From Methanocaldococcus infernus ME (lineage in GTDB: Archaea; AGJL01; Methanococci; Methanococcales; Methanocaldococcaceae), in NCBI RefSeq assembly GCF_000092305.1, contig NC_014122.1:1-64000 (forward strand): a stretch of DNA of 64,000 nt. The letters run 5' to 3'. A program made the translations under genes and the position numbers. The notes under the pieces were generated by a model that saw only the letters and a program-made list of their open reading frames with translations, searched no databases and had not been told where the DNA came from. This document shows positions 1 to 64,000 of the stretch, piece after piece (within the stretch, counting starts at the first letter, position 1; the number at the start of each line of letters is the position of its first letter).

Positions 1-101
1 TAATATTATCTAGCATGGTTCTAAATCCAAAACATCTATAAAAGCTTTTTTAGATACTTTATTCATAATAAATTTTAAATTTTTCTATAAACGAATTTTT
101 A

Positions 102-1058
102 CTATTTTTCCATCTGTACGTTAGAGATTAAATAATTTTTAATTATATCTAAAACATCATCTATTTCAGATTTTTTACATATACATCCTAAAACTTCTTT
201 TTTTCCTCCCGCATTAAATTTTCTGTTCTTTAGTTCTTGTATTATTTCATACATATCTATTTTTTTAGCAAGTTCAGGAGAAATTCTAAAGTATATTTGA
301 GCTTTTCCATGAAAGTTCTTATTTACAACTACTGCCCCCTTATAACCCATCTCCCAAACGACTTTTCTAGCCACTTTAGATATAACATTATATGAGCTTT
401 TAAATTCTACAAAGGCAATGTTTTCCCTAACATCAATATTGCCAATAATATCATTTATTGTTTTTTCTATATTCTCAACATTCTTTATCCATGGATCATA
501 TTCTAAGATTTCTTTTATTTCATAATTTAAAAGAACATTAACCGCCTTTTCTACCCAATTTTTATCCATAACTATGTAATTAGAATCTATAAGTTGGACT
601 ATCATTAAAGCTTCTTTTTTTGAAATATTTTCTTGCTTTAATAATTTATTTACTAAAGAGATTTCAAAAGCTTTTTTTCCTAAATCACCAACAGCCCCTA
701 GAGCAGAATAAGCATCCCAGTGGTTAAAATACTCTGAAATTACAATAGTTGTAGAAGGTGATGATTTTCCTTTCAACAGTGGGTTTATTTGTATAACATG
801 AGGGTTATTTATCTTTTTTTGAATATGATGATCAAAAAATATAACCTCTTTATCTTTAATTTTTTCCAATTCATGAGGAACGTTAAAATCTAAAACATAA
901 ATTTTTTCTGATTTCTCTATATATTTCCATATCCTTGAATCAAATGAATATTCTCCTATAGGAGGAGATAAATTTAGAAAGTTATCTATCTTCAAAACTT
1001 TTATTAGAATTGCTGCTGAAGTTATTCCATCAGTGTCCCAATGATGTATTAATAACAT
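102..1058 (-). CDS. DHH-family phosphoesterase, putative PAP phosphatase partner of Sat
   Basis: A 318-residue DHH/DHHA1 protein. The metal-binding motifs are visible: HHWDTDG near residue 5, a lone Asp in VLDFN near 57, and the signature DHH in FFDHHIQ near 76. The usual C-terminal GGGH substrate-binding loop of DHHA1 reads GGKKEVLGC, so the loop histidine is absent. I start at the ATG at 1058, because GGAGTGA sits just upstream; a GTG at 1067 is possible. The start lies within a few bases of the sat stop (1064-1066), so the two genes should be translationally coupled. A DHH-family enzyme hydrolyses 3'-phosphoadenosine 5'-phosphate in the sulfate-assimilating methanogen Methanothermococcus thermolithotrophicus. 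From that precedent and the linkage to sat I infer the same role here. A nanoRNase or cyclic dinucleotide phosphodiesterase is the alternative. Confidence 0.75.
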   Translation of the reverse strand: MLLIHHWDTDGITSAAILIKVLKIDNFLNLSPPIGEYSFDSRIWKYIEKSEKIYVLDFNVPHELEKIKDKEVIFFDHHIQKKINNPHVIQINPLLKGKSSPSTTIVISEYFNHWDAYSALGAVGDLGKKAFEISLVNKLLKQENISKKEALMIVQLIDSNYIVMDKNWVEKAVNVLLNYEIKEILEYDPWIKNVENIEKTINDIIGNIDVRENIAFVEFKSSYNVISKVARKVVWEMGYKGAVVVNKNFHGKAQIYFRISPELAKKIDMYEIIQELKNRKFNAGGKKEVLGCICKKSEIDDVLDIIKNYLISNVQMEK

Positions 1059-1063
1059 CCAAA

Positions 1064-2203
1064 TCACTCCACAAATGGATTTTTAAAATTCTTTATAACT
1101 TCATAAACCTCTGGTCTCATCATATACTCTGGAGGCTGCTCTTTATTAATTATCATTTCTCTTAGCTTTGTTCCACTTATCTTTATATGATACTCTCCAT
1201 CATGCGGACATATTTTAGCATTTACCATTTCTCCACATTTTTTACAGTAAAAAGCTTCATATATGAACATTGGAGTAATTCCTAAGTCGGGAAACTCCTT
1301 AAATAAATCCCAAGCTTCATATGGCCCATAGTAATCTCCAACTCCTGCATGATCTCTCCCTACAATAAAATGAGTGCATCCAAAATTTTTTCTCATGATT
1401 GCATGGTGAATAGCTTCTCTAGGTCCTGCATACCTCATCTCATATCTTACTGTTGCTAAAATAGCAGAGTTTTTTGGATAGTAATGTTTAAACAAAACAT
1501 CATATGCTTTAATGATGACTTCATCTTTATAATCTCCTTTTTTCTTTTTACCTAAAACTGGATTAATAAATAAGCCATCAACAAATGTTAATGCAACCTT
1601 TTGAATATATTCATGCCCCCTATGAGGAACATTTCTTGTTTGGAATGCCACAATTCTTTTCCATCCTCTATCTTTAAATAAATCTCTTGTTTCCTCTGGT
1701 CTTAAAGTATATCTACCAAAAGGATTGGGTAATTCATTTAAAAGCTCAATTTCTCCCCCAACTAAATAATCCTCCATTTTATAAATTTTAGACACTCCTG
1801 GATGTTCTAAATCCGTAGTTTTAAAAATTTTTTGAGCAAATTCTTTTTTGTTATAAGTATAAATATCCTCAACACACATCCTTGCTATAGGTAGATCATT
1901 ATAATAAAGCAGAATTTCATCCCCTTCTTTAAAGGAAGGATTTTTCAAATCAAGAACTATAGGTATTGTCCAGGGTATATCATTACTTAACCTCATACAA
2001 TCTAAAACAGATTGAAAATCTTCATTATTTAAAAATCCCTTGAGAGGTGAGTATACTCCATAAGCAATATTTTCTATATCAATAGCGTTCCCATAATTAA
2101 TTTTAATTTTTAGAAATTCATTTTGTTCTTCTAAAATTTTCTCTTTTTCCCTAGAAGATAATAATTTTTTAACTAGCTTCCCACCATGTGGCTTAGAAAT
2201 CAT
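1064..2203 (-). CDS. sat: ATP sulfurylase (sulfate adenylyltransferase)
   Basis: Converts ATP and sulfate to adenosine 5'-phosphosulfate (APS) and pyrophosphate. The 379-residue length fits the single-domain archaeal/thermophile form without a kinase domain. Visible motifs are QTRNVPHRGHE near residue 188 (HxGH-type nucleotide site), VGRDHAGVGD near 281, and ISGTKLRE near 342. A zinc site is formed by C320, C323, C332 and H334 (CKKCG and CPHDGEYH). The N-terminus MISKPHGGKL is typical of the family, and GGTGG precedes the ATG. Methanogens normally assimilate sulfide, so the gene points to sulfate assimilation; no APS kinase, PAPS reductase or sulfite reductase gene is in this window. Confidence 0.95.
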   Translation of the reverse strand: MISKPHGGKLVKKLLSSREKEKILEEQNEFLKIKINYGNAIDIENIAYGVYSPLKGFLNNEDFQSVLDCMRLSNDIPWTIPIVLDLKNPSFKEGDEILLYYNDLPIARMCVEDIYTYNKKEFAQKIFKTTDLEHPGVSKIYKMEDYLVGGEIELLNELPNPFGRYTLRPEETRDLFKDRGWKRIVAFQTRNVPHRGHEYIQKVALTFVDGLFINPVLGKKKKGDYKDEVIIKAYDVLFKHYYPKNSAILATVRYEMRYAGPREAIHHAIMRKNFGCTHFIVGRDHAGVGDYYGPYEAWDLFKEFPDLGITPMFIYEAFYCKKCGEMVNAKICPHDGEYHIKISGTKLREMIINKEQPPEYMMRPEVYEVIKNFKNPFVE

Positions 2204-2218
2204 TTAACCACCTTAAAA

Positions 2219-2252
2219 ATATATATTTATATGTTTATTTATTTATATGTTA
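2219..2252 (-). promoter_or_regulatory. Putative promoter of the sat-DHH operon
   Basis: Two TATA-like tracts, ATATAAATATATA and ACATATAAATA on the minus strand, lie 16-48 bases upstream of the sat start. The farther one gives a start site about 15-20 bases before the ATG. The next gene on this strand is more than 1 kb away, so a promoter is needed here. Confidence 0.4.
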
Positions 2253-2377
2253 ATAAATTTTTAATCTTTTTTACTTTTTCTTCTTTGATAAAAAACATTT
2301 TATTTCTTTATCTTCTTCTAAATTTGATATATTTTTTAAAACATAATATCTATGTATAAATAGATTTCGGAATTAGA

Positions 2378-3120
2378 GGAGTTGTCGAAAATTAAAAATT
2401 GATTATTATTGATTTATTACTTGATATTACTCTTATTAAAGTTTGTATGTTGTGAACTATCTATATTATATTAATGCATTTCATTCTCCAATCTTACTGA
2501 TAATTTTAAGTAGATTTTTTCCGTCTTGACCATATCTACTATCCCAAACAGCTGAAGTTATAGAAATTAAACCATAATCTTTATAATAACAAAGCTAAGA
2601 TTGAAAGTTTATCATGAATTTGTTTTATTTAACCTTCTTTTTTGTAATATACATACAATCTGTTTATGGTAGCTCCGGTAGAATCTGATATATATAGCTT
2701 ATCTGAACTTTTTAGAAGTTTATCAATTATTTCGTAAGTAATAGGGAGAATTTTAGATAAATCTTCTAAAGTAATTCTTTTAAATGACCTACCAAACGTA
2801 GAATGGTCAATATACGGATTAAACAGAGTTTTTGACAATGTTTCTAAATCTCTTAAACTTATTTTAAGGATAAATTTTATAATAAAGGCTGATATATACT
2901 GATTATATGATAATAAAGGATTTCTACCGACTCTACTAAACTTATTTTTGGATTCACCAAGTTAGTTATGGATAAAATTAAAATACAAGTTTGACGTAAA
3001 TCAAAAAGTGAGCATCTTCTGTCCTATTTTTTCCAGTACTATTTTTACATTTTTATCCGCTCATACATTTTATTATCTCTTTAACTATATTCCATAATTT
3101 CATAATTTTTCGACACTCCC
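2378..3120 (-). mobile_element. Decayed IS5-like insertion sequence with terminal inverted repeats
   Basis: A 743-base segment bounded by imperfect inverted repeats: GGAGTTGTCGAAAATTA at the left end and GGGAGTGTCGAAAAATTATG read from the right end. It holds one readable piece of transposase (2629-2838) and, further toward the left end, a second piece reading AVWDSRYGQDGKN. It is shorter than an intact IS5-type element, so internal deletion is likely. CG-containing codons are commoner than in neighbouring genes. It has separated the sat region from a CRISPR leader remnant at 3130. Confidence 0.65.
2629..2940 (-). pseudogene. Transposase fragment (IS5-like DDE)
   Basis: From the ATG at 2838 the fragment encodes 69 residues ending in a stop. 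The reading frame continues upstream without ATG to about 2940 (ISLRDLETLSKTLF region). YISDSTGATINRLY carries the first catalytic Asp of a DDE transposase. No continuous frame reaches the second and third acidic residues, so it is inactive. Confidence 0.6.
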
Positions 3121-3129
3121 TGATGTTGG

Positions 3130-3234
3130 TAAAGCTTATATACTATATAAAATAATACTATATAAAATATAAGAGCGAATATTATAAAGCAAAATTTTTG
3201 TCTTGTGAAATAACGCCTCTAAGGGAATGAAAAT
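3130..3234 (+). CRISPR. Solo degenerate CRISPR repeat with remnant leader
   Basis: Positions 3205-3234 match 25 of 30 bases of the repeat in the array at 41286-41381. Upstream, 3130-3204 matches the leader end of that array: both contain AAAGCTTATATACTATA, AGAGCGAAT(A/G)TTATAAA and GCAAAATTTT in the same order. This copy has a 15-base tandem duplication (ATACTATATAAAATA twice). No spacer or second repeat follows. The IS-like element ending at 3120 directly abuts the leader remnant and probably truncated it. Confidence 0.75.
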
Positions 3235-3318
3235 ATAACAACGGATTATTTATTAAAAAATAAAAAATAGCAAAATAACCCTTAAATAAATTTAAACTCC
3301 TTAAAAAAATAGTAAAGA

Positions 3319-3999
3319 TTAACTCTTTTTTTCCAAAATTTCCTCTAATTCTTCCTCTTTTATCCTCTCCCCAGTTATCATATAAACTATTCTATCTCCT
3401 ATAGAAGCCACTATATTCCCACTCCTCTCCAAGTATTTGGCAGCAAAGATAATATCAGTGGCTAAGGTTAGGTTCTTAGAAGGATTCTCTAAGATTTTTG
3501 AGATCATACATCTATAGAGTTCTTCATAAAGCTCATCCATCTTTTTGTCCATGTTGTAAACATCTCTTGCTAAGCCTTCATCTCTATTCTTAAAGGCTAC
3601 CATGGCATTCTTTATCATGGTTATTAAGTAATCTTTCATAACTTCCAATATTTGATTTTTCCTTTTTCCTTCATACTCTGACTTTAACAAAATTTTGCAA
3701 ATCTTGGCTGCATTATCTCCAACTTTCTCAAGTTTAGAAGAGATTTTAATACAAGTCATTAACTCCCTTAAATCCTCAGAAACTGGATGATGTAAAGCTA
3801 TAGCTTTTATACACTTATCTTCTATTTTTATCTCCATCAAATCTATAGCTGTGTCTCTCCTTCTTATATGCTTAGCTTTCTCCTTATCTCCTTCAATAAA
3901 TGTATTTACAGCAGATTCTGTTTGATCAATACAGAGCTCAGCCATCTCTAAGATATCATTTTCAATTTCTTTTAGCATCTCCTCAAATTTTTTTGGCAT
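3319..3999 (-). CDS. phoU: PhoU family phosphate signalling protein
   Basis: A 226-residue all-helical protein with the two PhoU repeats, each with an acidic metal-binding helix ([15 protein letters not shown], then [23 protein letters not shown]). PhoU restrains the Pst transporter and, in bacteria, links it to signalling. I choose the ATG at 3999, preceded by GGTGG, over an in-frame TTG at 4017 inside pstB. Last gene of a pstC-pstA-pstB-phoU operon. Archaea of this type lack the usual PhoR-PhoB partners; none are seen here. Confidence 0.9.
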
Positions 4000-4009
4000 C
4001 TTTCCACCT

Positions 4010-4768
4010 TTACCCAAATCTACCTCTTATGTAGTCATCAGTTTCCTTCTTCTGTGGATTTAGGAAGATTTGCTCAGTCTCTCCAAACTCTATTAACTTA
4101 CCCATCAAAAAGAAGGCTGTATAGTCAGAGATCCTACTTGCCTGCTGCATGTTGTGAGTAACAACCACTATAGTATAATCCTTAGCCAACTCTAACATTA
4201 ACTCCTCTATCTTCAATGTGGAGATTGGATCAAGAGCAGAGGTTGGCTCATCCATTAATAGAACCTCTGGCTTTACAGCTATAGCCCTTGCTATACATAA
4301 CCTCTGCTGCTGACCTCCAGAGAGGGCAAAGGCATTTTTATTAAGTTCATCTTTAACCTCATCCCAGAGAGCAGCTTTTTTTAATGCCCACTCAACAATC
4401 TTATCAAGCTCTTTCTTGTCCTTAACTCCATGTATCCTTGGACCAAAGGCAACATTGTCATAGATGGACATGGCAAAGGGATTAGGCTTTTGGAAAACCA
4501 TTCCTACTCTTTTCCTTAGCTCATAGACATCTACATCCTCATCATAAATATTCTTTCCATCTAAGAGAACTTCTCCCTCTATTCTAACATTATCTATTAA
4601 GTCATTGAGCCTATTAAGGCATCTTAAGAATGTACTCTTCCCACAGCCAGATGGTCCTATTAAGGCTGTAATTTTATTTTTATATATTGGCATGCTTATA
4701 TTATATAAAGCCTGTTTCTCCCCATACCACAAGCTTAAGTTTTTTGTTTCCATCTTAATCTCTGGCAT
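4010..4768 (-). CDS. pstB: Phosphate ABC transporter ATP-binding protein PstB
   Basis: A 252-residue ABC ATPase. It has Walker [10 protein letters not shown] at residues 38-46, followed by [12 protein letters not shown], the PstB hallmark. Signature [16 protein letters not shown] and Walker [11 protein letters not shown] follow. It powers high-affinity phosphate uptake through PstC and PstA. Its end runs into the phoU ribosome binding site (stop at 4010, phoU ATG at 3999), and it starts 12 bases after pstA. Confidence 0.96.
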
Positions 4769-4780
4769 CTTCTCACTTTT

Positions 4781-5620
4781 TTATAGTTTTATATCTTCTT
4801 TTAGAGCATATCTTATAGGAACAAAGATAGAGAGGAAGATGATTAGCATAACTAAAGCAGCCCCCCAGGCTATTTTATGATCCTCTGGAGAAGGACTTTG
4901 AATTAAATTATAAATTAAAAGAGGAATAGCTCCTATAGGTTGTAGAGGGTTGAGAGAATAAGTTTCATACAACCCCCCAACTGTAAAAAGTAAAGGAGCT
5001 GTCTCTCCAGCAACCTTAGCCATTCCTATTAGAATTCCTGTTAAGATTCCTTTCTTAGCCATCTTTGTTATCACTTTAAATATCACTTGAGCCCTTGTAC
5101 AGCCAAGTGCATAAGCTCCTTCTTTATAAATCCTTGGAATCTCTGACATAGCCTCTTCAGTATAGACAGCAACATAGGGGGTTAGAATTAAAGCCAATGC
5201 TATAGCCCCAGCTAAGGCTGAGTAAGTTCCCATTGGAACAACAAGGACAGCCATAACAAAGGTTCCTACTAAGATGGTTGGGAACTCTAACATAATTTGT
5301 AAAAGAACCTTTGTAGCCCTACCAATAAAGCTTTTTGGAAATTCATAGGCATAAGCTCCAGCTAAGAATGCTAAAGGAACTCCTATAAGTGTGGCTAAGA
5401 CTGTTAATAGTAAAGTTCCAACTATTGCTGGTCCAATACCACCATCACTTAAAGTATTTGTTAAAAAACTTATTCCTCTTTCAGCTAAGATTGGATAACC
5501 TCTCACTATAATAGAAAAAATGATATGAAAAAGAGGAAGTACAGCTAAGAAGGTTAAAAAAGAGACAACAATTAAAAAAATTTTATCTTTGATTAATCTA
5601 ATCCTCTTAGTGTTGGACAT
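4781..5620 (-). CDS. pstA: Phosphate ABC transporter permease PstA
   Basis: A 279-residue inner-membrane permease with about six transmembrane segments and the permease loop EEAMSEIPRIYKEGAYALG that contacts PstB. I start at the ATG at 5620, which has AGGTGGAGA upstream; the longer frame to 5653 runs backward into pstC. The gene overlaps the end of pstC by 14 bases, indicating coupling. Confidence 0.93.
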   Translation of the reverse strand: MSNTKRIRLIKDKIFLIVVSFLTFLAVLPLFHIIFSIIVRGYPILAERGISFLTNTLSDGGIGPAIVGTLLLTVLATLIGVPLAFLAGAYAYEFPKSFIGRATKVLLQIMLEFPTILVGTFVMAVLVVPMGTYSALAGAIALALILTPYVAVYTEEAMSEIPRIYKEGAYALGCTRAQVIFKVITKMAKKGILTGILIGMAKVAGETAPLLFTVGGLYETYSLNPLQPIGAIPLLIYNLIQSPSPEDHKIAWGAALVMLIIFLSIFVPIRYALKEDIKL

Positions 5621-6530
5621 GCTCTCTCCACCTCTTGAGCAAATAAATACCAATGATATTAACTATCAGCCCAATGATAAAGAGAACTAAACCAGCTGCA
5701 TAGAGGACAGAGGTCATATACTCATAGAGGTTAGCATTTCCATACTGGTTAGCTATTAAGGAAGAGATTGTATAACCAGGAGCAAACAACTTATAGGTTA
5801 AGTTAAAAGAGTTTCCAATAACTAAAGAGACTGCTACAGTCTCTCCCAAGGCTCTACCAAAGGCTAAGATAATCCCTGAAATAATAGCTGGCTTAATATA
5901 GCCAATTAAAACCTTTGTAGTTTCATATCTTGTTGCTCCTAAAGCTACTAACCCCTCTCTGTAAATTCTTGGGATCATTGCATAGGCTTCCCTTATAATA
6001 GCTGCTGCAAAGGGAGTAACCATTATTCCAAGTAAGACACCAGCAGCAAAGTAGGAATAGCCTATATAAGGAGGATAGTCAAAAAGAGGAATGAATGAGA
6101 AGTGCTCATACAAAAACTTCATTATATGATCCCTTAACAGAGGCACCAAGATAAAGGCTCCCCAGATCCCATAAATAATAGTTGGAAGCCCAGCCATAAT
6201 GTCAGAGATGATAATAAGAGGATACTTTAACTTCTTAGGAGCATAGTCATTAACAAAGATGGCATAAGCTATAGATAGAGGAAGAGCTATTAAAACAGCC
6301 AACACTGCTGTATATATAGACCCCCATATAGGTGCAGCTAAACCATAAACCTCTTTTGTAGGATCTTCAGAAGCTTGCCAAACATTTTTTATAAATAAGT
6401 CTATGCCATACTTAGCTATAGCTGGATAGGCATTGATGAAATAGACAGCCAACATTATGGCAAAGATGAAAAAGATGAGTGTTATAACTGGAAGTGTAAT
6501 AAGCTTAAACTCATCAAACCTTTTCTTCAT
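5607..6530 (-). CDS. pstC: Phosphate ABC transporter permease PstC
   Basis: A 307-residue permease with an N-terminal transmembrane helix, a large external loop and the EAA-type loop REAYAMIPRIYREGLVALG that binds PstB. AGGAGAGATT precedes the ATG. First gene of the operon. The phosphate-binding protein PstS normally precedes it, but the next gene upstream is hypA, so PstS must be encoded elsewhere. Confidence 0.94.
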   Translation of the reverse strand: MKKRFDEFKLITLPVITLIFFIFAIMLAVYFINAYPAIAKYGIDLFIKNVWQASEDPTKEVYGLAAPIWGSIYTAVLAVLIALPLSIAYAIFVNDYAPKKLKYPLIIISDIMAGLPTIIYGIWGAFILVPLLRDHIMKFLYEHFSFIPLFDYPPYIGYSYFAAGVLLGIMVTPFAAAIIREAYAMIPRIYREGLVALGATRYETTKVLIGYIKPAIISGIILAFGRALGETVAVSLVIGNSFNLTYKLFAPGYTISSLIANQYGNANLYEYMTSVLYAAGLVLFIIGLIVNIIGIYLLKRWREHVQH

Positions 6531-6601
6531 AATCTCTCCTTTTTGGTAATTTACTTCATTATTTGTGAATTATTAAACTAATAGAGTAGTTGATGGAAGA
6601 G

Positions 6602-6612
6602 CTATAAATAAT
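6602..6612 (-). promoter_or_regulatory. Putative TATA box of the pst operon
   Basis: ATTTATAGC on the minus strand lies about 72 bases before the pstC start, next to the hypA stop, predicting a leader of roughly 45 bases. It is the best TATA match in the 82-base gap between hypA and pstC. Confidence 0.35.
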
Positions 6613-6966
6613 TTACTTAACCAAAATTACATTCTTTATAAGAAATTCTTTCCCTCCTTCAAACTTTAGAGATAAGCTTTTACACTTAGGACAATAGATT
6701 TCAATCTCATCCAAGATCTCTGGCTTCCCCTCATAGCCACATTTTAGACACTTGCATTTTGGATCAATGAACTTTATCTTTAACTCAGCCCCTTCACAAG
6801 CTGTTCCCTCAGCAATAACTTCAAAGGCAAACCTTAACTGATCAGGGTTAATAAATATTAGCCTCCCTATCTCTAAGTGTATCTCCTTAACCTTAGCATC
6901 CTTATAATCTTTAATACTCTCCAAGATGGAGTTTAAAATAGAGTATGCATAAGAGAGTTCATGCAA
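6613..6966 (-). CDS. hypA: Hydrogenase nickel incorporation protein HypA
   Basis: Delivers nickel to [NiFe] hydrogenases with HypB. The zinc domain CLKCGYEG...CPKCKS is near residues 70-95. The nickel site of HypA needs the N-terminal Met-His-Glu. A TTG at 6966 gives exactly MHELSYA, and GGGTGAA lies just upstream. I therefore choose this TTG over the GTG at 6975, which would bury the His-Glu behind three extra residues. Length 117 is normal for archaeal HypA. Confidence 0.9.
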   Translation of the reverse strand: MHELSYAYSILNSILESIKDYKDAKVKEIHLEIGRLIFINPDQLRFAFEVIAEGTACEGAELKIKFIDPKCKCLKCGYEGKPEILDEIEIYCPKCKSLSLKFEGGKEFLIKNVILVK

Positions 6967-7001
6967 ACCCTTCACCCAGTAAAAAGTTTTGATGTGAAAC
7001 C

Positions 7002-7295
7002 ATGAGAGAGATTACTGAAGAGAAGTTAAATAACTATATTGAAAAAACAAGAGAAGCTATAGAGATTATTAAGAAAGGGATGCCACCAAGGAGAAGCTTA
7101 TTATATGATATAGCAAAAGATTTTTTAACCATGATAGAAAGTTATTATAAAGATGCTTTAGCATTTAAAGAAAAAGGAGATTATATAAATGCCTTTGCCT
7201 CTCTCAACTATGCCTATGGCTGGATTGATGCTGGGGTTAGATTAGGACTATTTGATGTTGGAGATGATGATGTCAGGTTTACACTTGCTAAGTGA
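7002..7295 (+). CDS. DUF357 family protein
   Basis: A 97-residue helical protein with the conserved DUF357 core ([20 protein letters not shown]), found in most Euryarchaeota. Its function is unknown. It is followed by, and overlaps, the CDP-archaeol synthase gene; this pairing recalls M. jannaschii and related genomes. GATGTGA precedes the ATG. Divergent from hypA, with only 35 bases between the starts. Confidence 0.8.
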
Positions 7296-7782
7296 GATAT
7301 TGAACTCTCTTCTCTATATTTTACCAGCCTATGTAGCCAATGCCTCTGCCTGTATATTTGGAGGAGGTAAGCCCTTAGATTTAAATAAATGCTGGCCAGA
7401 TGGTAGAAGGCTACTTGGAGATGGGGTTACAATTAAAGGCTCTTTTTTTGGTATCTTACTTGGAACTTTAACAGGTTTTATAGAAGGGCTATTTTTTAAT
7501 GCTCCCTTACTTTATTTAAAGTTAGGCTTCACTCTCTCCTTAGGAGCCATTTTAGGAGATGCCATAGGAAGCTTTATTAAAAGAAGGTTAAATATAGAGA
7601 GGGGTAAGCCAGCTCCTCTGTTGGATCAGCTTGACTTTGCCATTGGAGCTTTAATACTTGGCTCTCTAATAAAACCTATAGCCATTCACCAAGTATTTAT
7701 TATTTTGTTGATAACTATTTTTATTCATCTATTTGCCAACATCTTAGCTTACTCTTTAAAAATTAAGGATGTTTGGTGGTAA
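7252..7782 (+). CDS. carS: CDP-archaeol synthase CarS (CDP-2,3-bis-(O-geranylgeranyl)-sn-glycerol synthase)
   Basis: Activates the archaeal membrane lipid precursor digeranylgeranylglyceryl phosphate with CTP. The conserved CarS motifs are seen: [17 protein letters not shown] and [14 protein letters not shown], then [11 protein letters not shown] and [10 protein letters not shown]. About five transmembrane segments. The start is uncertain. The longest frame begins at TTG 7252 (ATG at 7255) inside the DUF357 gene; a TTG at 7300, five bases after the DUF357 stop and preceded by AGTGAG, would give a 160-residue protein beginning at the first membrane helix. Confidence 0.9.
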
Positions 7783-7783
7783 T

Positions 7784-8272
7784 ATGAGAGTATCTATAGA
7801 TATAGAGCTAAATGACAAGCCTGGAGAGCTTTTAAAGGTTTTAACACCCATATCTAAGTATAAAGCTAATATAATAACTATTATTCACTCAAGGGAGGAA
7901 ATTGTTGGGGGAAGAGTGCCAATAAGATTGGTTATTGACACTGACAAGGAAAAGTTAAAAAAGATATTGGAAGAGATTGAAAAGGTTGCTATTGTAAAAA
8001 AAGTTGATGGAGAGGAGAGAGCTATTTACTTAGATGTTGTTGTTATTGGCCATGTTGTTGACACTGATGTTAAAGATACAATAGATAGAATTAATGAGAT
8101 TGGCTTAGTTGAAGACCTTGACTTAATTATGCCACACCCTGATAAAGAGTCTTCAGCCATGATGAAAATTATAGTAAAGAAAGAGAATATTAAAAAGCTC
8201 TGTAGATTACTTGAAGAGATTGAAAAGGAGAAAAACTTGTTATTTATAAAGTCAGCACTGGTGAAAGGGTGA
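7784..8272 (+). CDS. ACT-domain protein, probable amino-acid sensor
   Basis: A 162-residue protein with an N-terminal ACT fold ([20 protein letters not shown]) and a second, ACT-like half ([20 protein letters not shown]). ACT domains bind amino acids and give feedback control. The ATG at 7784 overlaps the carS stop and is preceded by GGTGGT. Its stop overlaps the GTG of homoserine dehydrogenase. The archaeal short homoserine dehydrogenase lacks its own ACT domain, so this protein may supply feedback regulation in trans; that is inference. Confidence 0.75.
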
Positions 8273-9270
8273 AGGTAGCAATTATAGGCTTTGGAGTTGT
8301 AGGAAGAGGCTTAGCAAAGGTTCTTTATTCAAAGGAGAAGTGTTTAAAAGAGAGGTTTGGAGAATTTAAGGTTGTTGCAGTCTGTGATAGGTCTGGAGCT
8401 GTTGTAGATGAGGATGGCCTAAATTTAAAGGAAGTTATTGAAGTCAAGGAGAAAACTGGAAAATTGATTAACCATGATAAGGGTAGAGAGTTAAGCCCTT
8501 TAGATGTTATTAGAGAGATAGACTTTGATGTTACTGTTGAAGTCACCCCATCAAATTTAGAGACTGGAGAGCCTGCTAAAACCCATATCTTGGAAAGCTT
8601 TAAAAATAAGAAACATGTTGTGACGGCAAATAAAGGGCCCTTAGCTCTATATTTTAAAGAACTTGTGGAGAATGCTAAGAAACATGAAGTTTACTTTAGA
8701 TATGAGGCAACAGTTGGAGGGGCAATGCCTATAATAAACTTAGCTAAGGAAAATCTTGCAGGGAATGAGATCTTAGCCATAAGGGGAATATTGAATGGAA
8801 CCACTAACTATATATTAACAAAGATGGAGAAAGAGAAGGTGGACTTTGAAACAGCACTAAAAGAGGCTCAAGAGCTTGGATATGCTGAAGCTAACCCTTC
8901 ACAAGATGTTGATGGATTAGATACAGCAGCAAAGATAGTTATTTTAGCAAATTCTATTATGGGTTTAAATAAGAGTATTAAAGATGTTAGAATTAAAGGG
9001 ATAAGAAAGATAACTCCAGAAGCTCTTTTCTTGGCTAATAAGAGAGGATATACAATAAAATTAATAGGAGAAATTAGAGAGAATAGGTTAGTTGTTGAGC
9101 CTATGCTTATTCCTCTGGAAAGTCCTTTAAATGTTAAAGGAACCTTAAATGTGGCAATGTTTGAAACTGACCTTGCTAAAGAGGTTGTAGTTGTTGGTAG
9201 AGGTGCTGGAGCTGAGGAAACAGCTTCAGCTATTTTGAGTGATCTCATCTGGATTAAGAAGAGGCTCTAA
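8269..9270 (+). CDS. hom: Homoserine dehydrogenase
   Basis: Reduces aspartate semialdehyde to homoserine on the way to threonine and methionine. N-terminal Rossmann motif [13 protein letters not shown]; active-site region [10 protein letters not shown] and [10 protein letters not shown]; the catalytic Lys-Asp segment [18 protein letters not shown]. 333 residues matches the form lacking a C-terminal ACT domain. GTG start overlaps the ACT gene stop by 4 bases. Ends in a 17-base convergent overlap with the next gene. Confidence 0.95.
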
Positions 9271-10546
9271 GCTGTTCTCCTATTAACTCATCAACTCTCT
9301 CTAAGAACTCTTTAACCTTCTCCTTAGGAACCATAGCTCCTGAGGCTATGTTATGCCCTCCTCCAGTTCCACCAAACTCTTTAGCAATAGACATAACCTT
9401 ACTTAAGTTTAACCCTCTATCAACTAACTTCTTGTTCCCCCTTGCTGAGAACTTTGCCACATCTCCCTCAATATAGTAGCCAATAACTGGCTTTTCCTTG
9501 GCTAAGATTCCTGCTACAATTCCAATATATCCCTTCCTACCTTCAAAGTACTTGATATTTCTTAAGCTCTTTAGCTCAACTCTCTTAATCTCTGACAATA
9601 AAGCTTTTTTGTAATCCCAAAGTACTTTATTCCCTATTCTTATACATTCATCATCCTCCAATCCTATCCCTATGCCAATGGAAAAATAGCCATGTCTTCC
9701 AACAGCATTTAGCATTTCAGAAAGGAGATGAGCATCTCTAACCTTATGCCTTAGTAGAACTCTCTCAATAATTAACTTCTCAGCCTCTTCAGGATATTTA
9801 AAGATAAGATGAGAAATAATTTTTTTATACTCTTCTTTACTTAAATCCTTCTTCTTAGGGTCTATCTTTAAATTTAATAGAAATTTTTCAGCCTTAGCCT
9901 CTGAGTTTAGGTCTTCAATATAAGGCTTTGTACAGTAAGCCATAGCCTTGTAAATCTCAACTCCATAAATGTTATAAATTATGTCATTGAATATTTTAAT
10001 ATATCTTTTCTCCCTTGCCTCATTGACTATAAACTTATTTAATCCCATGGGAGGAAATTGCATATCCCCAATCATCCCAACAATAGCCATCTGGGAGAGA
10101 TCATAGTAGCCAAACTCCCTCGCAACAAAATAGCAAGTGCCACTTGCAGTTATCTCCTTAGCACCATCAAATCCATACAAGTGAGGGTTTAGCTGAACAA
10201 TGTTATCTATAAACTCCTCTTCTATCTCTGGAGGATGATGGTCTAAGATGATAGCATCAACCTCTTTCTCTAATATATCATGAATCTGCCCACTTCCCAT
10301 ATCTGCAAAGATGTAGAGAGAGTTATCTTTACTAACCAACTTATCAATAACATTCCTTGAAAGGTGTTCAACAACCTTAACTTGAAAGGTTTTATTTGCC
10401 CTAAATAGGGTTTTGGTTAAGATTGTCCCACTACTAAGCCCATCAGTGTCATGATGAGTTATAACTTTAATAAAGTCATACTCTACGATTCTATTTTTTA
10501 TCTCCTTGCTAAGCTTCTCTATCTTCTCCAACCCAGATAATTCCAT
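9254..10546 (-). CDS. RecJ-like DHH single-strand nuclease
   Basis: A 430-residue DHH/DHHA1 protein. Motifs: HHDTDGLSSG near 35, FADMGSG, LDHHPPE, GMIGDMQ, and the C-terminal GGTGGGHNIASGAM loop with the His intact (unlike the DHH protein at 102). This is the archaeal RecJ/GAN family, single-strand exonucleases; some members bind GINS in the replisome. ATG at 10546 is preceded by GGGTGAG; the gene overlaps the exchanger upstream and hom downstream. Confidence 0.85.
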   Translation of the reverse strand: MELSGLEKIEKLSKEIKNRIVEYDFIKVITHHDTDGLSSGTILTKTLFRANKTFQVKVVEHLSRNVIDKLVSKDNSLYIFADMGSGQIHDILEKEVDAIILDHHPPEIEEEFIDNIVQLNPHLYGFDGAKEITASGTCYFVAREFGYYDLSQMAIVGMIGDMQFPPMGLNKFIVNEAREKRYIKIFNDIIYNIYGVEIYKAMAYCTKPYIEDLNSEAKAEKFLLNLKIDPKKKDLSKEEYKKIISHLIFKYPEEAEKLIIERVLLRHKVRDAHLLSEMLNAVGRHGYFSIGIGIGLEDDECIRIGNKVLWDYKKALLSEIKRVELKSLRNIKYFEGRKGYIGIVAGILAKEKPVIGYYIEGDVAKFSARGNKKLVDRGLNLSKVMSIAKEFGGTGGGHNIASGAMVPKEKVKEFLERVDELIGEQLRASS

Positions 10547-10551
10547 AATTC

Positions 10552-11451
10552 TCACCCAAAGGTTAGATAAAGGAAAAGGACATATAAGAGAATTAAAATA
10601 ACTCCCTCTTTTCTTCCTAATTTTCCTTTAATATAGCCTATCAATAAAATGAAGCTTATTATGAATAAAAAAAGAGCCTCCCTTTCCAACCCTGGAAGGG
10701 TTGAGAATAAAGCAGATAAGCCAATCCCTGCACCAATATCTGCTATATTACTACCTAAAACATTACCTAAAACCATCCCTCCAAGTCTTCTCTTAGCTGC
10801 TGAGATTGAAACAGCTAACTCTGGAAGAGATGTTCCAAGGGCTACTAAGGTTAAGCCTATAATAGTATCAGGGATGTTTAAATAATCAGCCAATTCCTTA
10901 GCTCCATTGACAAAAAGATCAGCTCCAACTAAAACCCCTATTAACCCTATAATAAGTAAAACTAAATTTATTGGTAAATTTATATTATCCTCTTTTTCCT
11001 CTTTCTCATTGGTGTTATCATTCTTTATACTCCATCTGATATAAAAAAGGAATAGGATAAGTAATATTAGCCCATCTAATAGAGAAAATCCTCCAAAGCT
11101 TAAAATTAGGGTTAGAAGAACAAATAATATATAGAATATTAGATTCCTTTTTAAGAATTTGTCTATTTTGACAGAGTCAAAGATTAAAGAGAGACCTAAG
11201 ATTAACCCTATATTACAGATGCATGAACCTAAAATATTTCCAACAGCCAAGCCTGGGAGATGTTGATAAGAGGCTATAACTGAAGTAACAATCTCTGGAA
11301 AAGAGGTTCCAAAGGCTATAATTGTTGCTCCAATCACAAAGTTTGAGATATTAAAAAACCTTGCTATCTTCTCAGCCCCTAAGACAACCCAATCACTACA
11401 GTAGTATAGTAAAATTAAGCCTGTTAAGAAGGATAAAATCCCTATTATCAT
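10552..11451 (-). CDS. Sodium/calcium exchanger of the CaCA family (NCX_Mj-like)
   Basis: A 299-residue, ten-helix antiporter built from two inverted repeats. The alpha-1 motif has GTSFPE with E53 and GNILGSCICN; the alpha-2 motif has GTSLPE with E211 and GNVLGSNIAD with D238. These correspond to the ion-binding residues of the structurally solved M. jannaschii exchanger. An acidic, lysine-rich cytoplasmic loop near 143-158 separates the halves. Overlaps the polyamine synthase gene upstream by 4 bases, suggesting one transcript. Confidence 0.92.
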   Translation of the reverse strand: MIIGILSFLTGLILLYYCSDWVVLGAEKIARFFNISNFVIGATIIAFGTSFPEIVTSVIASYQHLPGLAVGNILGSCICNIGLILGLSLIFDSVKIDKFLKRNLIFYILFVLLTLILSFGGFSLLDGLILLILFLFYIRWSIKNDNTNEKEEKEDNINLPINLVLLIIGLIGVLVGADLFVNGAKELADYLNIPDTIIGLTLVALGTSLPELAVSISAAKRRLGGMVLGNVLGSNIADIGAGIGLSALFSTLPGLEREALFLFIISFILLIGYIKGKLGRKEGVILILLYVLFLYLTFG

Positions 11452-12596
11452 GAAAGTTTCTCCCTCTTTATCATTCTAAATTTTTTACTACCACACTCAC
11501 ATCTTAAGCTTTCAATTCTCTCATTTAATAGCTTATGTATTTTTCCACACTTTAAGCACTTATAGTATCTAACTGTTGGCTTAACTAAGCCAGTGTATAT
11601 TTTCTCAGTGTCTCCAATATTTACTTTTAGCCTTTTCCCTATCAATCTTGCTATAAAGGTTGTGTTTCCAATAATCTCACTACCTTCATAATAGTTGAAG
11701 TTAGGGATTAGCTCAGAGATTACAAAGTTCATTTTTGTTATTTCCTCTTGAACCTTTAGCCACTCATCTATTGGCTTGTGAGAGTAGGAGAGATAAGCAA
11801 CTCCTTCCTCTCCTAAGCATTCAACTCCTCTTGATAAGAATAGTTTTAGCCCATCTATTGTATATGGAGGGTCAGTTGAGAAGACATCAAAGTTATTCTT
11901 TAACTCCTCTGGCATCTCTTTCCTTAAGTCATGCTTCACTATTCTAATTTTAACTCCTTCCTTCTCAGAGAAGCTTTTAATTAAATTTAATAACCTCTCA
12001 TCAATATCTACAACATAAACCTCCTCAGGAAACTGAGTTAAAGCCACTGGGAGAGAGGTTAGATCATCATCACCTATAAAAATAATTCTCTTCCCTTCTA
12101 AGTCTCCTCTCTCACACATTAAAGCAGCTCTATAGACAGAGGTTTCTGGAGTGGCATAGGATTGATCAAGGAGAGTATTAACCTCTGGCCTTTTCCTAAA
12201 CCATGGCTTAACCTTCTCTAAGATTTCTTTAAAAAATTCATTTAAAACAATTCCTCTACCTTCACAGAGAGGGCACCTTAAAGAACCTTTAAATTTGAAT
12301 TTTAATACATTTTCAACAAACTCTAACCCCTTTTCAGTTAATACAGCTCCATTTTCTCTTTTTAAGATTCTCTCTCTTTCCAATATTGTCCTAACCTTGG
12401 CAACAATTGGAAGAGGTAACTTACAAAGTTGAGCTATCCTTTTAGTTGAGATTGGCTGATTTCTATATATAACTCTTAATATATCCTCTACCCCCCTCTC
12501 TCCCTCAGAGATATTAACCTTCTTAGCCACCCTTTTTAATAAATTTCTATCCTCTCTCTCTTTCACTTTTCCCTTTCCCATCTTTCCAATAATCAT
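11448..12596 (-). CDS. bpsA: N4-bis(aminopropyl)spermidine synthase (branched polyamine synthase)
   Basis: Formerly DUF43. Makes branched polyamines used by hyperthermophiles to stabilise nucleic acids. N-terminal winged-helix region (residues about 25-100), a CPLC zinc-type motif near 115, the aminopropyltransferase Rossmann domain with FIGDDDLTS and YVVDID, and the FSTDPPYT active-site loop. A C-terminal zinc ribbon CLKCGKIHK...CECGS is present. GAGGTAG six bases before the ATG fixes the start. 382 residues, slightly longer than the Thermococcus enzyme because of the zinc ribbon. Confidence 0.88.
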   Translation of the reverse strand: MIIGKMGKGKVKEREDRNLLKRVAKKVNISEGERGVEDILRVIYRNQPISTKRIAQLCKLPLPIVAKVRTILERERILKRENGAVLTEKGLEFVENVLKFKFKGSLRCPLCEGRGIVLNEFFKEILEKVKPWFRKRPEVNTLLDQSYATPETSVYRAALMCERGDLEGKRIIFIGDDDLTSLPVALTQFPEEVYVVDIDERLLNLIKSFSEKEGVKIRIVKHDLRKEMPEELKNNFDVFSTDPPYTIDGLKLFLSRGVECLGEEGVAYLSYSHKPIDEWLKVQEEITKMNFVISELIPNFNYYEGSEIIGNTTFIARLIGKRLKVNIGDTEKIYTGLVKPTVRYYKCLKCGKIHKLLNERIESLRCECGSKKFRMIKREKLS

Positions 12597-12605
12597 ACTT
12601 CTACC

Positions 12606-13904
12606 TCAAGATCCTAAAATAATCTTTTTAATCTCTTCCAATTTCTCCTTTAAAGTTTCTTCATCCTCAGCCTCTAAGTTTAGCCTTAATAGAGGTTCAG
12701 TGTTTGATGGCCTTATATTGAACCAGAAGTTTTTACAGTAAACAGAGACTCCATCAAGCTCTTCAATCTTACAATCTTTAAACACTTCTTTAATCCTCTC
12801 TAAAACTTCCCTCTGGTCTTTAACCTTAAAGTTTATCTCTCCACTATGGTAATATTTACTAAACTCTTCTCTAAGCTCTGACAATTTTTTATTTTCCATA
12901 GCCTTAACAATGTAGTATAAAGCCAATAGAGGGCTTTCAAAGTAACCAATCTCTTTAAAGTAGAAGTGGTTAGAAAGCTCTCCAGCAAATTCAGCATCTT
13001 CCTTATGCATCAACTTCTTTATAAAGTAGTGGCCAACTCTACACTTTATAGCTATTCCTCCAAACTTTTCAATGGTTTCAGGAACAACCTTAGAGCATCT
13101 TAAGTCATAAATAATCTTAGCCCCTCTTTTCTCTTTCAATATTTCCCTTGCTATTATAGCTGTTAATATATCTCCTCTTAAAGTTTCTCCAGTCTCATCA
13201 ACCATTCCTAACCTGTCTCCATCACCATCAAAGATTAAGCCCAACTCACAATTATGCTCTTTAACAGCTCTCTTTATATCCTTTAAACACTCCTCTTTTA
13301 GAGTGTCTGGTAAATGAGATGGAAAGGTTCCATCTGGCTCAGAGTTTATAAAAACTTTCTCTTCTAAGATCTCATCCAATATCTCTTTTTCAGCTATTGT
13401 TGTAGCTCCATTGGCAAAATCTACAGCTATTTTATGGTTAAGCCTTCCAATCCTCTTTAAGAAAAATTTTTTATAATTATCAATGACATCAACCTTCAGC
13501 TCATCTAAATTAATCTTCTCCTCCTTAACTTCATAGTATTTAAAGTAAGGCTTAATCTCTTCCAAGGGTGAGAGTGGAATAGCCTTTCTATCACACATCT
13601 TGAAACCTGTATACTCTGGTGGGTTATGAGAGGCTGTTAAGGAAACTCCTAAATCATAGCTATCCTTGGTGGCAAAGTATAAAAGAGGAGTTGAGATAAC
13701 CCCAGCATAGTAAACATTGGCATTTTCCATAAGCCCAGAGATAAAATAGGGAAGAAGCTTTTCAGAGCCTATTCTTACATCTCTACCAACTAAGATATCT
13801 TTATCCTTGTAAAGCTCTCCTATCACTCTTCCCAAAGAATAGGCAAATTTTTCATCTATCTCTTCCCTATATTTTCCCCTAATGTCATAAGCTTTAAAAA
13901 CCAT
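12606..13904 (-). CDS. Phosphohexomutase (phosphoglucomutase/phosphomannomutase family)
   Basis: A 432-residue alpha-D-phosphohexomutase. Phosphoserine loop TASHNPPEYTG near 90, metal loop FDGDGDRLG near 225, sugar loop, and phosphate-binding loop RPSNTEPLLR near 402. Interconverts hexose 1- and 6-phosphates for glycan or nucleotide sugar synthesis; substrate specificity cannot be read from sequence alone. N-terminus MVFKAYDIRGKY is typical. Ten bases upstream of bpsA. Confidence 0.9.
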   Translation of the reverse strand: MVFKAYDIRGKYREEIDEKFAYSLGRVIGELYKDKDILVGRDVRIGSEKLLPYFISGLMENANVYYAGVISTPLLYFATKDSYDLGVSLTASHNPPEYTGFKMCDRKAIPLSPLEEIKPYFKYYEVKEEKINLDELKVDVIDNYKKFFLKRIGRLNHKIAVDFANGATTIAEKEILDEILEEKVFINSEPDGTFPSHLPDTLKEECLKDIKRAVKEHNCELGLIFDGDGDRLGMVDETGETLRGDILTAIIAREILKEKRGAKIIYDLRCSKVVPETIEKFGGIAIKCRVGHYFIKKLMHKEDAEFAGELSNHFYFKEIGYFESPLLALYYIVKAMENKKLSELREEFSKYYHSGEINFKVKDQREVLERIKEVFKDCKIEELDGVSVYCKNFWFNIRPSNTEPLLRLNLEAEDEETLKEKLEEIKKIILGS

Positions 13905-13976
13905 AAGCTATCACTTTTTTAATGTTATTAAGCTTATAGTTTTTAAGAATAATATAATAAATCTTTAGGTGATGTT

Positions 13977-14798
13977 ATGGAAAGATTTAAAGATATAAAA
14001 AATTTAGGGAAGTTGGTTAGGTTAGAAAGAATTTTCAATAAAGAGAGTGAGAGAACTGTTATTGTCCCTATGGATCATGGAGTTTCTAATGGTCCAATAA
14101 AGGGATTAGTGGATATGAAAAAAACAGTTAATGATGTTGCTGAAGGAGGGGCTAATGCTGTCCTCTTACATAAGGGAATTGTTAGACATGGTCATAGGGG
14201 ATATGGCAAAGATATAGGTTTAATTATCCACCTATCAGCTGGAACCTCCATTTCTCCAAATCCTTTAAAGAAGGTTATAGTTACAACAGTTGAAGAAGCC
14301 ATAAGAATGGGAGCTGATGCTGTCTCTGTTCATGTTAATGTTGGTTCTGATGAAGACTGGGAAGCTTACAAAGACTTAGGTTTAATTGCTGAAACCTGTG
14401 AATACTGGGGAATGCCATTAATAGCCATGATGTACCCAAGAGGAAAACATATAAAAAATGAGAGAGACCCTGAACTTGTTGCCCATGCTGCAAGGTTAGG
14501 AGCTGAGTTAGGAGCTGACATAGTAAAAACAAGTTATACAGGAGATATAGATAGCTTTAGAGAAGTAGTTAAAGGTTGTCCAGCTCCTATAGTTGTTGCT
14601 GGAGGTCCAAAAACAAGAACTGATGAAGAGTTCTTACAGATGATAAAAGATGCTATAGAAGCTGGAGCTGCAGGAGTAGCTGTAGGAAGAAATATATTCC
14701 AACATGATGATGTAGTTGGAATAACAAGAGCTGTTTGTAAAATAGTTCATGAGAATGCTGAAGTTGAAGAAGCCTTAAAAGAGATTAGGAAAAAATAA
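13977..14798 (+). CDS. aroA': 2-amino-3,7-dideoxy-D-threo-hept-6-ulosonate synthase (ADH synthase)
   Basis: First step of the archaeal route to 3-dehydroquinate, condensing 6-deoxy-5-ketofructose 1-phosphate with aspartate semialdehyde. Class I aldolase-type barrel: [11 protein letters not shown] with the catalytic Asp, MMYPRG with the tyrosine, and IVKTSYTGD with the Schiff-base lysine. 273 residues matches the M. jannaschii enzyme. GGTGATGTT precedes the ATG. Divergent from the mutase gene. Aspartate semialdehyde is also the substrate of hom at 8269. Confidence 0.95.
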
Positions 14799-14978
14799 TT
14801 ATTCTAAAAATCTCATTCCACATCTTCTACCTCTTCCTCTACCTAAACCTCTGCCTCCTGGATCAACTCTATGTATAAACTCTTCTGAAGCTCCACAGTA
14901 AGGGCATGAGGAAGGCTTAGGAGTTCCATAGGGAACTTCAATAATATTTTTGCACTTAGTACAGATAAATTTTTTCAT
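14799..14978 (-). CDS. Small zinc-ribbon protein with Gly-Arg tail
   Basis: A 59-residue reading frame. MKKFICTKCKN and SSCPYCGAS form a CxxC...CxxC zinc ribbon, followed by a GGRGLGRGRGRRCG tail. It abuts the aroA' stop (convergent, no gap) and begins two bases after the stop of the DUF5320-like gene. Hence it is the second gene of a two-gene unit. The layout resembles small proteins found near DUF5320 and iron-molybdenum-cluster-related genes in methanogens. Function unknown; nucleic-acid binding through the RG tail is possible. Confidence 0.75.
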   Translation of the reverse strand: MKKFICTKCKNIIEVPYGTPKPSSCPYCGASEEFIHRVDPGGRGLGRGRGRRCGMRFLE

Positions 14979-14980
14979 TG

Positions 14981-15235
14981 TTAATCCCTTTTTTCTCTTT
15001 TTAACCTTTCTAACTCAGCCTTAATTTTCTCAATCTCTTCCTCTAAGGCCTTTTTCTCATCAATTAACTCCTTTAAGTAACTTTCTAAGTAGTCTATATC
15101 ATAGTAATATATGTCCCAAGCATGAACTACTCTTCCTCTATCATCTACATAGTAAGCATGAGGACCAAATCCACATCTACATGGGCCTATGTATCTAAAC
15201 CCTCTTAATAACCTTCTCCACCTTCTTCCAAACAT
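14981..15235 (-). CDS. DUF5320-like coiled-coil protein
   Basis: 84 residues. N-terminal Arg/Gly/aromatic segment with a CRCGFGPHAYY motif; C-terminal coiled coil from about residue 50 (YLKELIDEKKALEEEIEKIK). This architecture is that of DUF5320 proteins. The ATG at 15235 is preceded by GGTGAT, which rules out the in-frame GTG at 15244 as that triplet is part of the ribosome binding site. Function unknown. Confidence 0.7.
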   Translation of the reverse strand: MFGRRWRRLLRGFRYIGPCRCGFGPHAYYVDDRGRVVHAWDIYYYDIDYLESYLKELIDEKKALEEEIEKIKAELERLKREKRD

Positions 15236-15392
15236 TCCTATCACCTTTTCCTTTTCTAATTATGTCACATATGTGTAATAATATATAAAGTTTTTTATTT
15301 TGTTAGTTTGAATATTTAAAATTTACAATAAAAAAGCTTATTAATAAAGAATTTTTATAATAGTGACTTAAAAACTAACTTAAGGGAAAAGA

Positions 15393-16088
15393 ATGAAGAT
15401 TAAGCTAAATGCCATAGAAATTTTAGTTATTGTTGCAATTCTTATAACTTTGTCAGCTTTCACCTATAAATTTCTATTTCATAATGAGAAATATGTGTTT
15501 TCTGGAGATGAGATGTATAAATGTGCCTGGATGTGTAATAAAATATTAGGCCAAGGATTTCCCTTAAATGCTACAGTCATAGGAGTTTGGACAAAAAGTA
15601 AGGAAAAGTTTAATGGGACAGTTGAGATTTACTCAGCAAGGGGAGGAACATTATATGCCATCTATAACAACAGTCCAATAACCATAGGTGGAAGATTAGC
15701 TTATAAAGAAGATGTAGCTGCTGAAAAAATTATCTTAAAGCCTATTGGGAAGAAAATAGATATTTATGAGTTAGAACCAATTGAGGGAAAAGATCTTAGA
15801 GAAGTTATTAATAAGATAGAGAGCTCAATCAATGAAAGTAACATTTTAGCAGTAAAAATTAGTGGAACTATTGGAATTAACTCAAAAACTTACAAACCAG
15901 CTGATCAAATTGAGCTATTGAATAAAGTTTATATAGAAAGTTTAAAAGGAATGAGAATTCAATTTTTAGACAATGGCTTAATAGTTTCTGGAACTTACTA
16001 TTTAGAAGGGTTAAAAGAGCTTAGCAAGTATGTAAATGCCTCAAAAGTAGTTACAAATAGATTAAAAATTTATGTCATAACTAATTAA
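15393..16088 (+). CDS. Uncharacterised protein with N-terminal membrane anchor
   Basis: 231 residues. A single hydrophobic helix at about 8-28 (IEILVIVAILITLSAFTY) is followed by an extracellular-type domain rich in beta strands with NGT/NAT/NES sequons. The anchor-plus-beta layout is loosely like DUF4330 proteins, but I cannot assign it. It is followed after 12 bases by two multi-spanning polymerase-like genes, so a role in surface polysaccharide or glycan export is plausible. Confidence 0.6.
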   Translation: MKIKLNAIEILVIVAILITLSAFTYKFLFHNEKYVFSGDEMYKCAWMCNKILGQGFPLNATVIGVWTKSKEKFNGTVEIYSARGGTLYAIYNNSPITIGGRLAYKEDVAAEKIILKPIGKKIDIYELEPIEGKDLREVINKIESSINESNILAVKISGTIGINSKTYKPADQIELLNKVYIESLKGMRIQFLDNGLIVSGTYYLEGLKELSKYVNASKVVTNRLKIYVITN

Positions 16089-16100
16089 AGGGAAAGAGTG

Positions 16101-17126
16101 ATGATAGAACTAAGCCATCTCTTCCTATTGATTTCTTGTATTTACTTAATATTTTCAAATGTTTCATTATATGCTTTTTTAGCATTTCTCTCTTCAGCCA
16201 TAATTTTCTACATCTCATTTAATATTGGAAAAAAATTTTCTTTTTTAGTTAAGGTAAAAGAGCTTTGCAATTATAAAAGAGATGAGAAAATTGGATTAAT
16301 ATTAATGGTTATAGGAATTATATTTTTAGTTCTTGACCTACTTTGGGTTAGAGACATTCCTCTTTTTAACCCAGAGGTTAGGAGATTTTTAAATGTTGGC
16401 TTTACATTAATCTCAAGGTTTTTTATCTTAGGTTGGGCAATATACTTAGCCTCTTCAAATTTAGATAAGAAGAGAGCTATAATATATACATTAATTTTTT
16501 CAGCAATGGTCATGTTAATTGGCTATAGGACAAGTGTTATAGTCCTCTTAATATCATCAATCTTTGCCCTATACTACAAAGGAGAAATTAAAAATAGAGA
16601 GTTGTTAGCTCTATTCTCTATTGTCTTCTTAATCTTTTTATTAATGTCTATTATAAGATTGATGGTTTTAAAGGTTTCAGGAAATCCTATAATTTCAAGG
16701 ATCTCCTTAACCATGAGTGTCTATGATATAATCTTTAACTACTTTAATGGATCATTTAATTACTATCTACACTACTCAGCAATCCTCTCCTATTTAGGTT
16801 TGGCAAAGGCTCCAAGGGCTGTTATAGCTAACTTCTTAGGGATTTATGGAGTAACTATAACCCCTACAGTTGTAGGAGCAGTTGTTGGGGACTATGGAAC
16901 CTTAGCCATAATCCCATATTTTGGAATATTGGGGATGTTTTTAGGCTTTTATTATATGATTGCCAAAAAATTGAAAGGAATCTATTTAGGAGTTTATAGT
17001 GTTTTGGCTGCTTATACTTTGGTTAGTATAGAGAGTGGAATCTTAGACTTAGATGTCATTTTCTACTACTTCTTAGGGTTGTTATTATGCATCTATGCAA
17101 TATTATCAAGAAAGTTAAGGAAGTAA
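16101..17126 (+). CDS. Multi-spanning membrane protein, oligosaccharide repeat-unit polymerase-like
   Basis: 341 residues with about ten to eleven hydrophobic segments. A long loop near 205-240 (SMSVYDIIFNYFNGS region) and a GYRTS motif near 138 recall Wzy/EpsG-type polymerases that join repeat units of surface glycans. ATG at 16101 follows a GTG at 16098. The next gene overlaps its last 40 bases and has the same architecture, including a mirrored GDYGT/GTVYLDF region. Assigned on topology and weak motif similarity only. Confidence 0.55.
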   Translation: MIELSHLFLLISCIYLIFSNVSLYAFLAFLSSAIIFYISFNIGKKFSFLVKVKELCNYKRDEKIGLILMVIGIIFLVLDLLWVRDIPLFNPEVRRFLNVGFTLISRFFILGWAIYLASSNLDKKRAIIYTLIFSAMVMLIGYRTSVIVLLISSIFALYYKGEIKNRELLALFSIVFLIFLLMSIIRLMVLKVSGNPIISRISLTMSVYDIIFNYFNGSFNYYLHYSAILSYLGLAKAPRAVIANFLGIYGVTITPTVVGAVVGDYGTLAIIPYFGILGMFLGFYYMIAKKLKGIYLGVYSVLAAYTLVSIESGILDLDVIFYYFLGLLLCIYAILSRKLRK

Positions 17127-18211
17127 ATATTTATCATCCTGTTTCAATTGTGATCCTTGGACATTTAGCTTTAATCATCTTAGCCCTACCATTTATTTAC
17201 AAACTTGGTTTTATAAATTTGGCTAAGATAATTCTAATTTTATCTCTATTTATTTTCTTCTTCTCTCTTCCTTTTTTATTTAAGGAATACTTTAAATTTA
17301 AAAATAATAGGTTTATTTTACTACTTTCTTATACTTTTTTAGTGGCTTTCTCATTTTATGGAGCTTATAAAGTAACTAACTCTATAGCTTTATCTATAGC
17401 CTATGTTATCTTTATTTTAATTATTTTAGAAATTTTTTGTAAATTTTATAAGAATAAGTACTTTACAGACTTCCTTTTCTCCCTTGGAGTTCTATCTTTC
17501 TTATTAATTATTATAAAGTATGGAGGAATTCCACTATTTGACTATAAAATAAGGATGGCTATCAACTTAGAGCCTTTAAGATTAATAGCTATGGGATCTC
17601 TAATCTATGGAGGAATTGAAAAGAGGAGTTATTTTTTAATTGCTTTCATCTTACTTTCTTTACTTGGCTACAAAGCAGGGATTGTTATGCTCATCTTCTC
17701 CTACTTAGTTTATAAAAGGATAGATATTAAAAAAGCTCTTATAATTTTTTTATCTTTAATCCTTTTTTTGTCAGTTATTAGTCAAGTTATTTTATTAAGC
17801 TCTTCCCAAACTTGGAAATATAAATTCCTTACTCTCTTATCCTATAGAGCTTACTTTGACCTAATGGTGTTCTCAAAGATTATTAATAGTAATCTTATAA
17901 CCTATGGAAGCATTATTTTTATACCAAATGGAGAGGCTAAGGTAGGAGAGTTATTATTTAACTATAGCCATAATTTTACAACCACACTTTTTGGAACTGT
18001 ATATCTGGACTTTAGCTTAATTGGCTTACTCTTCTCCTTATTCCTTGGAATTGTGTCAAAATATTTATATAAAGGAGATTGGAAACTCTATTCTATCTAT
18101 GCCTCTCTACTTTTAGCATACTGTGATATTGGCATTAACTATGGTTTTTTAGTGGTTCTCTTCCTATTGATGTGTGCCAATGCAAAAATAAAAATGAGGG
18201 AGCTTAAATGA
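17087..18211 (+). CDS. Second multi-spanning oligosaccharide polymerase-like membrane protein
   Basis: 374 residues, about eleven hydrophobic segments. Shares with its upstream neighbour the order: IPLFDYKIRMAINLEP (compare IPLFNPEVRRFLNVG), a GYKAG/GYRTS motif, a long loop, and a terminal GTVYLDFSLIGLL segment. The two are therefore diverged tandem paralogues. The annotated ATG lies inside the previous gene; a later start cannot be excluded. Its stop overlaps the next gene by 4 bases. Confidence 0.55.
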   Translation: MHLCNIIKKVKEVNIYHPVSIVILGHLALIILALPFIYKLGFINLAKIILILSLFIFFFSLPFLFKEYFKFKNNRFILLLSYTFLVAFSFYGAYKVTNSIALSIAYVIFILIILEIFCKFYKNKYFTDFLFSLGVLSFLLIIIKYGGIPLFDYKIRMAINLEPLRLIAMGSLIYGGIEKRSYFLIAFILLSLLGYKAGIVMLIFSYLVYKRIDIKKALIIFLSLILFLSVISQVILLSSSQTWKYKFLTLLSYRAYFDLMVFSKIINSNLITYGSIIFIPNGEAKVGELLFNYSHNFTTTLFGTVYLDFSLIGLLFSLFLGIVSKYLYKGDWKLYSIYASLLLAYCDIGINYGFLVVLFLLMCANAKIKMRELK

Positions 18212-18906
18212 AAGCTCTATTTATATATCATGAAGGGAACAAGATTATGGAAAAGTTCTACAACAACTTAATTAATGCTCCAGACTTCTGTAAGATATGT
18301 GAAGATTGTTACAACTGTAGGGGAGATTGGAGTTATAAGAATTATGTTGATAAGATGATTATAAAGAAAGCTGATGAAGAGTTTATAGATGAGCCTGAGG
18401 AATACTTTGAAGATGTGCCTAAGGCAGAGTATTACATAGCTCAGCTACATGAAGATCTTCTTTACCATCTTGCTCATCTCATTGAAGGGAAAGCTTTAAT
18501 TGTTCCTTCAGAGAGCCCTCATGATTTATCCTTAGGGATGAGAAGAGAGTTAGAAAAAATTTGTAAAGAGAGAGGGATTATTTTTAAAAATCCTAAGCCC
18601 TTCTGCTCCTTAGAAGGGTTGGATGAATTCACCAACTTCTTTAAGATTGGAAAGCCAAAGGTTGAAGTAATTGTTGAAAATGATATAATAAGGAATGTTA
18701 AAGTTCTTGTTTCTTCTCCATGTGGGGAAACTTATTATATAGCTAAGAGGCTAAAGGGGAAGAAGTTGGATGAGATGGATAAAGAGATTGCTGATGCTCA
18801 CCATAACTATCCATGCTTAGCTAGTATGGAACTTGATAAAGAGCTTGGAGATACTATTTTACATAAAGCTGGCTATATAGCAAGAGAAGCTTTTAAATTA
18901 GGCTAA
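18208..18906 (+). CDS. DUF166 family cysteine-rich protein
   Basis: 232 residues. N-terminal CKICEDCYNC cluster near residue 28, then a conserved alpha/beta region; LVSSPCGETYYIAKRL and DAHHNYPCLASME near 170-205 contain further conserved Cys and His. This is the pattern I associate with DUF166 of methanogens, sometimes labelled thymidylate-synthase-related; I do not see support for that label. ATG overlaps the previous stop, so it is in the same transcript, but its link to glycan polymerisation is unclear. Convergent overlap of 9 bases with malK-like gene. Confidence 0.65.
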   Translation: MKALFIYHEGNKIMEKFYNNLINAPDFCKICEDCYNCRGDWSYKNYVDKMIIKKADEEFIDEPEEYFEDVPKAEYYIAQLHEDLLYHLAHLIEGKALIVPSESPHDLSLGMRRELEKICKERGIIFKNPKPFCSLEGLDEFTNFFKIGKPKVEVIVENDIIRNVKVLVSSPCGETYYIAKRLKGKKLDEMDKEIADAHHNYPCLASMELDKELGDTILHKAGYIAREAFKLG

Positions 18907-19983
18907 ATATTCTAAGGCTTTTTCTGTCTTTTTATCAAATAAAATTACTCTATCTTCTCTAATAATTACTGTAACCTTCTCTCCAAAATTAAATTTCTCA
19001 TCTTCTGAAGTAAGGACTTTAATAAATGTATCTCCAATAGATATAGTTACTATCTGCTCTTTACCAAGAGGTTCAAAAGAATATATTTCTCCATATATTC
19101 CATTATTAAATGTTCCTTTTATTATATTTGCATCATGAGGTCTGAATCCAAGAATAACCTTGTTTATATTAAGTTTTTTAATAATTCCTTTATAATGTTG
19201 AGGTAACGGAATTTTGTTATCATTTACTATTAAAAAGTCATTTTCAACATTAGCCTCAATGAAATTCATAGGAGGATTTCCAAGAAATTTTCCAACAAAT
19301 TTATATTTAGGTTTATAATAAACTTCATATGGTGATCCTATCTGAAGAATTTTTCCTTTTCTAATAATAGCAATCCTGTCAGCCATTGCTAAAGCTTCAG
19401 CTTGATCATGCGTAACATAAACAGTGGTAATTCCCAATTCTTTTTGTAGTCTTTTTAATTCAGCTCTAACTTCAATTTTAAGTAAAGCATCTAAATTACT
19501 TAATGGTTCATCTAACAATAAAACATTTGGTTCTTTTACTAAAGCTCTTGCTATAGCCACTCTTTGCTGTTGTCCTCCACTTAACTGATGTGGGTATCTA
19601 TTGAGAAGGTGATCAATTTGAAGCATTTTAGCAATTTCCTTTACCTTTTTTTCAATTTCTTGTTTTGGATATTTTCTTAATTCCAAAGGAAATGCTATAT
19701 TATTAAAAACTTTCATGTGAGGATACAATGCCCAATTTTGAAAAACTAACCCTATATTTCTATCTTTTGGAGGCAATTCTGTAACATCTATGTCATCAAA
19801 ATAAATTTTGCCACTTGTTGGTTTATAAATTCCTGCTATTGTATATAATAATGTAGATTTACCACTTCCAGAAGGTCCCAATAATGCCATGAATTCTTTA
19901 TCACGAATCTTTAAATTAATATTATCCAAAGCTGTATATCCACTAAACTTTTTAGTAATATTTTCTAAAACAATTTTAGTCAT
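18898..19983 (-). CDS. Sugar ABC transporter ATP-binding protein (MalK/UgpC type)
   Basis: 361 residues. Walker A GPSGSGKST at 36-44, signature [15 protein letters not shown], Walker B LLLDEPLSNLD, and switch histidine in VTHDQAEA. The C-terminal third has the regulatory TOBE/OB region (ILGFRPHDANI), characteristic of CUT1 carbohydrate transporters. Last gene of a four-gene operon with two permeases and a binding lipoprotein. Distinct in subfamily from PstB at 4010. Confidence 0.92.
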   Translation of the reverse strand: MTKIVLENITKKFSGYTALDNINLKIRDKEFMALLGPSGSGKSTLLYTIAGIYKPTSGKIYFDDIDVTELPPKDRNIGLVFQNWALYPHMKVFNNIAFPLELRKYPKQEIEKKVKEIAKMLQIDHLLNRYPHQLSGGQQQRVAIARALVKEPNVLLLDEPLSNLDALLKIEVRAELKRLQKELGITTVYVTHDQAEALAMADRIAIIRKGKILQIGSPYEVYYKPKYKFVGKFLGNPPMNFIEANVENDFLIVNDNKIPLPQHYKGIIKKLNINKVILGFRPHDANIIKGTFNNGIYGEIYSFEPLGKEQIVTISIGDTFIKVLTSEDEKFNFGEKVTVIIREDRVILFDKKTEKALEYLA

Positions 19984-20002
19984 ATTCTCACCAAAAAATT
20001 AT

Positions 20003-20872
20003 TTACCCTTTAACCCCTCCAGAATAACTTTTTAGTAAAAGTTTTTGGGCAATAATGAAGAATACTATAGTAGGTAGTAAATATAATGTACCAACAGCTG
20101 CTATTAATGGCATTTGGGAAAATTCGACATTTATATTAGATTCAATAAAGGTCGCTAATGTTTGATCAAATAAGAAAGTTCTTACGTAAATAATATCTTC
20201 CCACCCTGCTAAAAATGCAAATAAAGATACAGCAAGTATCCCAGGTTTAACAAGTGGAAGCATAATCTTCCACCAAATTTTAATTCTTGACGCTCCATCA
20301 ATCACTCCTGCCCATTCAAGTTCCCACGGAATATTATCAAAAAACCCTTTCATTATCCAAACTGACATTGGGATTTCAAGAGCAGCTCTTGCTAAAATAA
20401 CGTATATAAAAGAGTATACTCTAATTAAATCATAACTTTTTGGTAAAGTTAAAAAATAAAGCAAATATACCCCAATAATTAATGCAACTCCTGGAAAGGC
20501 ATGTAAAAGTAGTAATAAAATCATTAGTTCTTTCCTACCTTTAAAATCCATTCTTGATAGAGAATATGCAGATAAAGTACTTACAAAAGTCACTACTATA
20601 GAAACTCCTAAGGCAACTATACATGTATTTAAAATAATACTACTTATATCATTTTTAATCCCTCCTAATGTAGATAGATTCCCTTGAAAGATCATTATCC
20701 AGTTTTTTAGAGTAAAAGAAAATGATGTAAAATCCAAATTTGTAATCATATGAGTACTAAAACTTGATAATATAAGTAACAAATAGCCTAATATTATAGG
20801 AAAACTTAATATTAATAATATCAATATAGTAATATATGTATATTTCTTTTTTCCTGTTTCAATATCTCTCAT
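20003..20872 (-). CDS. Sugar ABC transporter permease (MalG type)
   Basis: 289 residues, six transmembrane segments, with the EAA loop EWAGVIDGASRIKIWWKIMLP near 195. This spacing and the C-terminal position in the operon fit a CUT1 MalG-type subunit. It begins immediately after the stop of the MalF-type gene. Confidence 0.9.
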   Translation of the reverse strand: MRDIETGKKKYTYITILILLILSFPIILGYLLLILSSFSTHMITNLDFTSFSFTLKNWIMIFQGNLSTLGGIKNDISSIILNTCIVALGVSIVVTFVSTLSAYSLSRMDFKGRKELMILLLLLHAFPGVALIIGVYLLYFLTLPKSYDLIRVYSFIYVILARAALEIPMSVWIMKGFFDNIPWELEWAGVIDGASRIKIWWKIMLPLVKPGILAVSLFAFLAGWEDIIYVRTFLFDQTLATFIESNINVEFSQMPLIAAVGTLYLLPTIVFFIIAQKLLLKSYSGGVKG

Positions 20873-21814
20873 TTATATCTCTCCTTTTGGCTTTTTCATC
20901 ATTTTATCAAATTTTAAAACCTTTAAAGTTATAATTCCACCAATAATGCCTATTATTGAAAGAACTACCGCAGCAGCAGAAGCTAAACCCTGATCTAACA
21001 CTCCTTTTCCAAATGCTGTATTAAAAACATATAATGCAAGGGTAGTTCCATAGCTATTATCCACTAAATTCCACTCAACAAGTAAGAAGATATGGGAATA
21101 TGTTGTTAGCAAACTTAAAAACTGCCAAGTTAACACATAAAGAAGATGCCATTTTATTAAGGGAATTAATATTTTTCTTGAAATGTCCCAAGTTGAAGCT
21201 CCATCAATTCTTGCAGCAATTATAAGTTCTTTTGGAATTTGATTTAATGCTGAAGTAAAAACTATCATTCCAAAGCTTATTCCAACAAGACCATTTACAA
21301 AGATAATTATAGTCCAAGCTCCCCAGGGAATTATTTGCCCCCAAGGAATAGGATTGGAAATAATTCCTAATTTCATTAAAATTGAATTTAATGTTCCAAT
21401 TTTACTACCATGGAAAAAATAATACCATATTAAACTATAAACTGCAATTGGTGTCATTCTTGGAAGTAACCATAAAAGTCTAAAAAAAGATCCAGATTTT
21501 TCATCTATAAAATATGTAAATAATGATAATAGTAATCCACCAAAGACATTAATAATAAGTGTAATTCCAATAAACACTATTGTAGTTAAAATAATAGCTT
21601 TAAATGTTGGATCATGTTGGAACATGTAAAATAACTTTTCATAATTGAAAAGTCCTACAAAATTATTTAAATATTTTTCAACATTCCAATTTTTCATGTC
21701 TGTAAAACTTATGTATATGGTTATAAGTAAAGGAATAAGATAAAATAACATAATCATTATTATCATAGGAAAAAGAAAAAAGGAAAGAGTTTTTATTTTT
21801 TCTCTACTATTCAT
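20873..21814 (-). CDS. Sugar ABC transporter permease (MalF type)
   Basis: 313 residues with about six transmembrane segments. The EAA loop reads IIAARIDGASTWDISRKILI near 200. It lacks the large extra N-terminal loop of enteric MalF, as in most archaeal and Gram-positive homologues. Abuts the next permease with no gap and follows the binding protein gene by 21 bases. Confidence 0.9.
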   Translation of the reverse strand: MNSREKIKTLSFFLFPMIIMIMLFYLIPLLITIYISFTDMKNWNVEKYLNNFVGLFNYEKLFYMFQHDPTFKAIILTTIVFIGITLIINVFGGLLLSLFTYFIDEKSGSFFRLLWLLPRMTPIAVYSLIWYYFFHGSKIGTLNSILMKLGIISNPIPWGQIIPWGAWTIIIFVNGLVGISFGMIVFTSALNQIPKELIIAARIDGASTWDISRKILIPLIKWHLLYVLTWQFLSLLTTYSHIFLLVEWNLVDNSYGTTLALYVFNTAFGKGVLDQGLASAAAVVLSIIGIIGGIITLKVLKFDKMMKKPKGEI

Positions 21815-21835
21815 ATCCTATTCCCCAAAAACTTG

Positions 21836-23458
21836 TTATTGTGGAAATTTCCAGTTTTTAGGAACTTTTCCTATAATTTCAGTATTTTGTTTTAGATCGG
21901 GATTAGCATTAATTTTTTGTATGATAAATTCTATAGCTTCTTTAGGAGTCATTTCTCCTCTAAGAACCTTATCTACAGCTGTAGTAAATATATCAGCTAA
22001 TGCTGGGTATTCAGGATGTGAAGGAGCGAAATGAGTGTAGTTTAACATATAAGTTAAACTAGCTAAGAATTTAGCATTAATTGGATTGACTGTTCTTTTA
22101 ACTATGTCTTTTATGGAATTTTTGACCTCTGGACTAAAATTAATGTCTAAATTTTTAACTTTATTTATCCAGTTATCATTCTCTAATAATTTTGCAGCTT
22201 TTTCTCTAATTGGTAAATGAGCACTAATTATACAATGGATAGCGTTTATATCAGGATCATTTGCCTTTAAGACCATTAAGAAAGCTAACTTTTGATAAAC
22301 ATCTTTTAGTTCATTATACTTACTATTTTCCTCACCAACTTTAGAATTTATCATCCAAACAAATGGTTGGCTAAGTGTTACAGGTTTACACCCTCTTTCT
22401 CCTGCTGGGAAGAGGGAATAGCTAAACATATTTCTCAATTCTTCAGCGGTAAATGGCTTGCCAACATAATTTTTAGTTTGCCATTCTGCCCAATTCCAAG
22501 AACCTCCTATCCAGAATAATGTCTCCCCTTTAAGTACTGTTGGATGGATTTGCTTTCTCCAATCCCATACCATCATATCTTTAGGAATTAACCTATCTCT
22601 AGCAAACTTCCATTCTACATATAACCATTTGTAAACCGCTGGAACATCTAAAACCAATTTATTATTTTTCTTGTCATAGAGGGTACCATTAAAAGCATAA
22701 ATAAATTGTATTAAATCTGGATGAGCTGAACCTTTTCTATGTAAAATACCCCATTTAACTAAGCCCATATTTTTAGCTTTTTTAGCATAGTTATAGATAT
22801 CACTCCAAGTAATTTTACCTTCTTCAACTTCTTTTGGGAAGTTTTTAATATCAATACCTATTTTCTCTGCAACTTTTTTATTAATATATAATGGCCTAAC
22901 TTCTGTATCTTGTGGCAGTGCATAAAATTCTCCATTGTATTTACAAACTTTTAAAAGAACTGGATAATAATCACTTAAATCATGTTCATATTTTTTAACA
23001 TATTCATTTATATTTAAAATATAACCTTCTTTAGCTAAAATAGGAACGTAAACATAACTATTTACAAAAAAGTCTCCTGCCATACCTAATGGCTGTTTAC
23101 TCAAATAATCCTTATAAAGATTTTGGAATGAAGAAACATAATAAGTGTCTACCTTAATTTTAACATCTATCCCGTTATCTTCCCAAATTTTATTTATTCT
23201 ATTTGCAGCCTCTACAATACCATAAACTCTCATAACACTATTTGGATCCCCTGCTCCCCAAACTGAAAACTTTACAACTTTAATTCCATTATTTTCTAAG
23301 GTTTTTCCAATATTAATAACATCTTTTTTAAAATTTCCAGTCAATTCAACATTCTTCATGCTGCTTTTGCTGGTAGTTTCATTATTAACACAACCACTAA
23401 TGATACTACAAATAATCATTCCAATCATTAAGATTACAAATATTTTTACATGTCTCAT
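21836..23458 (-). CDS. Sugar ABC transporter substrate-binding lipoprotein
   Basis: 540 residues. Signal peptide (residues 1-22) ends in a lipobox-like IISGC, with C23 the likely lipid anchor, followed by a Thr/Ser/Lys linker. The mature part has the extracellular solute-binding family 1 pattern: EFYALPQDTEVRPLYINKKV near 195 and LFWIGGSWNWAEW near 330. First gene of the operon. Aromatic residues are plentiful, as in oligosaccharide binders. The true substrate is unknown; it need not be a sugar. Confidence 0.88.
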   Translation of the reverse strand: MRHVKIFVILMIGMIICSIISGCVNNETTSKSSMKNVELTGNFKKDVINIGKTLENNGIKVVKFSVWGAGDPNSVMRVYGIVEAANRINKIWEDNGIDVKIKVDTYYVSSFQNLYKDYLSKQPLGMAGDFFVNSYVYVPILAKEGYILNINEYVKKYEHDLSDYYPVLLKVCKYNGEFYALPQDTEVRPLYINKKVAEKIGIDIKNFPKEVEEGKITWSDIYNYAKKAKNMGLVKWGILHRKGSAHPDLIQFIYAFNGTLYDKKNNKLVLDVPAVYKWLYVEWKFARDRLIPKDMMVWDWRKQIHPTVLKGETLFWIGGSWNWAEWQTKNYVGKPFTAEELRNMFSYSLFPAGERGCKPVTLSQPFVWMINSKVGEENSKYNELKDVYQKLAFLMVLKANDPDINAIHCIISAHLPIREKAAKLLENDNWINKVKNLDINFSPEVKNSIKDIVKRTVNPINAKFLASLTYMLNYTHFAPSHPEYPALADIFTTAVDKVLRGEMTPKEAIEFIIQKINANPDLKQNTEIIGKVPKNWKFPQ

Positions 23459-23483
23459 TACTAATCCACCTTAATATAATTAT

Positions 23484-23532
23484 AAATAAAGTGGTCAATA
23501 AATGTATTTGTGTTCACAATATATATACTTTA
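23484..23532 (-). promoter_or_regulatory. Putative promoter and operator of the sugar ABC operon
   Basis: On the minus strand GTATATATATTG (near 23518-23530) can serve as a TATA box. Just downstream lies an imperfect inverted repeat with arms GTGGTCA and TGTTCAC (read on the plus strand at about 23491-23517), placed where a repressor would block initiation. Sugar transporter operons in related archaea are often controlled by TrmB-type repressors; assignment here is speculative. Confidence 0.3.
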
Positions 23533-23601
23533 TTTTACTTAAAGATTATAAACCAGAAAAGAAATATCTTTAAATTTAGCTTATTATAAAATAGGGAAAC
23601 T

Positions 23602-24594
23602 ATGAGGATTAGAGATTTTATAAAAACAAGTGAAGGTTTGTACTTTGCTGTTAACTCCTATGTCCATCCAGAGGATAGAGTTTTTGCCTTTTTAAGATAT
23701 GTGCCTTATGAGCTTGGGAAACACTACAGTGATGAGGTTAGAGAGATAGATGGAGAGAAGTATGTTAAGCTATCAGATAGTAAAATAGCCTATAAATTCT
23801 TAGAGGAGAACTTTAAAGATTATTTATTCTATGATAACTATCTAAATGTTTTAATGCATGCTGTACCTAAAGAAAAGATTGAAAAAGTTTATTATCCAAA
23901 GAGGAGGTTAGAGGAAATTATAGAAGAGCCAAAAAATAGGTTGGAGGAGAAGATTAGAAAGTTAGCTCTAATCTTTGAAGATTATGGAATTCCAATGAGT
24001 CAGATGGGAGTGACTGGATCAACATTAATAAGGCTAAATAATGAAAATTCTGATATAGACTTTATCATTTATGGTAGCAAGTGGCACAGGTTGGGAAGAG
24101 AATACTTAAAGATGGCTGTTGAAGAAGGGAAGTTAGAAAGCCTAAATTTAGAGTTTTGGGAAAAAGCTTATAAAAAGAGGATAAAAGATAATACTCTAAG
24201 CTTTGAAGACTTTCTCTTTCATGAAAAAAGGAAGTGGAATAGGGGAGTTATAGATAATACTATGTTTGACCTCCTCTTTGTTAGAGAGTGGGATGAAATT
24301 AATGAAAATTATGGGGAGAAAAGATTTAAGCCTTTAGGTTATGTGAAGATAAGAGCAAGAGTTTTAGATGACAGCTTTATCTTTGACAATCCAGCTTTAT
24401 ATATAGTTGAGCATGAAGAAGTAAGAGAAGTAGTTTCCTTCACCCATACTTATGCTGGTCAGTGCTTTAAAGGGGAAGAGATGGAGGTTAGGGGAAAGTT
24501 AGAGGAAGTGATAACTAAGGAAGGAAGCTATAAGAGGGTTGTAGTTGGAACAACAAGAGAGGCTTACAATGAATATATAAAGCTGATAAGATGA
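23602..24594 (+). CDS. Nucleotidyltransferase-domain protein
   Basis: 330 residues. The polymerase-beta-type motif GVTGSTLIRLNNENSDIDF near residue 137 has the GS and DxD elements for nucleotide and metal binding. The N-terminal 90 residues and the C-terminal 80 residues (HTYAGQCFKGEEMEVRGKL) are conserved in methanogens as a unit without a known function. ATGA overlap with mevalonate kinase suggests co-expression. Confidence 0.7.
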   Translation: MRIRDFIKTSEGLYFAVNSYVHPEDRVFAFLRYVPYELGKHYSDEVREIDGEKYVKLSDSKIAYKFLEENFKDYLFYDNYLNVLMHAVPKEKIEKVYYPKRRLEEIIEEPKNRLEEKIRKLALIFEDYGIPMSQMGVTGSTLIRLNNENSDIDFIIYGSKWHRLGREYLKMAVEEGKLESLNLEFWEKAYKKRIKDNTLSFEDFLFHEKRKWNRGVIDNTMFDLLFVREWDEINENYGEKRFKPLGYVKIRARVLDDSFIFDNPALYIVEHEEVREVVSFTHTYAGQCFKGEEMEVRGKLEEVITKEGSYKRVVVGTTREAYNEYIKLIR

Positions 24595-25454
24595 AGGCTA
24601 AGGGAAAGGTTATTTTCTTTGGAGAGCATGCTGTAGTCTATGGCTATACAGCTCTCTCTTTACCAATAAATTTATCCACCAATGTAAATATTAAAAAAAA
24701 TGATAATTTAGTTATTGAGCTAAAGAATCTTAATAAAAAGTTAGGTTTTGAAGAGGCTAAGAAAGATAAGGACTTTAGATATGTTATTAAAGCTATAGAG
24801 CTTTTAAAGGTTAAAGAGCCTTTCTTTTTATCTGTAAGTTCAGAGCTTCCAGTGAGTTGTGGGCTTGGAAGCTCTGCCTCTGTGGTTGTAGCCACTATAA
24901 GGGCTTTATCAAAATTTTTTAACCTTAACTTACCTAAGAAAGAGATAGCCAAGCTTTCCCATAGGGTTGAGAGAGAAGTTCAAGGAAAAGCAAGTATCAC
25001 TGACACTTACACAATCTCCTATGAGAGGGCATTAAAAATAAGAAATAATGAATTTAGTTTCATTGATGAATTTGAAAAAACTGTTAGAGAGGAAAAGTTG
25101 TATATAGCTTATGTTGAAGAGAGGGAAATGAAGACAGCTGATCTTATTAAAGTGGTTTCTGAAAAAGAGGAGAAGGAGGAGATTTTTAAGGAGATTGAGG
25201 AAATAACAAGGGAAGCCTTAAGCTCAGATGTGGAGAGAATTAAAGAGCTTATGTTAGAGAATCATAAGCTATTAGATAAATTAGGAGTCTCTACAAAAGG
25301 GTTAAATAGAGTTGTTAGATTAGCTAAAAAATTTGGTTGTGGGGCTAAGCTAACAGGGGCTGGGGGAGGAGGATGTGTAATTATCTTAGGGGATTTAAAT
25401 GAAGAAGAAAAAGAGTTAATAGAAAAGATTGTTAAAAGCCTCTACCTTGCATAA
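24591..25454 (+). CDS. mvk: Mevalonate kinase
   Basis: GHMP kinase that phosphorylates mevalonate for isoprenoid (archaeal lipid) synthesis. Motifs: GKVIFFGEHAVVYG at 5-18, the ATP loop LPVSCGLGSSASV near 86, and KLTGAGGGGCVI near 253. 287 residues, close to the M. jannaschii enzyme but slightly shorter. Start ATG overlaps the upstream stop. Functionally linked with the thiolase and HMG-CoA synthase genes at 53-56 kb. Confidence 0.95.
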   Translation: MKAKGKVIFFGEHAVVYGYTALSLPINLSTNVNIKKNDNLVIELKNLNKKLGFEEAKKDKDFRYVIKAIELLKVKEPFFLSVSSELPVSCGLGSSASVVVATIRALSKFFNLNLPKKEIAKLSHRVEREVQGKASITDTYTISYERALKIRNNEFSFIDEFEKTVREEKLYIAYVEEREMKTADLIKVVSEKEEKEEIFKEIEEITREALSSDVERIKELMLENHKLLDKLGVSTKGLNRVVRLAKKFGCGAKLTGAGGGGCVIILGDLNEEEKELIEKIVKSLYLA

Positions 25455-25457
25455 AAA

Positions 25458-25535
25458 TGGAGCCTCGGGCGGGGTTTGAACCCGCGACCTCCTGCTTACC
25501 AAGCAGGCGCTCTGACCAGGCTGAGCTACCGAGGC
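25458..25535 (-). tRNA. tRNA-Thr (GGU anticodon)
   Basis: The minus strand folds as a full cloverleaf: acceptor GCCTCGG with CCGAGGC, D arm with AGCTCAGCCTGGTCAGAGC, anticodon stem CTGCT with AGCAG and loop TTGGTAA (anticodon GGT, positions 25498-25500), T arm GCGGGTTCAAACCCCGC. Discriminator T and an encoded CCA (25458-25460) are present. No intron. A TATA-like TTTATATACTA lies about 25-35 bases upstream on the minus strand. Confidence 0.97.
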
Positions 25536-25683
25536 ACGAAAAATAAATTTAAAAAGGTAGTATATAAATTTTACTACAAATCAAAGAATTTATAGAATTT
25601 AATAAATCAGAGTTTCTAAGATAGGATGGCCTAAAGTAATATGAAAAGAGCAAATAAAATTATTAAATTAACTGAGACAGTGT

Positions 25684-26760
25684 GATTACGATATTCCTTT
25701 CTTTATTAGTTCTTTACTACACTCTTTAATTACTTCATAAAACGATAGTCCATATTTCTGGCTTAAATATTCTATGCAGTTTGATACCATTACCATAAAT
25801 CTAACGAATTCAATGTTACTCTTTTTAGACGTTAGATAGTTTCCTTCAATTTCTAAAATCGATTTGTCCCTTCTATGTTTTTCTTCTATCTTTGATCTCT
25901 TCATATACTCGTTTATTATGTTCTCTGCCTTACTTTTTATAGTTTGTAGAGACTAAATACATTAGTTTTCGCTTACGAAGTAAGTGAGCAACGAAATGCG
26001 AAGCATTTCGTCTAATTTCTGATTTTCCATTAACACTGCAACGATTTTAACTTTACCAACATCGGGAATATTCACGATTTTAGTAGATAATCTAAACTTT
26101 ATTCCATTAATAGTCCTTAATTTAAGCTTTTCTTTCTCGAAATCTTTCCTAAACAATTCTTCTATCTTAACCTTCTTACCGAAATACTCAACTATGATGT
26201 TTTTCTTAAGTTTACCAATATATTACATTACCTAATTCTTTAGATTTCTTCATAATTTTCTTTGTCGTTACAAAAGTGTCTCCTACAACCGTCCTGATAT
26301 TTATGTGAGATAGAAATCTAATAATTTCTATGAATATATCTGTAGATTTTTTACTAAGTGGTTTTATTGTGGTGTAAATTGTATATATCCCTTTTTTTTT
26401 TCGTGATAAATACAGTAGTTTATTTGTTCTTGATATGGTTTACTATGTCTTTCGATGTAGTTGTGTCTAATACTGCATCCATAAACTTTTTCACTCCATC
26501 CTCTTAGTAGTGTTGAATCGATTATTGTAGTGTATTTAAATCTATTGTCATCCAAAATACCGGGAAGGTTAGATAGTTGAGTATATAAATAAAACTCGTC
26601 TTCAGATAGTTTTTGTAGGTTTTTAACGATAGTTGTTCTGTGAATTCCCGAGATATGCTCTGAAAATGCTTTGGTAGTTTTTATCGGCGTTAGTATTCTA
26701 ACCTGTGCGAACTTGGATAACTCTTCTGAACAGTTAAATCCTAACCTATTTATAGAATTA
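25684..26760 (-). pseudogene. Interrupted DDE transposase (IS4 superfamily, YREK motif)
   Basis: Reading pieces from 5' to 3': an open frame without ATG from about 26760 (HTH-like SEHISGIHRTTIVKNLQKL), IIDSTLLRGW with the first Asp, stop near 26364; then VVGDTFVTTKK with the second Asp; then a 64-codon piece (25962-26156); then a 72-codon piece (25686-25904). The last begins with YMKRSKIEEKHRRDK, an exact Y-x2-R-x3-E-x6-K signature with the third acidic residue. Frameshifts and stops separate the pieces, so it is non-functional. Confidence 0.75.
25965..26020. repeat. Tandem small palindromes interrupting the transposase
   Basis: Two adjacent hairpins: CGAAATGC-GAA-GCATTTCG (stem 8) near 25992-26010 and CTTAC-GAA-GTAAG near 25972-25986. 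They fall between transposase segments ending KLD and resuming YLVSTNY, and add codons with a stop. The same palindromes occur in the inverted copy near 29250-29295. They look like a small hairpin insertion that disabled the gene before the copy was duplicated. Confidence 0.5.
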
Positions 26761-26884
26761 GTTGAGTATACTATTAAGTGCTGTTAGCATGGTGGTTTCA
26801 CCGTTTTTTTAACGAGTTATTTGAGTGCTACATATTTCTATTTTTTGGTTTTAAAGTTAGTGTTGTTAAATCACACTATCAGTT

Positions 26885-27059
26885 ATATTTAAATTTAATT
26901 CTTATTTGGCCATAATTTTTGAATTTGAGCATAAAAATTATGCTTTTTGTATAATTATTATGATGAATCATAAAATTTTAAGGTTAAGCATAATTATTAT
27001 GATACTTTATAAATTGAAAGAATTAAAGATACAGATATAAAATAGAAAAAAAATAAAGA
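26885..27059. repeat. AT-rich gap with short direct and inverted repeats
   Basis: No gene is seen. TATAATTATTATGAT near 26950 recurs as CATAATTATTATGAT near 26992, and GCATAAAAATTATGC nearby is an inverted repeat. It follows the stop of the surface-protein gene and could be a transcription end or decayed sequence. Confidence 0.35.
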
Positions 27060-28523
27060 TTAATTTGACTTTTTCCATAAAATATAACCAAGAATTATAA
27101 AGATTACCATAACAACTACATATATGTAATAATTTGTTGCTATATTTTCAAATTTTCCTTTTATTATTTTGTTATTGGAATTTTGAATATTTTTATTGTC
27201 AAATTCATTCAAATTAGCAATTTTTTTATATGTTCCATTGTTAAATATATATAATGATGAATCATTTCCAATTAAAAGAAATTCTTTCCCATTATATTCT
27301 ATCTCTATAGGATTTAAACTATCAGTATCTATTTCAGTAACTTTATCATTCTTTAAATTAATTTTTTCAATGCCTAAGATGTAGTTTTTAACTCTGTATT
27401 CGTAATTATTGCTCTCTAAATTTGATAAATCTTTAATATCCACTACTTTTTCTCCAATTTTTGTTTCTCTATATTTTGTAATATAAAGAGGAGGCGTTTT
27501 ATTATACTGCTTATATTTTTCCACGATCTCCTTACTAAGATTATTTTTAACTCTAATCTTTTCTATTTTCAAAATTTCTACAACTGCCTTTTTGGGATAA
27601 ATTAAATAAATATTATTTCTATCTATTGGAAAAACTTTATATATGCTTTTGTTTAGGTTAATAGTTTTTATTATACTTATATTATTATCCAAAATGTATA
27701 ATTTGTTCTTGTTAACCCCAATCCACTGATTTCCATATTTATTATAGACAATCTGAGATAATAAATAATTAAAATTTTTAAAATCATAAAAAGTGCCATT
27801 GTATTTCACAAAGCATGAAATGTTGTTATCTACATACTTTATACTCGTATCTTTTTTTAAATAACCAACTAAATAATCCCCATTAACATAAATGAGCCAA
27901 TATTTATCTTTTGAATTGTAATCAAAAGTATAAGGTTGAAGTTCAAAATCATATGTATAATAATCCTTAAAGTGATTAACATATTTGAACAAATATTCTT
28001 CTAACTCTAAATTTAGCCCATAAAAACTATCCCCTTTATAAGTTAGCCCATATTTAGATGATTTGTTGTATTTTAATTCAATTAATATTGGCTTTGCCCC
28101 CATACCCTCTTTATTATCAAAACATGCCAAAGCCTCTTTGCCATTACTTTTCAAACTGTGATATTTTCCAAAAGGAATCCAAGGATATAGATAAAGCTTT
28201 CTATTATTGATATCCAATTTACCTATACGGCATCCATCCCATGCATCACATACAAAATAAGTTTTATTTGCTAAATAAAAACTGTCAATATAAAATAAGT
28301 ATCCATAATGTTCATTAATTTCACTACTGGTGTATGTTTTATTAAAAAAAACAATATATTTTGGAGTAATATTATATAAAGTTCCATTGTATAGGTAAAT
28401 GTTATTGTTGTATATGATTACCCAATTGTCTGAAGTGGTTATAAAAATCCTATTACCTGATGCATTTACTGTTATAATTGATAGTAATATAAGAAAACTT
28501 AAAAGAATGAATTTTTTTGCCAT
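27060..28523 (-). CDS. Secreted, C-terminally anchored beta-rich surface protein
   Basis: 487 residues. Signal peptide at 1-22 (FILLSFLILLSIITVNASG), a long extracellular part of short beta strands rich in Tyr, Asn and Trp with many NxT/S sites, and a C-terminal transmembrane helix near 464-482 (YYIYVVVMVIFIILGYILW) followed by a KKSN tail. Repeated units of the type NGTxYxI...WIxVNKNKLYILDN suggest a beta-propeller. GGTGAT and a TATA (TTTTATATATG) about 25-35 bases upstream give it its own promoter. More AT-rich than flanking genes. Lies inside the IS-bounded island. Function not recognised. Confidence 0.7.
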   Translation of the reverse strand: MAKKFILLSFLILLSIITVNASGNRIFITTSDNWVIIYNNNIYLYNGTLYNITPKYIVFFNKTYTSSEINEHYGYLFYIDSFYLANKTYFVCDAWDGCRIGKLDINNRKLYLYPWIPFGKYHSLKSNGKEALACFDNKEGMGAKPILIELKYNKSSKYGLTYKGDSFYGLNLELEEYLFKYVNHFKDYYTYDFELQPYTFDYNSKDKYWLIYVNGDYLVGYLKKDTSIKYVDNNISCFVKYNGTFYDFKNFNYLLSQIVYNKYGNQWIGVNKNKLYILDNNISIIKTINLNKSIYKVFPIDRNNIYLIYPKKAVVEILKIEKIRVKNNLSKEIVEKYKQYNKTPPLYITKYRETKIGEKVVDIKDLSNLESNNYEYRVKNYILGIEKINLKNDKVTEIDTDSLNPIEIEYNGKEFLLIGNDSSLYIFNNGTYKKIANLNEFDNKNIQNSNNKIIKGKFENIATNYYIYVVVMVIFIILGYILWKKSN

Positions 28524-28566
28524 TATATCACCACTAAAAAAATATAATCATATATAAAATAATTAT

Positions 28567-28753
28567 CTACCATTCTGGACAAGTGTATCTAACTCTATCA
28601 ATTACTTCCTTTTGTGTACTAAAGTAATATGCTCTCTGTGGCCAAATATCGCCAACTACTGAATCTTTCTGTGCTTTAACATATTCACATGCCCTTGATA
28701 TTTTATCAGAATCTTTAAGAACTTGATTATCTGCTTCTAATTCAATATATGAT
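28567..28753 (-). pseudogene. C-terminal fragment of an unknown protein, cut by an IS
   Basis: An open frame on the minus strand encodes about 61 residues ending TQKEVIDRVRYTCPEW and a stop at 28567-28569. It enters directly from the IS4-type copy at 28754, with no start codon. The missing front part is not found on either outer flank of the two IS copies. It is therefore a remnant left by an IS-mediated deletion. It would have been the gene upstream of the surface protein, on the same strand. Confidence 0.6.
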
Positions 28754-29586
28754 ACTAAGAGGATGGAGTGAAAAAGTTTATGGATGCAGTATTAGACACA
28801 ACTACATCGAAAGACATAGTAAACCATATCAAGAACAAATAAACTACTGTATTTATCACGAAAAAAAAAAGGGATATATACAATTTACACCACAATAAAA
28901 CCACTTAGTAAAAAATCTACAGATATATTCATAGAAATTATTAGATTTCTATCTCACATAAATATCAGGACGGTTGTAGGAGACACTTTTGTAACGACAA
29001 AGAAAATTATGAAGAAATCTAAAGAATTAGGTAATGTAATATATTGGTAAACTTAAGAAAAACATCATAGTTGAGTATTTCGGTAAGAAGGTTAAGATAG
29101 AAGAATTGTTTAGGAAAGATTTCGAGAAAGAAAAGCTTAAATTAAGGACTATTAATGGAATAAAGTTTAGATTATCTACTAAAATCGTGAATATTCCCGA
29201 TGTTGGTAAAGTTAAAATCGTTGCAGTGTTAATGGAAAATCAGAAATTAGACGAAATGCTTCGCATTTCGTTGCTCACTTACTTCGTAAGCGAAAACTAA
29301 TGTATTTAGTCTCTACAAACTATAAAAAGTAAGGCAGAGAACATAATAAACGAGTATATGAAGAGATCAAAGATAGAAGAAAAACATAGAAGGGACAAAT
29401 CGATTTTAGAAATTGAAGGAAACTATCTAACGTCTAAAAAGAGTAACATTGAATTCGTTAGATTTATGGTAATGGTATCAAACTGCATAGAATATTTAAG
29501 CCAGAAATATGGACTATCGTTTTATGAAGTAATTAAAGAGTGTAGTAAAGAACTAATAAAGAAAGGAATATCGTAATCACACTGTC
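28754..29586 (+). mobile_element. IS4-type insertion sequence, right partial copy (inverted)
   Basis: Carries the 3' two thirds of the element at 25676-26884 in opposite orientation, through the terminal GTAATCACACTGTC. The encoded 64- and 72-residue pieces (29106-29300, 29358-29576) are identical to those of the left copy. The 5' third, with the HTH region and terminal repeat, is missing: homology starts abruptly at CTAAGAGGATGG. Its outer end lies 20 bases from the nifE stop codon. Confidence 0.75.
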
Positions 29587-29606
29587 AGTAAATTAAAATA
29601 AAAAAA

Positions 29607-30962
29607 TTAGTTTATCTCAAATTTTATTAGCTTCCAAATTGGATGATAAATAGCTTTATAAACCTCTCTTGCAAAGTTTAAGAAGCCAGTGAAGCCAGTG
29701 AATGGATAGTTATCCTGTGGAAAGGATAAGAAAGGAATTCCTAATTTAAGGGCTAAGAACTTCTCTTTAGTCCCTCCTATAAAGATGTCTGGCTTTTTGT
29801 TTTCCATCATTATCTGTAAATCTACATTAGAGGCATCATCTACCAAAATTGTGTTATCTTCAGCATTTATATAAGCCTCTAAGTAATCCTCTAAGCTTCC
29901 AAATTGAGAGCCTATAATGATTGGCTCCATCCCTATATCCCTAAAAGCTGCTGAAAGTAAGCCAATCTTTGACCCTCCCATGAACATGCCAACTTTCTTA
30001 CCCTCAAGCTTCTCTAAGTAAAATTTAAGCTCTTCTTTAATTTTGTTGTATTCCTCTTTTATCACTTCTACAGCTCTCTCCTCAATATTAAAAAACTTTC
30101 CTATCTCCAATAGGGACTTTTGAGTGTTAGAGATTCCAAAAAATGAAACCTTCATTTGAGGAATCCCATACTTCTCTTCCATATAGTTAGCTATATATTT
30201 CCCAGTTGACCTACAATGAACCAAGTTTAACTTAGCCTTCTTAGACTCTGACATGCTCTTAAGATCACAATCTCCTGTAAAGGTGCAAATAACCCTTATC
30301 CCTAACTTACTTAGTAACTCTTTTATCACTTCCAAGTCATGGGAAACATTAAACTCTCCAATAATATTTACTGTTAATTCCTCATCCTTTGAAATCTTAT
30401 AAAACTTGTATCTTCTCTTTTTCTTTATTAACTCTTTAGCACTATCTACATTTCTATCAATTAGCCTAAATAAAGCTTTCATCCCTATTTCATGCCCTTT
30501 AGCTTGGGAACAGCCAGCAAAGCCAGGAGAATAGACAGGAATTACAGGAATTTTTAAAATCTCTTCAGCTTCTCTACATACAGCCTCTATATTATCTCCA
30601 TTTAATGCTGTTGGACATGTCAAATAAACAAAAATAACCTCTCCCTTAAGTTCTCTTGCAGCCTCTAAAATAGCTTTTTTTAACTTTTTCTCTCCTCCAT
30701 AGATAATTTCAATCTCACTTATGTCAGAGCTTGCTATTGTGTAAGTTTTTTTCCTAACAGTTGCTCCATAGTATGCACAACCTATAGGGCTATGAATAAT
30801 ATGAATACTATTCTTTATAGGAGCTAAGATCCACCTTGCTCCATAATAGACACAGCTCCTCTGTGTTATAACCCCTGGAGTAGACCTTGTTCCACACCTT
30901 GGTAAGCCATCCTTTTTTAATGTCACCTTGTAAGGAGTTATCTTAAAATTTTCAGAGGCCAT
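29607..30962 (-). CDS. nifE: Nitrogenase cofactor scaffold protein NifE
   Basis: 451 residues, NifD-like. Forms the scaffold on which the NifB product is matured into FeMo-co, normally with NifN. P-cluster-type ligands: RSCVYYGARW, SPIGCAYYG, LTCPTALNGDN. LVHCRSTGKYIANYM holds the Cys region equivalent to NifD C275, but the C-terminal cofactor His of NifD (NSHSYEQ) is replaced by LSFPQDNYPFTGFTGF, which marks NifE rather than NifD. Starts 2 bases after the preceding gene. No nifN follows: the next features are an IS end and the island. Confidence 0.9.
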   Translation of the reverse strand: MASENFKITPYKVTLKKDGLPRCGTRSTPGVITQRSCVYYGARWILAPIKNSIHIIHSPIGCAYYGATVRKKTYTIASSDISEIEIIYGGEKKLKKAILEAARELKGEVIFVYLTCPTALNGDNIEAVCREAEEILKIPVIPVYSPGFAGCSQAKGHEIGMKALFRLIDRNVDSAKELIKKKRRYKFYKISKDEELTVNIIGEFNVSHDLEVIKELLSKLGIRVICTFTGDCDLKSMSESKKAKLNLVHCRSTGKYIANYMEEKYGIPQMKVSFFGISNTQKSLLEIGKFFNIEERAVEVIKEEYNKIKEELKFYLEKLEGKKVGMFMGGSKIGLLSAAFRDIGMEPIIIGSQFGSLEDYLEAYINAEDNTILVDDASNVDLQIMMENKKPDIFIGGTKEKFLALKLGIPFLSFPQDNYPFTGFTGFLNFAREVYKAIYHPIWKLIKFEIN

Positions 30963-30964
30963 GG

Positions 30965-31597
30965 TTACACCACACAGCTTAGAATCTCAATTAACTTTAC
31001 ATAATCCTTAAACCCTTCCCTTGGTGGGTGTAAAATATATAAAGAGCCTTCTCTGTAAATTTTAATTCCTAAAACTTCTTCCTTTTCATTTGAGAATAGA
31101 ACTTCATAATCCAAAGTTTCATAGTCAGAAAAGAGTGTTAGAGAATCAACTAAACCAAGCTTTCCATTTTCATCAGAGATATTATAGATATGGCTATATC
31201 TCCCAATTAAATCAATATATGGCTTAAATTTCTCATCCTTCACCTTAATATCTTCTCCCTCCTTAACCTTAACTGTAAATTCATCCCTTGTTATGTGCTT
31301 CATTAAATAATGCTCTAACACCCTTCCCCTTGAGATATCTTTAAAGTAGGGATCTATAACTACAACATTACAGTTAGGCTTTTCTAAGCACTCCATAATT
31401 TTCAAGTCTTTTAAGATGGTTATAACACTGGCTTGATTTGCTGAGTAACTTGTTAAGTCTTTAAAGAAGAGTGGTAAGTAGATGATAGATAAGTTATACT
31501 TTGCTATATCTATAGCATTGAAAGGAAGGAACATACAATCCTCAACATTGTAAGACTCTACTCCATCCAACTCTTTCCCTAAAAATAAGGTTTTCAT
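30965..31597 (-). CDS. Uncharacterised protein in the nif operon
   Basis: 210 residues, not recognised. Alternating beta/alpha pattern in the first half (VVVIDPYF near 94), a mixed beta second half (YEVLFSNEKEEVLGIKIY), and HPPREGFKDYVKLIEIL at the end. No cysteine cluster. It lacks every NifN hallmark although it sits immediately before nifE. GGTGG precedes the ATG. A GGAA-N6-TTCC operator lies 33-46 bases upstream, so this gene and nifE may have their own nitrogen-regulated start. Confidence 0.7.
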   Translation of the reverse strand: MKTLFLGKELDGVESYNVEDCMFLPFNAIDIAKYNLSIIYLPLFFKDLTSYSANQASVITILKDLKIMECLEKPNCNVVVIDPYFKDISRGRVLEHYLMKHITRDEFTVKVKEGEDIKVKDEKFKPYIDLIGRYSHIYNISDENGKLGLVDSLTLFSDYETLDYEVLFSNEKEEVLGIKIYREGSLYILHPPREGFKDYVKLIEILSCVV

Positions 31598-31629
31598 GCT
31601 TTTCCACCAATTTAAAATTTTAGGAAATA

Positions 31630-31643
31630 GGAAAGTTATTTCC
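31630..31643 (-). promoter_or_regulatory. Internal NrpR-type operator in the nif operon
   Basis: GGAAAGTTATTTCC matches the NrpR operator form GGAA-N6-TTCC known from Methanococcus maripaludis nif and glnA. It lies in a 62-base gap between the HypC-like gene and the 210-residue gene. On the minus strand a weak TATA-like CTATAATTTTTTA (near 31645-31657) stands just upstream, so the site would overlap or follow the start site of a secondary promoter for the last two genes. Confidence 0.65.
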
Positions 31644-31659
31644 TAAGGGAAATAAAAAA

Positions 31660-31917
31660 TTATAGGTAGCTAAGTCTTGGGCTAAATAATGATCTTATAA
31701 TATTCTTCAACCCCTTAAGTGAGATATTTAAATTTAAAGTTTTAAATTCATAGTCAAAGTGATAGGCATTATAAACCATTATCTTATCTCCAACCTTTAT
31801 ATCCTCTGGAATTGGAATAGAAAGCTCTACTATCTCCTTATTAACCTCTATCAAAGGAATCTTTTGCCCATCTCTAATTATAAATCCTCTAAATATCCCT
31901 ATCTCTCCATGGCACAT
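31660..31917 (-). CDS. HypC/CooT-like small protein with N-terminal Met-Cys
   Basis: 85 residues. It starts MCHGEIGIFRGF, has a short beta core, and continues with IKVGDKIMVYNAYHFDYE. That resembles the HypC/HupF pattern (MC...GxV ... VGDYVLVHAGFAI), in which the N-terminal Cys binds iron during hydrogenase cofactor assembly. CooT, a nickel-binding relative in shape, is the other reading. Located two bases after the 108-residue gene and between nifK and nifE. I infer a metal-handling role in nitrogenase assembly. The similarity is modest. Confidence 0.6.
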   Translation of the reverse strand: MCHGEIGIFRGFIIRDGQKIPLIEVNKEIVELSIPIPEDIKVGDKIMVYNAYHFDYEFKTLNLNISLKGLKNIIRSLFSPRLSYL

Positions 31918-31919
31918 GG

Positions 31920-32246
31920 CTATTCAGCCTCTCTAACTTTAAATAGCCAATTGATTCCATACTTCCTTAGAGTCTCTTTTATAGTATCTATTATATCATC
32001 AGGTACTCCATACTTCTTTAGCTCTTCAACATCCTTAACCTCCTCTGGCTTTCCATATCCACTTTCAATTTCATCAATTAAATACCTTGCCACAATTCCA
32101 GGGATATTTTCAACCTTAACAGCTTCAAAGAGTATAGCATTCTCATGGGGAATCTCTTTCTTTTTTATGTAAAAGACAATACAATGAAAATTATCACCTT
32201 CTACAATGTTCCCATACTCATCATATTTTTTAAACTCCACTATCAT
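31920..32246 (-). CDS. Uncharacterised small protein following nifK
   Basis: 108 residues: a beta-rich first half (FHCIVFYIKKKEIPHENAIL) and a helical second half (IVARYLIDEIESGYGKPEEV and a terminal helix). One Cys only, no recognised motif. It begins 15 bases after nifK and ends 2 bases before the HypC-like gene, so it is firmly in the operon. Not a NifX (no NifX signature) and not a PII protein. Confidence 0.65.
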   Translation of the reverse strand: MIVEFKKYDEYGNIVEGDNFHCIVFYIKKKEIPHENAILFEAVKVENIPGIVARYLIDEIESGYGKPEEVKDVEELKKYGVPDDIIDTIKETLRKYGINWLFKVREAE

Positions 32247-32261
32247 ACTTTCCCTTTTTTT

Positions 32262-33650
32262 TTACTGTTGCTTTTGATCCCATGGAACCTGTGTATCTAA
32301 GATAGTATTCACAATCTCATCAAAGAATCTTAAGCTTCCCATGTATCCAACTATTGGCCATCTGAAATAGCCAACTCTATCATAGATTGGGAAGCCCATC
32401 CTTACTAATCCAATTCCCAAGTCTTCAGCTATCTTAACCCCTCCCCTTGGATGGCCTATTAAGAGATCTACTCCAATCTTTTTAACAGACTTTTCAAAGT
32501 CCCATAAGTCAGAGAACTGAACCTCTATATCTACATTATACTCATTTGCTATCTCTTCCATTGCCTTCTTGTAAGTATTTGAAGGGGTTTGAGTATTAAC
32601 CACCACTGGCTTCATTCCAATCTCACAGCAGAATCTTGAAACAGCTATGACAAAGTCAGGATCTCCAAAGATCCCAACTTTCTTATCCATTGTATAATGG
32701 ACAGTATCAACAATGGCATCAATTAACTTCCCTCTCTCGTCTAACAGCTTGTCAGGAATGTCTAAACCAGTAACTTTAGCAATATTTATTATGAAGTCAT
32801 CAGTATTCTTTATTCCAATTGGTAAGCCATAGTAGGCTGGAACTTTATATTTCCTCTGTAAGTAAAGAGCTCCAGCTCCACCAGCATGCTTACAGAGGGC
32901 AAAGGTTGCCTTTGCATTGGCAGCATCAACAAATTCCTCAACCTTTGTCCCACCCTTTGGATAGTAAGGAATCTCCTTTATAGGCTCTCTTAAAGGTTGG
33001 TATAGAGTTTCACTTATATCAAACAGTATTGAATAATCTTCTCCCTCTTTCAATCCAAACATGTCTAAGATTCTTTTAATTTCTAAGATGTCTCCAGGGT
33101 TCACTCCAAAGCCAGGGATAATATTTATCTTATGTGGCTCTTTCTCCTCATCTTTCTTAGCTAAATACTCCAAGAAAGCCTTTGATGCATTGTCATAGCC
33201 TTTAACATGGCTTGCCTGATAGGATGGGCAATGAACTGGAATAATTGGAAGCTTAGCCTTCTCTTCTCCAAACTCCTTAGCTATCTTCTTCCTTGCAGCT
33301 CTTATAAATGCTTCAATATCATCCCCAATAGTTTCTGAAGAACATGTAGTGACAACAGAGATTAAGTCAGGATCATATCTTGCCACTAAGTTCCTTATCC
33401 CCTCAACTAAATTTTTCATCCCTCCATAGACAGCAGCATCTTCATGGAAAGAAGCTACAGCTATGGAAACTGGTTCTCTAAAGTGTCTATTAAATGTATA
33501 TCTCACATAGGTACAGCAACCCTGTGATCCCTGAACAAATGGGATAGCTCTATGAACCCCAAGGGTTGCCCACATGGCTCCAATAGGTTGGCAAATTTTA
33601 TTAGGGTTTATTGTTACAGCTCTCTGCTTTTCAACATAGGTTATTCCCAT
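32262..33650 (-). CDS. nifK: Nitrogenase molybdenum-iron protein beta chain NifK
   Basis: 462 residues. P-cluster ligands are visible: NPNKICQPIGAMWA (C20 region), GSQGCCTYVRYTFNRHF, and VVTTCSSETIGDDI. It lacks the long N-terminal extension of proteobacterial NifK, as in other methanogens. GAGTGAT before the ATG at 33650 decides the start against an in-frame GTG at 33659. Partners with NifD 12 bases upstream. Confidence 0.95.
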   Translation of the reverse strand: MGITYVEKQRAVTINPNKICQPIGAMWATLGVHRAIPFVQGSQGCCTYVRYTFNRHFREPVSIAVASFHEDAAVYGGMKNLVEGIRNLVARYDPDLISVVTTCSSETIGDDIEAFIRAARKKIAKEFGEEKAKLPIIPVHCPSYQASHVKGYDNASKAFLEYLAKKDEEKEPHKINIIPGFGVNPGDILEIKRILDMFGLKEGEDYSILFDISETLYQPLREPIKEIPYYPKGGTKVEEFVDAANAKATFALCKHAGGAGALYLQRKYKVPAYYGLPIGIKNTDDFIINIAKVTGLDIPDKLLDERGKLIDAIVDTVHYTMDKKVGIFGDPDFVIAVSRFCCEIGMKPVVVNTQTPSNTYKKAMEEIANEYNVDIEVQFSDLWDFEKSVKKIGVDLLIGHPRGGVKIAEDLGIGLVRMGFPIYDRVGYFRWPIVGYMGSLRFFDEIVNTILDTQVPWDQKQQ

Positions 33651-33661
33651 AGATATCACTC

Positions 33662-35095
33662 TTAATTATTCTTTTTCTTAAATTCTTCAAACTTCTTCTC
33701 TCCCTCTTTTAAGATGTCCCAAATTGGATGACAGACAGCTTTGTAAATATCTCTTGCAAAGTTAACAAATCCTCTAAATCCTGCGTATGGCCCTTGTTCA
33801 TAGCTGTGAGAGTTGATAGTTGGAACTCCATACTTTCTAAATAGATATCTCTCCTTCAATCCTGTAAGCATGAAGTCTGGCTTATACTTGTGAATAGCCT
33901 CTTCTAACTCAAGCTCATTAGGAGCATCTATAACCAAAGTTCCCTTTAGCCCAGCTTTCTTTAAATTTCTATTTAACTTCTCATAGTCATCTTCATGGGC
34001 AAAGGTACAGCAGGCTACTACAACATCAACTCCAAGCTCTTTAAACATTCTAATCCAGTGCCAAGTTCTTGGTCCTCCAACATAGACTAAGCATCTTTTA
34101 CCCTCTAACTTAGACTTGTAAAATTCTAACTGTGGCTTAATTGCCTCAACTTCTTCCTTAATGACTTGCTCAACCTTCTCCTTATCTATTCCCAAAACCT
34201 CAGCTGTCTTTCTTAAAGCTTCAGCTGTTTGCTCTATTCCAAATAGAGAAACCCAAACTCTTGGGACATTGTATCCATCTCTGATCATTTCAGCAATATA
34301 GTTAGCTGATCTTTGACAATGGACAACACAGAGCTTTACATCTGGTAATTTGAAGAGATCATCTAATGATGCATTTCCTGTAAAGACAGCCACAACTCTA
34401 CAGCCAATTTTTTCAAATAATGGTTTTATAACCTTCAAATCCCAGTCCATGTTATATTCTCCAACTATTGCAATATCATAAGGAGTCTTTTCCTCTTCCT
34501 TTAAGCACTTTTCAGGATATTTTTCCCTTGCCTTCCTTAACCATCTGTAAAATTCTGTGTTAAATATATGATGCCCCTTTGATTGAGAACAGCCAGCAAA
34601 CCCTGGAGAGTTACAGGCAAAGACAGGCTTTTTTATCTTTTCCTCAACCTTTCTTGCCACTGCCTCTAAGTTGTCTCCTATTAAGGCTGTTGGACAGGTG
34701 GCATAGATGAAAATTCCCTTAGCCTCTGGAAATTCTTCAGCAGCTTCTATACAAGCCTTCTCTAATTTCTTCTCTCCTCCATAAACTATATCAGCCTCTT
34801 GCATATCTGTTGAAAAACAATATCTCCTATGAAGCTCAAAATCTGACAAATTTCTCCTTGTTCCCCAAGTGTAAAAGGCACAACCAATAGGACCATGAAC
34901 CATATGGATGACATCTTTTACTGGCCCTCCTACAACCCCCCTTGCTCCTGCAAAGGAACAGCCTCTTTCTGTCATATCCCCAGGGATTGTCTTTATATTA
35001 CATGCTGGAATTATCTCCTCTTCAGGATCATAGATGTAAGTATGTTTCATCCTTTCAGGAATTGGCTTATCACAATCTAATAACACAAATGGCAT
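33662..35095 (-). CDS. nifD: Nitrogenase molybdenum-iron protein alpha chain NifD
   Basis: 477 residues. P-cluster cysteines in ERGCSFAGARG, GPIGCAFYTWGTRRN and YATCPTALIGDN. FeMo-co ligands: Cys in VVHCQRSANYI and His in INSHSYEQGPYAG. SKGHH includes the His near the cofactor. The sequence is of the Mo-type methanogen lineage; no VnfG/AnfG gene is present, arguing against an alternative nitrogenase. Confidence 0.96.
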   Translation of the reverse strand: MPFVLLDCDKPIPERMKHTYIYDPEEEIIPACNIKTIPGDMTERGCSFAGARGVVGGPVKDVIHMVHGPIGCAFYTWGTRRNLSDFELHRRYCFSTDMQEADIVYGGEKKLEKACIEAAEEFPEAKGIFIYATCPTALIGDNLEAVARKVEEKIKKPVFACNSPGFAGCSQSKGHHIFNTEFYRWLRKAREKYPEKCLKEEEKTPYDIAIVGEYNMDWDLKVIKPLFEKIGCRVVAVFTGNASLDDLFKLPDVKLCVVHCQRSANYIAEMIRDGYNVPRVWVSLFGIEQTAEALRKTAEVLGIDKEKVEQVIKEEVEAIKPQLEFYKSKLEGKRCLVYVGGPRTWHWIRMFKELGVDVVVACCTFAHEDDYEKLNRNLKKAGLKGTLVIDAPNELELEEAIHKYKPDFMLTGLKERYLFRKYGVPTINSHSYEQGPYAGFRGFVNFARDIYKAVCHPIWDILKEGEKKFEEFKKKNN

Positions 35096-35105
35096 CCTCT
35101 CACCT

Positions 35106-35495
35106 TTAATTTCCTATGGCTTGCTCTCCAGTCTCTCCTGTTCTTATCCTTATAGCTTCCTCTACTGGTAGAACAAAGATCTTCCCATCTCCATGCTTCC
35201 CAGTTCTATTAACCTTCATAATAATTCCTACAACTAAAGGAACATCTTCATCATTTACAACTATTGAGATCAGCCTTTTTGGAATATACTTAATGAATCT
35301 TCCTTCCTTCTCTCCCTCTTCAATAACCTTCTTTATATCAACACAGCACTCTGGTAAATTTACATCAACATATCCCTTCTGCTTTCCCCTACCAAAGCAC
35401 TCTATAACAGTCATTGCTGGAAAACCTACAGCTTCCAATGCTTTCCCTGTCTTAGCCACCATCTTAGGCCTTATTATAGCCATAACTTCTTTCAT
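35106..35495 (-). CDS. nifI2: PII-family nitrogenase regulator NifI2
   Basis: 129 residues. GlnB fold beginning MKEVMAIIRPKMV, with a long T-loop region containing CFGRGKQKGYVDVNLPECCVD and the terminal GKHGDGKIFVLPVEEAIRIRTGE. With NifI1 it binds nitrogenase and blocks it when ammonia is present, released by 2-oxoglutarate. The ATG at 35495 has GGTGAT upstream; the longer frame to 35603 overlaps nifI1 and is rejected. Confidence 0.94.
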   Translation of the reverse strand: MKEVMAIIRPKMVAKTGKALEAVGFPAMTVIECFGRGKQKGYVDVNLPECCVDIKKVIEEGEKEGRFIKYIPKRLISIVVNDEDVPLVVGIIMKVNRTGKHGDGKIFVLPVEEAIRIRTGETGEQAIGN

Positions 35496-35511
35496 GAAAT
35501 CACCAGAAAAC

Positions 35512-35829
35512 TTAAAGTCCTTTTTCTCCTGTTCTAATTGTATAAGCTTCCTCAATTGGCTGAATAAAGATTTTTCCATCCCCAAAGTTTCCAGTATAGG
35601 CATTATTTTTTATTATTTCAACAACCTCATCAAGCTCATCATCATTAACCCCTATGAGAAGCATAACCTTTGGCAACTCATCATAAAAGATCTCTCCAAC
35701 CTTTATTCCTCCCTGCTTCCCTCTACCAACAACATTTATTTTTGTGAAAGAAGGATAGCCTGCTTTCTCTAAAGCATCAACTACATCATCAACCTTCTCT
35801 GGCCTGATAATAGCTTTTATTAACTTCAC
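35512..35829 (-). CDS. nifI1: PII-family nitrogenase regulator NifI1
   Basis: 105 residues. PII fold MKLIKAIIRPEKVDDVVDAL, NVVGRGKQGGIKVG T-loop start, and NFGDGKIFIQPIEEAYTIRTGE. The short T-loop is characteristic of NifI1. Together with NifI2 it gives rapid ammonia switch-off of nitrogenase. Lies between nifH and nifI2, the standard methanogen order. Confidence 0.94.
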   Translation of the reverse strand: MKLIKAIIRPEKVDDVVDALEKAGYPSFTKINVVGRGKQGGIKVGEIFYDELPKVMLLIGVNDDELDEVVEIIKNNAYTGNFGDGKIFIQPIEEAYTIRTGEKGL

Positions 35830-35871
35830 TTACTCCACCTCACAAATGATTAAAAATTAAAAAATTTAAAT

Positions 35872-36789
<918 letters not shown>

Positions 36790-36798
36790 CTAACTTGT

Positions 36799-36812
36799 AG
36801 TATATAAAACTT
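36799..36812 (-). promoter_or_regulatory. nifH promoter (BRE and TATA box)
   Basis: On the minus strand CCGAAAGTTTTATATACTA gives a purine-rich BRE followed by TTTATATA. The start site should fall about 25 bases downstream, near 36778. It is framed by the two operators. Confidence 0.65.
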
Positions 36813-36821
36813 TCGGTATTA

Positions 36822-36835
36822 GGAAACCTATTTCC
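36822..36835 (-). promoter_or_regulatory. NrpR-type operator 2 of the nif promoter
   Basis: GGAAACCTATTTCC, again GGAA-N6-TTCC, directly upstream of the BRE. It is 64 bases (about six helical turns) from operator 1, suiting cooperative binding by a dimeric repressor. It might also influence the divergent gene at 36907. Confidence 0.7.
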
Positions 36836-36906
36836 CAATATAAAGAATGGGCATAAAACCAAAATATATTTAAAAGGACAAGAAAAGAGTAATAAGTTAG
36901 GTGAAA

Positions 36907-37263
36907 ATGATGGAGAAGTGGTTACTAAAAAAGAAAACTACATGCTTTAACTGTAAGCAGTATGTTGATCAAATAATTGAGATCTTCTTAAATCAAGCTT
37001 TAATTACTTGTTCAAACTGTGGGGCTAAAAGATACTATATTATAAAAAATGTTGGAGTGATGAGTGAAGATATTATAAAAGAGGAGAAAGAGAAAAAGCA
37101 TAAGTATGAGCCTTGGTTTTTAGAAAAGTTGGCTGTCTGTTTCAACTGTAAAAAGGAGAGTGTACAAGACATTATTTTAACTGAGAGTAAGTTAATAGTT
37201 AGATGTAGAAACTGTGGATTCACAAGAATTTATAATTTCCATATATTGGAAATTCCTGAATAA
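36907..37263 (+). CDS. Double zinc-ribbon protein
   Basis: 118 residues made of two similar halves: CFNCKQ...CSNCGAKRYYI and CFNCKK...CRNCGFTRIYN, each a CxxC...CxxC zinc ribbon, joined by a Lys/Glu-rich linker. It is thus an internal duplication. GGTGA precedes the ATG at 36907, against an in-frame GTG at 36901. Divergent from nifH and followed after 61 bases by cdc48. Function unknown. Confidence 0.75.
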   Translation: MMEKWLLKKKTTCFNCKQYVDQIIEIFLNQALITCSNCGAKRYYIIKNVGVMSEDIIKEEKEKKHKYEPWFLEKLAVCFNCKKESVQDIILTESKLIVRCRNCGFTRIYNFHILEIPE

Positions 37264-37324
37264 AAAAGTTTATATAGAACTTCAAAGGAATATAATTCAT
37301 AAAATATGAAATCAGGTGAAATAA

Positions 37325-40036
<2,712 letters not shown>

Positions 40037-40050
40037 TCCCTTAAATTTTT

Positions 40051-40815
40051 TTATTTTTTAGTCATATTTAAGAAGTAATCTAAGAACTCTAAGCCTCCTC
40101 CATAGTTTACAGCTTTTGGATGAATTGACAAACAGAATAGATATTTTGAAGATTCATAATCTTTCTTAGCTAATTTTTTAGCAGATTCAAGATAATCTTT
40201 TGGAAGGTACCAAGTATACTCTCTATTGGTTATCAGAATTTTTTTAATTGAATCATTTTCTTTTTTTAGTATGTAATGGTCTGTAATAATTGTAATATCC
40301 CTACTTAGAAATACTTCTTTTGCATCTTCTGATATTTTATACCTTGGTGGAATAAAATATTTTATTTTTTTAGTATTAAATCCACACTCTTTTATTATTT
40401 TAAATGAATTATTTAGCTTTTCTTCTGCAACAGACTTATTACAGTTAAATTCTTCTCCTATATGATTATATCCATGATATTCTATATGATATCCCTTACT
40501 TTCTAAATGATGTAAGTACTCAACAAATTTAGGGTAGTTTTTAAGATTATACTTATTTGCATGGTTAACAATGATAAATAAGTAAGTTCTATCTTGATAG
40601 TTATATTTATCTATTATTTTCTCAATATCTTTTAATTCATTAAAATATTTTGGGCTAACATCATGAATAAAAATTATTGGCTCTTTTATAGTGTTATTTG
40701 AGTTTAGTGCATAACCTAAAGGATCAACTTCATTATTATTTCCAAAAGTAACTGTAAATAATATTGATAGAGCTAATACAAGTCCTAAAAATATAAAATA
40801 ATGTGGTTTTTTCAT
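40051..40815 (-). CDS. Secreted polysaccharide-deacetylase-like protein (DUF2334 type)
   Basis: 254 residues. An N-terminal hydrophobic segment (YFIFLGLVLALSILFTVTFG) exports or anchors it. NodB-like fold elements: IIFIHDVSPKY, EYHGYNHIG with the metal-type His pair, IPPRYKISED, and the terminal SIHPKAV. It probably removes acyl groups from a surface glycan. Convergent with cdc48; the 14-base gap is T-rich on both strands and may terminate both genes. Confidence 0.7.
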   Translation of the reverse strand: MKKPHYFIFLGLVLALSILFTVTFGNNNEVDPLGYALNSNNTIKEPIIFIHDVSPKYFNELKDIEKIIDKYNYQDRTYLFIIVNHANKYNLKNYPKFVEYLHHLESKGYHIEYHGYNHIGEEFNCNKSVAEEKLNNSFKIIKECGFNTKKIKYFIPPRYKISEDAKEVFLSRDITIITDHYILKKENDSIKKILITNREYTWYLPKDYLESAKKLAKKDYESSKYLFCLSIHPKAVNYGGGLEFLDYFLNMTKK

Positions 40816-40859
40816 AGTATCCCATAGTTGGTTTTATTTAAGTAATTTACTAAATTTTG

Positions 40860-41285
40860 TTACATATATATTTAATTTTTGATAGTTTTAAGATCACTTA
40901 CTTTATTTTGTTTTATGGTTTTATCTTGTTTGAAGTTTTTGTTTTTAGGTTTTTGTTACTTTTTGGGTGAGTTTTTGATTTTTGTGAGTTTTTAGTTAGC
41001 TTCGGAGGGTAGCTTTGTATTATTAATTTAAATATTCGGTTTTTATGAATTATTGGGATTTTTTAGTTTTTTAGGTTATTTGTTTTTAGAGTTTTGTTTT
41101 CCCTTTGGAAATTTCGTTTTTGGTTTAAAGGTTTAATTTTATTTTAGTATTAAGGAAAGTAAGTATTTTTATCAAACTTCGGATCTTTTTAAATAAATAG
41201 GAAAACCTAACCTTCATCCCGTTGATTAGGGATAAAGCTTATATACTATAAGAGCGAATGTTATAAACAAGCAAAATTTTACCTT
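40860..41285 (+). other. T-rich CRISPR leader
   Basis: About 425 bases with no gene and strong T/G bias on the plus strand, ending exactly at the first CRISPR repeat. The last 60 bases (AAAGCTTATATACTATA, AGAGCGAATGTTATAAA, GCAAAATTTT) recur in front of the solo repeat at 3205. Length and position match the roughly 400-base long repeat found before CRISPR arrays in M. jannaschii. TTATATACTATA could be the array promoter. Confidence 0.65.
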
Positions 41286-41381
41286 GTAAAATAACGCCCC
41301 TAAGGGGATGGAAACAAGCTAAAAAATATAATTAAAGAAGCTACTAAAAGCGTAAAATAACGCCCCTAAGGGGATGGAAAC
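41286..41381 (+). CRISPR. Minimal CRISPR array: two 30-base repeats, one 36-base spacer
   Basis: Repeats at 41286-41315 and 41352-41381 are identical over 30 bases. They contain a CCCCTAAGGGG hairpin and end in GGATGGAAAC, close to the GAAA(C/T) end typical of archaeal repeats. The spacer is 41316-41351. Direction is set by the leader on the left. No cas gene is in the window. Confidence 0.9.
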
Positions 41382-41509
41382 TAATTTTATTTTTACTATT
41401 ATAAATCAATAGACTCAAATAAAAAAATTAATTAATTCAATAATAACTTTTATAAACATCACCACAAAATAAAATTTAATAAATTTAACAAAGAGTTAAG
41501 GGGTTTTGT

Positions 41510-42286
41510 ATGGAGAATGGTGAATATTTTATCAATCCTAACTTAGATCCAAGAAAAGATCACATACTATACAAAGATAAGGAACACATGGTTATTTATC
41601 TTGGAACTTCTGGGTTTGGAAAAGGAGATGTTGAAATTAATAGCTATTTGATAGTTAATAAAGGAAAAGGCTTCCTTGTTGATCCAGGAGGATATAAGAT
41701 ATTTCCAAGGGTTTTAGCCAACATATCAAAGTATATTAATCCAAAAAATATAGAATATATTTACATGTGCCACCAAGATCCTGATGTTTGTGGAAGTATC
41801 CCACTATGGAGAACTATAACCAATGCTAAACTTGTTACAAGTTGGCTATGGATAAGGTTCTTACCTCACTTTGGTTTTGAAGATGTAGATGCTGTTGCCT
41901 ATCCATTGGAAGATGAAGGGCATGTTTTAAAATTTGGCTCCTCCACCTTAGAGTTTATCCCAGCTCACTTTTTACACAGTCCAGGACATTTTACAATTTA
42001 TGATAGGAGGAGTAAATTTTTATTTACAGGAGATATTGGGATAGCTCTTTTAGAAAAGCCTTACTTGGTTGCTGAAGATATAAGTAAGCATATTGAGGCT
42101 ATGAAACCTATACATGAGAGGCTAATGGCTAACAATGTAGCTTTAAAAAATTGGGTTAAAAGGGTTAGAGGCTTAAGTATTGAAGCTATCCTTCCACAGC
42201 ATGGGGCCATTATACAGAAAAAAGATATAGGTAGGTTCTTCAACTTCTTAGAAAATCTGAAGTGTGGAACTGATTTAATTAGGTGA
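41510..42286 (+). CDS. ODP-type diiron oxygen/iron sensor protein (metallo-beta-lactamase fold)
   Basis: 258 residues of the flavodiiron-protein lactamase fold without a flavodoxin domain. Metal ligands: [10 protein letters not shown] near 85, [12 protein letters not shown] near 155, FTGDIG near 173 and LPQHGAII near 230. This matches the ODP family, in which a diiron site senses oxygen or Fe(II); in Treponema denticola an ODP works with chemoreceptors. Its stop overlaps the start of a methyl-accepting-type signalling protein, supporting a sensor role rather than oxygen reduction. Confidence 0.85.
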
Positions 42287-43044
42287 GGAAATTGAAAAAG
42301 AATTATATTATCATTGAAAAGGCTTCAAATGTTCTCTCAGATGCTGTTAGGTTAGAAGCTGGGAATAAAGAAACTTCAAAAATTATCAGTGAGTTGGCTG
42401 AGGAAATATCTGGTAAGTTCTTGGAGAATAACAATATAATTATTATAAATATTGGTGAACTCTCAAAGATTGTCAGAGACTTAGAGAAGTTTAGGGAAGA
42501 TTTTTTACCATTCTTCCAAAAGCTTGAAACCTTTTCTAAGGAGTTCAATAAGTTGGTTGAGAACCTAAAATATATCTCAGATATTAGCAATTCTATAGGA
42601 GAGGTTGCTAAGCATACTAACTTAGTGGCTCTAAATGCCTCTATTGAGGCTGAGAGGGCTAAGGAATATGGGAGAGGTTTTGCTGTTGTAGCTGATGAGA
42701 TAAGAAGAATGGCTGTAAAAACTATGGAGCTAACAAAGAGGATAAATAAGTTTAACTCTGAAATTCTTCAAAACTTGGAAACCTTAGCTGATGTCCTTGA
42801 AATTATTGATAAGATTAAAGAGGGAACAGAGGTTCTTAGCCAAGATATTGATAAAATTATTAATATTAGTAAAACCTTAGATGAGATCTCAAAAGAGCAG
42901 GAAATTATTGTTCATGACATTAAAGGATTAAAAGGATTGTCCTTAGCTTTAGAAGAGCTTAATAAGATGCAGTCAAAATTTAATAAAGAGCTTGGTACCC
43001 TCTTAATTGATCTAACATCACAGTTAGAAGAAAAAAAGAAATAA
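42283..43044 (+). CDS. Soluble methyl-accepting-type signalling protein
   Basis: 253 residues, almost entirely coiled coil and without a transmembrane segment. The chemoreceptor hairpin tip is clear at about 105-147: [19 protein letters not shown], then [16 protein letters not shown]. It lacks a HAMP or own sensory domain; the overlapping ODP gene probably supplies sensing. GTG at 42283 overlaps the ODP stop; a TTG at 42292 after GGTGAGG is an equally good start. No cheA, cheW or other che gene lies in the window. Confidence 0.88.
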
Positions 43045-43046
43045 TT

Positions 43047-43727
43047 TTAATCTAAATTTAAGAGATTCTTTAGAAACTCTATAACTTTATTTTTTCCTTC
43101 CTTACTTCTAACTTCATAAACTTTTAGTGGATTTATAGCCTTATATATCTCTTGCTCATCAATTCCCAAATCTTTGCTCCTTGCTTGGCACACTCTCACA
43201 GCTACATCATTTATTTTTGAATCAGTTTCATCTGCATAGTGAACTATATAGGCTTCAATAGACTGGGGCCTTGTTGGGGAAAATTCTCCATGATGTGAAG
43301 CCACTATTTTAATAACTTCTAAAGGAAACTCTCTTTTATAAAGTTCAGCTACAGCAAGGGTTAAGTGATCTAAGTTAAAGAGATCATAGTGATCAAACCC
43401 TTCCTCTGTCTTTATGTAGTTGTAAGGCTTCATAATGTCATGAAGTAGAGAGCCAGCTATAATATAGTCTCTATTAACCTTAACTCCATAAACCTCCTCA
43501 AAGACATCAGCCATTTTTAAAGCCAACTTTGTCACAGCAACAGTATGCTCTATTAAACCTCCTTCATATCTATGGTGCCAGTTAATACTTGCTGGAGCCT
43601 CTTCTAAGCTAACTCCTGTATCCTTAACCTCAGGATGAGTAGCCTTAGGATTCTTTATAAACTCTATAACCTTCTCCCTTAACTTCTCATCTTTTATCTC
43701 CTTAGCCAACTCTATCAATCTTTCCAT
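43047..43727 (-). CDS. HD-domain phosphohydrolase, possibly MptB-type cyclic phosphodiesterase
   Basis: 226 residues. HD-superfamily ligands: NWHHRYEGGLIEHT near 50, the LLHDIMKP pair near 95, VASHHGEF near 142 and YADETDSK near 165. The ASINWHHRYEGG segment resembles the M. jannaschii HD protein MptB, which opens 7,8-dihydroneopterin 2',3'-cyclic phosphate in methanopterin synthesis; I recall this only loosely. Converges with the MCP gene (2-base gap) and overlaps the end of the glycosyltransferase gene by 13 bases. Confidence 0.7.
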   Translation of the reverse strand: MERLIELAKEIKDEKLREKVIEFIKNPKATHPEVKDTGVSLEEAPASINWHHRYEGGLIEHTVAVTKLALKMADVFEEVYGVKVNRDYIIAGSLLHDIMKPYNYIKTEEGFDHYDLFNLDHLTLAVAELYKREFPLEVIKIVASHHGEFSPTRPQSIEAYIVHYADETDSKINDVAVRVCQARSKDLGIDEQEIYKAINPLKVYEVRSKEGKNKVIEFLKNLLNLD

Positions 43728-44701
43728 AGTATCTCCTCATAAACCTCTCTCACTTTTTTAACTGTTTTTTCCCAACTAAATTTTTTTGAAAATTTTTTAG
43801 CATTTCTTCCTAACTCTTTTCTTAAGTCTTCATCTTCAATTAATAGCTTAATTTTCTCTCTCATTTCTTTTACATCATTAACCAAAAATCCATTATATCC
43901 ATTTATAACTATCTCTCTAAGTCCTCCAGTGTTCATGGCTATAACTGGCTTTTCACAAGCCATAGCCTCTAAAGCAACAATTCCAAAGCCTTCAACTCTT
44001 GAAGGAACTACTAAGAAGCTACACATTCCCATATATTTTAAGGTTTCCTCATGACTTAGCTTTCCTAAGTATTCTATATTCTCCCTATTTTTTCCAAGCC
44101 CTCCAATAATTTTAAACTTAAAGTCTATCCCTTCAATAGCCTTTAATAATAAATCTAATCCTTTCTGCTTAACAAATGAACCCACATATAAGCCAAATCC
44201 ATGATCTCCTAAATTTTTCCCCTCATCTACTCCATTGTAAATAACTACACTCTCTCTATCTATCTGAGAAGCTAAGTACTTACTAACACAGATTATTTTA
44301 TCTGCTCCTCTAAGAGAGTAGTTAAAAAATAGCCTTCCTAAGAAAGATTTTCTTAAGAAGAGGACATCACTACCATGTAAAGTAAGGATGTGAGGACAAT
44401 ATTTTCTAAGGTAAGAGCCAACACAACCCTGAGGAAAGGCATAGTGAGAGTGAATTAAATCTATATCCTCTTTTTTAAGAATCTCTTTTCCTATCCTTAT
44501 AGCATTTATTAAGTATGTTAAGCCTCTCATCCTCTTCAAGTGAGGGACTTGATGAATAACAACATTATTATACTTAGGTTCATAATAATCATATGTCAAG
44601 ATGTGAAATTCAATATCTTTCAATCTCTTTATAATGTTCTCTACATGAATAGTTATTCCCCCTATGTGTGGATAAAAAATAGTTGGCATTAAAACCTTCA
44701 T
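43715..44701 (-). CDS. Glycosyltransferase family 4 (GT-B)
   Basis: 328 residues. N-terminal MKVLMPTIFYPHIGGITIHV with the acceptor-side glycine loop; IHSHYAFPQG; C-terminal donor site with VPSRVEGFGIVALEAMACE (E-x7-E motif) and GGLREIV. Transfers a nucleotide-activated sugar, likely to a lipid or surface glycan. ATG at 44701 is preceded by GTGAT; the longer frame to 44764 runs into the divergent gene and is rejected. Start codons of the two divergent genes are only 22 bases apart. Confidence 0.88.
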   Translation of the reverse strand: MKVLMPTIFYPHIGGITIHVENIIKRLKDIEFHILTYDYYEPKYNNVVIHQVPHLKRMRGLTYLINAIRIGKEILKKEDIDLIHSHYAFPQGCVGSYLRKYCPHILTLHGSDVLFLRKSFLGRLFFNYSLRGADKIICVSKYLASQIDRESVVIYNGVDEGKNLGDHGFGLYVGSFVKQKGLDLLLKAIEGIDFKFKIIGGLGKNRENIEYLGKLSHEETLKYMGMCSFLVVPSRVEGFGIVALEAMACEKPVIAMNTGGLREIVINGYNGFLVNDVKEMREKIKLLIEDEDLRKELGRNAKKFSKKFSWEKTVKKVREVYEEILWKD

Positions 44702-44723
44702 AACAATCACAAGAGAGATAACT

Positions 44724-45704
44724 ATGAGAAATAAAGAGTTTTCAGTGTTTATAAAGCTGTTCATTTTAGGTTTAATGTTATTCTTTGTTTATATGATCAT
44801 TCCCTATCTTGATGTCTTTGCCTATGCTATAGCCTTTTCATACATGGCCTTACCAATCTACAAATTTTTAAGGAAATTCTTTTCTTCATCAGTTAGCTCT
44901 TTCTTAGCCATAGCTCTCTTTATTGTTCCTCTAATTCTAATATTTATTTATAGTATTTCAGTGCTAATAAAGTTAATCTTATCCTTAGACATTAATTATT
45001 ACATAAACCTACTTTTAAAATACAATATTAACTTAGAATATCTCTCCAAACTTCTACCAGAATATTTTAAGTATATAAATACATACTTATCTTCTTTAAT
45101 TTCATCTATCCCAGAGAAAATTTTATATCTTTCTGATCTTGCCTTAAAATTAATTATGGTTGTTTTCTGCACATACTACTTTTTAAAGGATGGAGAGAAA
45201 ATAAAGGATGTAATTTTAAAGATAACTCCAACTGAGTATGAATATAAAGTAGAGATTTTATTAAAATACTTGCATGAGATATATAAGAGTCTATTTATTA
45301 GTTGCTTGTTCCTCTCAGTTATTATAGGTTTCTTAGCCTTCATCATCTATTATCTCTTCTCCATCCCATACCCAGAACTTTTAGCTGTTTTAACAGCAAT
45401 CTTTGCCTTCCTACCAATCATTGGAGCTTGGATCATCTACTTACCAGCATCTCTTTATATAGCTCTAGCTAATCCTATAAAAGGTCTATTCTTCCTTATT
45501 CTTTGTATTGTCTTTTTAAATATAATCCCTGATTATATACTAAGGCCTCATATAGTTTCCACTGATATACATCCTATACTTGTTGTTATAGCCTTTCTTA
45601 TAGCTCCTCTAACCCTTGGCTTAGCTGGCTTTGCCATAGGTCCTTTAATTGTTGGTTTTTTAAATGCCTTTTACTTGGCCAAATATAGGGACAAAAAAAT
45701 TTAA
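44724..45704 (+). CDS. AI-2E family membrane transporter
   Basis: 326 residues, about seven to eight transmembrane segments. The family core is visible: [13 protein letters not shown] near 150, [17 protein letters not shown] near 225, and [18 protein letters not shown] near 270. Members include putative permeases and Na+/H+ antiporters; the AI-2 label is historical. Followed by ribL after 11 bases. Confidence 0.85.
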
Positions 45705-45715
45705 ACTGTGAAAGG

Positions 45716-46153
45716 ATGAAAAGAGTTGTAGCTGCTGGAACCTTTGACATCTTACACCCTGGACATTATGAATTTTTAAAATTTGCTAAGAGCTTAGGGG
45801 ATGAGTTAATAGTTATTGTTGCAAGGGATAAAACAGTTGAGAAAATTAAAGGTAGAAAACCAATTATCCCTGAAGAGCAGAGGAGAGCCATGGTTGAAGC
45901 TCTTAAGCCTGTTGATAAAGCCATACTTGGAAGCTTAAACAATAAGTTAGAGCCAATTATAGAGTTAAAGCCTGACATTATTGTTCTTGGTCCTGATCAG
46001 AGAACATTTGATGAGGAAGAGTTGAAGAGAGAATTAAAGAAGTATGACTTATCTCCTAAAATAGTAAGGTTTAACAAATATATTAAATGTCCATTCCATA
46101 GCTCTTATGATATTGTTAAAGAAATCCTTAAAAGATATGGAGGGAAAGAATGA
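45716..46153 (+). CDS. ribL: Archaeal FAD synthase RibL
   Basis: 145 residues. Cytidylyltransferase-type adenylyltransferase with [14 protein letters not shown] (HxGH) at 8-21 and a C-terminal ISSFVK-like [10 protein letters not shown]. Adds AMP to FMN. It conforms to the M. jannaschii CTP/ATP-dependent enzyme in size. Only one cysteine (IKCPFHSS) is seen in the region where the M. jannaschii protein is thought to have two. ATGA-type overlap with pdxT. Confidence 0.9.
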
Positions 46154-46707
46154 TAGGAGTCTTAGCTATACAAGGAGCTGTTGAAGAGCACTTAGAAGCT
46201 TTAAAAAGAGCTGGATATGAAGGGAAAAGGATTAAGAGGGTTGAAGATTTAAAGGATGTTGAAGCTTTAATTATTCCTGGAGGGGAGAGTACAACAATAG
46301 GAAAGTTGATGAAGAAATATAACTTCTTAGATGTATTAAAAAAAGGGACTGTCCCAATCTTAGGAACCTGTGCTGGAATGGTTCTTCTATCCAAAGGAAC
46401 AGGAATTAATCAAATACTATTAGAACTTATGGACATAACTGTTAAGAGAAATGCCTATGGGAGACAGAGGGAGAGTTTTGAGAAGGAAATAGAGGTTAAG
46501 GGCTTAGGAAAAATTAATGGAGTCTTTATAAGGGCTCCAATAGTTGATAAAATATTAAGTGATGATGTTGAAGTTATAGCTAAGAATGATGATAAGATAG
46601 TTGGGGTTAAACAAGATAAATTTATGGCTCTATCCTTTCATCCTGAACTGTCTGAAGATGGCTATAAGATTTATGACTACTTCTTAAAAGAATGTGTCTA
46701 TAAGTGA
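46150..46707 (+). CDS. pdxT: Pyridoxal 5'-phosphate synthase glutaminase subunit PdxT
   Basis: 185 residues. Class I glutamine amidotransferase: [23 protein letters not shown], nucleophile in GTCAGMVL, and the His-Glu pair in SFHPELSED. Supplies ammonia to PdxS, which is not in the window. Overlaps ribL and precedes the RNA ligase gene by 6 bases. Confidence 0.95.
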
Positions 46708-46713
46708 GAAATT

Positions 46714-47880
46714 ATGGCTGAAGTTAAGGCATATAGCTTAGAGAACATAGCCAAGAAATTAAATTTAGAGGTTAGAGATATAAGTAGAGCTGTGAAGAGG
46801 AAGATTTTAAGAGAGTATGAATATAAAGACACTAAAATATTGCTATTTAAAAAAGAGTTTAAACACATTGAAAAAGGAACAGTTGTCTTTTTAAATGATA
46901 ACTTGGATGTTGTAAGAGGTTATCCTAAAACCTATAGGGCTCTAACCCTATATCCAACAATAAAAGAGCATTTTATAGATAAGGTTGTAATTGAAGAAAA
47001 ACTAAATGGTTACAACATTAGAGTTGTCTATATAAATGATGAGTTCTTTGCCTTAACAAGAAGTGGCTACATCTGCCCATTCACAACAAAGAAGGTTAAA
47101 AAATACTTAAAGCTTGACATATTAAAGGAGTATCCTAACTACATGCTCTGTGGAGAGATGATAGGGTTAAATAATCCTTACACCCCAAAGTTCTATGAAG
47201 AGGCTCAGCAAGAGGATGAAAATTTAGCCTTCTACATCTTTGATATAAAGGAGAGGGAAAGTAATAAGTCTTTAACTGTTGAAGAAAGGTTAAAGCTTTG
47301 TAATATATATAAATTGCCACATGTAAAGCCATTGGCTATAGTTGATAAAGAGAAAGCACATGAGAAGATAAAAGAAATTATTAAAGAGCTTGAGCATAAA
47401 AAGAGAGAAGGGGTTGTTTTAAAAGACCCTAATATGGATGTAGTTCCTTTAAAATACACTACCCACTATACTCAGTGTGATGACTTAAGAGAGGCTTTTA
47501 AATTTTTCTTTGATATGGGGTTAGACTTTCTATTTAGTAGAGTGGTTAGAGAGGGATTTATGAGCTATGAATTTAGGGAAAGCTTGGAAGAGAGGAAGAA
47601 GAGAGCTAAGGATATAGGTGAAGCCATAATATTACCAATGGCTGAAACTATTGAAAAAATAGCCAGTGGGGAAAGAGTTACTGAGGACATTGAATTAATC
47701 TTTGACTCTGAAGAAGACTTTTATGAATATTTAGAATTCTTGAGAAAGGTTAAGATCTTGGTTAAGATAAAGGATATTAAAGAGCTTAATGGTAAGTTAA
47801 AGGTTTTAATTGGTAAGGTTTATAATAAAACAAATGACAAGGTGTTAGCATATCTGAATGGAACTCTTTGGGGAGAGTAA
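46714..47880 (+). CDS. ATP-dependent RNA ligase (archaeal Rnl3 type)
   Basis: 388 residues. Nucleotidyltransferase motif I EEKLNGYNIRV near residue 93 has the adenylated lysine; later motifs CGEMIG, YIFDIKERE, EGVVLKDP and VPLKYTT follow. The C-terminal helical dimerisation domain (FFFDMGLDFLFSRVVREGF onward) is typical of the Pab1020/Methanothermobacter family, which can circularise RNA. Its last 13 bases overlap mfnA. Confidence 0.9.
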   Translation: MAEVKAYSLENIAKKLNLEVRDISRAVKRKILREYEYKDTKILLFKKEFKHIEKGTVVFLNDNLDVVRGYPKTYRALTLYPTIKEHFIDKVVIEEKLNGYNIRVVYINDEFFALTRSGYICPFTTKKVKKYLKLDILKEYPNYMLCGEMIGLNNPYTPKFYEEAQQEDENLAFYIFDIKERESNKSLTVEERLKLCNIYKLPHVKPLAIVDKEKAHEKIKEIIKELEHKKREGVVLKDPNMDVVPLKYTTHYTQCDDLREAFKFFFDMGLDFLFSRVVREGFMSYEFRESLEERKKRAKDIGEAIILPMAETIEKIASGERVTEDIELIFDSEEDFYEYLEFLRKVKILVKIKDIKELNGKLKVLIGKVYNKTNDKVLAYLNGTLWGE

Positions 47881-48992
47881 TAGAGGAATTAAAAAGATTT
47901 AGGGAACTTGACATTAAATATTCAGAGGGTAGAATATTTGGCTCTATGTGCTCTTCTATCCACCCATTGGCTAAGGAAATAGTTTCTCTTTTCTTAGAAA
48001 CAAATCTTGGAGATCCTGGACTATTTAAAGGGACTAAATTGTTGGAAGAGAAGGCTGTTAAACTCTTAGGAGAAATCTTAAAAAATAAAGAACCTTATGG
48101 CTTTATTGTCAGTGGAGGAACTGAAGGGAATTTATTGGCTATGAGAGTTGTAAAGAAGATGAAAGGGAGAACTATAATTTTACCTAAGACAGCCCATTTT
48201 TCTTTTGAGAAGGCTAAGGAGATGATGGATCTAAATTTAGTTTATGCTCCTCTAACTAAGGGTTATGAGATTGATGTGAGGTTTGTTAAAGACTATGTTG
48301 AAGACTATAAAGTTGATGGAATAGTTGGAATAGCTGGGACTACAGAGTTTGGAACCATTGACAACATTGAGAAGCTTAGTGAGATAGCTAAGGAGAATGA
48401 TATTTATTTACATGTAGATGCTGCCTTTGGAGGCTTTGTCATCCCATTCTTACCTAAAGAGTATAGGAGAAAGGAGATTAATTACACTTTTGACTTCTCC
48501 TTAAATGTTGATTCTATAACTATTGACCCCCATAAGATGCTTCTCTGTCCTATCCCAGCAGGAGGAATTATTTTTAAAAATAGCTCTTATAAAAGATACT
48601 TGGAAGTTGATGCTCCTTACTTAACTGAAACTAAACAAGCCACAATCTTAGGAACAAGGCCAGGGTTTGGAGCAGCTTGCACTTATGGTTTGTTAAGATA
48701 CTTTGGAGAGGAAGGGTTGAAAAAGTTGGTTAAGGAAGTTATGGACAGAACCTTTTATTTTAAAGAGAGGTTGGAGAGAGAAGGATTTAAGCTTCTTTTA
48801 GAGCCTATCTTAAATATTATTGCTATTGAAGATGAGAATCATATAGAAACTTGTAAGAAGTTAAAGGAGATGGGTTATTATCCTTCAGTTTGTTTCAATG
48901 CCAAGGCTTTGAGGATAGTGGTAATGCCTCATATAAGAGAGGAGCATATAGACAACTTTATAGAAGTGTTAAAAGAAGTAAAAAGGGATTGA
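47868..48992 (+). CDS. mfnA: Tyrosine/aspartate decarboxylase MfnA
   Basis: 374 residues, PLP-dependent group II decarboxylase. SGGTEGNLLAM near 83, HVDAAFGGF near 184, and the PLP lysine in TIDPHKMLLCP near 222. Makes tyramine for methanofuran and beta-alanine for coenzyme A; the 4-phosphopantoate-beta-alanine ligase that uses beta-alanine is at 63219. Start is TTG at 47868 within the previous gene; the residues EELKRFRELDIKY align with the known N-terminus, so the true start is close. Confidence 0.92.
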   Translation: MGRVIEELKRFRELDIKYSEGRIFGSMCSSIHPLAKEIVSLFLETNLGDPGLFKGTKLLEEKAVKLLGEILKNKEPYGFIVSGGTEGNLLAMRVVKKMKGRTIILPKTAHFSFEKAKEMMDLNLVYAPLTKGYEIDVRFVKDYVEDYKVDGIVGIAGTTEFGTIDNIEKLSEIAKENDIYLHVDAAFGGFVIPFLPKEYRRKEINYTFDFSLNVDSITIDPHKMLLCPIPAGGIIFKNSSYKRYLEVDAPYLTETKQATILGTRPGFGAACTYGLLRYFGEEGLKKLVKEVMDRTFYFKERLEREGFKLLLEPILNIIAIEDENHIETCKKLKEMGYYPSVCFNAKALRIVVMPHIREEHIDNFIEVLKEVKRD

Positions 48993-48994
48993 GC

Positions 48995-49783
48995 TTGAAA
49001 CAGATAGGGTTTTATGGGAAAGGGGGAATAGGGAAGAGTACAACAGTTTGTAATATAGCCAAGGCCCTCTCTGAGGAGTATAGGGTTTTAGTTATTGGCT
49101 GTGATCCTAAGGCTGATTGTACAGCTTTACTAAGAGAGGAAGATATAAAAACTGTCTTAGAAGTCTTAAGGGAGAAAAGAAGTGTGAAGATTGAAGATAT
49201 TGTTGTAGAGGGAGGAAAAAATATTTACTGTGTTGAAGCTGGAGGACCTAAGCCAGGAGTTGGCTGTGCTGGAAGAGGGGTTATAGTGGCTATAGAAACA
49301 TTAAAAAAATTAAATGTCTTTGAAAATTTAGATATTGACATTGTTCTCTATGACATCTTGGGAGATGTTGTCTGTGGTGGCTTCTCCCTACCTTTAAGGT
49401 TCTTAGATGATGTTTATATCATAACTTCATCTGACTACATGTCTCTTTATGCAGCCAACAATATTGCTATGGGAGTTAAAGAGCTAAAAAATAAATTGTC
49501 AGGGGTTATTTATAATGTTAGAGGTTCTTATGACAATGAAGAGGTTGTTAAAGAATTCTGTAAAAGAATCAATACTAATTACATTGGAAAGATTCCAAAC
49601 TCTCCATTAGTAGCTAAGTCTGAAGTCTTAGGAAAGACTGTTATTGAAGCCTTTCCTGATAGTGATATAGCTAAAATTTATAAAGAGTTAGCAAGGAAAA
49701 TTTATGAAAATAGAGAGAAGAGAGAGCCAATGCCATTAAGTAAGAGAGAGCTAAAGGAGTTGGCTTTAAAATATTTGAAGTGA
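48995..49783 (+). CDS. cfbC: NifH-like ATPase, probable CfbC (F430 biosynthesis)
   Basis: About 262 residues from the TTG at 48995, just past the mfnA stop; a longer frame inside mfnA is rejected. P-loop [10 protein letters not shown], [4Fe-4S] ligands in GVGCAGRG and [11 protein letters not shown]. Lacks nif neighbours and differs from NifH at GCDPKADCTALL. In methanogens such paralogues reduce Ni-sirohydrochlorin a,c-diamide with CfbD. A second, unassigned NifH paralogue exists in related genomes, so CfbC is likely but not certain. Confidence 0.7.
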   Translation: MKQIGFYGKGGIGKSTTVCNIAKALSEEYRVLVIGCDPKADCTALLREEDIKTVLEVLREKRSVKIEDIVVEGGKNIYCVEAGGPKPGVGCAGRGVIVAIETLKKLNVFENLDIDIVLYDILGDVVCGGFSLPLRFLDDVYIITSSDYMSLYAANNIAMGVKELKNKLSGVIYNVRGSYDNEEVVKEFCKRINTNYIGKIPNSPLVAKSEVLGKTVIEAFPDSDIAKIYKELARKIYENREKREPMPLSKRELKELALKYLK

Positions 49784-49789
49784 TTCATC

Positions 49790-50500
49790 ATGTTGGCTAA
49801 GGAGGTTATTGAACTAATAGAGAGTAAAGCTCCAAAGGAGTTAGCTTTAAATTGGGACAATGTTGGCTTACAAGTTGGAAGATTGGAAAAAGAGGTTAGT
49901 AAGTTAGGAGTAGCCTTAGATCCCTCTCTAAAGGTTATTGAAAAAGCTTCTAACTTAGGAGTAGATTTTCTATTTACTCATCACCCATTATTTTTTAAGC
50001 CAATAAATAGGGTTGATGGCTTAGTTTATGAGAAGCTGTCTTTAATATTTAAAAATGATATGGTTGTTTACTCAGCCCATACTAACTTAGACATTAGTTA
50101 TTTAAATGATGCCCTATCCTCTCTATACAATTTAAAGGATGTTGAGCCTCTCTTAGACAATGGCTTAGGAAGAATTGGAACCTTTAAAGGCTCTTTTGAA
50201 GAGCTACTAAATATTACTGAAGAGAACTTAACTAAACCTGTTGTTGTTGGAAGCTGTGAAGAGGAAGAGTTTAAAGTTGCAGTTCTCTCTGGGAAGGGAT
50301 TAACAGAGGAGTTAATAAAGATTTGTAAGGAGAAAGGAGTAAGGGTTTTCATCTCTGGAGATCTAACCCATCATGCAAAAATCTTAGCTGAAGATTTAGA
50401 CATCTGCTTAGTAGATGCCACCCACTACCATACTGAAGTTTATGGGCTAAAGAAGTTTATTGAAGAGCTTAACCTTAATTTCATTACCTTAGATTTTTAA
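49790..50500 (+). CDS. NIF3-like dinuclear metal protein
   Basis: 236 residues. Metal ligands in LFTHHPLFFK, VYSAHTNLD, ISGDLTHHAK and VDATHYHTE, the pattern of the NIF3/YbgI family (once annotated GTP cyclohydrolase I type 2). Function unresolved. Despite the name it is unrelated to nitrogen fixation. Six bases after the CfbC-like gene; 17-base convergent overlap with birA. Confidence 0.88.
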   Translation: MLAKEVIELIESKAPKELALNWDNVGLQVGRLEKEVSKLGVALDPSLKVIEKASNLGVDFLFTHHPLFFKPINRVDGLVYEKLSLIFKNDMVVYSAHTNLDISYLNDALSSLYNLKDVEPLLDNGLGRIGTFKGSFEELLNITEENLTKPVVVGSCEEEEFKVAVLSGKGLTEELIKICKEKGVRVFISGDLTHHAKILAEDLDICLVDATHYHTEVYGLKKFIEELNLNFITLDF

Positions 50501-51155
50501 CATCTCCAATAGGAAACTTTCTTATCCCTTCCTCAGTAGCTAAACTAATTCCTTCAAAGTCTATATCAAATACTGTCCCTCTAACCTCTTCATTGGGAAG
50601 GGTTAATTTAACATATCTCCCTATAGTCTCTGACAATTTTTTATATTCTTTTAAAATTTCTTCCTCTCTTATTTCTCCACTTAATAGCTTTTTATAATAT
50701 TCTAAAAATAAATTTAGGAAGTTGTTAAAGATTTCTTCCTTTTTCACTTCTCCTTTAATCTCCTTTAGTGAGATGGCTACATCTAACCCCTCTAAGTCAT
50801 TCTCTACATTTATCCCTATGCCCACAATTATCTTATCTTTATAATGCTCTATCAAAATCCCAGAGAGCTTTTTTCCTTTATAGACTATGTCATTAGGAAA
50901 CTTTATTTTGGCATCTACATCAATAGCTTTAATAATTAAGATAGGGATTAGAATAGGGAAAATGTAACTAAACTTATTTTCCAAAACTATAGAAAAATAG
51001 AGACCCCCAGGCTTTGAGAGCCAAGTTCTTCCTAACCTTCCTTTTCCCCTATATTGCTTATCAGCAATGACTAAAAAGTTACTTTCTCCTTCATCAATTA
51101 GCTTCTTAGCGTACTCATTGGTTGAATCCACTTCCTTAAGTTTTATTATTTTCAT
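50484..51155 (-). CDS. birA: Biotin--protein ligase
   Basis: 223 residues. Class I ligase without DNA-binding domain: EVDSTNEYAK near 8, KQYRGKGRLGRTWLSKPGGL near 33-52 (biotinyl-AMP loop), KFPNDIVYKGKKLSGILIE and GIGINVEN. Biotinylates pyruvate carboxylase or similar carriers. Overlaps cbiJ by 20 bases upstream and the NIF3 gene at its end. Confidence 0.93.
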   Translation of the reverse strand: MKIIKLKEVDSTNEYAKKLIDEGESNFLVIADKQYRGKGRLGRTWLSKPGGLYFSIVLENKFSYIFPILIPILIIKAIDVDAKIKFPNDIVYKGKKLSGILIEHYKDKIIVGIGINVENDLEGLDVAISLKEIKGEVKKEEIFNNFLNLFLEYYKKLLSGEIREEEILKEYKKLSETIGRYVKLTLPNEEVRGTVFDIDFEGISLATEEGIRKFPIGDVKNLR

Positions 51156-51900
51156 ACTTAGCCCTTATATACTCTATAAGTTTATCAACATCATTAAAAT
51201 AGATTGGATATTCCAACTTAGGCTTTTCTAAAACTAAAACATCAGCTCCAGCTTCTAAGGCTCCAAGAACCTTATCTTTAAAGCCTCCAGTGTCTCCACT
51301 CTCCTTAGTTATGATGGCTTCACAACCATAATCTAAAATTAAATACTTATTCAACTCCTTAGAAAAGGTTCCATACATAGCCACAATATTCTTCTGTGGC
51401 AAAATATTAAGAGCCTCTGGCACAGATATAGGAAGGACTCTTGCTACTACTTTTTCCTCTCCTAAGTGATCAACAACTCTTTTTAAATTTTTAATCCCAG
51501 CCATGTAAAAAACTCTTTTATATCCCTTAGCCTCTTTAAGTAGGCTATCAAAGTCTTTAAAGTATTTAACTTTCTCATGAGTTATTCTTTCACTTTTTCT
51601 TTCAAATCTTATATAATCAACATTTTCCTCTTTACAGGCTAAAATAGCATTCTTACTTGCATTTATTGCAAAAGGATGAGTGGCATCTATTAAGATGTCA
51701 ATTTTATAATCTTTTAAAATAGCCCTTAGCTCTTCCAAGTTTAAAGGTTTCTTTATAATTATATTGGCAAAGTGTTTAGCAAGCTCTCCTCCATAGTTGG
51801 TGGTTGAAGTGTAAATTAAAAAAAGATTCTTTAAATTTTTTCTAAGCTCTTCTCCTAAAGTTTTACTCTCTGCTGTTCCTCCCATGAGTAAGATATTCAT
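51136..51900 (-). CDS. cbiJ: Cobalt-precorrin-6A reductase CbiJ
   Basis: 254 residues. N-terminal ILLMGGTAESKTL, DATHPFAINASKNA near 76, and KESGDTGGFKDKVLGA near 208 are CobK/CbiJ hallmarks. An NAD(P)H-dependent step of anaerobic cobalamin synthesis. ATG at 51900 is preceded by TGTGAGGG. Upstream (51925-51996) lies the GC-rich foldable element. Confidence 0.93.
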   Translation of the reverse strand: MNILLMGGTAESKTLGEELRKNLKNLFLIYTSTTNYGGELAKHFANIIIKKPLNLEELRAILKDYKIDILIDATHPFAINASKNAILACKEENVDYIRFERKSERITHEKVKYFKDFDSLLKEAKGYKRVFYMAGIKNLKRVVDHLGEEKVVARVLPISVPEALNILPQKNIVAMYGTFSKELNKYLILDYGCEAIITKESGDTGGFKDKVLGALEAGADVLVLEKPKLEYPIYFNDVDKLIEYIRAKYENNKT

Positions 51901-51924
51901 AGCCCTCACATTTTTTAAGAGAGA

Positions 51925-51996
51925 GTGTCCCCCGGGGGAGCGCGAGGAAACTCATCGCGCCGGAAAGCTCGTTTCCCACGGTTTCCCGGGGGTTAA
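51925..51996. ncRNA. GC-rich structured RNA candidate next to ftsZ
   Basis: In an AT-rich genome this segment is far more GC-rich than its surroundings. Pairing: outer stem CCCCCGGG (51929-51936) with CCCGGGGG (51985-51992); hairpin GCGCGA with TCGCGC (51940-51960), whose plus-strand form can also pair GAG with CTC around a GAAA tetraloop; hairpin GGAAA with TTTCC (51962-51976). This is a three-way junction. Of hyperthermophile genomes it is known that GC-rich islands usually mark RNA genes. Strand is undecided: no TATA box is evident on either side, so processing from the ftsZ-cbiJ transcript is possible. A DNA element or terminator is an alternative. Confidence 0.6.
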
Positions 51997-52001
51997 AGAT
52001 T

Positions 52002-53090
52002 TTAGACAATGAAGTCTATTCCTCCAATTCTATCTCTTTTAACATTTGAGGTTTTAGGAATAATCTTCTTATTATCTGTTACTATATCCTTCCCTAAGAT
52101 ATTTTTAGACTTTACTCCTGTAATGATAGCCATAACCCTTATACAACCTTCCATCTCTTTCTCTATCCTTGCTCCCCAGATGACATTAGCATCTGGAGAG
52201 AGCTCTTTTGTTAACCCTTCTCCAATATCATTAGCCTCTTTCAATGTTAAGTCTGGCCCTCCAGTTATGTGTATTAAAGCTCCTTTAGCCCCTTTATAAT
52301 CAACATCTAACAATGGACAGTTTAAGGTTTCCTTAACAACATTTTGTACTCTATCTCCTCTATCTGTTTGATCAACTTCTCCAACCCCAATCATTGCCAC
52401 TCCGCCATTCTTCATTACAGCCCTAACATCAGCAAAGTCAATATTTATTAAGCTTGGCACAGTTATGGTTTCAGTTATCCCCTTAACAGCTTGGGCTATT
52501 ATCTCATCAGCCACCTTAAAAGCATCATTTATTGGCAAGTTTGGAACAAGTTCAACCAATTTATTATTATCTATTATAATTACTGTGTCACAAACCTTAG
52601 CCATCTTTTCAATTCCTTCATCAGCCTTCTTCATCCTTGCTCTCTCTATTTTAAATGGATATGTCACTACTCCAACCACTATTGCCCCTAACTCCTTAGC
52701 TATCTCAGCCACAACTGGAGCTGATCCTGTTCCTGTCCCTCCTCCCATTCCAGCAGTTATAAAAACTAAGTCAGCTCCTTTTAATTGCTCCTCAATAACA
52801 TTCCTTGCCATCTCAGCAGCTTTCTGACCTATCTCAGGATAACCTCCAGCTCCTAAACCTCTTGTTAATGAAGCTCCTATCAATATCTTTTTATGAGCTT
52901 GTATAACTTCTAAATGTTGCTTATCTGTATTAATAGCTATAGTCTCAGCTCCTTGAATCCCAAGTTCCATAAGCCTATTAATTGTATTATTCCCAGCTCC
53001 TCCACAACCAACTACAACTATCCTTGCTTCCCCAAAATCTGTATTAACTGTTGGAGTTTCTCTTGATAAGGCATCTCTTACTAATTTCAT
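52002..53090 (-). CDS. ftsZ: Cell division protein FtsZ
   Basis: 362 residues. Tubulin signature [12 protein letters not shown] near 105, nucleotide contacts [13 protein letters not shown] near 28 and [11 protein letters not shown]. The C-terminal tail is basic ([17 protein letters not shown]). ATG at 53090 is preceded by GTGGTAAG and chosen over an in-frame GTG. Only one FtsZ is in this window; methanogens of this group usually have two. Confidence 0.96.
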
Positions 53091-53197
53091 ACTTACCACA
53101 TTTAATTATTGTAATCTTTAAATTTTGATTTAGCTTAAAAAATGAGTTATAAAAATTTAGCAATTAGTTTATGTTATATATAACACTTTTTAAGTAT

Positions 53198-55413
<2,216 letters not shown>

Positions 55414-55415
55414 GA

Positions 55416-56453
55416 TTAAACCCTGATCTTTCTTCTAAACTTTATGTATAAGGAGTAATCAATGTATTCCTTATTTTCAATATAGTATGATGTTGGCTTA
55501 GCTAAGTTTTTAACTTCATTAATTTTTTCATTAACTTCTATGTCAAAGGCATCACTTCCAGCTCCACTACCATAGGAAACTGCTAATATTCTCTCTCCAC
55601 CCTCACAGTTGTCTAAAACATAAGATAAGGCTAAAGGAACAGCTCCTGAGTAAGTATTCCCTATATAAGGAGAGAGAAGGCCAAGCTTATACTGCTCTTC
55701 CTTGAAGCCAAGCATCTTAGCAACTCTAAGATAAAATTTACCATTTGGCTGGTGGAATATACAATAGTCATAATCCTCTGGCTTAGTTCCCATCTTCTCC
55801 ATCAATCCCTTAGCAGCATTCATAACATGCTTGAAGTAAGCAGGCTCTCCTGTAAATCTCCCTCCATGTCTTGGGTAAGGTCTTCCTTCTCTCCTCCAAA
55901 AGTCAGGAGTGTCAGTTGTAAATGAATAAGTTCCCAATATCTCAGCTATCCCCTTCTTTCTCCCTATAATGTAAGCTGCTCCTCCTGCTGCAGCAGTAAA
56001 TTCTAAAGCATCTCCTGGAGCCCCTTGGGCTGTGTCTGCACCAATGGCTAAGCCATATTTTATATAGCCACCATCTACTAAACCCACACACATCTGAATT
56101 CCTGCAGTTCCAGCCTTACAGGCAAACTCTAAGTCAGCAGCTGTTAGCTCTGGAGTGGCATCTATAGCTTCAGCTACAATTGTAGCTGTTGGCTTAACAG
56201 CATATGGATGGCTTTCACTTCCAACATATACAGCTTCTATATCCTTTGGATCTATCTTAGCCCTCCTTAAGGCATTCTTTGCAGCTTCAACTGCTATTGT
56301 TGCTGTATCCTCATCTAAATAAGGAACAGATTTTTCATAAACAACTAACCCCTTTTTAATAGCCTCTGGATCTTTATTCCAAACCCTTGCTATCTCTTCA
56401 ACTTTAATCCTATACTTTGGAATGTAAGAGCCATAGCCAACAATATATGCCAT
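55416..56453 (-). CDS. Hydroxymethylglutaryl-CoA synthase
   Basis: 345 residues, archaeal HMG-CoA synthase. Catalytic residues: Glu in [12 protein letters not shown] near 80, Cys in [13 protein letters not shown] near 112, His in [10 protein letters not shown] near 235. Condenses acetoacetyl-CoA and acetyl-CoA for lipid synthesis. GAGGGAGAG precedes the ATG. The HTH regulator gene ends 14 bases upstream. Confidence 0.95.
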
Positions 56454-56467
56454 TTCTCTCCCTCTTT

Positions 56468-57157
56468 TTATTCTATTTCACTTAGCCTTTTAATTAGCTC
56501 TTCAATATCTAAGTTTGTGACAACCAAGGGAATCTTATCTATCTTAGCCAGCTCTATAGCCAATTTATCAACTCTATTTTTTAAAATTCCCTGTAAAACT
56601 ATAACCCTTGGCTTCATTGGAGAAACTCTTATAGCTACTAAAGGGCTTCTACCACTTGACACATTTGTAAAGATTAAGGCTCTCTCAGTAGTCCAGCCAT
56701 AGAGATGATAAAACTCTTCCCCACTCAGCTCTTTAATGGCTTTTAAGCTATCTATAACTGTATGCCCATAAATTTGAGCATCTCCTTCTGTTAAAAGAGT
56801 GCCATCAATGGTTTCTACAAACTCCTCTAAGCTTATAGGTTTTGGATATTCCTTCATATCTAAGATAGCTCTCATTGATGGTGACTTTTCAAGCATTCTT
56901 TTTAAAGCCTTAACAGTTTTTCCTCCTTTATTTTTATCTATCTCAATTAAGGCAAGGACATATTTCCTTATAAAGCTTGCCCCTGGATTTTTTCTTCTTC
57001 CTGTTTCATAGTCACTTATCACAGATGGAGATACATTTAAATATTTAGCTAACTCAGTTTGTTGGATATTAAAGAGTTTCCTCCACTTTTTTAATACACT
57101 TCCAGGACATTCAGATAAAACAATATCTCCAATTATATAGATTGCTACCTTCTCCAT
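56468..57157 (-). CDS. HTH transcriptional regulator (XRE type), putative mevalonate pathway regulator
   Basis: 229 residues. Lambda-repressor-like HTH near 22-60: [19 protein letters not shown] then [16 protein letters not shown]. The C-terminal 130 residues form a conserved ligand-type domain ([37 protein letters not shown]). First gene of the HMG-CoA synthase-thiolase operon, so it may control lipid precursor synthesis. ATG at 57157 follows TGAGAGAT; the frame to 57187 lacks such a site. Confidence 0.82.
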
Positions 57158-57346
57158 ATCTCTCACAGGATTGAATTTAGAGCTCAAGATATAAAATATT
57201 TATGATTTTGTTGAAACAATTTATAGCTAACGCCGTAGGAGGGTATTAATTTAACTTCTTGAATGTATGTTAATAATTAAACAGAAAATTATAATAAGTC
57301 TAAAAAATAGAGAAATTTTTATTGAGTCTTTTATTTGGTGATAAAA
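57158..57346. promoter_or_regulatory. Divergent promoter region between the HTH regulator and GAPOR
   Basis: About 190 bases without a gene. TATA-like tracts serve both sides (AAATATTTATGAT near 57195; AATTATAATAAG near 57287). An isolated CG-containing patch, TAACGCCGTAGGAGGGTA (57229-57246), lies in the middle; it resembles neither the CRISPR repeat nor a start site. Could hold operators for the HTH protein. Confidence 0.35.
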
Positions 57347-59197
57347 ATGAAAGGAGTTTTAATAAATGTTAAATCTAAAAAGTTTGAGGTTATAGAGAAA
57401 AATTTCTTGCCCATTGAGTGGGGATTCTATTGGCATGAGAAGTTTGAAACCTATAAGTTAGATCCTTATCATCCCAACAATGTCTTTACCATGAGCTCTG
57501 GAGTTTTACCAATTGTTGGAGGACATAGGTTAGTCTTTACCTTTAAATCTCCACTGTGGGATGGTTTTTACTTCTCAACCTTGGGAGGAGCTGGCTATCA
57601 ATTTAAAAAAACTGGATTAACTCATTTGGCAATTGTTGGAAAGGCTGAAAAGCCTTCTTTAGTGGTTATAGATAATGGGAACATAGAGCTCTTTGAGGTT
57701 AAGGAAGAGTTTAGTAGTGTTTATGAGCTAACTGACTATATAGTGGAAAACTTTAAGGATAAAAATTTAAGGAGTGTGGTGGTTGGAGAAGCTTCTAAGA
57801 AGACAAGTATAGGAGCTCTATTTTCACAAACTATAAGAAATGGGGAGAGAGTTGAAGGCTCTGAAGACTGGGCTGCAAGAGGTGGAGGAGGTTCAGTTCT
57901 CTATAGGGCTCACAATATTTTAGGGATAGTATTCTATGGAGATAAGGAGGAAGAGCTTGAAGAAGAGGCTAAGAAGATTGTTGAGAACCACTATAAAGAG
58001 AAGTTTATAAAAGTGGTTATTGAGCATACAAAGAAGTATAGGTTTGATGAGAAAACAGGAACTGGAGGGACATTTGGGAATAATTGGATTTTATATAAGG
58101 AGAAGGTTCCTATTTTCAATTGGAGGATGCCATATATAAGTAAAGAGGAGAGAGAAAAGATATTAAAGGTTATCTTTAAGAATTATTTAGAGGTTTTCAA
58201 TAAAGAGGCAATTGAAACAAAAAATTGGGCAAACTGTGGAGAGCCTTGTCCAGTGGTTTGTAAGAAGTATAGAAATAAAAATAAGGTTGACTATGAGCCC
58301 TATGCTGCAAATGGAACTTTGTTAGGAATCTTTGACTTATATGAAGTTGATAAAGTTATGAAAAAAGTTGATAGCTTAGGGTTTGATGCTATTGAGATTG
58401 GTAATTTAATGGCTTGGGTCTTTGAGCTTTTAGATGTTGGTCTATTAAAGGAAGAAGACTTAGGAATAAAGAAACCAATCTTTAACCATAAAATTGTTGC
58501 TGAAGGAGACTTAGAAAAAATAAAGGAGATGAGTGAGCATAATAGTGAGCAGGCATTAACATTTATCGATAATTTAATAAAGCAAGAACTTGAGATTTAC
58601 AAAATCTTAGCCTTAGGAAAGAGGAAGGCTGGGAAGGTATTAAATGAGAAGTTTAAATATAGAGTTAAGGAGAAGAAATTTAATGACTATGCTGTTTATG
58701 TGGCAAAAGGTGGTTGGGGGGAGATAGGATCAAACCTTTACTGGACTCCTGGCTTTTTTATTCCTTTGCCTATACATGGGAAGTATTTAACTTACTATAA
58801 GCCAGAATTCTTAGAGCCAGAGAAGTTGGCTGAGCTAATTGTTGACAGCATAAAGTTGGAGATGACAATTGAAAACTTGGGAATGTGTAGATTCCATAGA
58901 AGATGGGTTAAGCCTGTGTTAAAAGAGCTTGGTAAGAAAATTTTAGGTAGAGAAGATATAGAGAGGGACTCAATAGAGCTTTATAGAAAGATAGCTGAGT
59001 TCAATAAAAAAACTGGAGGGCCAGAGAAAATAGAGAGTGAGAGAGTTAAAGATTTAATTGTTGGACTTGCTAAGGAGTATGATAATAAAGAATGGATAGA
59101 GAAGTTTAAAGATAAGGAGATGGTTAATGAGTATATAAAGAGAGTTTTAGACAAATACTCAGAACTATTAAATATTGATTGGAGATTAAGGGTTTAA
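57347..59197 (+). CDS. Glyceraldehyde-3-phosphate:ferredoxin oxidoreductase (GAPOR)
   Basis: 616 residues of the tungstopterin aldehyde oxidoreductase family. [21 protein letters not shown] near 85, [13 protein letters not shown] near 175, the cluster motif [15 protein letters not shown] near 305, and a C-terminal Cys in [11 protein letters not shown] near 525. Size and the NCGEPCP form fit GAPOR of methanococci rather than general AOR. Oxidises glyceraldehyde 3-phosphate to 3-phosphoglycerate, reducing ferredoxin. GGTGAT before the ATG at 57347 sets the start. Twelve-base convergent overlap with argC. Confidence 0.85.
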
Positions 59198-60196
59198 AGG
59201 AATAATATTTAAGCCTTCCTTCTCATCAAAGCCCATCATAATATTCATATTTTGAATAGCTTGTCCACTTGCTCCTTTAACCAAGTTATCTATAACTGAG
59301 AATAAAACCAATCTTAAGTTATCATCAATAGCAAAGCCACCAATGTCACAGTAGTTAGAGCCTCTAACATAGCTTAACTTAGGAATCTCTTCATAAACTC
59401 TAATAAAAGACTCATCTTTATAGAACTCTCTATAGAGTTTTAAAATTTCTTCTAACTCTAAGTTCTCTTTTAAAAATGTGTGAGCAGTTGTTAAAATTCC
59501 TCTTGTTATTGGAGCTAAGTGAGGGGTAAAGGAAACTCTAACTTTCCCAAGTTTATTTAACTTCTCCTCTATCTCTGGTTTATGTCTATGATCAACGACC
59601 TTATAGGGCTTTATATCTTCATTAACATTTGGGAAGTGAGTAACCTCACTTGGGTTAGCTCCAGCTCCACTTACTCCTGTTTTAGCATCTATAATAACTC
59701 TTTCTTCTATCAAGTTATGTTTAACCAATGGAGCTAACAGTAAGATAGAGCCAGTTGGAAAGCATCCAGGATTTGCCACTAAGTCAGCTTTTTTTATCTC
59801 CTTCCTAAATAGCTCTGGTAAACCATAGGCAATATTAGCCTCTGGAAGTCCTGGATGCTTAACTTTATAGTATTTTTCATAAACCTCTAAGTTCTCAAAT
59901 CTATAGTCTCCACTTAGGTCTATAACTTTCATTCCCCTCTCTAAGAGAGAGGGAACTATTTTTAGAGAAGCTCCATGAGGTGTAGCTGTAAAGACTAAAT
60001 CAGAATCTACTTCATCAGGAGAGATAAAGGTTAGATCTTTATAGATCTCTCTTAAGTGGGGATGAACCTTAAATAAAGGCTCTCCTTTATAGGTTCTTGA
60101 AGCTATTTCTATATCTTCTATTTTCTCATGCTTGGCCAACAACCTTAAAAGCTCTCCTCCTGTGTACCCAGTTGCTCCTATTATAGCTACTCTCAT
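59186..60196 (-). CDS. argC: N-acetyl-gamma-glutamyl-phosphate reductase
   Basis: 336 residues. Rossmann motif [14 protein letters not shown] at 7-20, catalytic Cys in NPGCFPTGS near 145, and [12 protein letters not shown]; the His in [12 protein letters not shown]. Arginine (and possibly lysine-type) biosynthesis. ATG at 60196 with GTGATAGG upstream is chosen over a longer frame to 60250. Confidence 0.94.
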
Positions 60197-60307
60197 CCTA
60201 TCACAGTGCGAATTTCGTTCTCTTTTGATAAAGCTAAGTGTGTATTCCACATGAGAAGCTATAATTAATTTTTGTTTATAATAATTATTTAAAATTTAGA
60301 AGAGGGA

Positions 60308-61495
60308 ATGAAAATGAATATTCCTGAGGTTCCTCAGATATATTCAAGAATCTGTCATTTGAATGAGGTGTCTTATCCTCTCTCTATTGTCTTAGCTATA
60401 GAAAGAGCTTATAGTATTAAGGTTCCTAAGGAAGCTGAAATTATAAGGGAGATAGGCTTATTGGGAGAGAGAATCTACAGTAATGCTGTAAAGCTTGAAC
60501 CTTTCACTAACACTAAAGACTTTATCTTACTTGGAAAATTTATTAGAGAAATAACCTTAGGTTATAAAGCTGGAAACTTAACTGTTGGAGGCTTATATAT
60601 AAATTTAACTAAAAAAGATAAAGAATTTTTAAAGAAGGCTGTAGATGAAGGGATAAAGAAGATAAATTATGATTTTATAGAGCTTGTTGAAGAGAGGAAG
60701 AAGAAGCTTAATTACAATGACTTGGAGTTAGTCACAGCCTATAAATTTGACCCTAAAAAGGTTAATGGTTATCTATATAATAACTCAATAGTTTATAGTG
60801 GAGCCTTAGCAAGGATGTATTATTATTGGAGAATAGATAGTAAAAACTTATTGGACATTTTATCAGCAAGGATGATAGAGATTGAGTTCTGCCTTGAGAG
60901 AATTAAAGAATTGTTAAGGTTAGTTAGAGGAAAAGAGATTTATAATTACTTCAAAGACTTCAAGGGAAAAAGGGTAGGAAGAGCTGTTATAGAAGGTGGA
61001 GAGAGCTTAATTTACACAAGAGTTTTACTAAAGGATGGTAAGCTCTTTAATATAGATATATTAAGTGGAGAAGACTTTAACAAGATGGTTAACCTTAAGT
61101 TAGATGAATATGGAAGAAAAATTTTAGGCTTTTGTGAGAGATGCCACTATAAGGTTAAGGCTATAAACTGTGGCTACTGTGAATATCTCTGTAACAAGGT
61201 TGAAGCTAAGTACTATAGAAAGATGAAAGAGATTAAGCTAATTGGAAGAGCTTTACATATTAGTGAAAAGGTTGATGGAAAAAATATTATTGCTGTTGGC
61301 TCTTGTGCCTGTGATGGTAGAGTTGTTGGTTATAAAGATGCTTTAACAGAGTGTTATAAAAAAGTTAATGCTAACTATTACTTAAGAGCTTGTCCTCCTT
61401 GCTTGGAAGAGTTAGAGAAAGTGGTAGAAGCTGTCATAAAAAAGGACAAATTTATTATTGATAGTTACTTAGTTCTTAGGAATTATATGAACTAA
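60308..61495 (+). CDS. [NiFe]-hydrogenase-like fusion protein with altered active-site motif
   Basis: 395 residues. Residues 10-62 align without gaps to the hydrogenase large-subunit L1 region: SRICHLNEVSYPLS and AIERAYSIKVPKEAEIIREI, where the usual RxCxxC...H has only the first Cys (C16); the second is Asn and the His is Tyr. VIEGGESLIYTRVLLKDGK (228-246) matches the large-subunit EAPRG region. CERCH at 276-280 may equal the second CxxC, though DP is missing; CGYCEYLC follows. The last 70 residues (GSCACDGRVVG near 331, ACPPCLEEL near 361) resemble a small-subunit/NuoB motif. I read it as a degenerate large-plus-small-type fusion. Function unknown; catalytic hydrogenase activity is unlikely. 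Confidence 0.6.
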   Translation: MKMNIPEVPQIYSRICHLNEVSYPLSIVLAIERAYSIKVPKEAEIIREIGLLGERIYSNAVKLEPFTNTKDFILLGKFIREITLGYKAGNLTVGGLYINLTKKDKEFLKKAVDEGIKKINYDFIELVEERKKKLNYNDLELVTAYKFDPKKVNGYLYNNSIVYSGALARMYYYWRIDSKNLLDILSARMIEIEFCLERIKELLRLVRGKEIYNYFKDFKGKRVGRAVIEGGESLIYTRVLLKDGKLFNIDILSGEDFNKMVNLKLDEYGRKILGFCERCHYKVKAINCGYCEYLCNKVEAKYYRKMKEIKLIGRALHISEKVDGKNIIAVGSCACDGRVVGYKDALTECYKKVNANYYLRACPPCLEELEKVVEAVIKKDKFIIDSYLVLRNYMN

Positions 61496-61651
61496 ATCTT
61501 TTTTATTTACTCTTTTATTTAAAGATTTAAATTAATTGCTTCAAATGATAACCCATAAAACCGAAATATTTAAATAATAAATGGTGTATTATAGTAAAGT
61601 TAAAAACTTATTAAGGAATTGATATTAAACAAAAAATAAATAGGTGAGAAG
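61496..61651. promoter_or_regulatory. Promoter region of the arsR-type gene
   Basis: 156 bases without a gene. AAATATTTAAATAATAAAT near 61565-61583 is an AT-rich partial palindrome with a TATA-like core and could be promoter plus operator for an autoregulating ArsR protein. GGTGAG precedes the ATG. Confidence 0.35.
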
Positions 61652-61927
61652 ATGGATATGGAGAAATTTGAAAGAGCTGCTGAAATCTTTAAAGCCTTTG
61701 GAGACCCAACAAGGTTAATGATATTAAAGTTATTAGCTGAGAATGGAAGTATGTGTGTTTGTAAGATTATAGATGAGCTAAAGAAGCCACAGCCAACTAT
61801 ATCTCATCACTTAAACATCTTAAAGAAGGCAGGAATTGTTAAAGCAAGGAAGGAAGGAACTTGGAACTATTACTATATAGTTAATGATAAGGTTAAAGAG
61901 ATCATAAAGTTGGTTGATGAGTTATAA
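61652..61927 (+). CDS. ArsR family metal-sensing repressor
   Basis: 91 residues. Winged helix with ALGDPTR-type FKAFGDPTRLMILKLL near 13-28 and recognition helix QPTISHHLNILKKAG near 50. SMCVCKI near 33 carries the CVC metal or metalloid ligands of the classical ArsR site. One-base overlap with the B12-radical SAM gene suggests it controls that gene and perhaps the next. Confidence 0.88.
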   Translation: MDMEKFERAAEIFKAFGDPTRLMILKLLAENGSMCVCKIIDELKKPQPTISHHLNILKKAGIVKARKEGTWNYYYIVNDKVKEIIKLVDEL

Positions 61928-63222
61928 TGATCTCCATAATATACCCAAACTCTTTTAAGGCTGGAATAGCTTGTCTTGCTACTCATATCTTACTAACCCA
62001 CCTTTCTAAGTTTGGCTATAATGTTGGAGCTTACTTCTTAGAGAATTATCATTTAGTTAGGGGAGCATCTACTATTTTCATAACCTTACAGTATGAAAAT
62101 GACTATTTTAATGCTATAAAAATTATTAGAGAGTTAAGAGAGAAAAATCCCAATGCCCTCTTTGTAGCTGGGGGACCTTGTGTAATGGAAAATTTACACC
62201 CTCTTGAAGACTTTTTTGATGTTTTTATAGTTGGGGAAATTGAGGATAGTGATGTAATGGACAAAGTTGTGAGAAGAGATTTTTCAGATAGTTGTTTATA
62301 TATCCCAAATAAAACTAAGAAGGTTAAAAAGATTTATCCTAAGAGGTTAGGAATTGAAGATTATCCTATAAAGCAGATGACTCATGAGAAAGGAGCTTAT
62401 GGAAAAGCCTTTCTCTTAGAGATTGGAAGAGGTTGTCCAAGAAGATGTAGATTTTGCTTAGCAAGAGCTATTTATTATCCTCCAAGGTTTAGAAAGTTAG
62501 ATGATCTCATATACTTAGCTGAGAGAGGGGTTAAAGAAAGTAAGGTTAATAAAGTGGCTCTAATAGCTCCATCTGTTGGAGACTATAAGTATATTGTTGA
62601 GCTCTGTAACTATTTAAATGAGCTAAATGTTCAGATATCTCCAAGCTCTTTAAGGGCTGACACAATAACAGATGACTTATTAAGAGCTTTGAAGTTAAAA
62701 ACCCTAACCATAGCTCCAGAGGCTGGGAGTGAGAGGTTAAGAGAGTATATAAGGAAAGATATTAGCTTAGAAGATATAAGGAATGCTATAGAGTTGGCTA
62801 AGAAACATGGGATTGAGAAGGTTAAGCTCTACTTTATGGTTGGAATTCCAACAGAAACTGAGGATGATATTAAAGAGCTTATCTCTCTATGTGAAAGTAT
62901 AAAAAAAGAGTTTAGAAAGGTTGAAATTACTATAAATCCTCTAATCCCCAAGCCACATACAGATTTTGAAAATGTACCCTTTGATATAGAAAGTAAGAGG
63001 AAGATAAGGTTTATTGAAAAAAATTTAAAAAATGTTAAGGTTGAGTATGAAAACTTTAACTCCATGCTTTCCCAGGCTGTACTTGCAAGAGGTGATAAAA
63101 AGTTAGGAAACTACTTAAAAATATCAAAAAATTACTCTGAATTTGTAAGATATTTAAAGAGAGACAAGGTTCTTGATGAATACTTAAAAGGACTTAAAGC
63201 AAAGACAGAGATGGAACTATGA
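61927..63222 (+). CDS. B12-binding radical SAM protein
   Basis: 431 residues. N-terminal cobalamin-binding Rossmann-like domain (1-about 130; [11 protein letters not shown]), then the radical SAM cluster motif [13 protein letters not shown] near 168 and the barrel with [16 protein letters not shown] and [13 protein letters not shown]. Substrate unknown; members of this group methylate or rearrange unactivated carbons. The ATG overlaps the arsR stop; its stop overlaps the next gene by 4 bases. Confidence 0.88.
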
Positions 63223-63962
63223 TTCCAAAATCTCATCCAAGATATGAATCTTTAATGAAGAGAGAGAAAATTATAGAGTTCTTTGAAAGGGGAATCTTAG
63301 CCAAGGCTGGGCTTATAGCCCATGGTAGAGGAGAGGCTTTTGACTACATAATAGGAGAGAGAACAACTGAATATGCTCTAAAATCTATAAAGGCTGCAGC
63401 CTCTCTTTTAATATTATCTAAAAAGCCAGTTATAAGTGTCAATGGAAACACCATAGCCTTAGCCTTTAACCATGTAATTGAGCTTTCTAAGTTGTTAAAC
63501 TGTCCAATTGAAGTTAATCTATTTTATAAAACTGAAGAGAGGTTAAGAGCAATAAAAAAATTCTTTGATGAGAATAAAGAAGAATTAGAAGGTATTAAAA
63601 TTAATTTTGGAGGCTCCTATATAATCCCAAACTTGGAAAGTAATAGAAGGTTTGTTTCAGAAGACTTTTATTATTCTGACACTGTCTTAGTCCCATTAGA
63701 AGATGGAGACAGGGCTGAAGCTCTAATTAAGATGGGAAAAAAAGTAATTACTATTGATCTAAATCCATTGTCAAGGACTTCAAGAGTATCCACTATTACA
63801 ATAGTTGATGAGATAACAAGGGCTATGCCTTTGTTGGTTAGGTATGTAAAAACCTTAAGTAGAAAAGAGGCTGAAGACATTTTAAAGAGCTATGACAATA
63901 AGAAAAATTTGGAAGATATTTTAAAATATATGAGTGAAAGGTTGGCTAAACTGAAATTATAA
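63219..63962 (+). CDS. 4-phosphopantoate--beta-alanine ligase (phosphopantothenate synthetase)
   Basis: 247 residues of the archaeal COG1701/DUF137 type. [16 protein letters not shown] at the start, [14 protein letters not shown] near 36, SVNGNTIAL near 75, and [14 protein letters not shown]-like [17 protein letters not shown] near 160. Joins 4-phosphopantoate and beta-alanine in archaeal coenzyme A synthesis. Beta-alanine may come from MfnA (47868). Confidence 0.9.
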
Positions 63963-64000
63963 CCTCTTTATCCAAAAATTTAATTTTCTCTCCTTCAATT
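63946..64000 (-). CDS. 3' end of a gene running off the window
   Basis: On the minus strand an open frame enters from beyond 64000 and reads [16 protein letters not shown] before a TAG at 63946-63948. It overlaps the end of the phosphopantothenate synthetase gene by 17 bases, the same convergent overlap seen twice elsewhere here. Too short to identify. Confidence 0.45.

Follow-up and report, generated by a model that had tools for sequence, protein, structure and literature searches.

An ODP-type diiron protein and a soluble chemoreceptor encoded as a pair in Methanocaldococcus infernus: a probable intracellular oxygen or iron sensor for archaeal chemotaxis

Introduction

What is the role of a diiron protein encoded beside a chemoreceptor that has no sensor of its own, in a genus not known to have chemotaxis genes? 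The question is raised by two overlapping genes of the hyperthermophilic methanogen Methanocaldococcus infernus ME, here called odp and mcp. They lie in the window, i.e. the whole stretch of 64,000 nucleotides that was analysed, which is bases 1-64000 of a genome of 1,328,194 bp in a single contig. The original prediction, made from this stretch, saw in the two products a possible stand-alone oxygen or Fe(II) signalling module with an unknown output.

Oxygen-binding diiron proteins (ODPs) have been recruited for signalling in bacteria and archaea, chemotaxis among other pathways, and operons in which they stand with chemoreceptor (MCP) genes were described in 2019 (summarised in PMC7319448). 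A review describes the binding of iron and oxygen by ODP as well as its interaction with the cognate receptor (PMC6978683). The Treponema receptor TDE2496, which is coupled to ODP, has neither a transmembrane nor a sensing module; it is able to modulate CheA and is likely incorporated in the membrane arrays, and deletion of the ODP changes CheA ordering (PMC7666581). The coupling of ODPs with MCPs is already known in bacteria and archaea, and the M. infernus pair is a further member. A literature search on M. infernus chemotaxis yielded no relevant paper, and no published biochemistry on its odp-mcp pair was found.

The odp-mcp locus

Both genes are on the forward strand. The first, odp (41510..42286, ATG start), encodes a stand-alone ODP of 258 aa with a metallo-beta-lactamase fold and no flavodoxin domain, and the second, mcp (42283..43044), a soluble chemoreceptor of 253 aa counted from a GTG start. 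The predicted overlap of 4 bases (GTGA) requires this GTG as the start codon; a TTG in the same frame at 42292 is an alternative. Such an overlap is ordinary by itself; what goes beyond chance is that the two genes stay together over many lineages, as described below. A TATA-like sequence, TTTTATAAA (41448..41456, forward strand), read 54 bp 5' of the odp start, is a putative promoter of an odp-mcp operon. At 41286-41381, about 130 bp upstream of odp, a single spacer of 36 nt is enclosed by two identical CRISPR-type repeats of 30 nt. The flanking genes, coding for a DUF2334 (polysaccharide deacetylase-like) protein at 40051-40815 and an HD-domain protein at 43047-43727, are on the opposite strand and therefore apparently unrelated to the pair.

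The upstream gene encodes a sensor-type ODP

The product of odp matches the Pfam family PF19583 (ODP) with 240.3 bits (E 2e-71). Passing the cut-off of this family (27.2 bits) does not alone separate ODPs from flavodiiron proteins (FDPs), as the genome's own FDP reaches 116 bits, but the score does. Sequence matches in the PDB include 6qnm (E 4e-66) and 6qrq (E 1e-63), the crystallised ODPs being about 43-45% identical to the M. infernus protein. Its AF2 model (pLDDT 91.8, pTM 0.91) fits ODP structures along nearly the full length, and the best Foldseek matches are ten ODP chains (TM 0.82-0.90), with flavodiiron proteins ranking behind them.

The motif HQDPDV (residues 88-93; 41771..41788, forward strand) contains the predicted ligands H88, D90 and D92 and, in an alignment with FDPs of the same genome, places V93 at the position of an FDP histidine. 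Together with H156, D175 and H231 these residues make up the ODP ligand set originally predicted for this gene, and all six, through which the metal would be bound, are common to the Treponema and Thermotoga ODPs. The six ligand-type residues plus H153 are invariant in 89/89 aligned ODPs, although for H88 to D92 this invariance is partly by construction, one search pattern having included HQDPD. The additional conserved H153 corresponds to a proline in the FDPs of the same genome. Judged by its sequence, the 258-aa protein is a genuine ODP of the sensor type, since it has no flavodoxin part, a valine for the last histidine of the motif, the extra H153 and the invariant ligand-type residues.

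The downstream gene encodes a sensorless receptor with an altered tip

The signalling domain PF00015 (MCPsignal, 93 bits) spans residues 83-206 of the 253-aa receptor, in which neither a hydrophobic (transmembrane) segment nor a HAMP match nor a ligand-binding domain was found. The AF2 model (pLDDT 87.2) is a single hairpin whose two helices span residues 2-125 and 127-252. By sequence, the closest PDB protein is the soluble chemoreceptor Tm14 (3g6b), and 2ch7, 3g67 and 3g6b are Foldseek structure matches of the model. Sequence and model establish the identity and fold of both proteins, and the idea of an ODP-type sensor joined to a receptor without sensor, membrane or HAMP part, as in Treponema, stands as first put forward.

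The signalling tip had been called perfect, which it is not. At the hairpin tip (residues 118-131; 42634..42675, forward strand) there are two genus-specific substitutions, A124E and G127K, so that the receptor reads EAERAKE rather than EAARAGE, with most tip residues retained. The alanine and glycine are kept at these positions in most other ODP-linked receptors, and among those listed EAERAKE is confined to four Methanocaldococcus ODP-linked receptors; MCPs of the same genus without ODP linkage have, in those examined, the tip NASIEAARAGEAGR. The methylation-type motif [ASTG][ASTG]xx[EQ][EQ]xx[ASTG][ASTG] is absent from the receptor and occurs two or three times in each of five other receptors. 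The C-terminal arm measures 128 aa in this receptor versus 157 or more in those five. Because the methylation-type motifs are missing and the tip is altered, the receptor could couple to CheA weakly or in an atypical way.

Alignments also revealed that residues 210-222 of the C-terminal arm (42910..42948, forward strand) form a conserved stretch of VHDIKGL type, common to archaeal-type ODP-linked receptors and some receptors from Aquificota, L101 among them. This stretch is a candidate ODP-docking or signalling site. It is not a universal docking motif of ODP-linked receptors, the main bacterial receptor type being without it. A bolder proposal, which we advance as speculative and rather doubtful, is that the archaeal and vent-thermophile receptors form a subtype with variant signalling: lacking the usual methylation sites, they would respond to ODP through the VHDIKGL stretch, the charged tip in Methanocaldococcus would alter coupling to CheA, and the receptor would be non-adapting, with its set point given by the diiron protein.

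Conservation of the gene pair

Nine Methanococcales genomes have a stand-alone ODP, and in each of them (9/9) a soluble MCP gene is found directly downstream on the same strand, at a distance of -4 to +15 nt and with outer neighbours that differ between genomes. Within the genus, MCP frames of about 253 aa are restricted to four genomes that also have ODP. On a wider scale, 65 of 87 distinct ODP loci from many phyla have a downstream MCP (226-339 aa, no transmembrane segment, same strand, within 400 nt), these loci (89 minus two duplicates) having been picked by similarity and hence being no census; at two further loci (L128, L162) the contig end falls inside an MCP-like frame. The pair is found not only in Methanococcales but also in Thermococcales, and the same gene order recurs in Aquificota, Spirochaetota, Nitrospirota and others. 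The abstract of Muok et al. 2019 (PNAS) reportedly counts eight phyla. The ODP-MCP pair is inherited as a unit. In the ODP tree, archaeal ODPs form one group with those of Desulfurobacteriaceae and another Aquificota sequence (support 100/100), a grouping that would fit gene transfer between thermophiles of vents.

Other arrangements were also seen. A second, more divergent Thermococcales ODP clade (L218-L226, L230, L231; about 235-295 bits) also occurs in genomes without CheW, and those members that were fetched mostly have as their neighbour a protein of about 264 aa that matches no Pfam family, not an MCP. In two Thermococcales genomes (L215:3796-5037 and L227:5133-6362) an MCP of 409-413 aa is encoded directly upstream of ODP; its N-terminal domain is unnamed by Pfam, and the suspicion of a globin domain in the 413-aa protein was not supported. 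In Oceanospirillaceae (L108, L112, L121, L122 and similar loci), two tandem ODP genes are followed by one for an HD-domain protein (HD-GYP-like), which suggests a possible c-di-GMP output. In Campylobacterota (L110, L116, L134, L148 and similar), ODP is flanked by a response-regulator protein on one side and, at most loci, by a histidine kinase on the other, an arrangement suggestive of a two-component output.

Chemotaxis genes in M. infernus and co-occurrence with ODP

The premise that Methanocaldococcus has no known chemotaxis genes does not hold. A search of the M. infernus genome for cheA and cheW found both: cheW, cheB and cheA are consecutive at about 695.6-700.2 kb, and the genome has one CheW and one CheA, both confirmed by Pfam, the latter with five domains (Hpt, P2, H-kinase_dim, HATPase and CheW). 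CheR is encoded at 483 kb, adjoined by an ORF that looks CheC-like by eye, and two CheF proteins at 228 and 240 kb, in a region that also holds a CheY-like receiver and a CheC/CheX-like protein. With five other MCPs and archaellins, the chemotaxis and archaellum gene set is complete. CheW/CheA are present in 7/14 sampled Methanocaldococcus genomes, and M. jannaschii, without a CheW match in our control panel, is the likely source of the earlier premise. One of the chemoreceptors (genome positions 1220086-1221780; L083:1587-3281) is an unusual fusion of 564 aa, its C-terminal domain being a rhodanese (PF00581, 60.6 bits), and might report sulfur chemistry.

The distribution of ODP follows that of the chemotaxis genes. 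Among 36 Methanococcales genomes, a stand-alone ODP is present in 9 of the 21 with CheW/CheA versus none of the 15 without (Fisher p 0.005, shared ancestry ignored). Searching for ODP through the whole phylum added no genome to these 36. In Thermococcales, strong CheW matches were found in 27/30 ODP genomes, and 3/60 genomes without a strong CheW match have ODP (Fisher p 6e-14, shared ancestry again ignored). CheW-domain matches were present in 29/30 further named ODP-bearing genomes examined. As for the three Thermococcales exceptions, one without a CheW match (G134) has kept ODP with a linked receptor that has lost its first 99 residues, as one would expect were the receptor of no use in the absence of CheA. 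The other two (G115, G038) have ODP, an intact receptor and no CheW match; these are fragmented assemblies, so that CheA may have been missed.

Proposed mechanism and alternatives

It is very probable that odp-mcp is an intracellular O2/Fe(II) sensor pair for archaeal chemotaxis, acting on CheA and, as we infer, on the archaellum. By analogy with the Treponema protein, in which the reduced state can bind O2 as a diferric-peroxo adduct, ODP would bind two irons and pass its iron/oxygen state through direct contact to the co-encoded receptor. The tip of this receptor could then join the receptor array of the cell and alter the activity of its single CheA. Any signalling of the soluble receptor through CheA has to use this one kinase in common with the membrane receptors. 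From there, the gene set suggests CheY phosphorylation and, via CheF, an effect on the archaellum. The most likely outcome would be a swimming response, in a direction that we infer, by which this strict anaerobe avoids oxygenated water. Points against a chemotaxis sensor are the distance of about 650 kb between odp-mcp and the cheW-cheB-cheA operon, the three Thermococcales ODP genomes without a CheW match, the missing methylation-type motifs and the altered tip.

A variant that overlaps with this reading is that the pair serves chemotaxis by sensing mainly iron, or another metal or redox state, instead of O2. In the habitat of these archaea O2 is scarce and Fe(II) plentiful, which speaks for it, as does the title of Muok et al. 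2019, cited in PMC6978683, which names both Fe(II) and O2 as signals reported by the Treponema ODP. The ligand residues, however, match those of O2-binding ODPs, and the sequence offers nothing to tell an Fe(II) from an O2 signal. We regard the variant as possible, though less likely than not.

A stand-alone O2/Fe(II) module with an output other than chemotaxis, as originally envisaged, we consider very unlikely. The position of odp-mcp outside the che operon would suit it, as would a receptor tip that differs from those of the other receptors of the genome and the non-chemotaxis partners that some other ODPs adjoin. Against it are the complete che system with one CheA in the same genome, the absence of ODP from all 15 Methanococcales genomes without CheW/CheA and the MCP signalling domain retained in the receptor.

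That ODP is an enzyme reducing oxygen or NO with electrons from F420H2, NADH or rubredoxin, its place beside a receptor being fortuitous, is hardly credible: despite a distant likeness to flavodiiron proteins it has no flavodoxin/FMN domain, no fused electron donor and a valine at the FDP ligand-position histidine, its pairing with a receptor is conserved, and two full-length FDPs are available in the genome for such a role. These two (L190 and L191; 386 and 416 aa), encoded elsewhere, have a C-terminal part of flavodoxin length and the motif HVEKDH. Aligned with them, the window ODP shows neither a fused flavodoxin domain nor an HxExDH motif, its chain stopping before the flavodoxin part, and we reject an oxygen reductase, the finding that would have refuted the original prediction, on the lack of a domain that both separate FDPs have. 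A third FDP-related protein of the genome (L192, 357 aa) fell outside the motif filter and was left out of the ODP/FDP alignment.

Reading odp-mcp as a chemotaxis sensor pair corrects the notion of a Methanocaldococcus without chemotaxis, as CheA and CheW are found in half of the sampled genus and several species bearing them carry an oxygen sensor apparently wired to chemotaxis. Hyperthermophilic methanogens are added to the organisms with an ODP-receptor pair, and the pair is kept where CheA is kept. The tip substitutions and the VHDIKGL stretch are concrete sites for probing how ODP and receptor communicate.

Comparison with known systems

With flavodiiron proteins (FprA/ROO), ODP shares the metallo-beta-lactamase fold and most metal ligands; these have a flavodoxin domain and HxExDH, whereas in ODP the domain is missing and the motif reads HxDxDV. 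The solved structures nearest to the M. infernus pair include Thermotoga maritima ODP (6qwo) and soluble Tm14 (3g67, 3g6b), the sequence match of the latter to the receptor spanning the signalling region. The pairs of Thermococcales and Desulfurobacteriaceae have the same gene order, and their ODPs are about 52-77% identical to that of M. infernus and in one tree group with Methanococcales (100/100); the alanine and glycine are retained in their receptor tips, those that are shown reading EAARAGE, in contrast to EAERAKE in Methanocaldococcus. As is the case in Treponema denticola (TDE2498 and TDE2496), a stand-alone protein of ODP fold (TM against solved ODPs up to 0.90) with the same ligand residues is genetically coupled to an MCP homologue without sensor or transmembrane part, in a genome with a single CheA. 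Unlike the T. denticola system, the M. infernus pair is archaeal, with an ODP about 43-45% identical and a receptor of a different subtype (253 aa, with the VHDIKGL stretch), and its output would be the archaellum, reached via CheF, instead of a flagellum.
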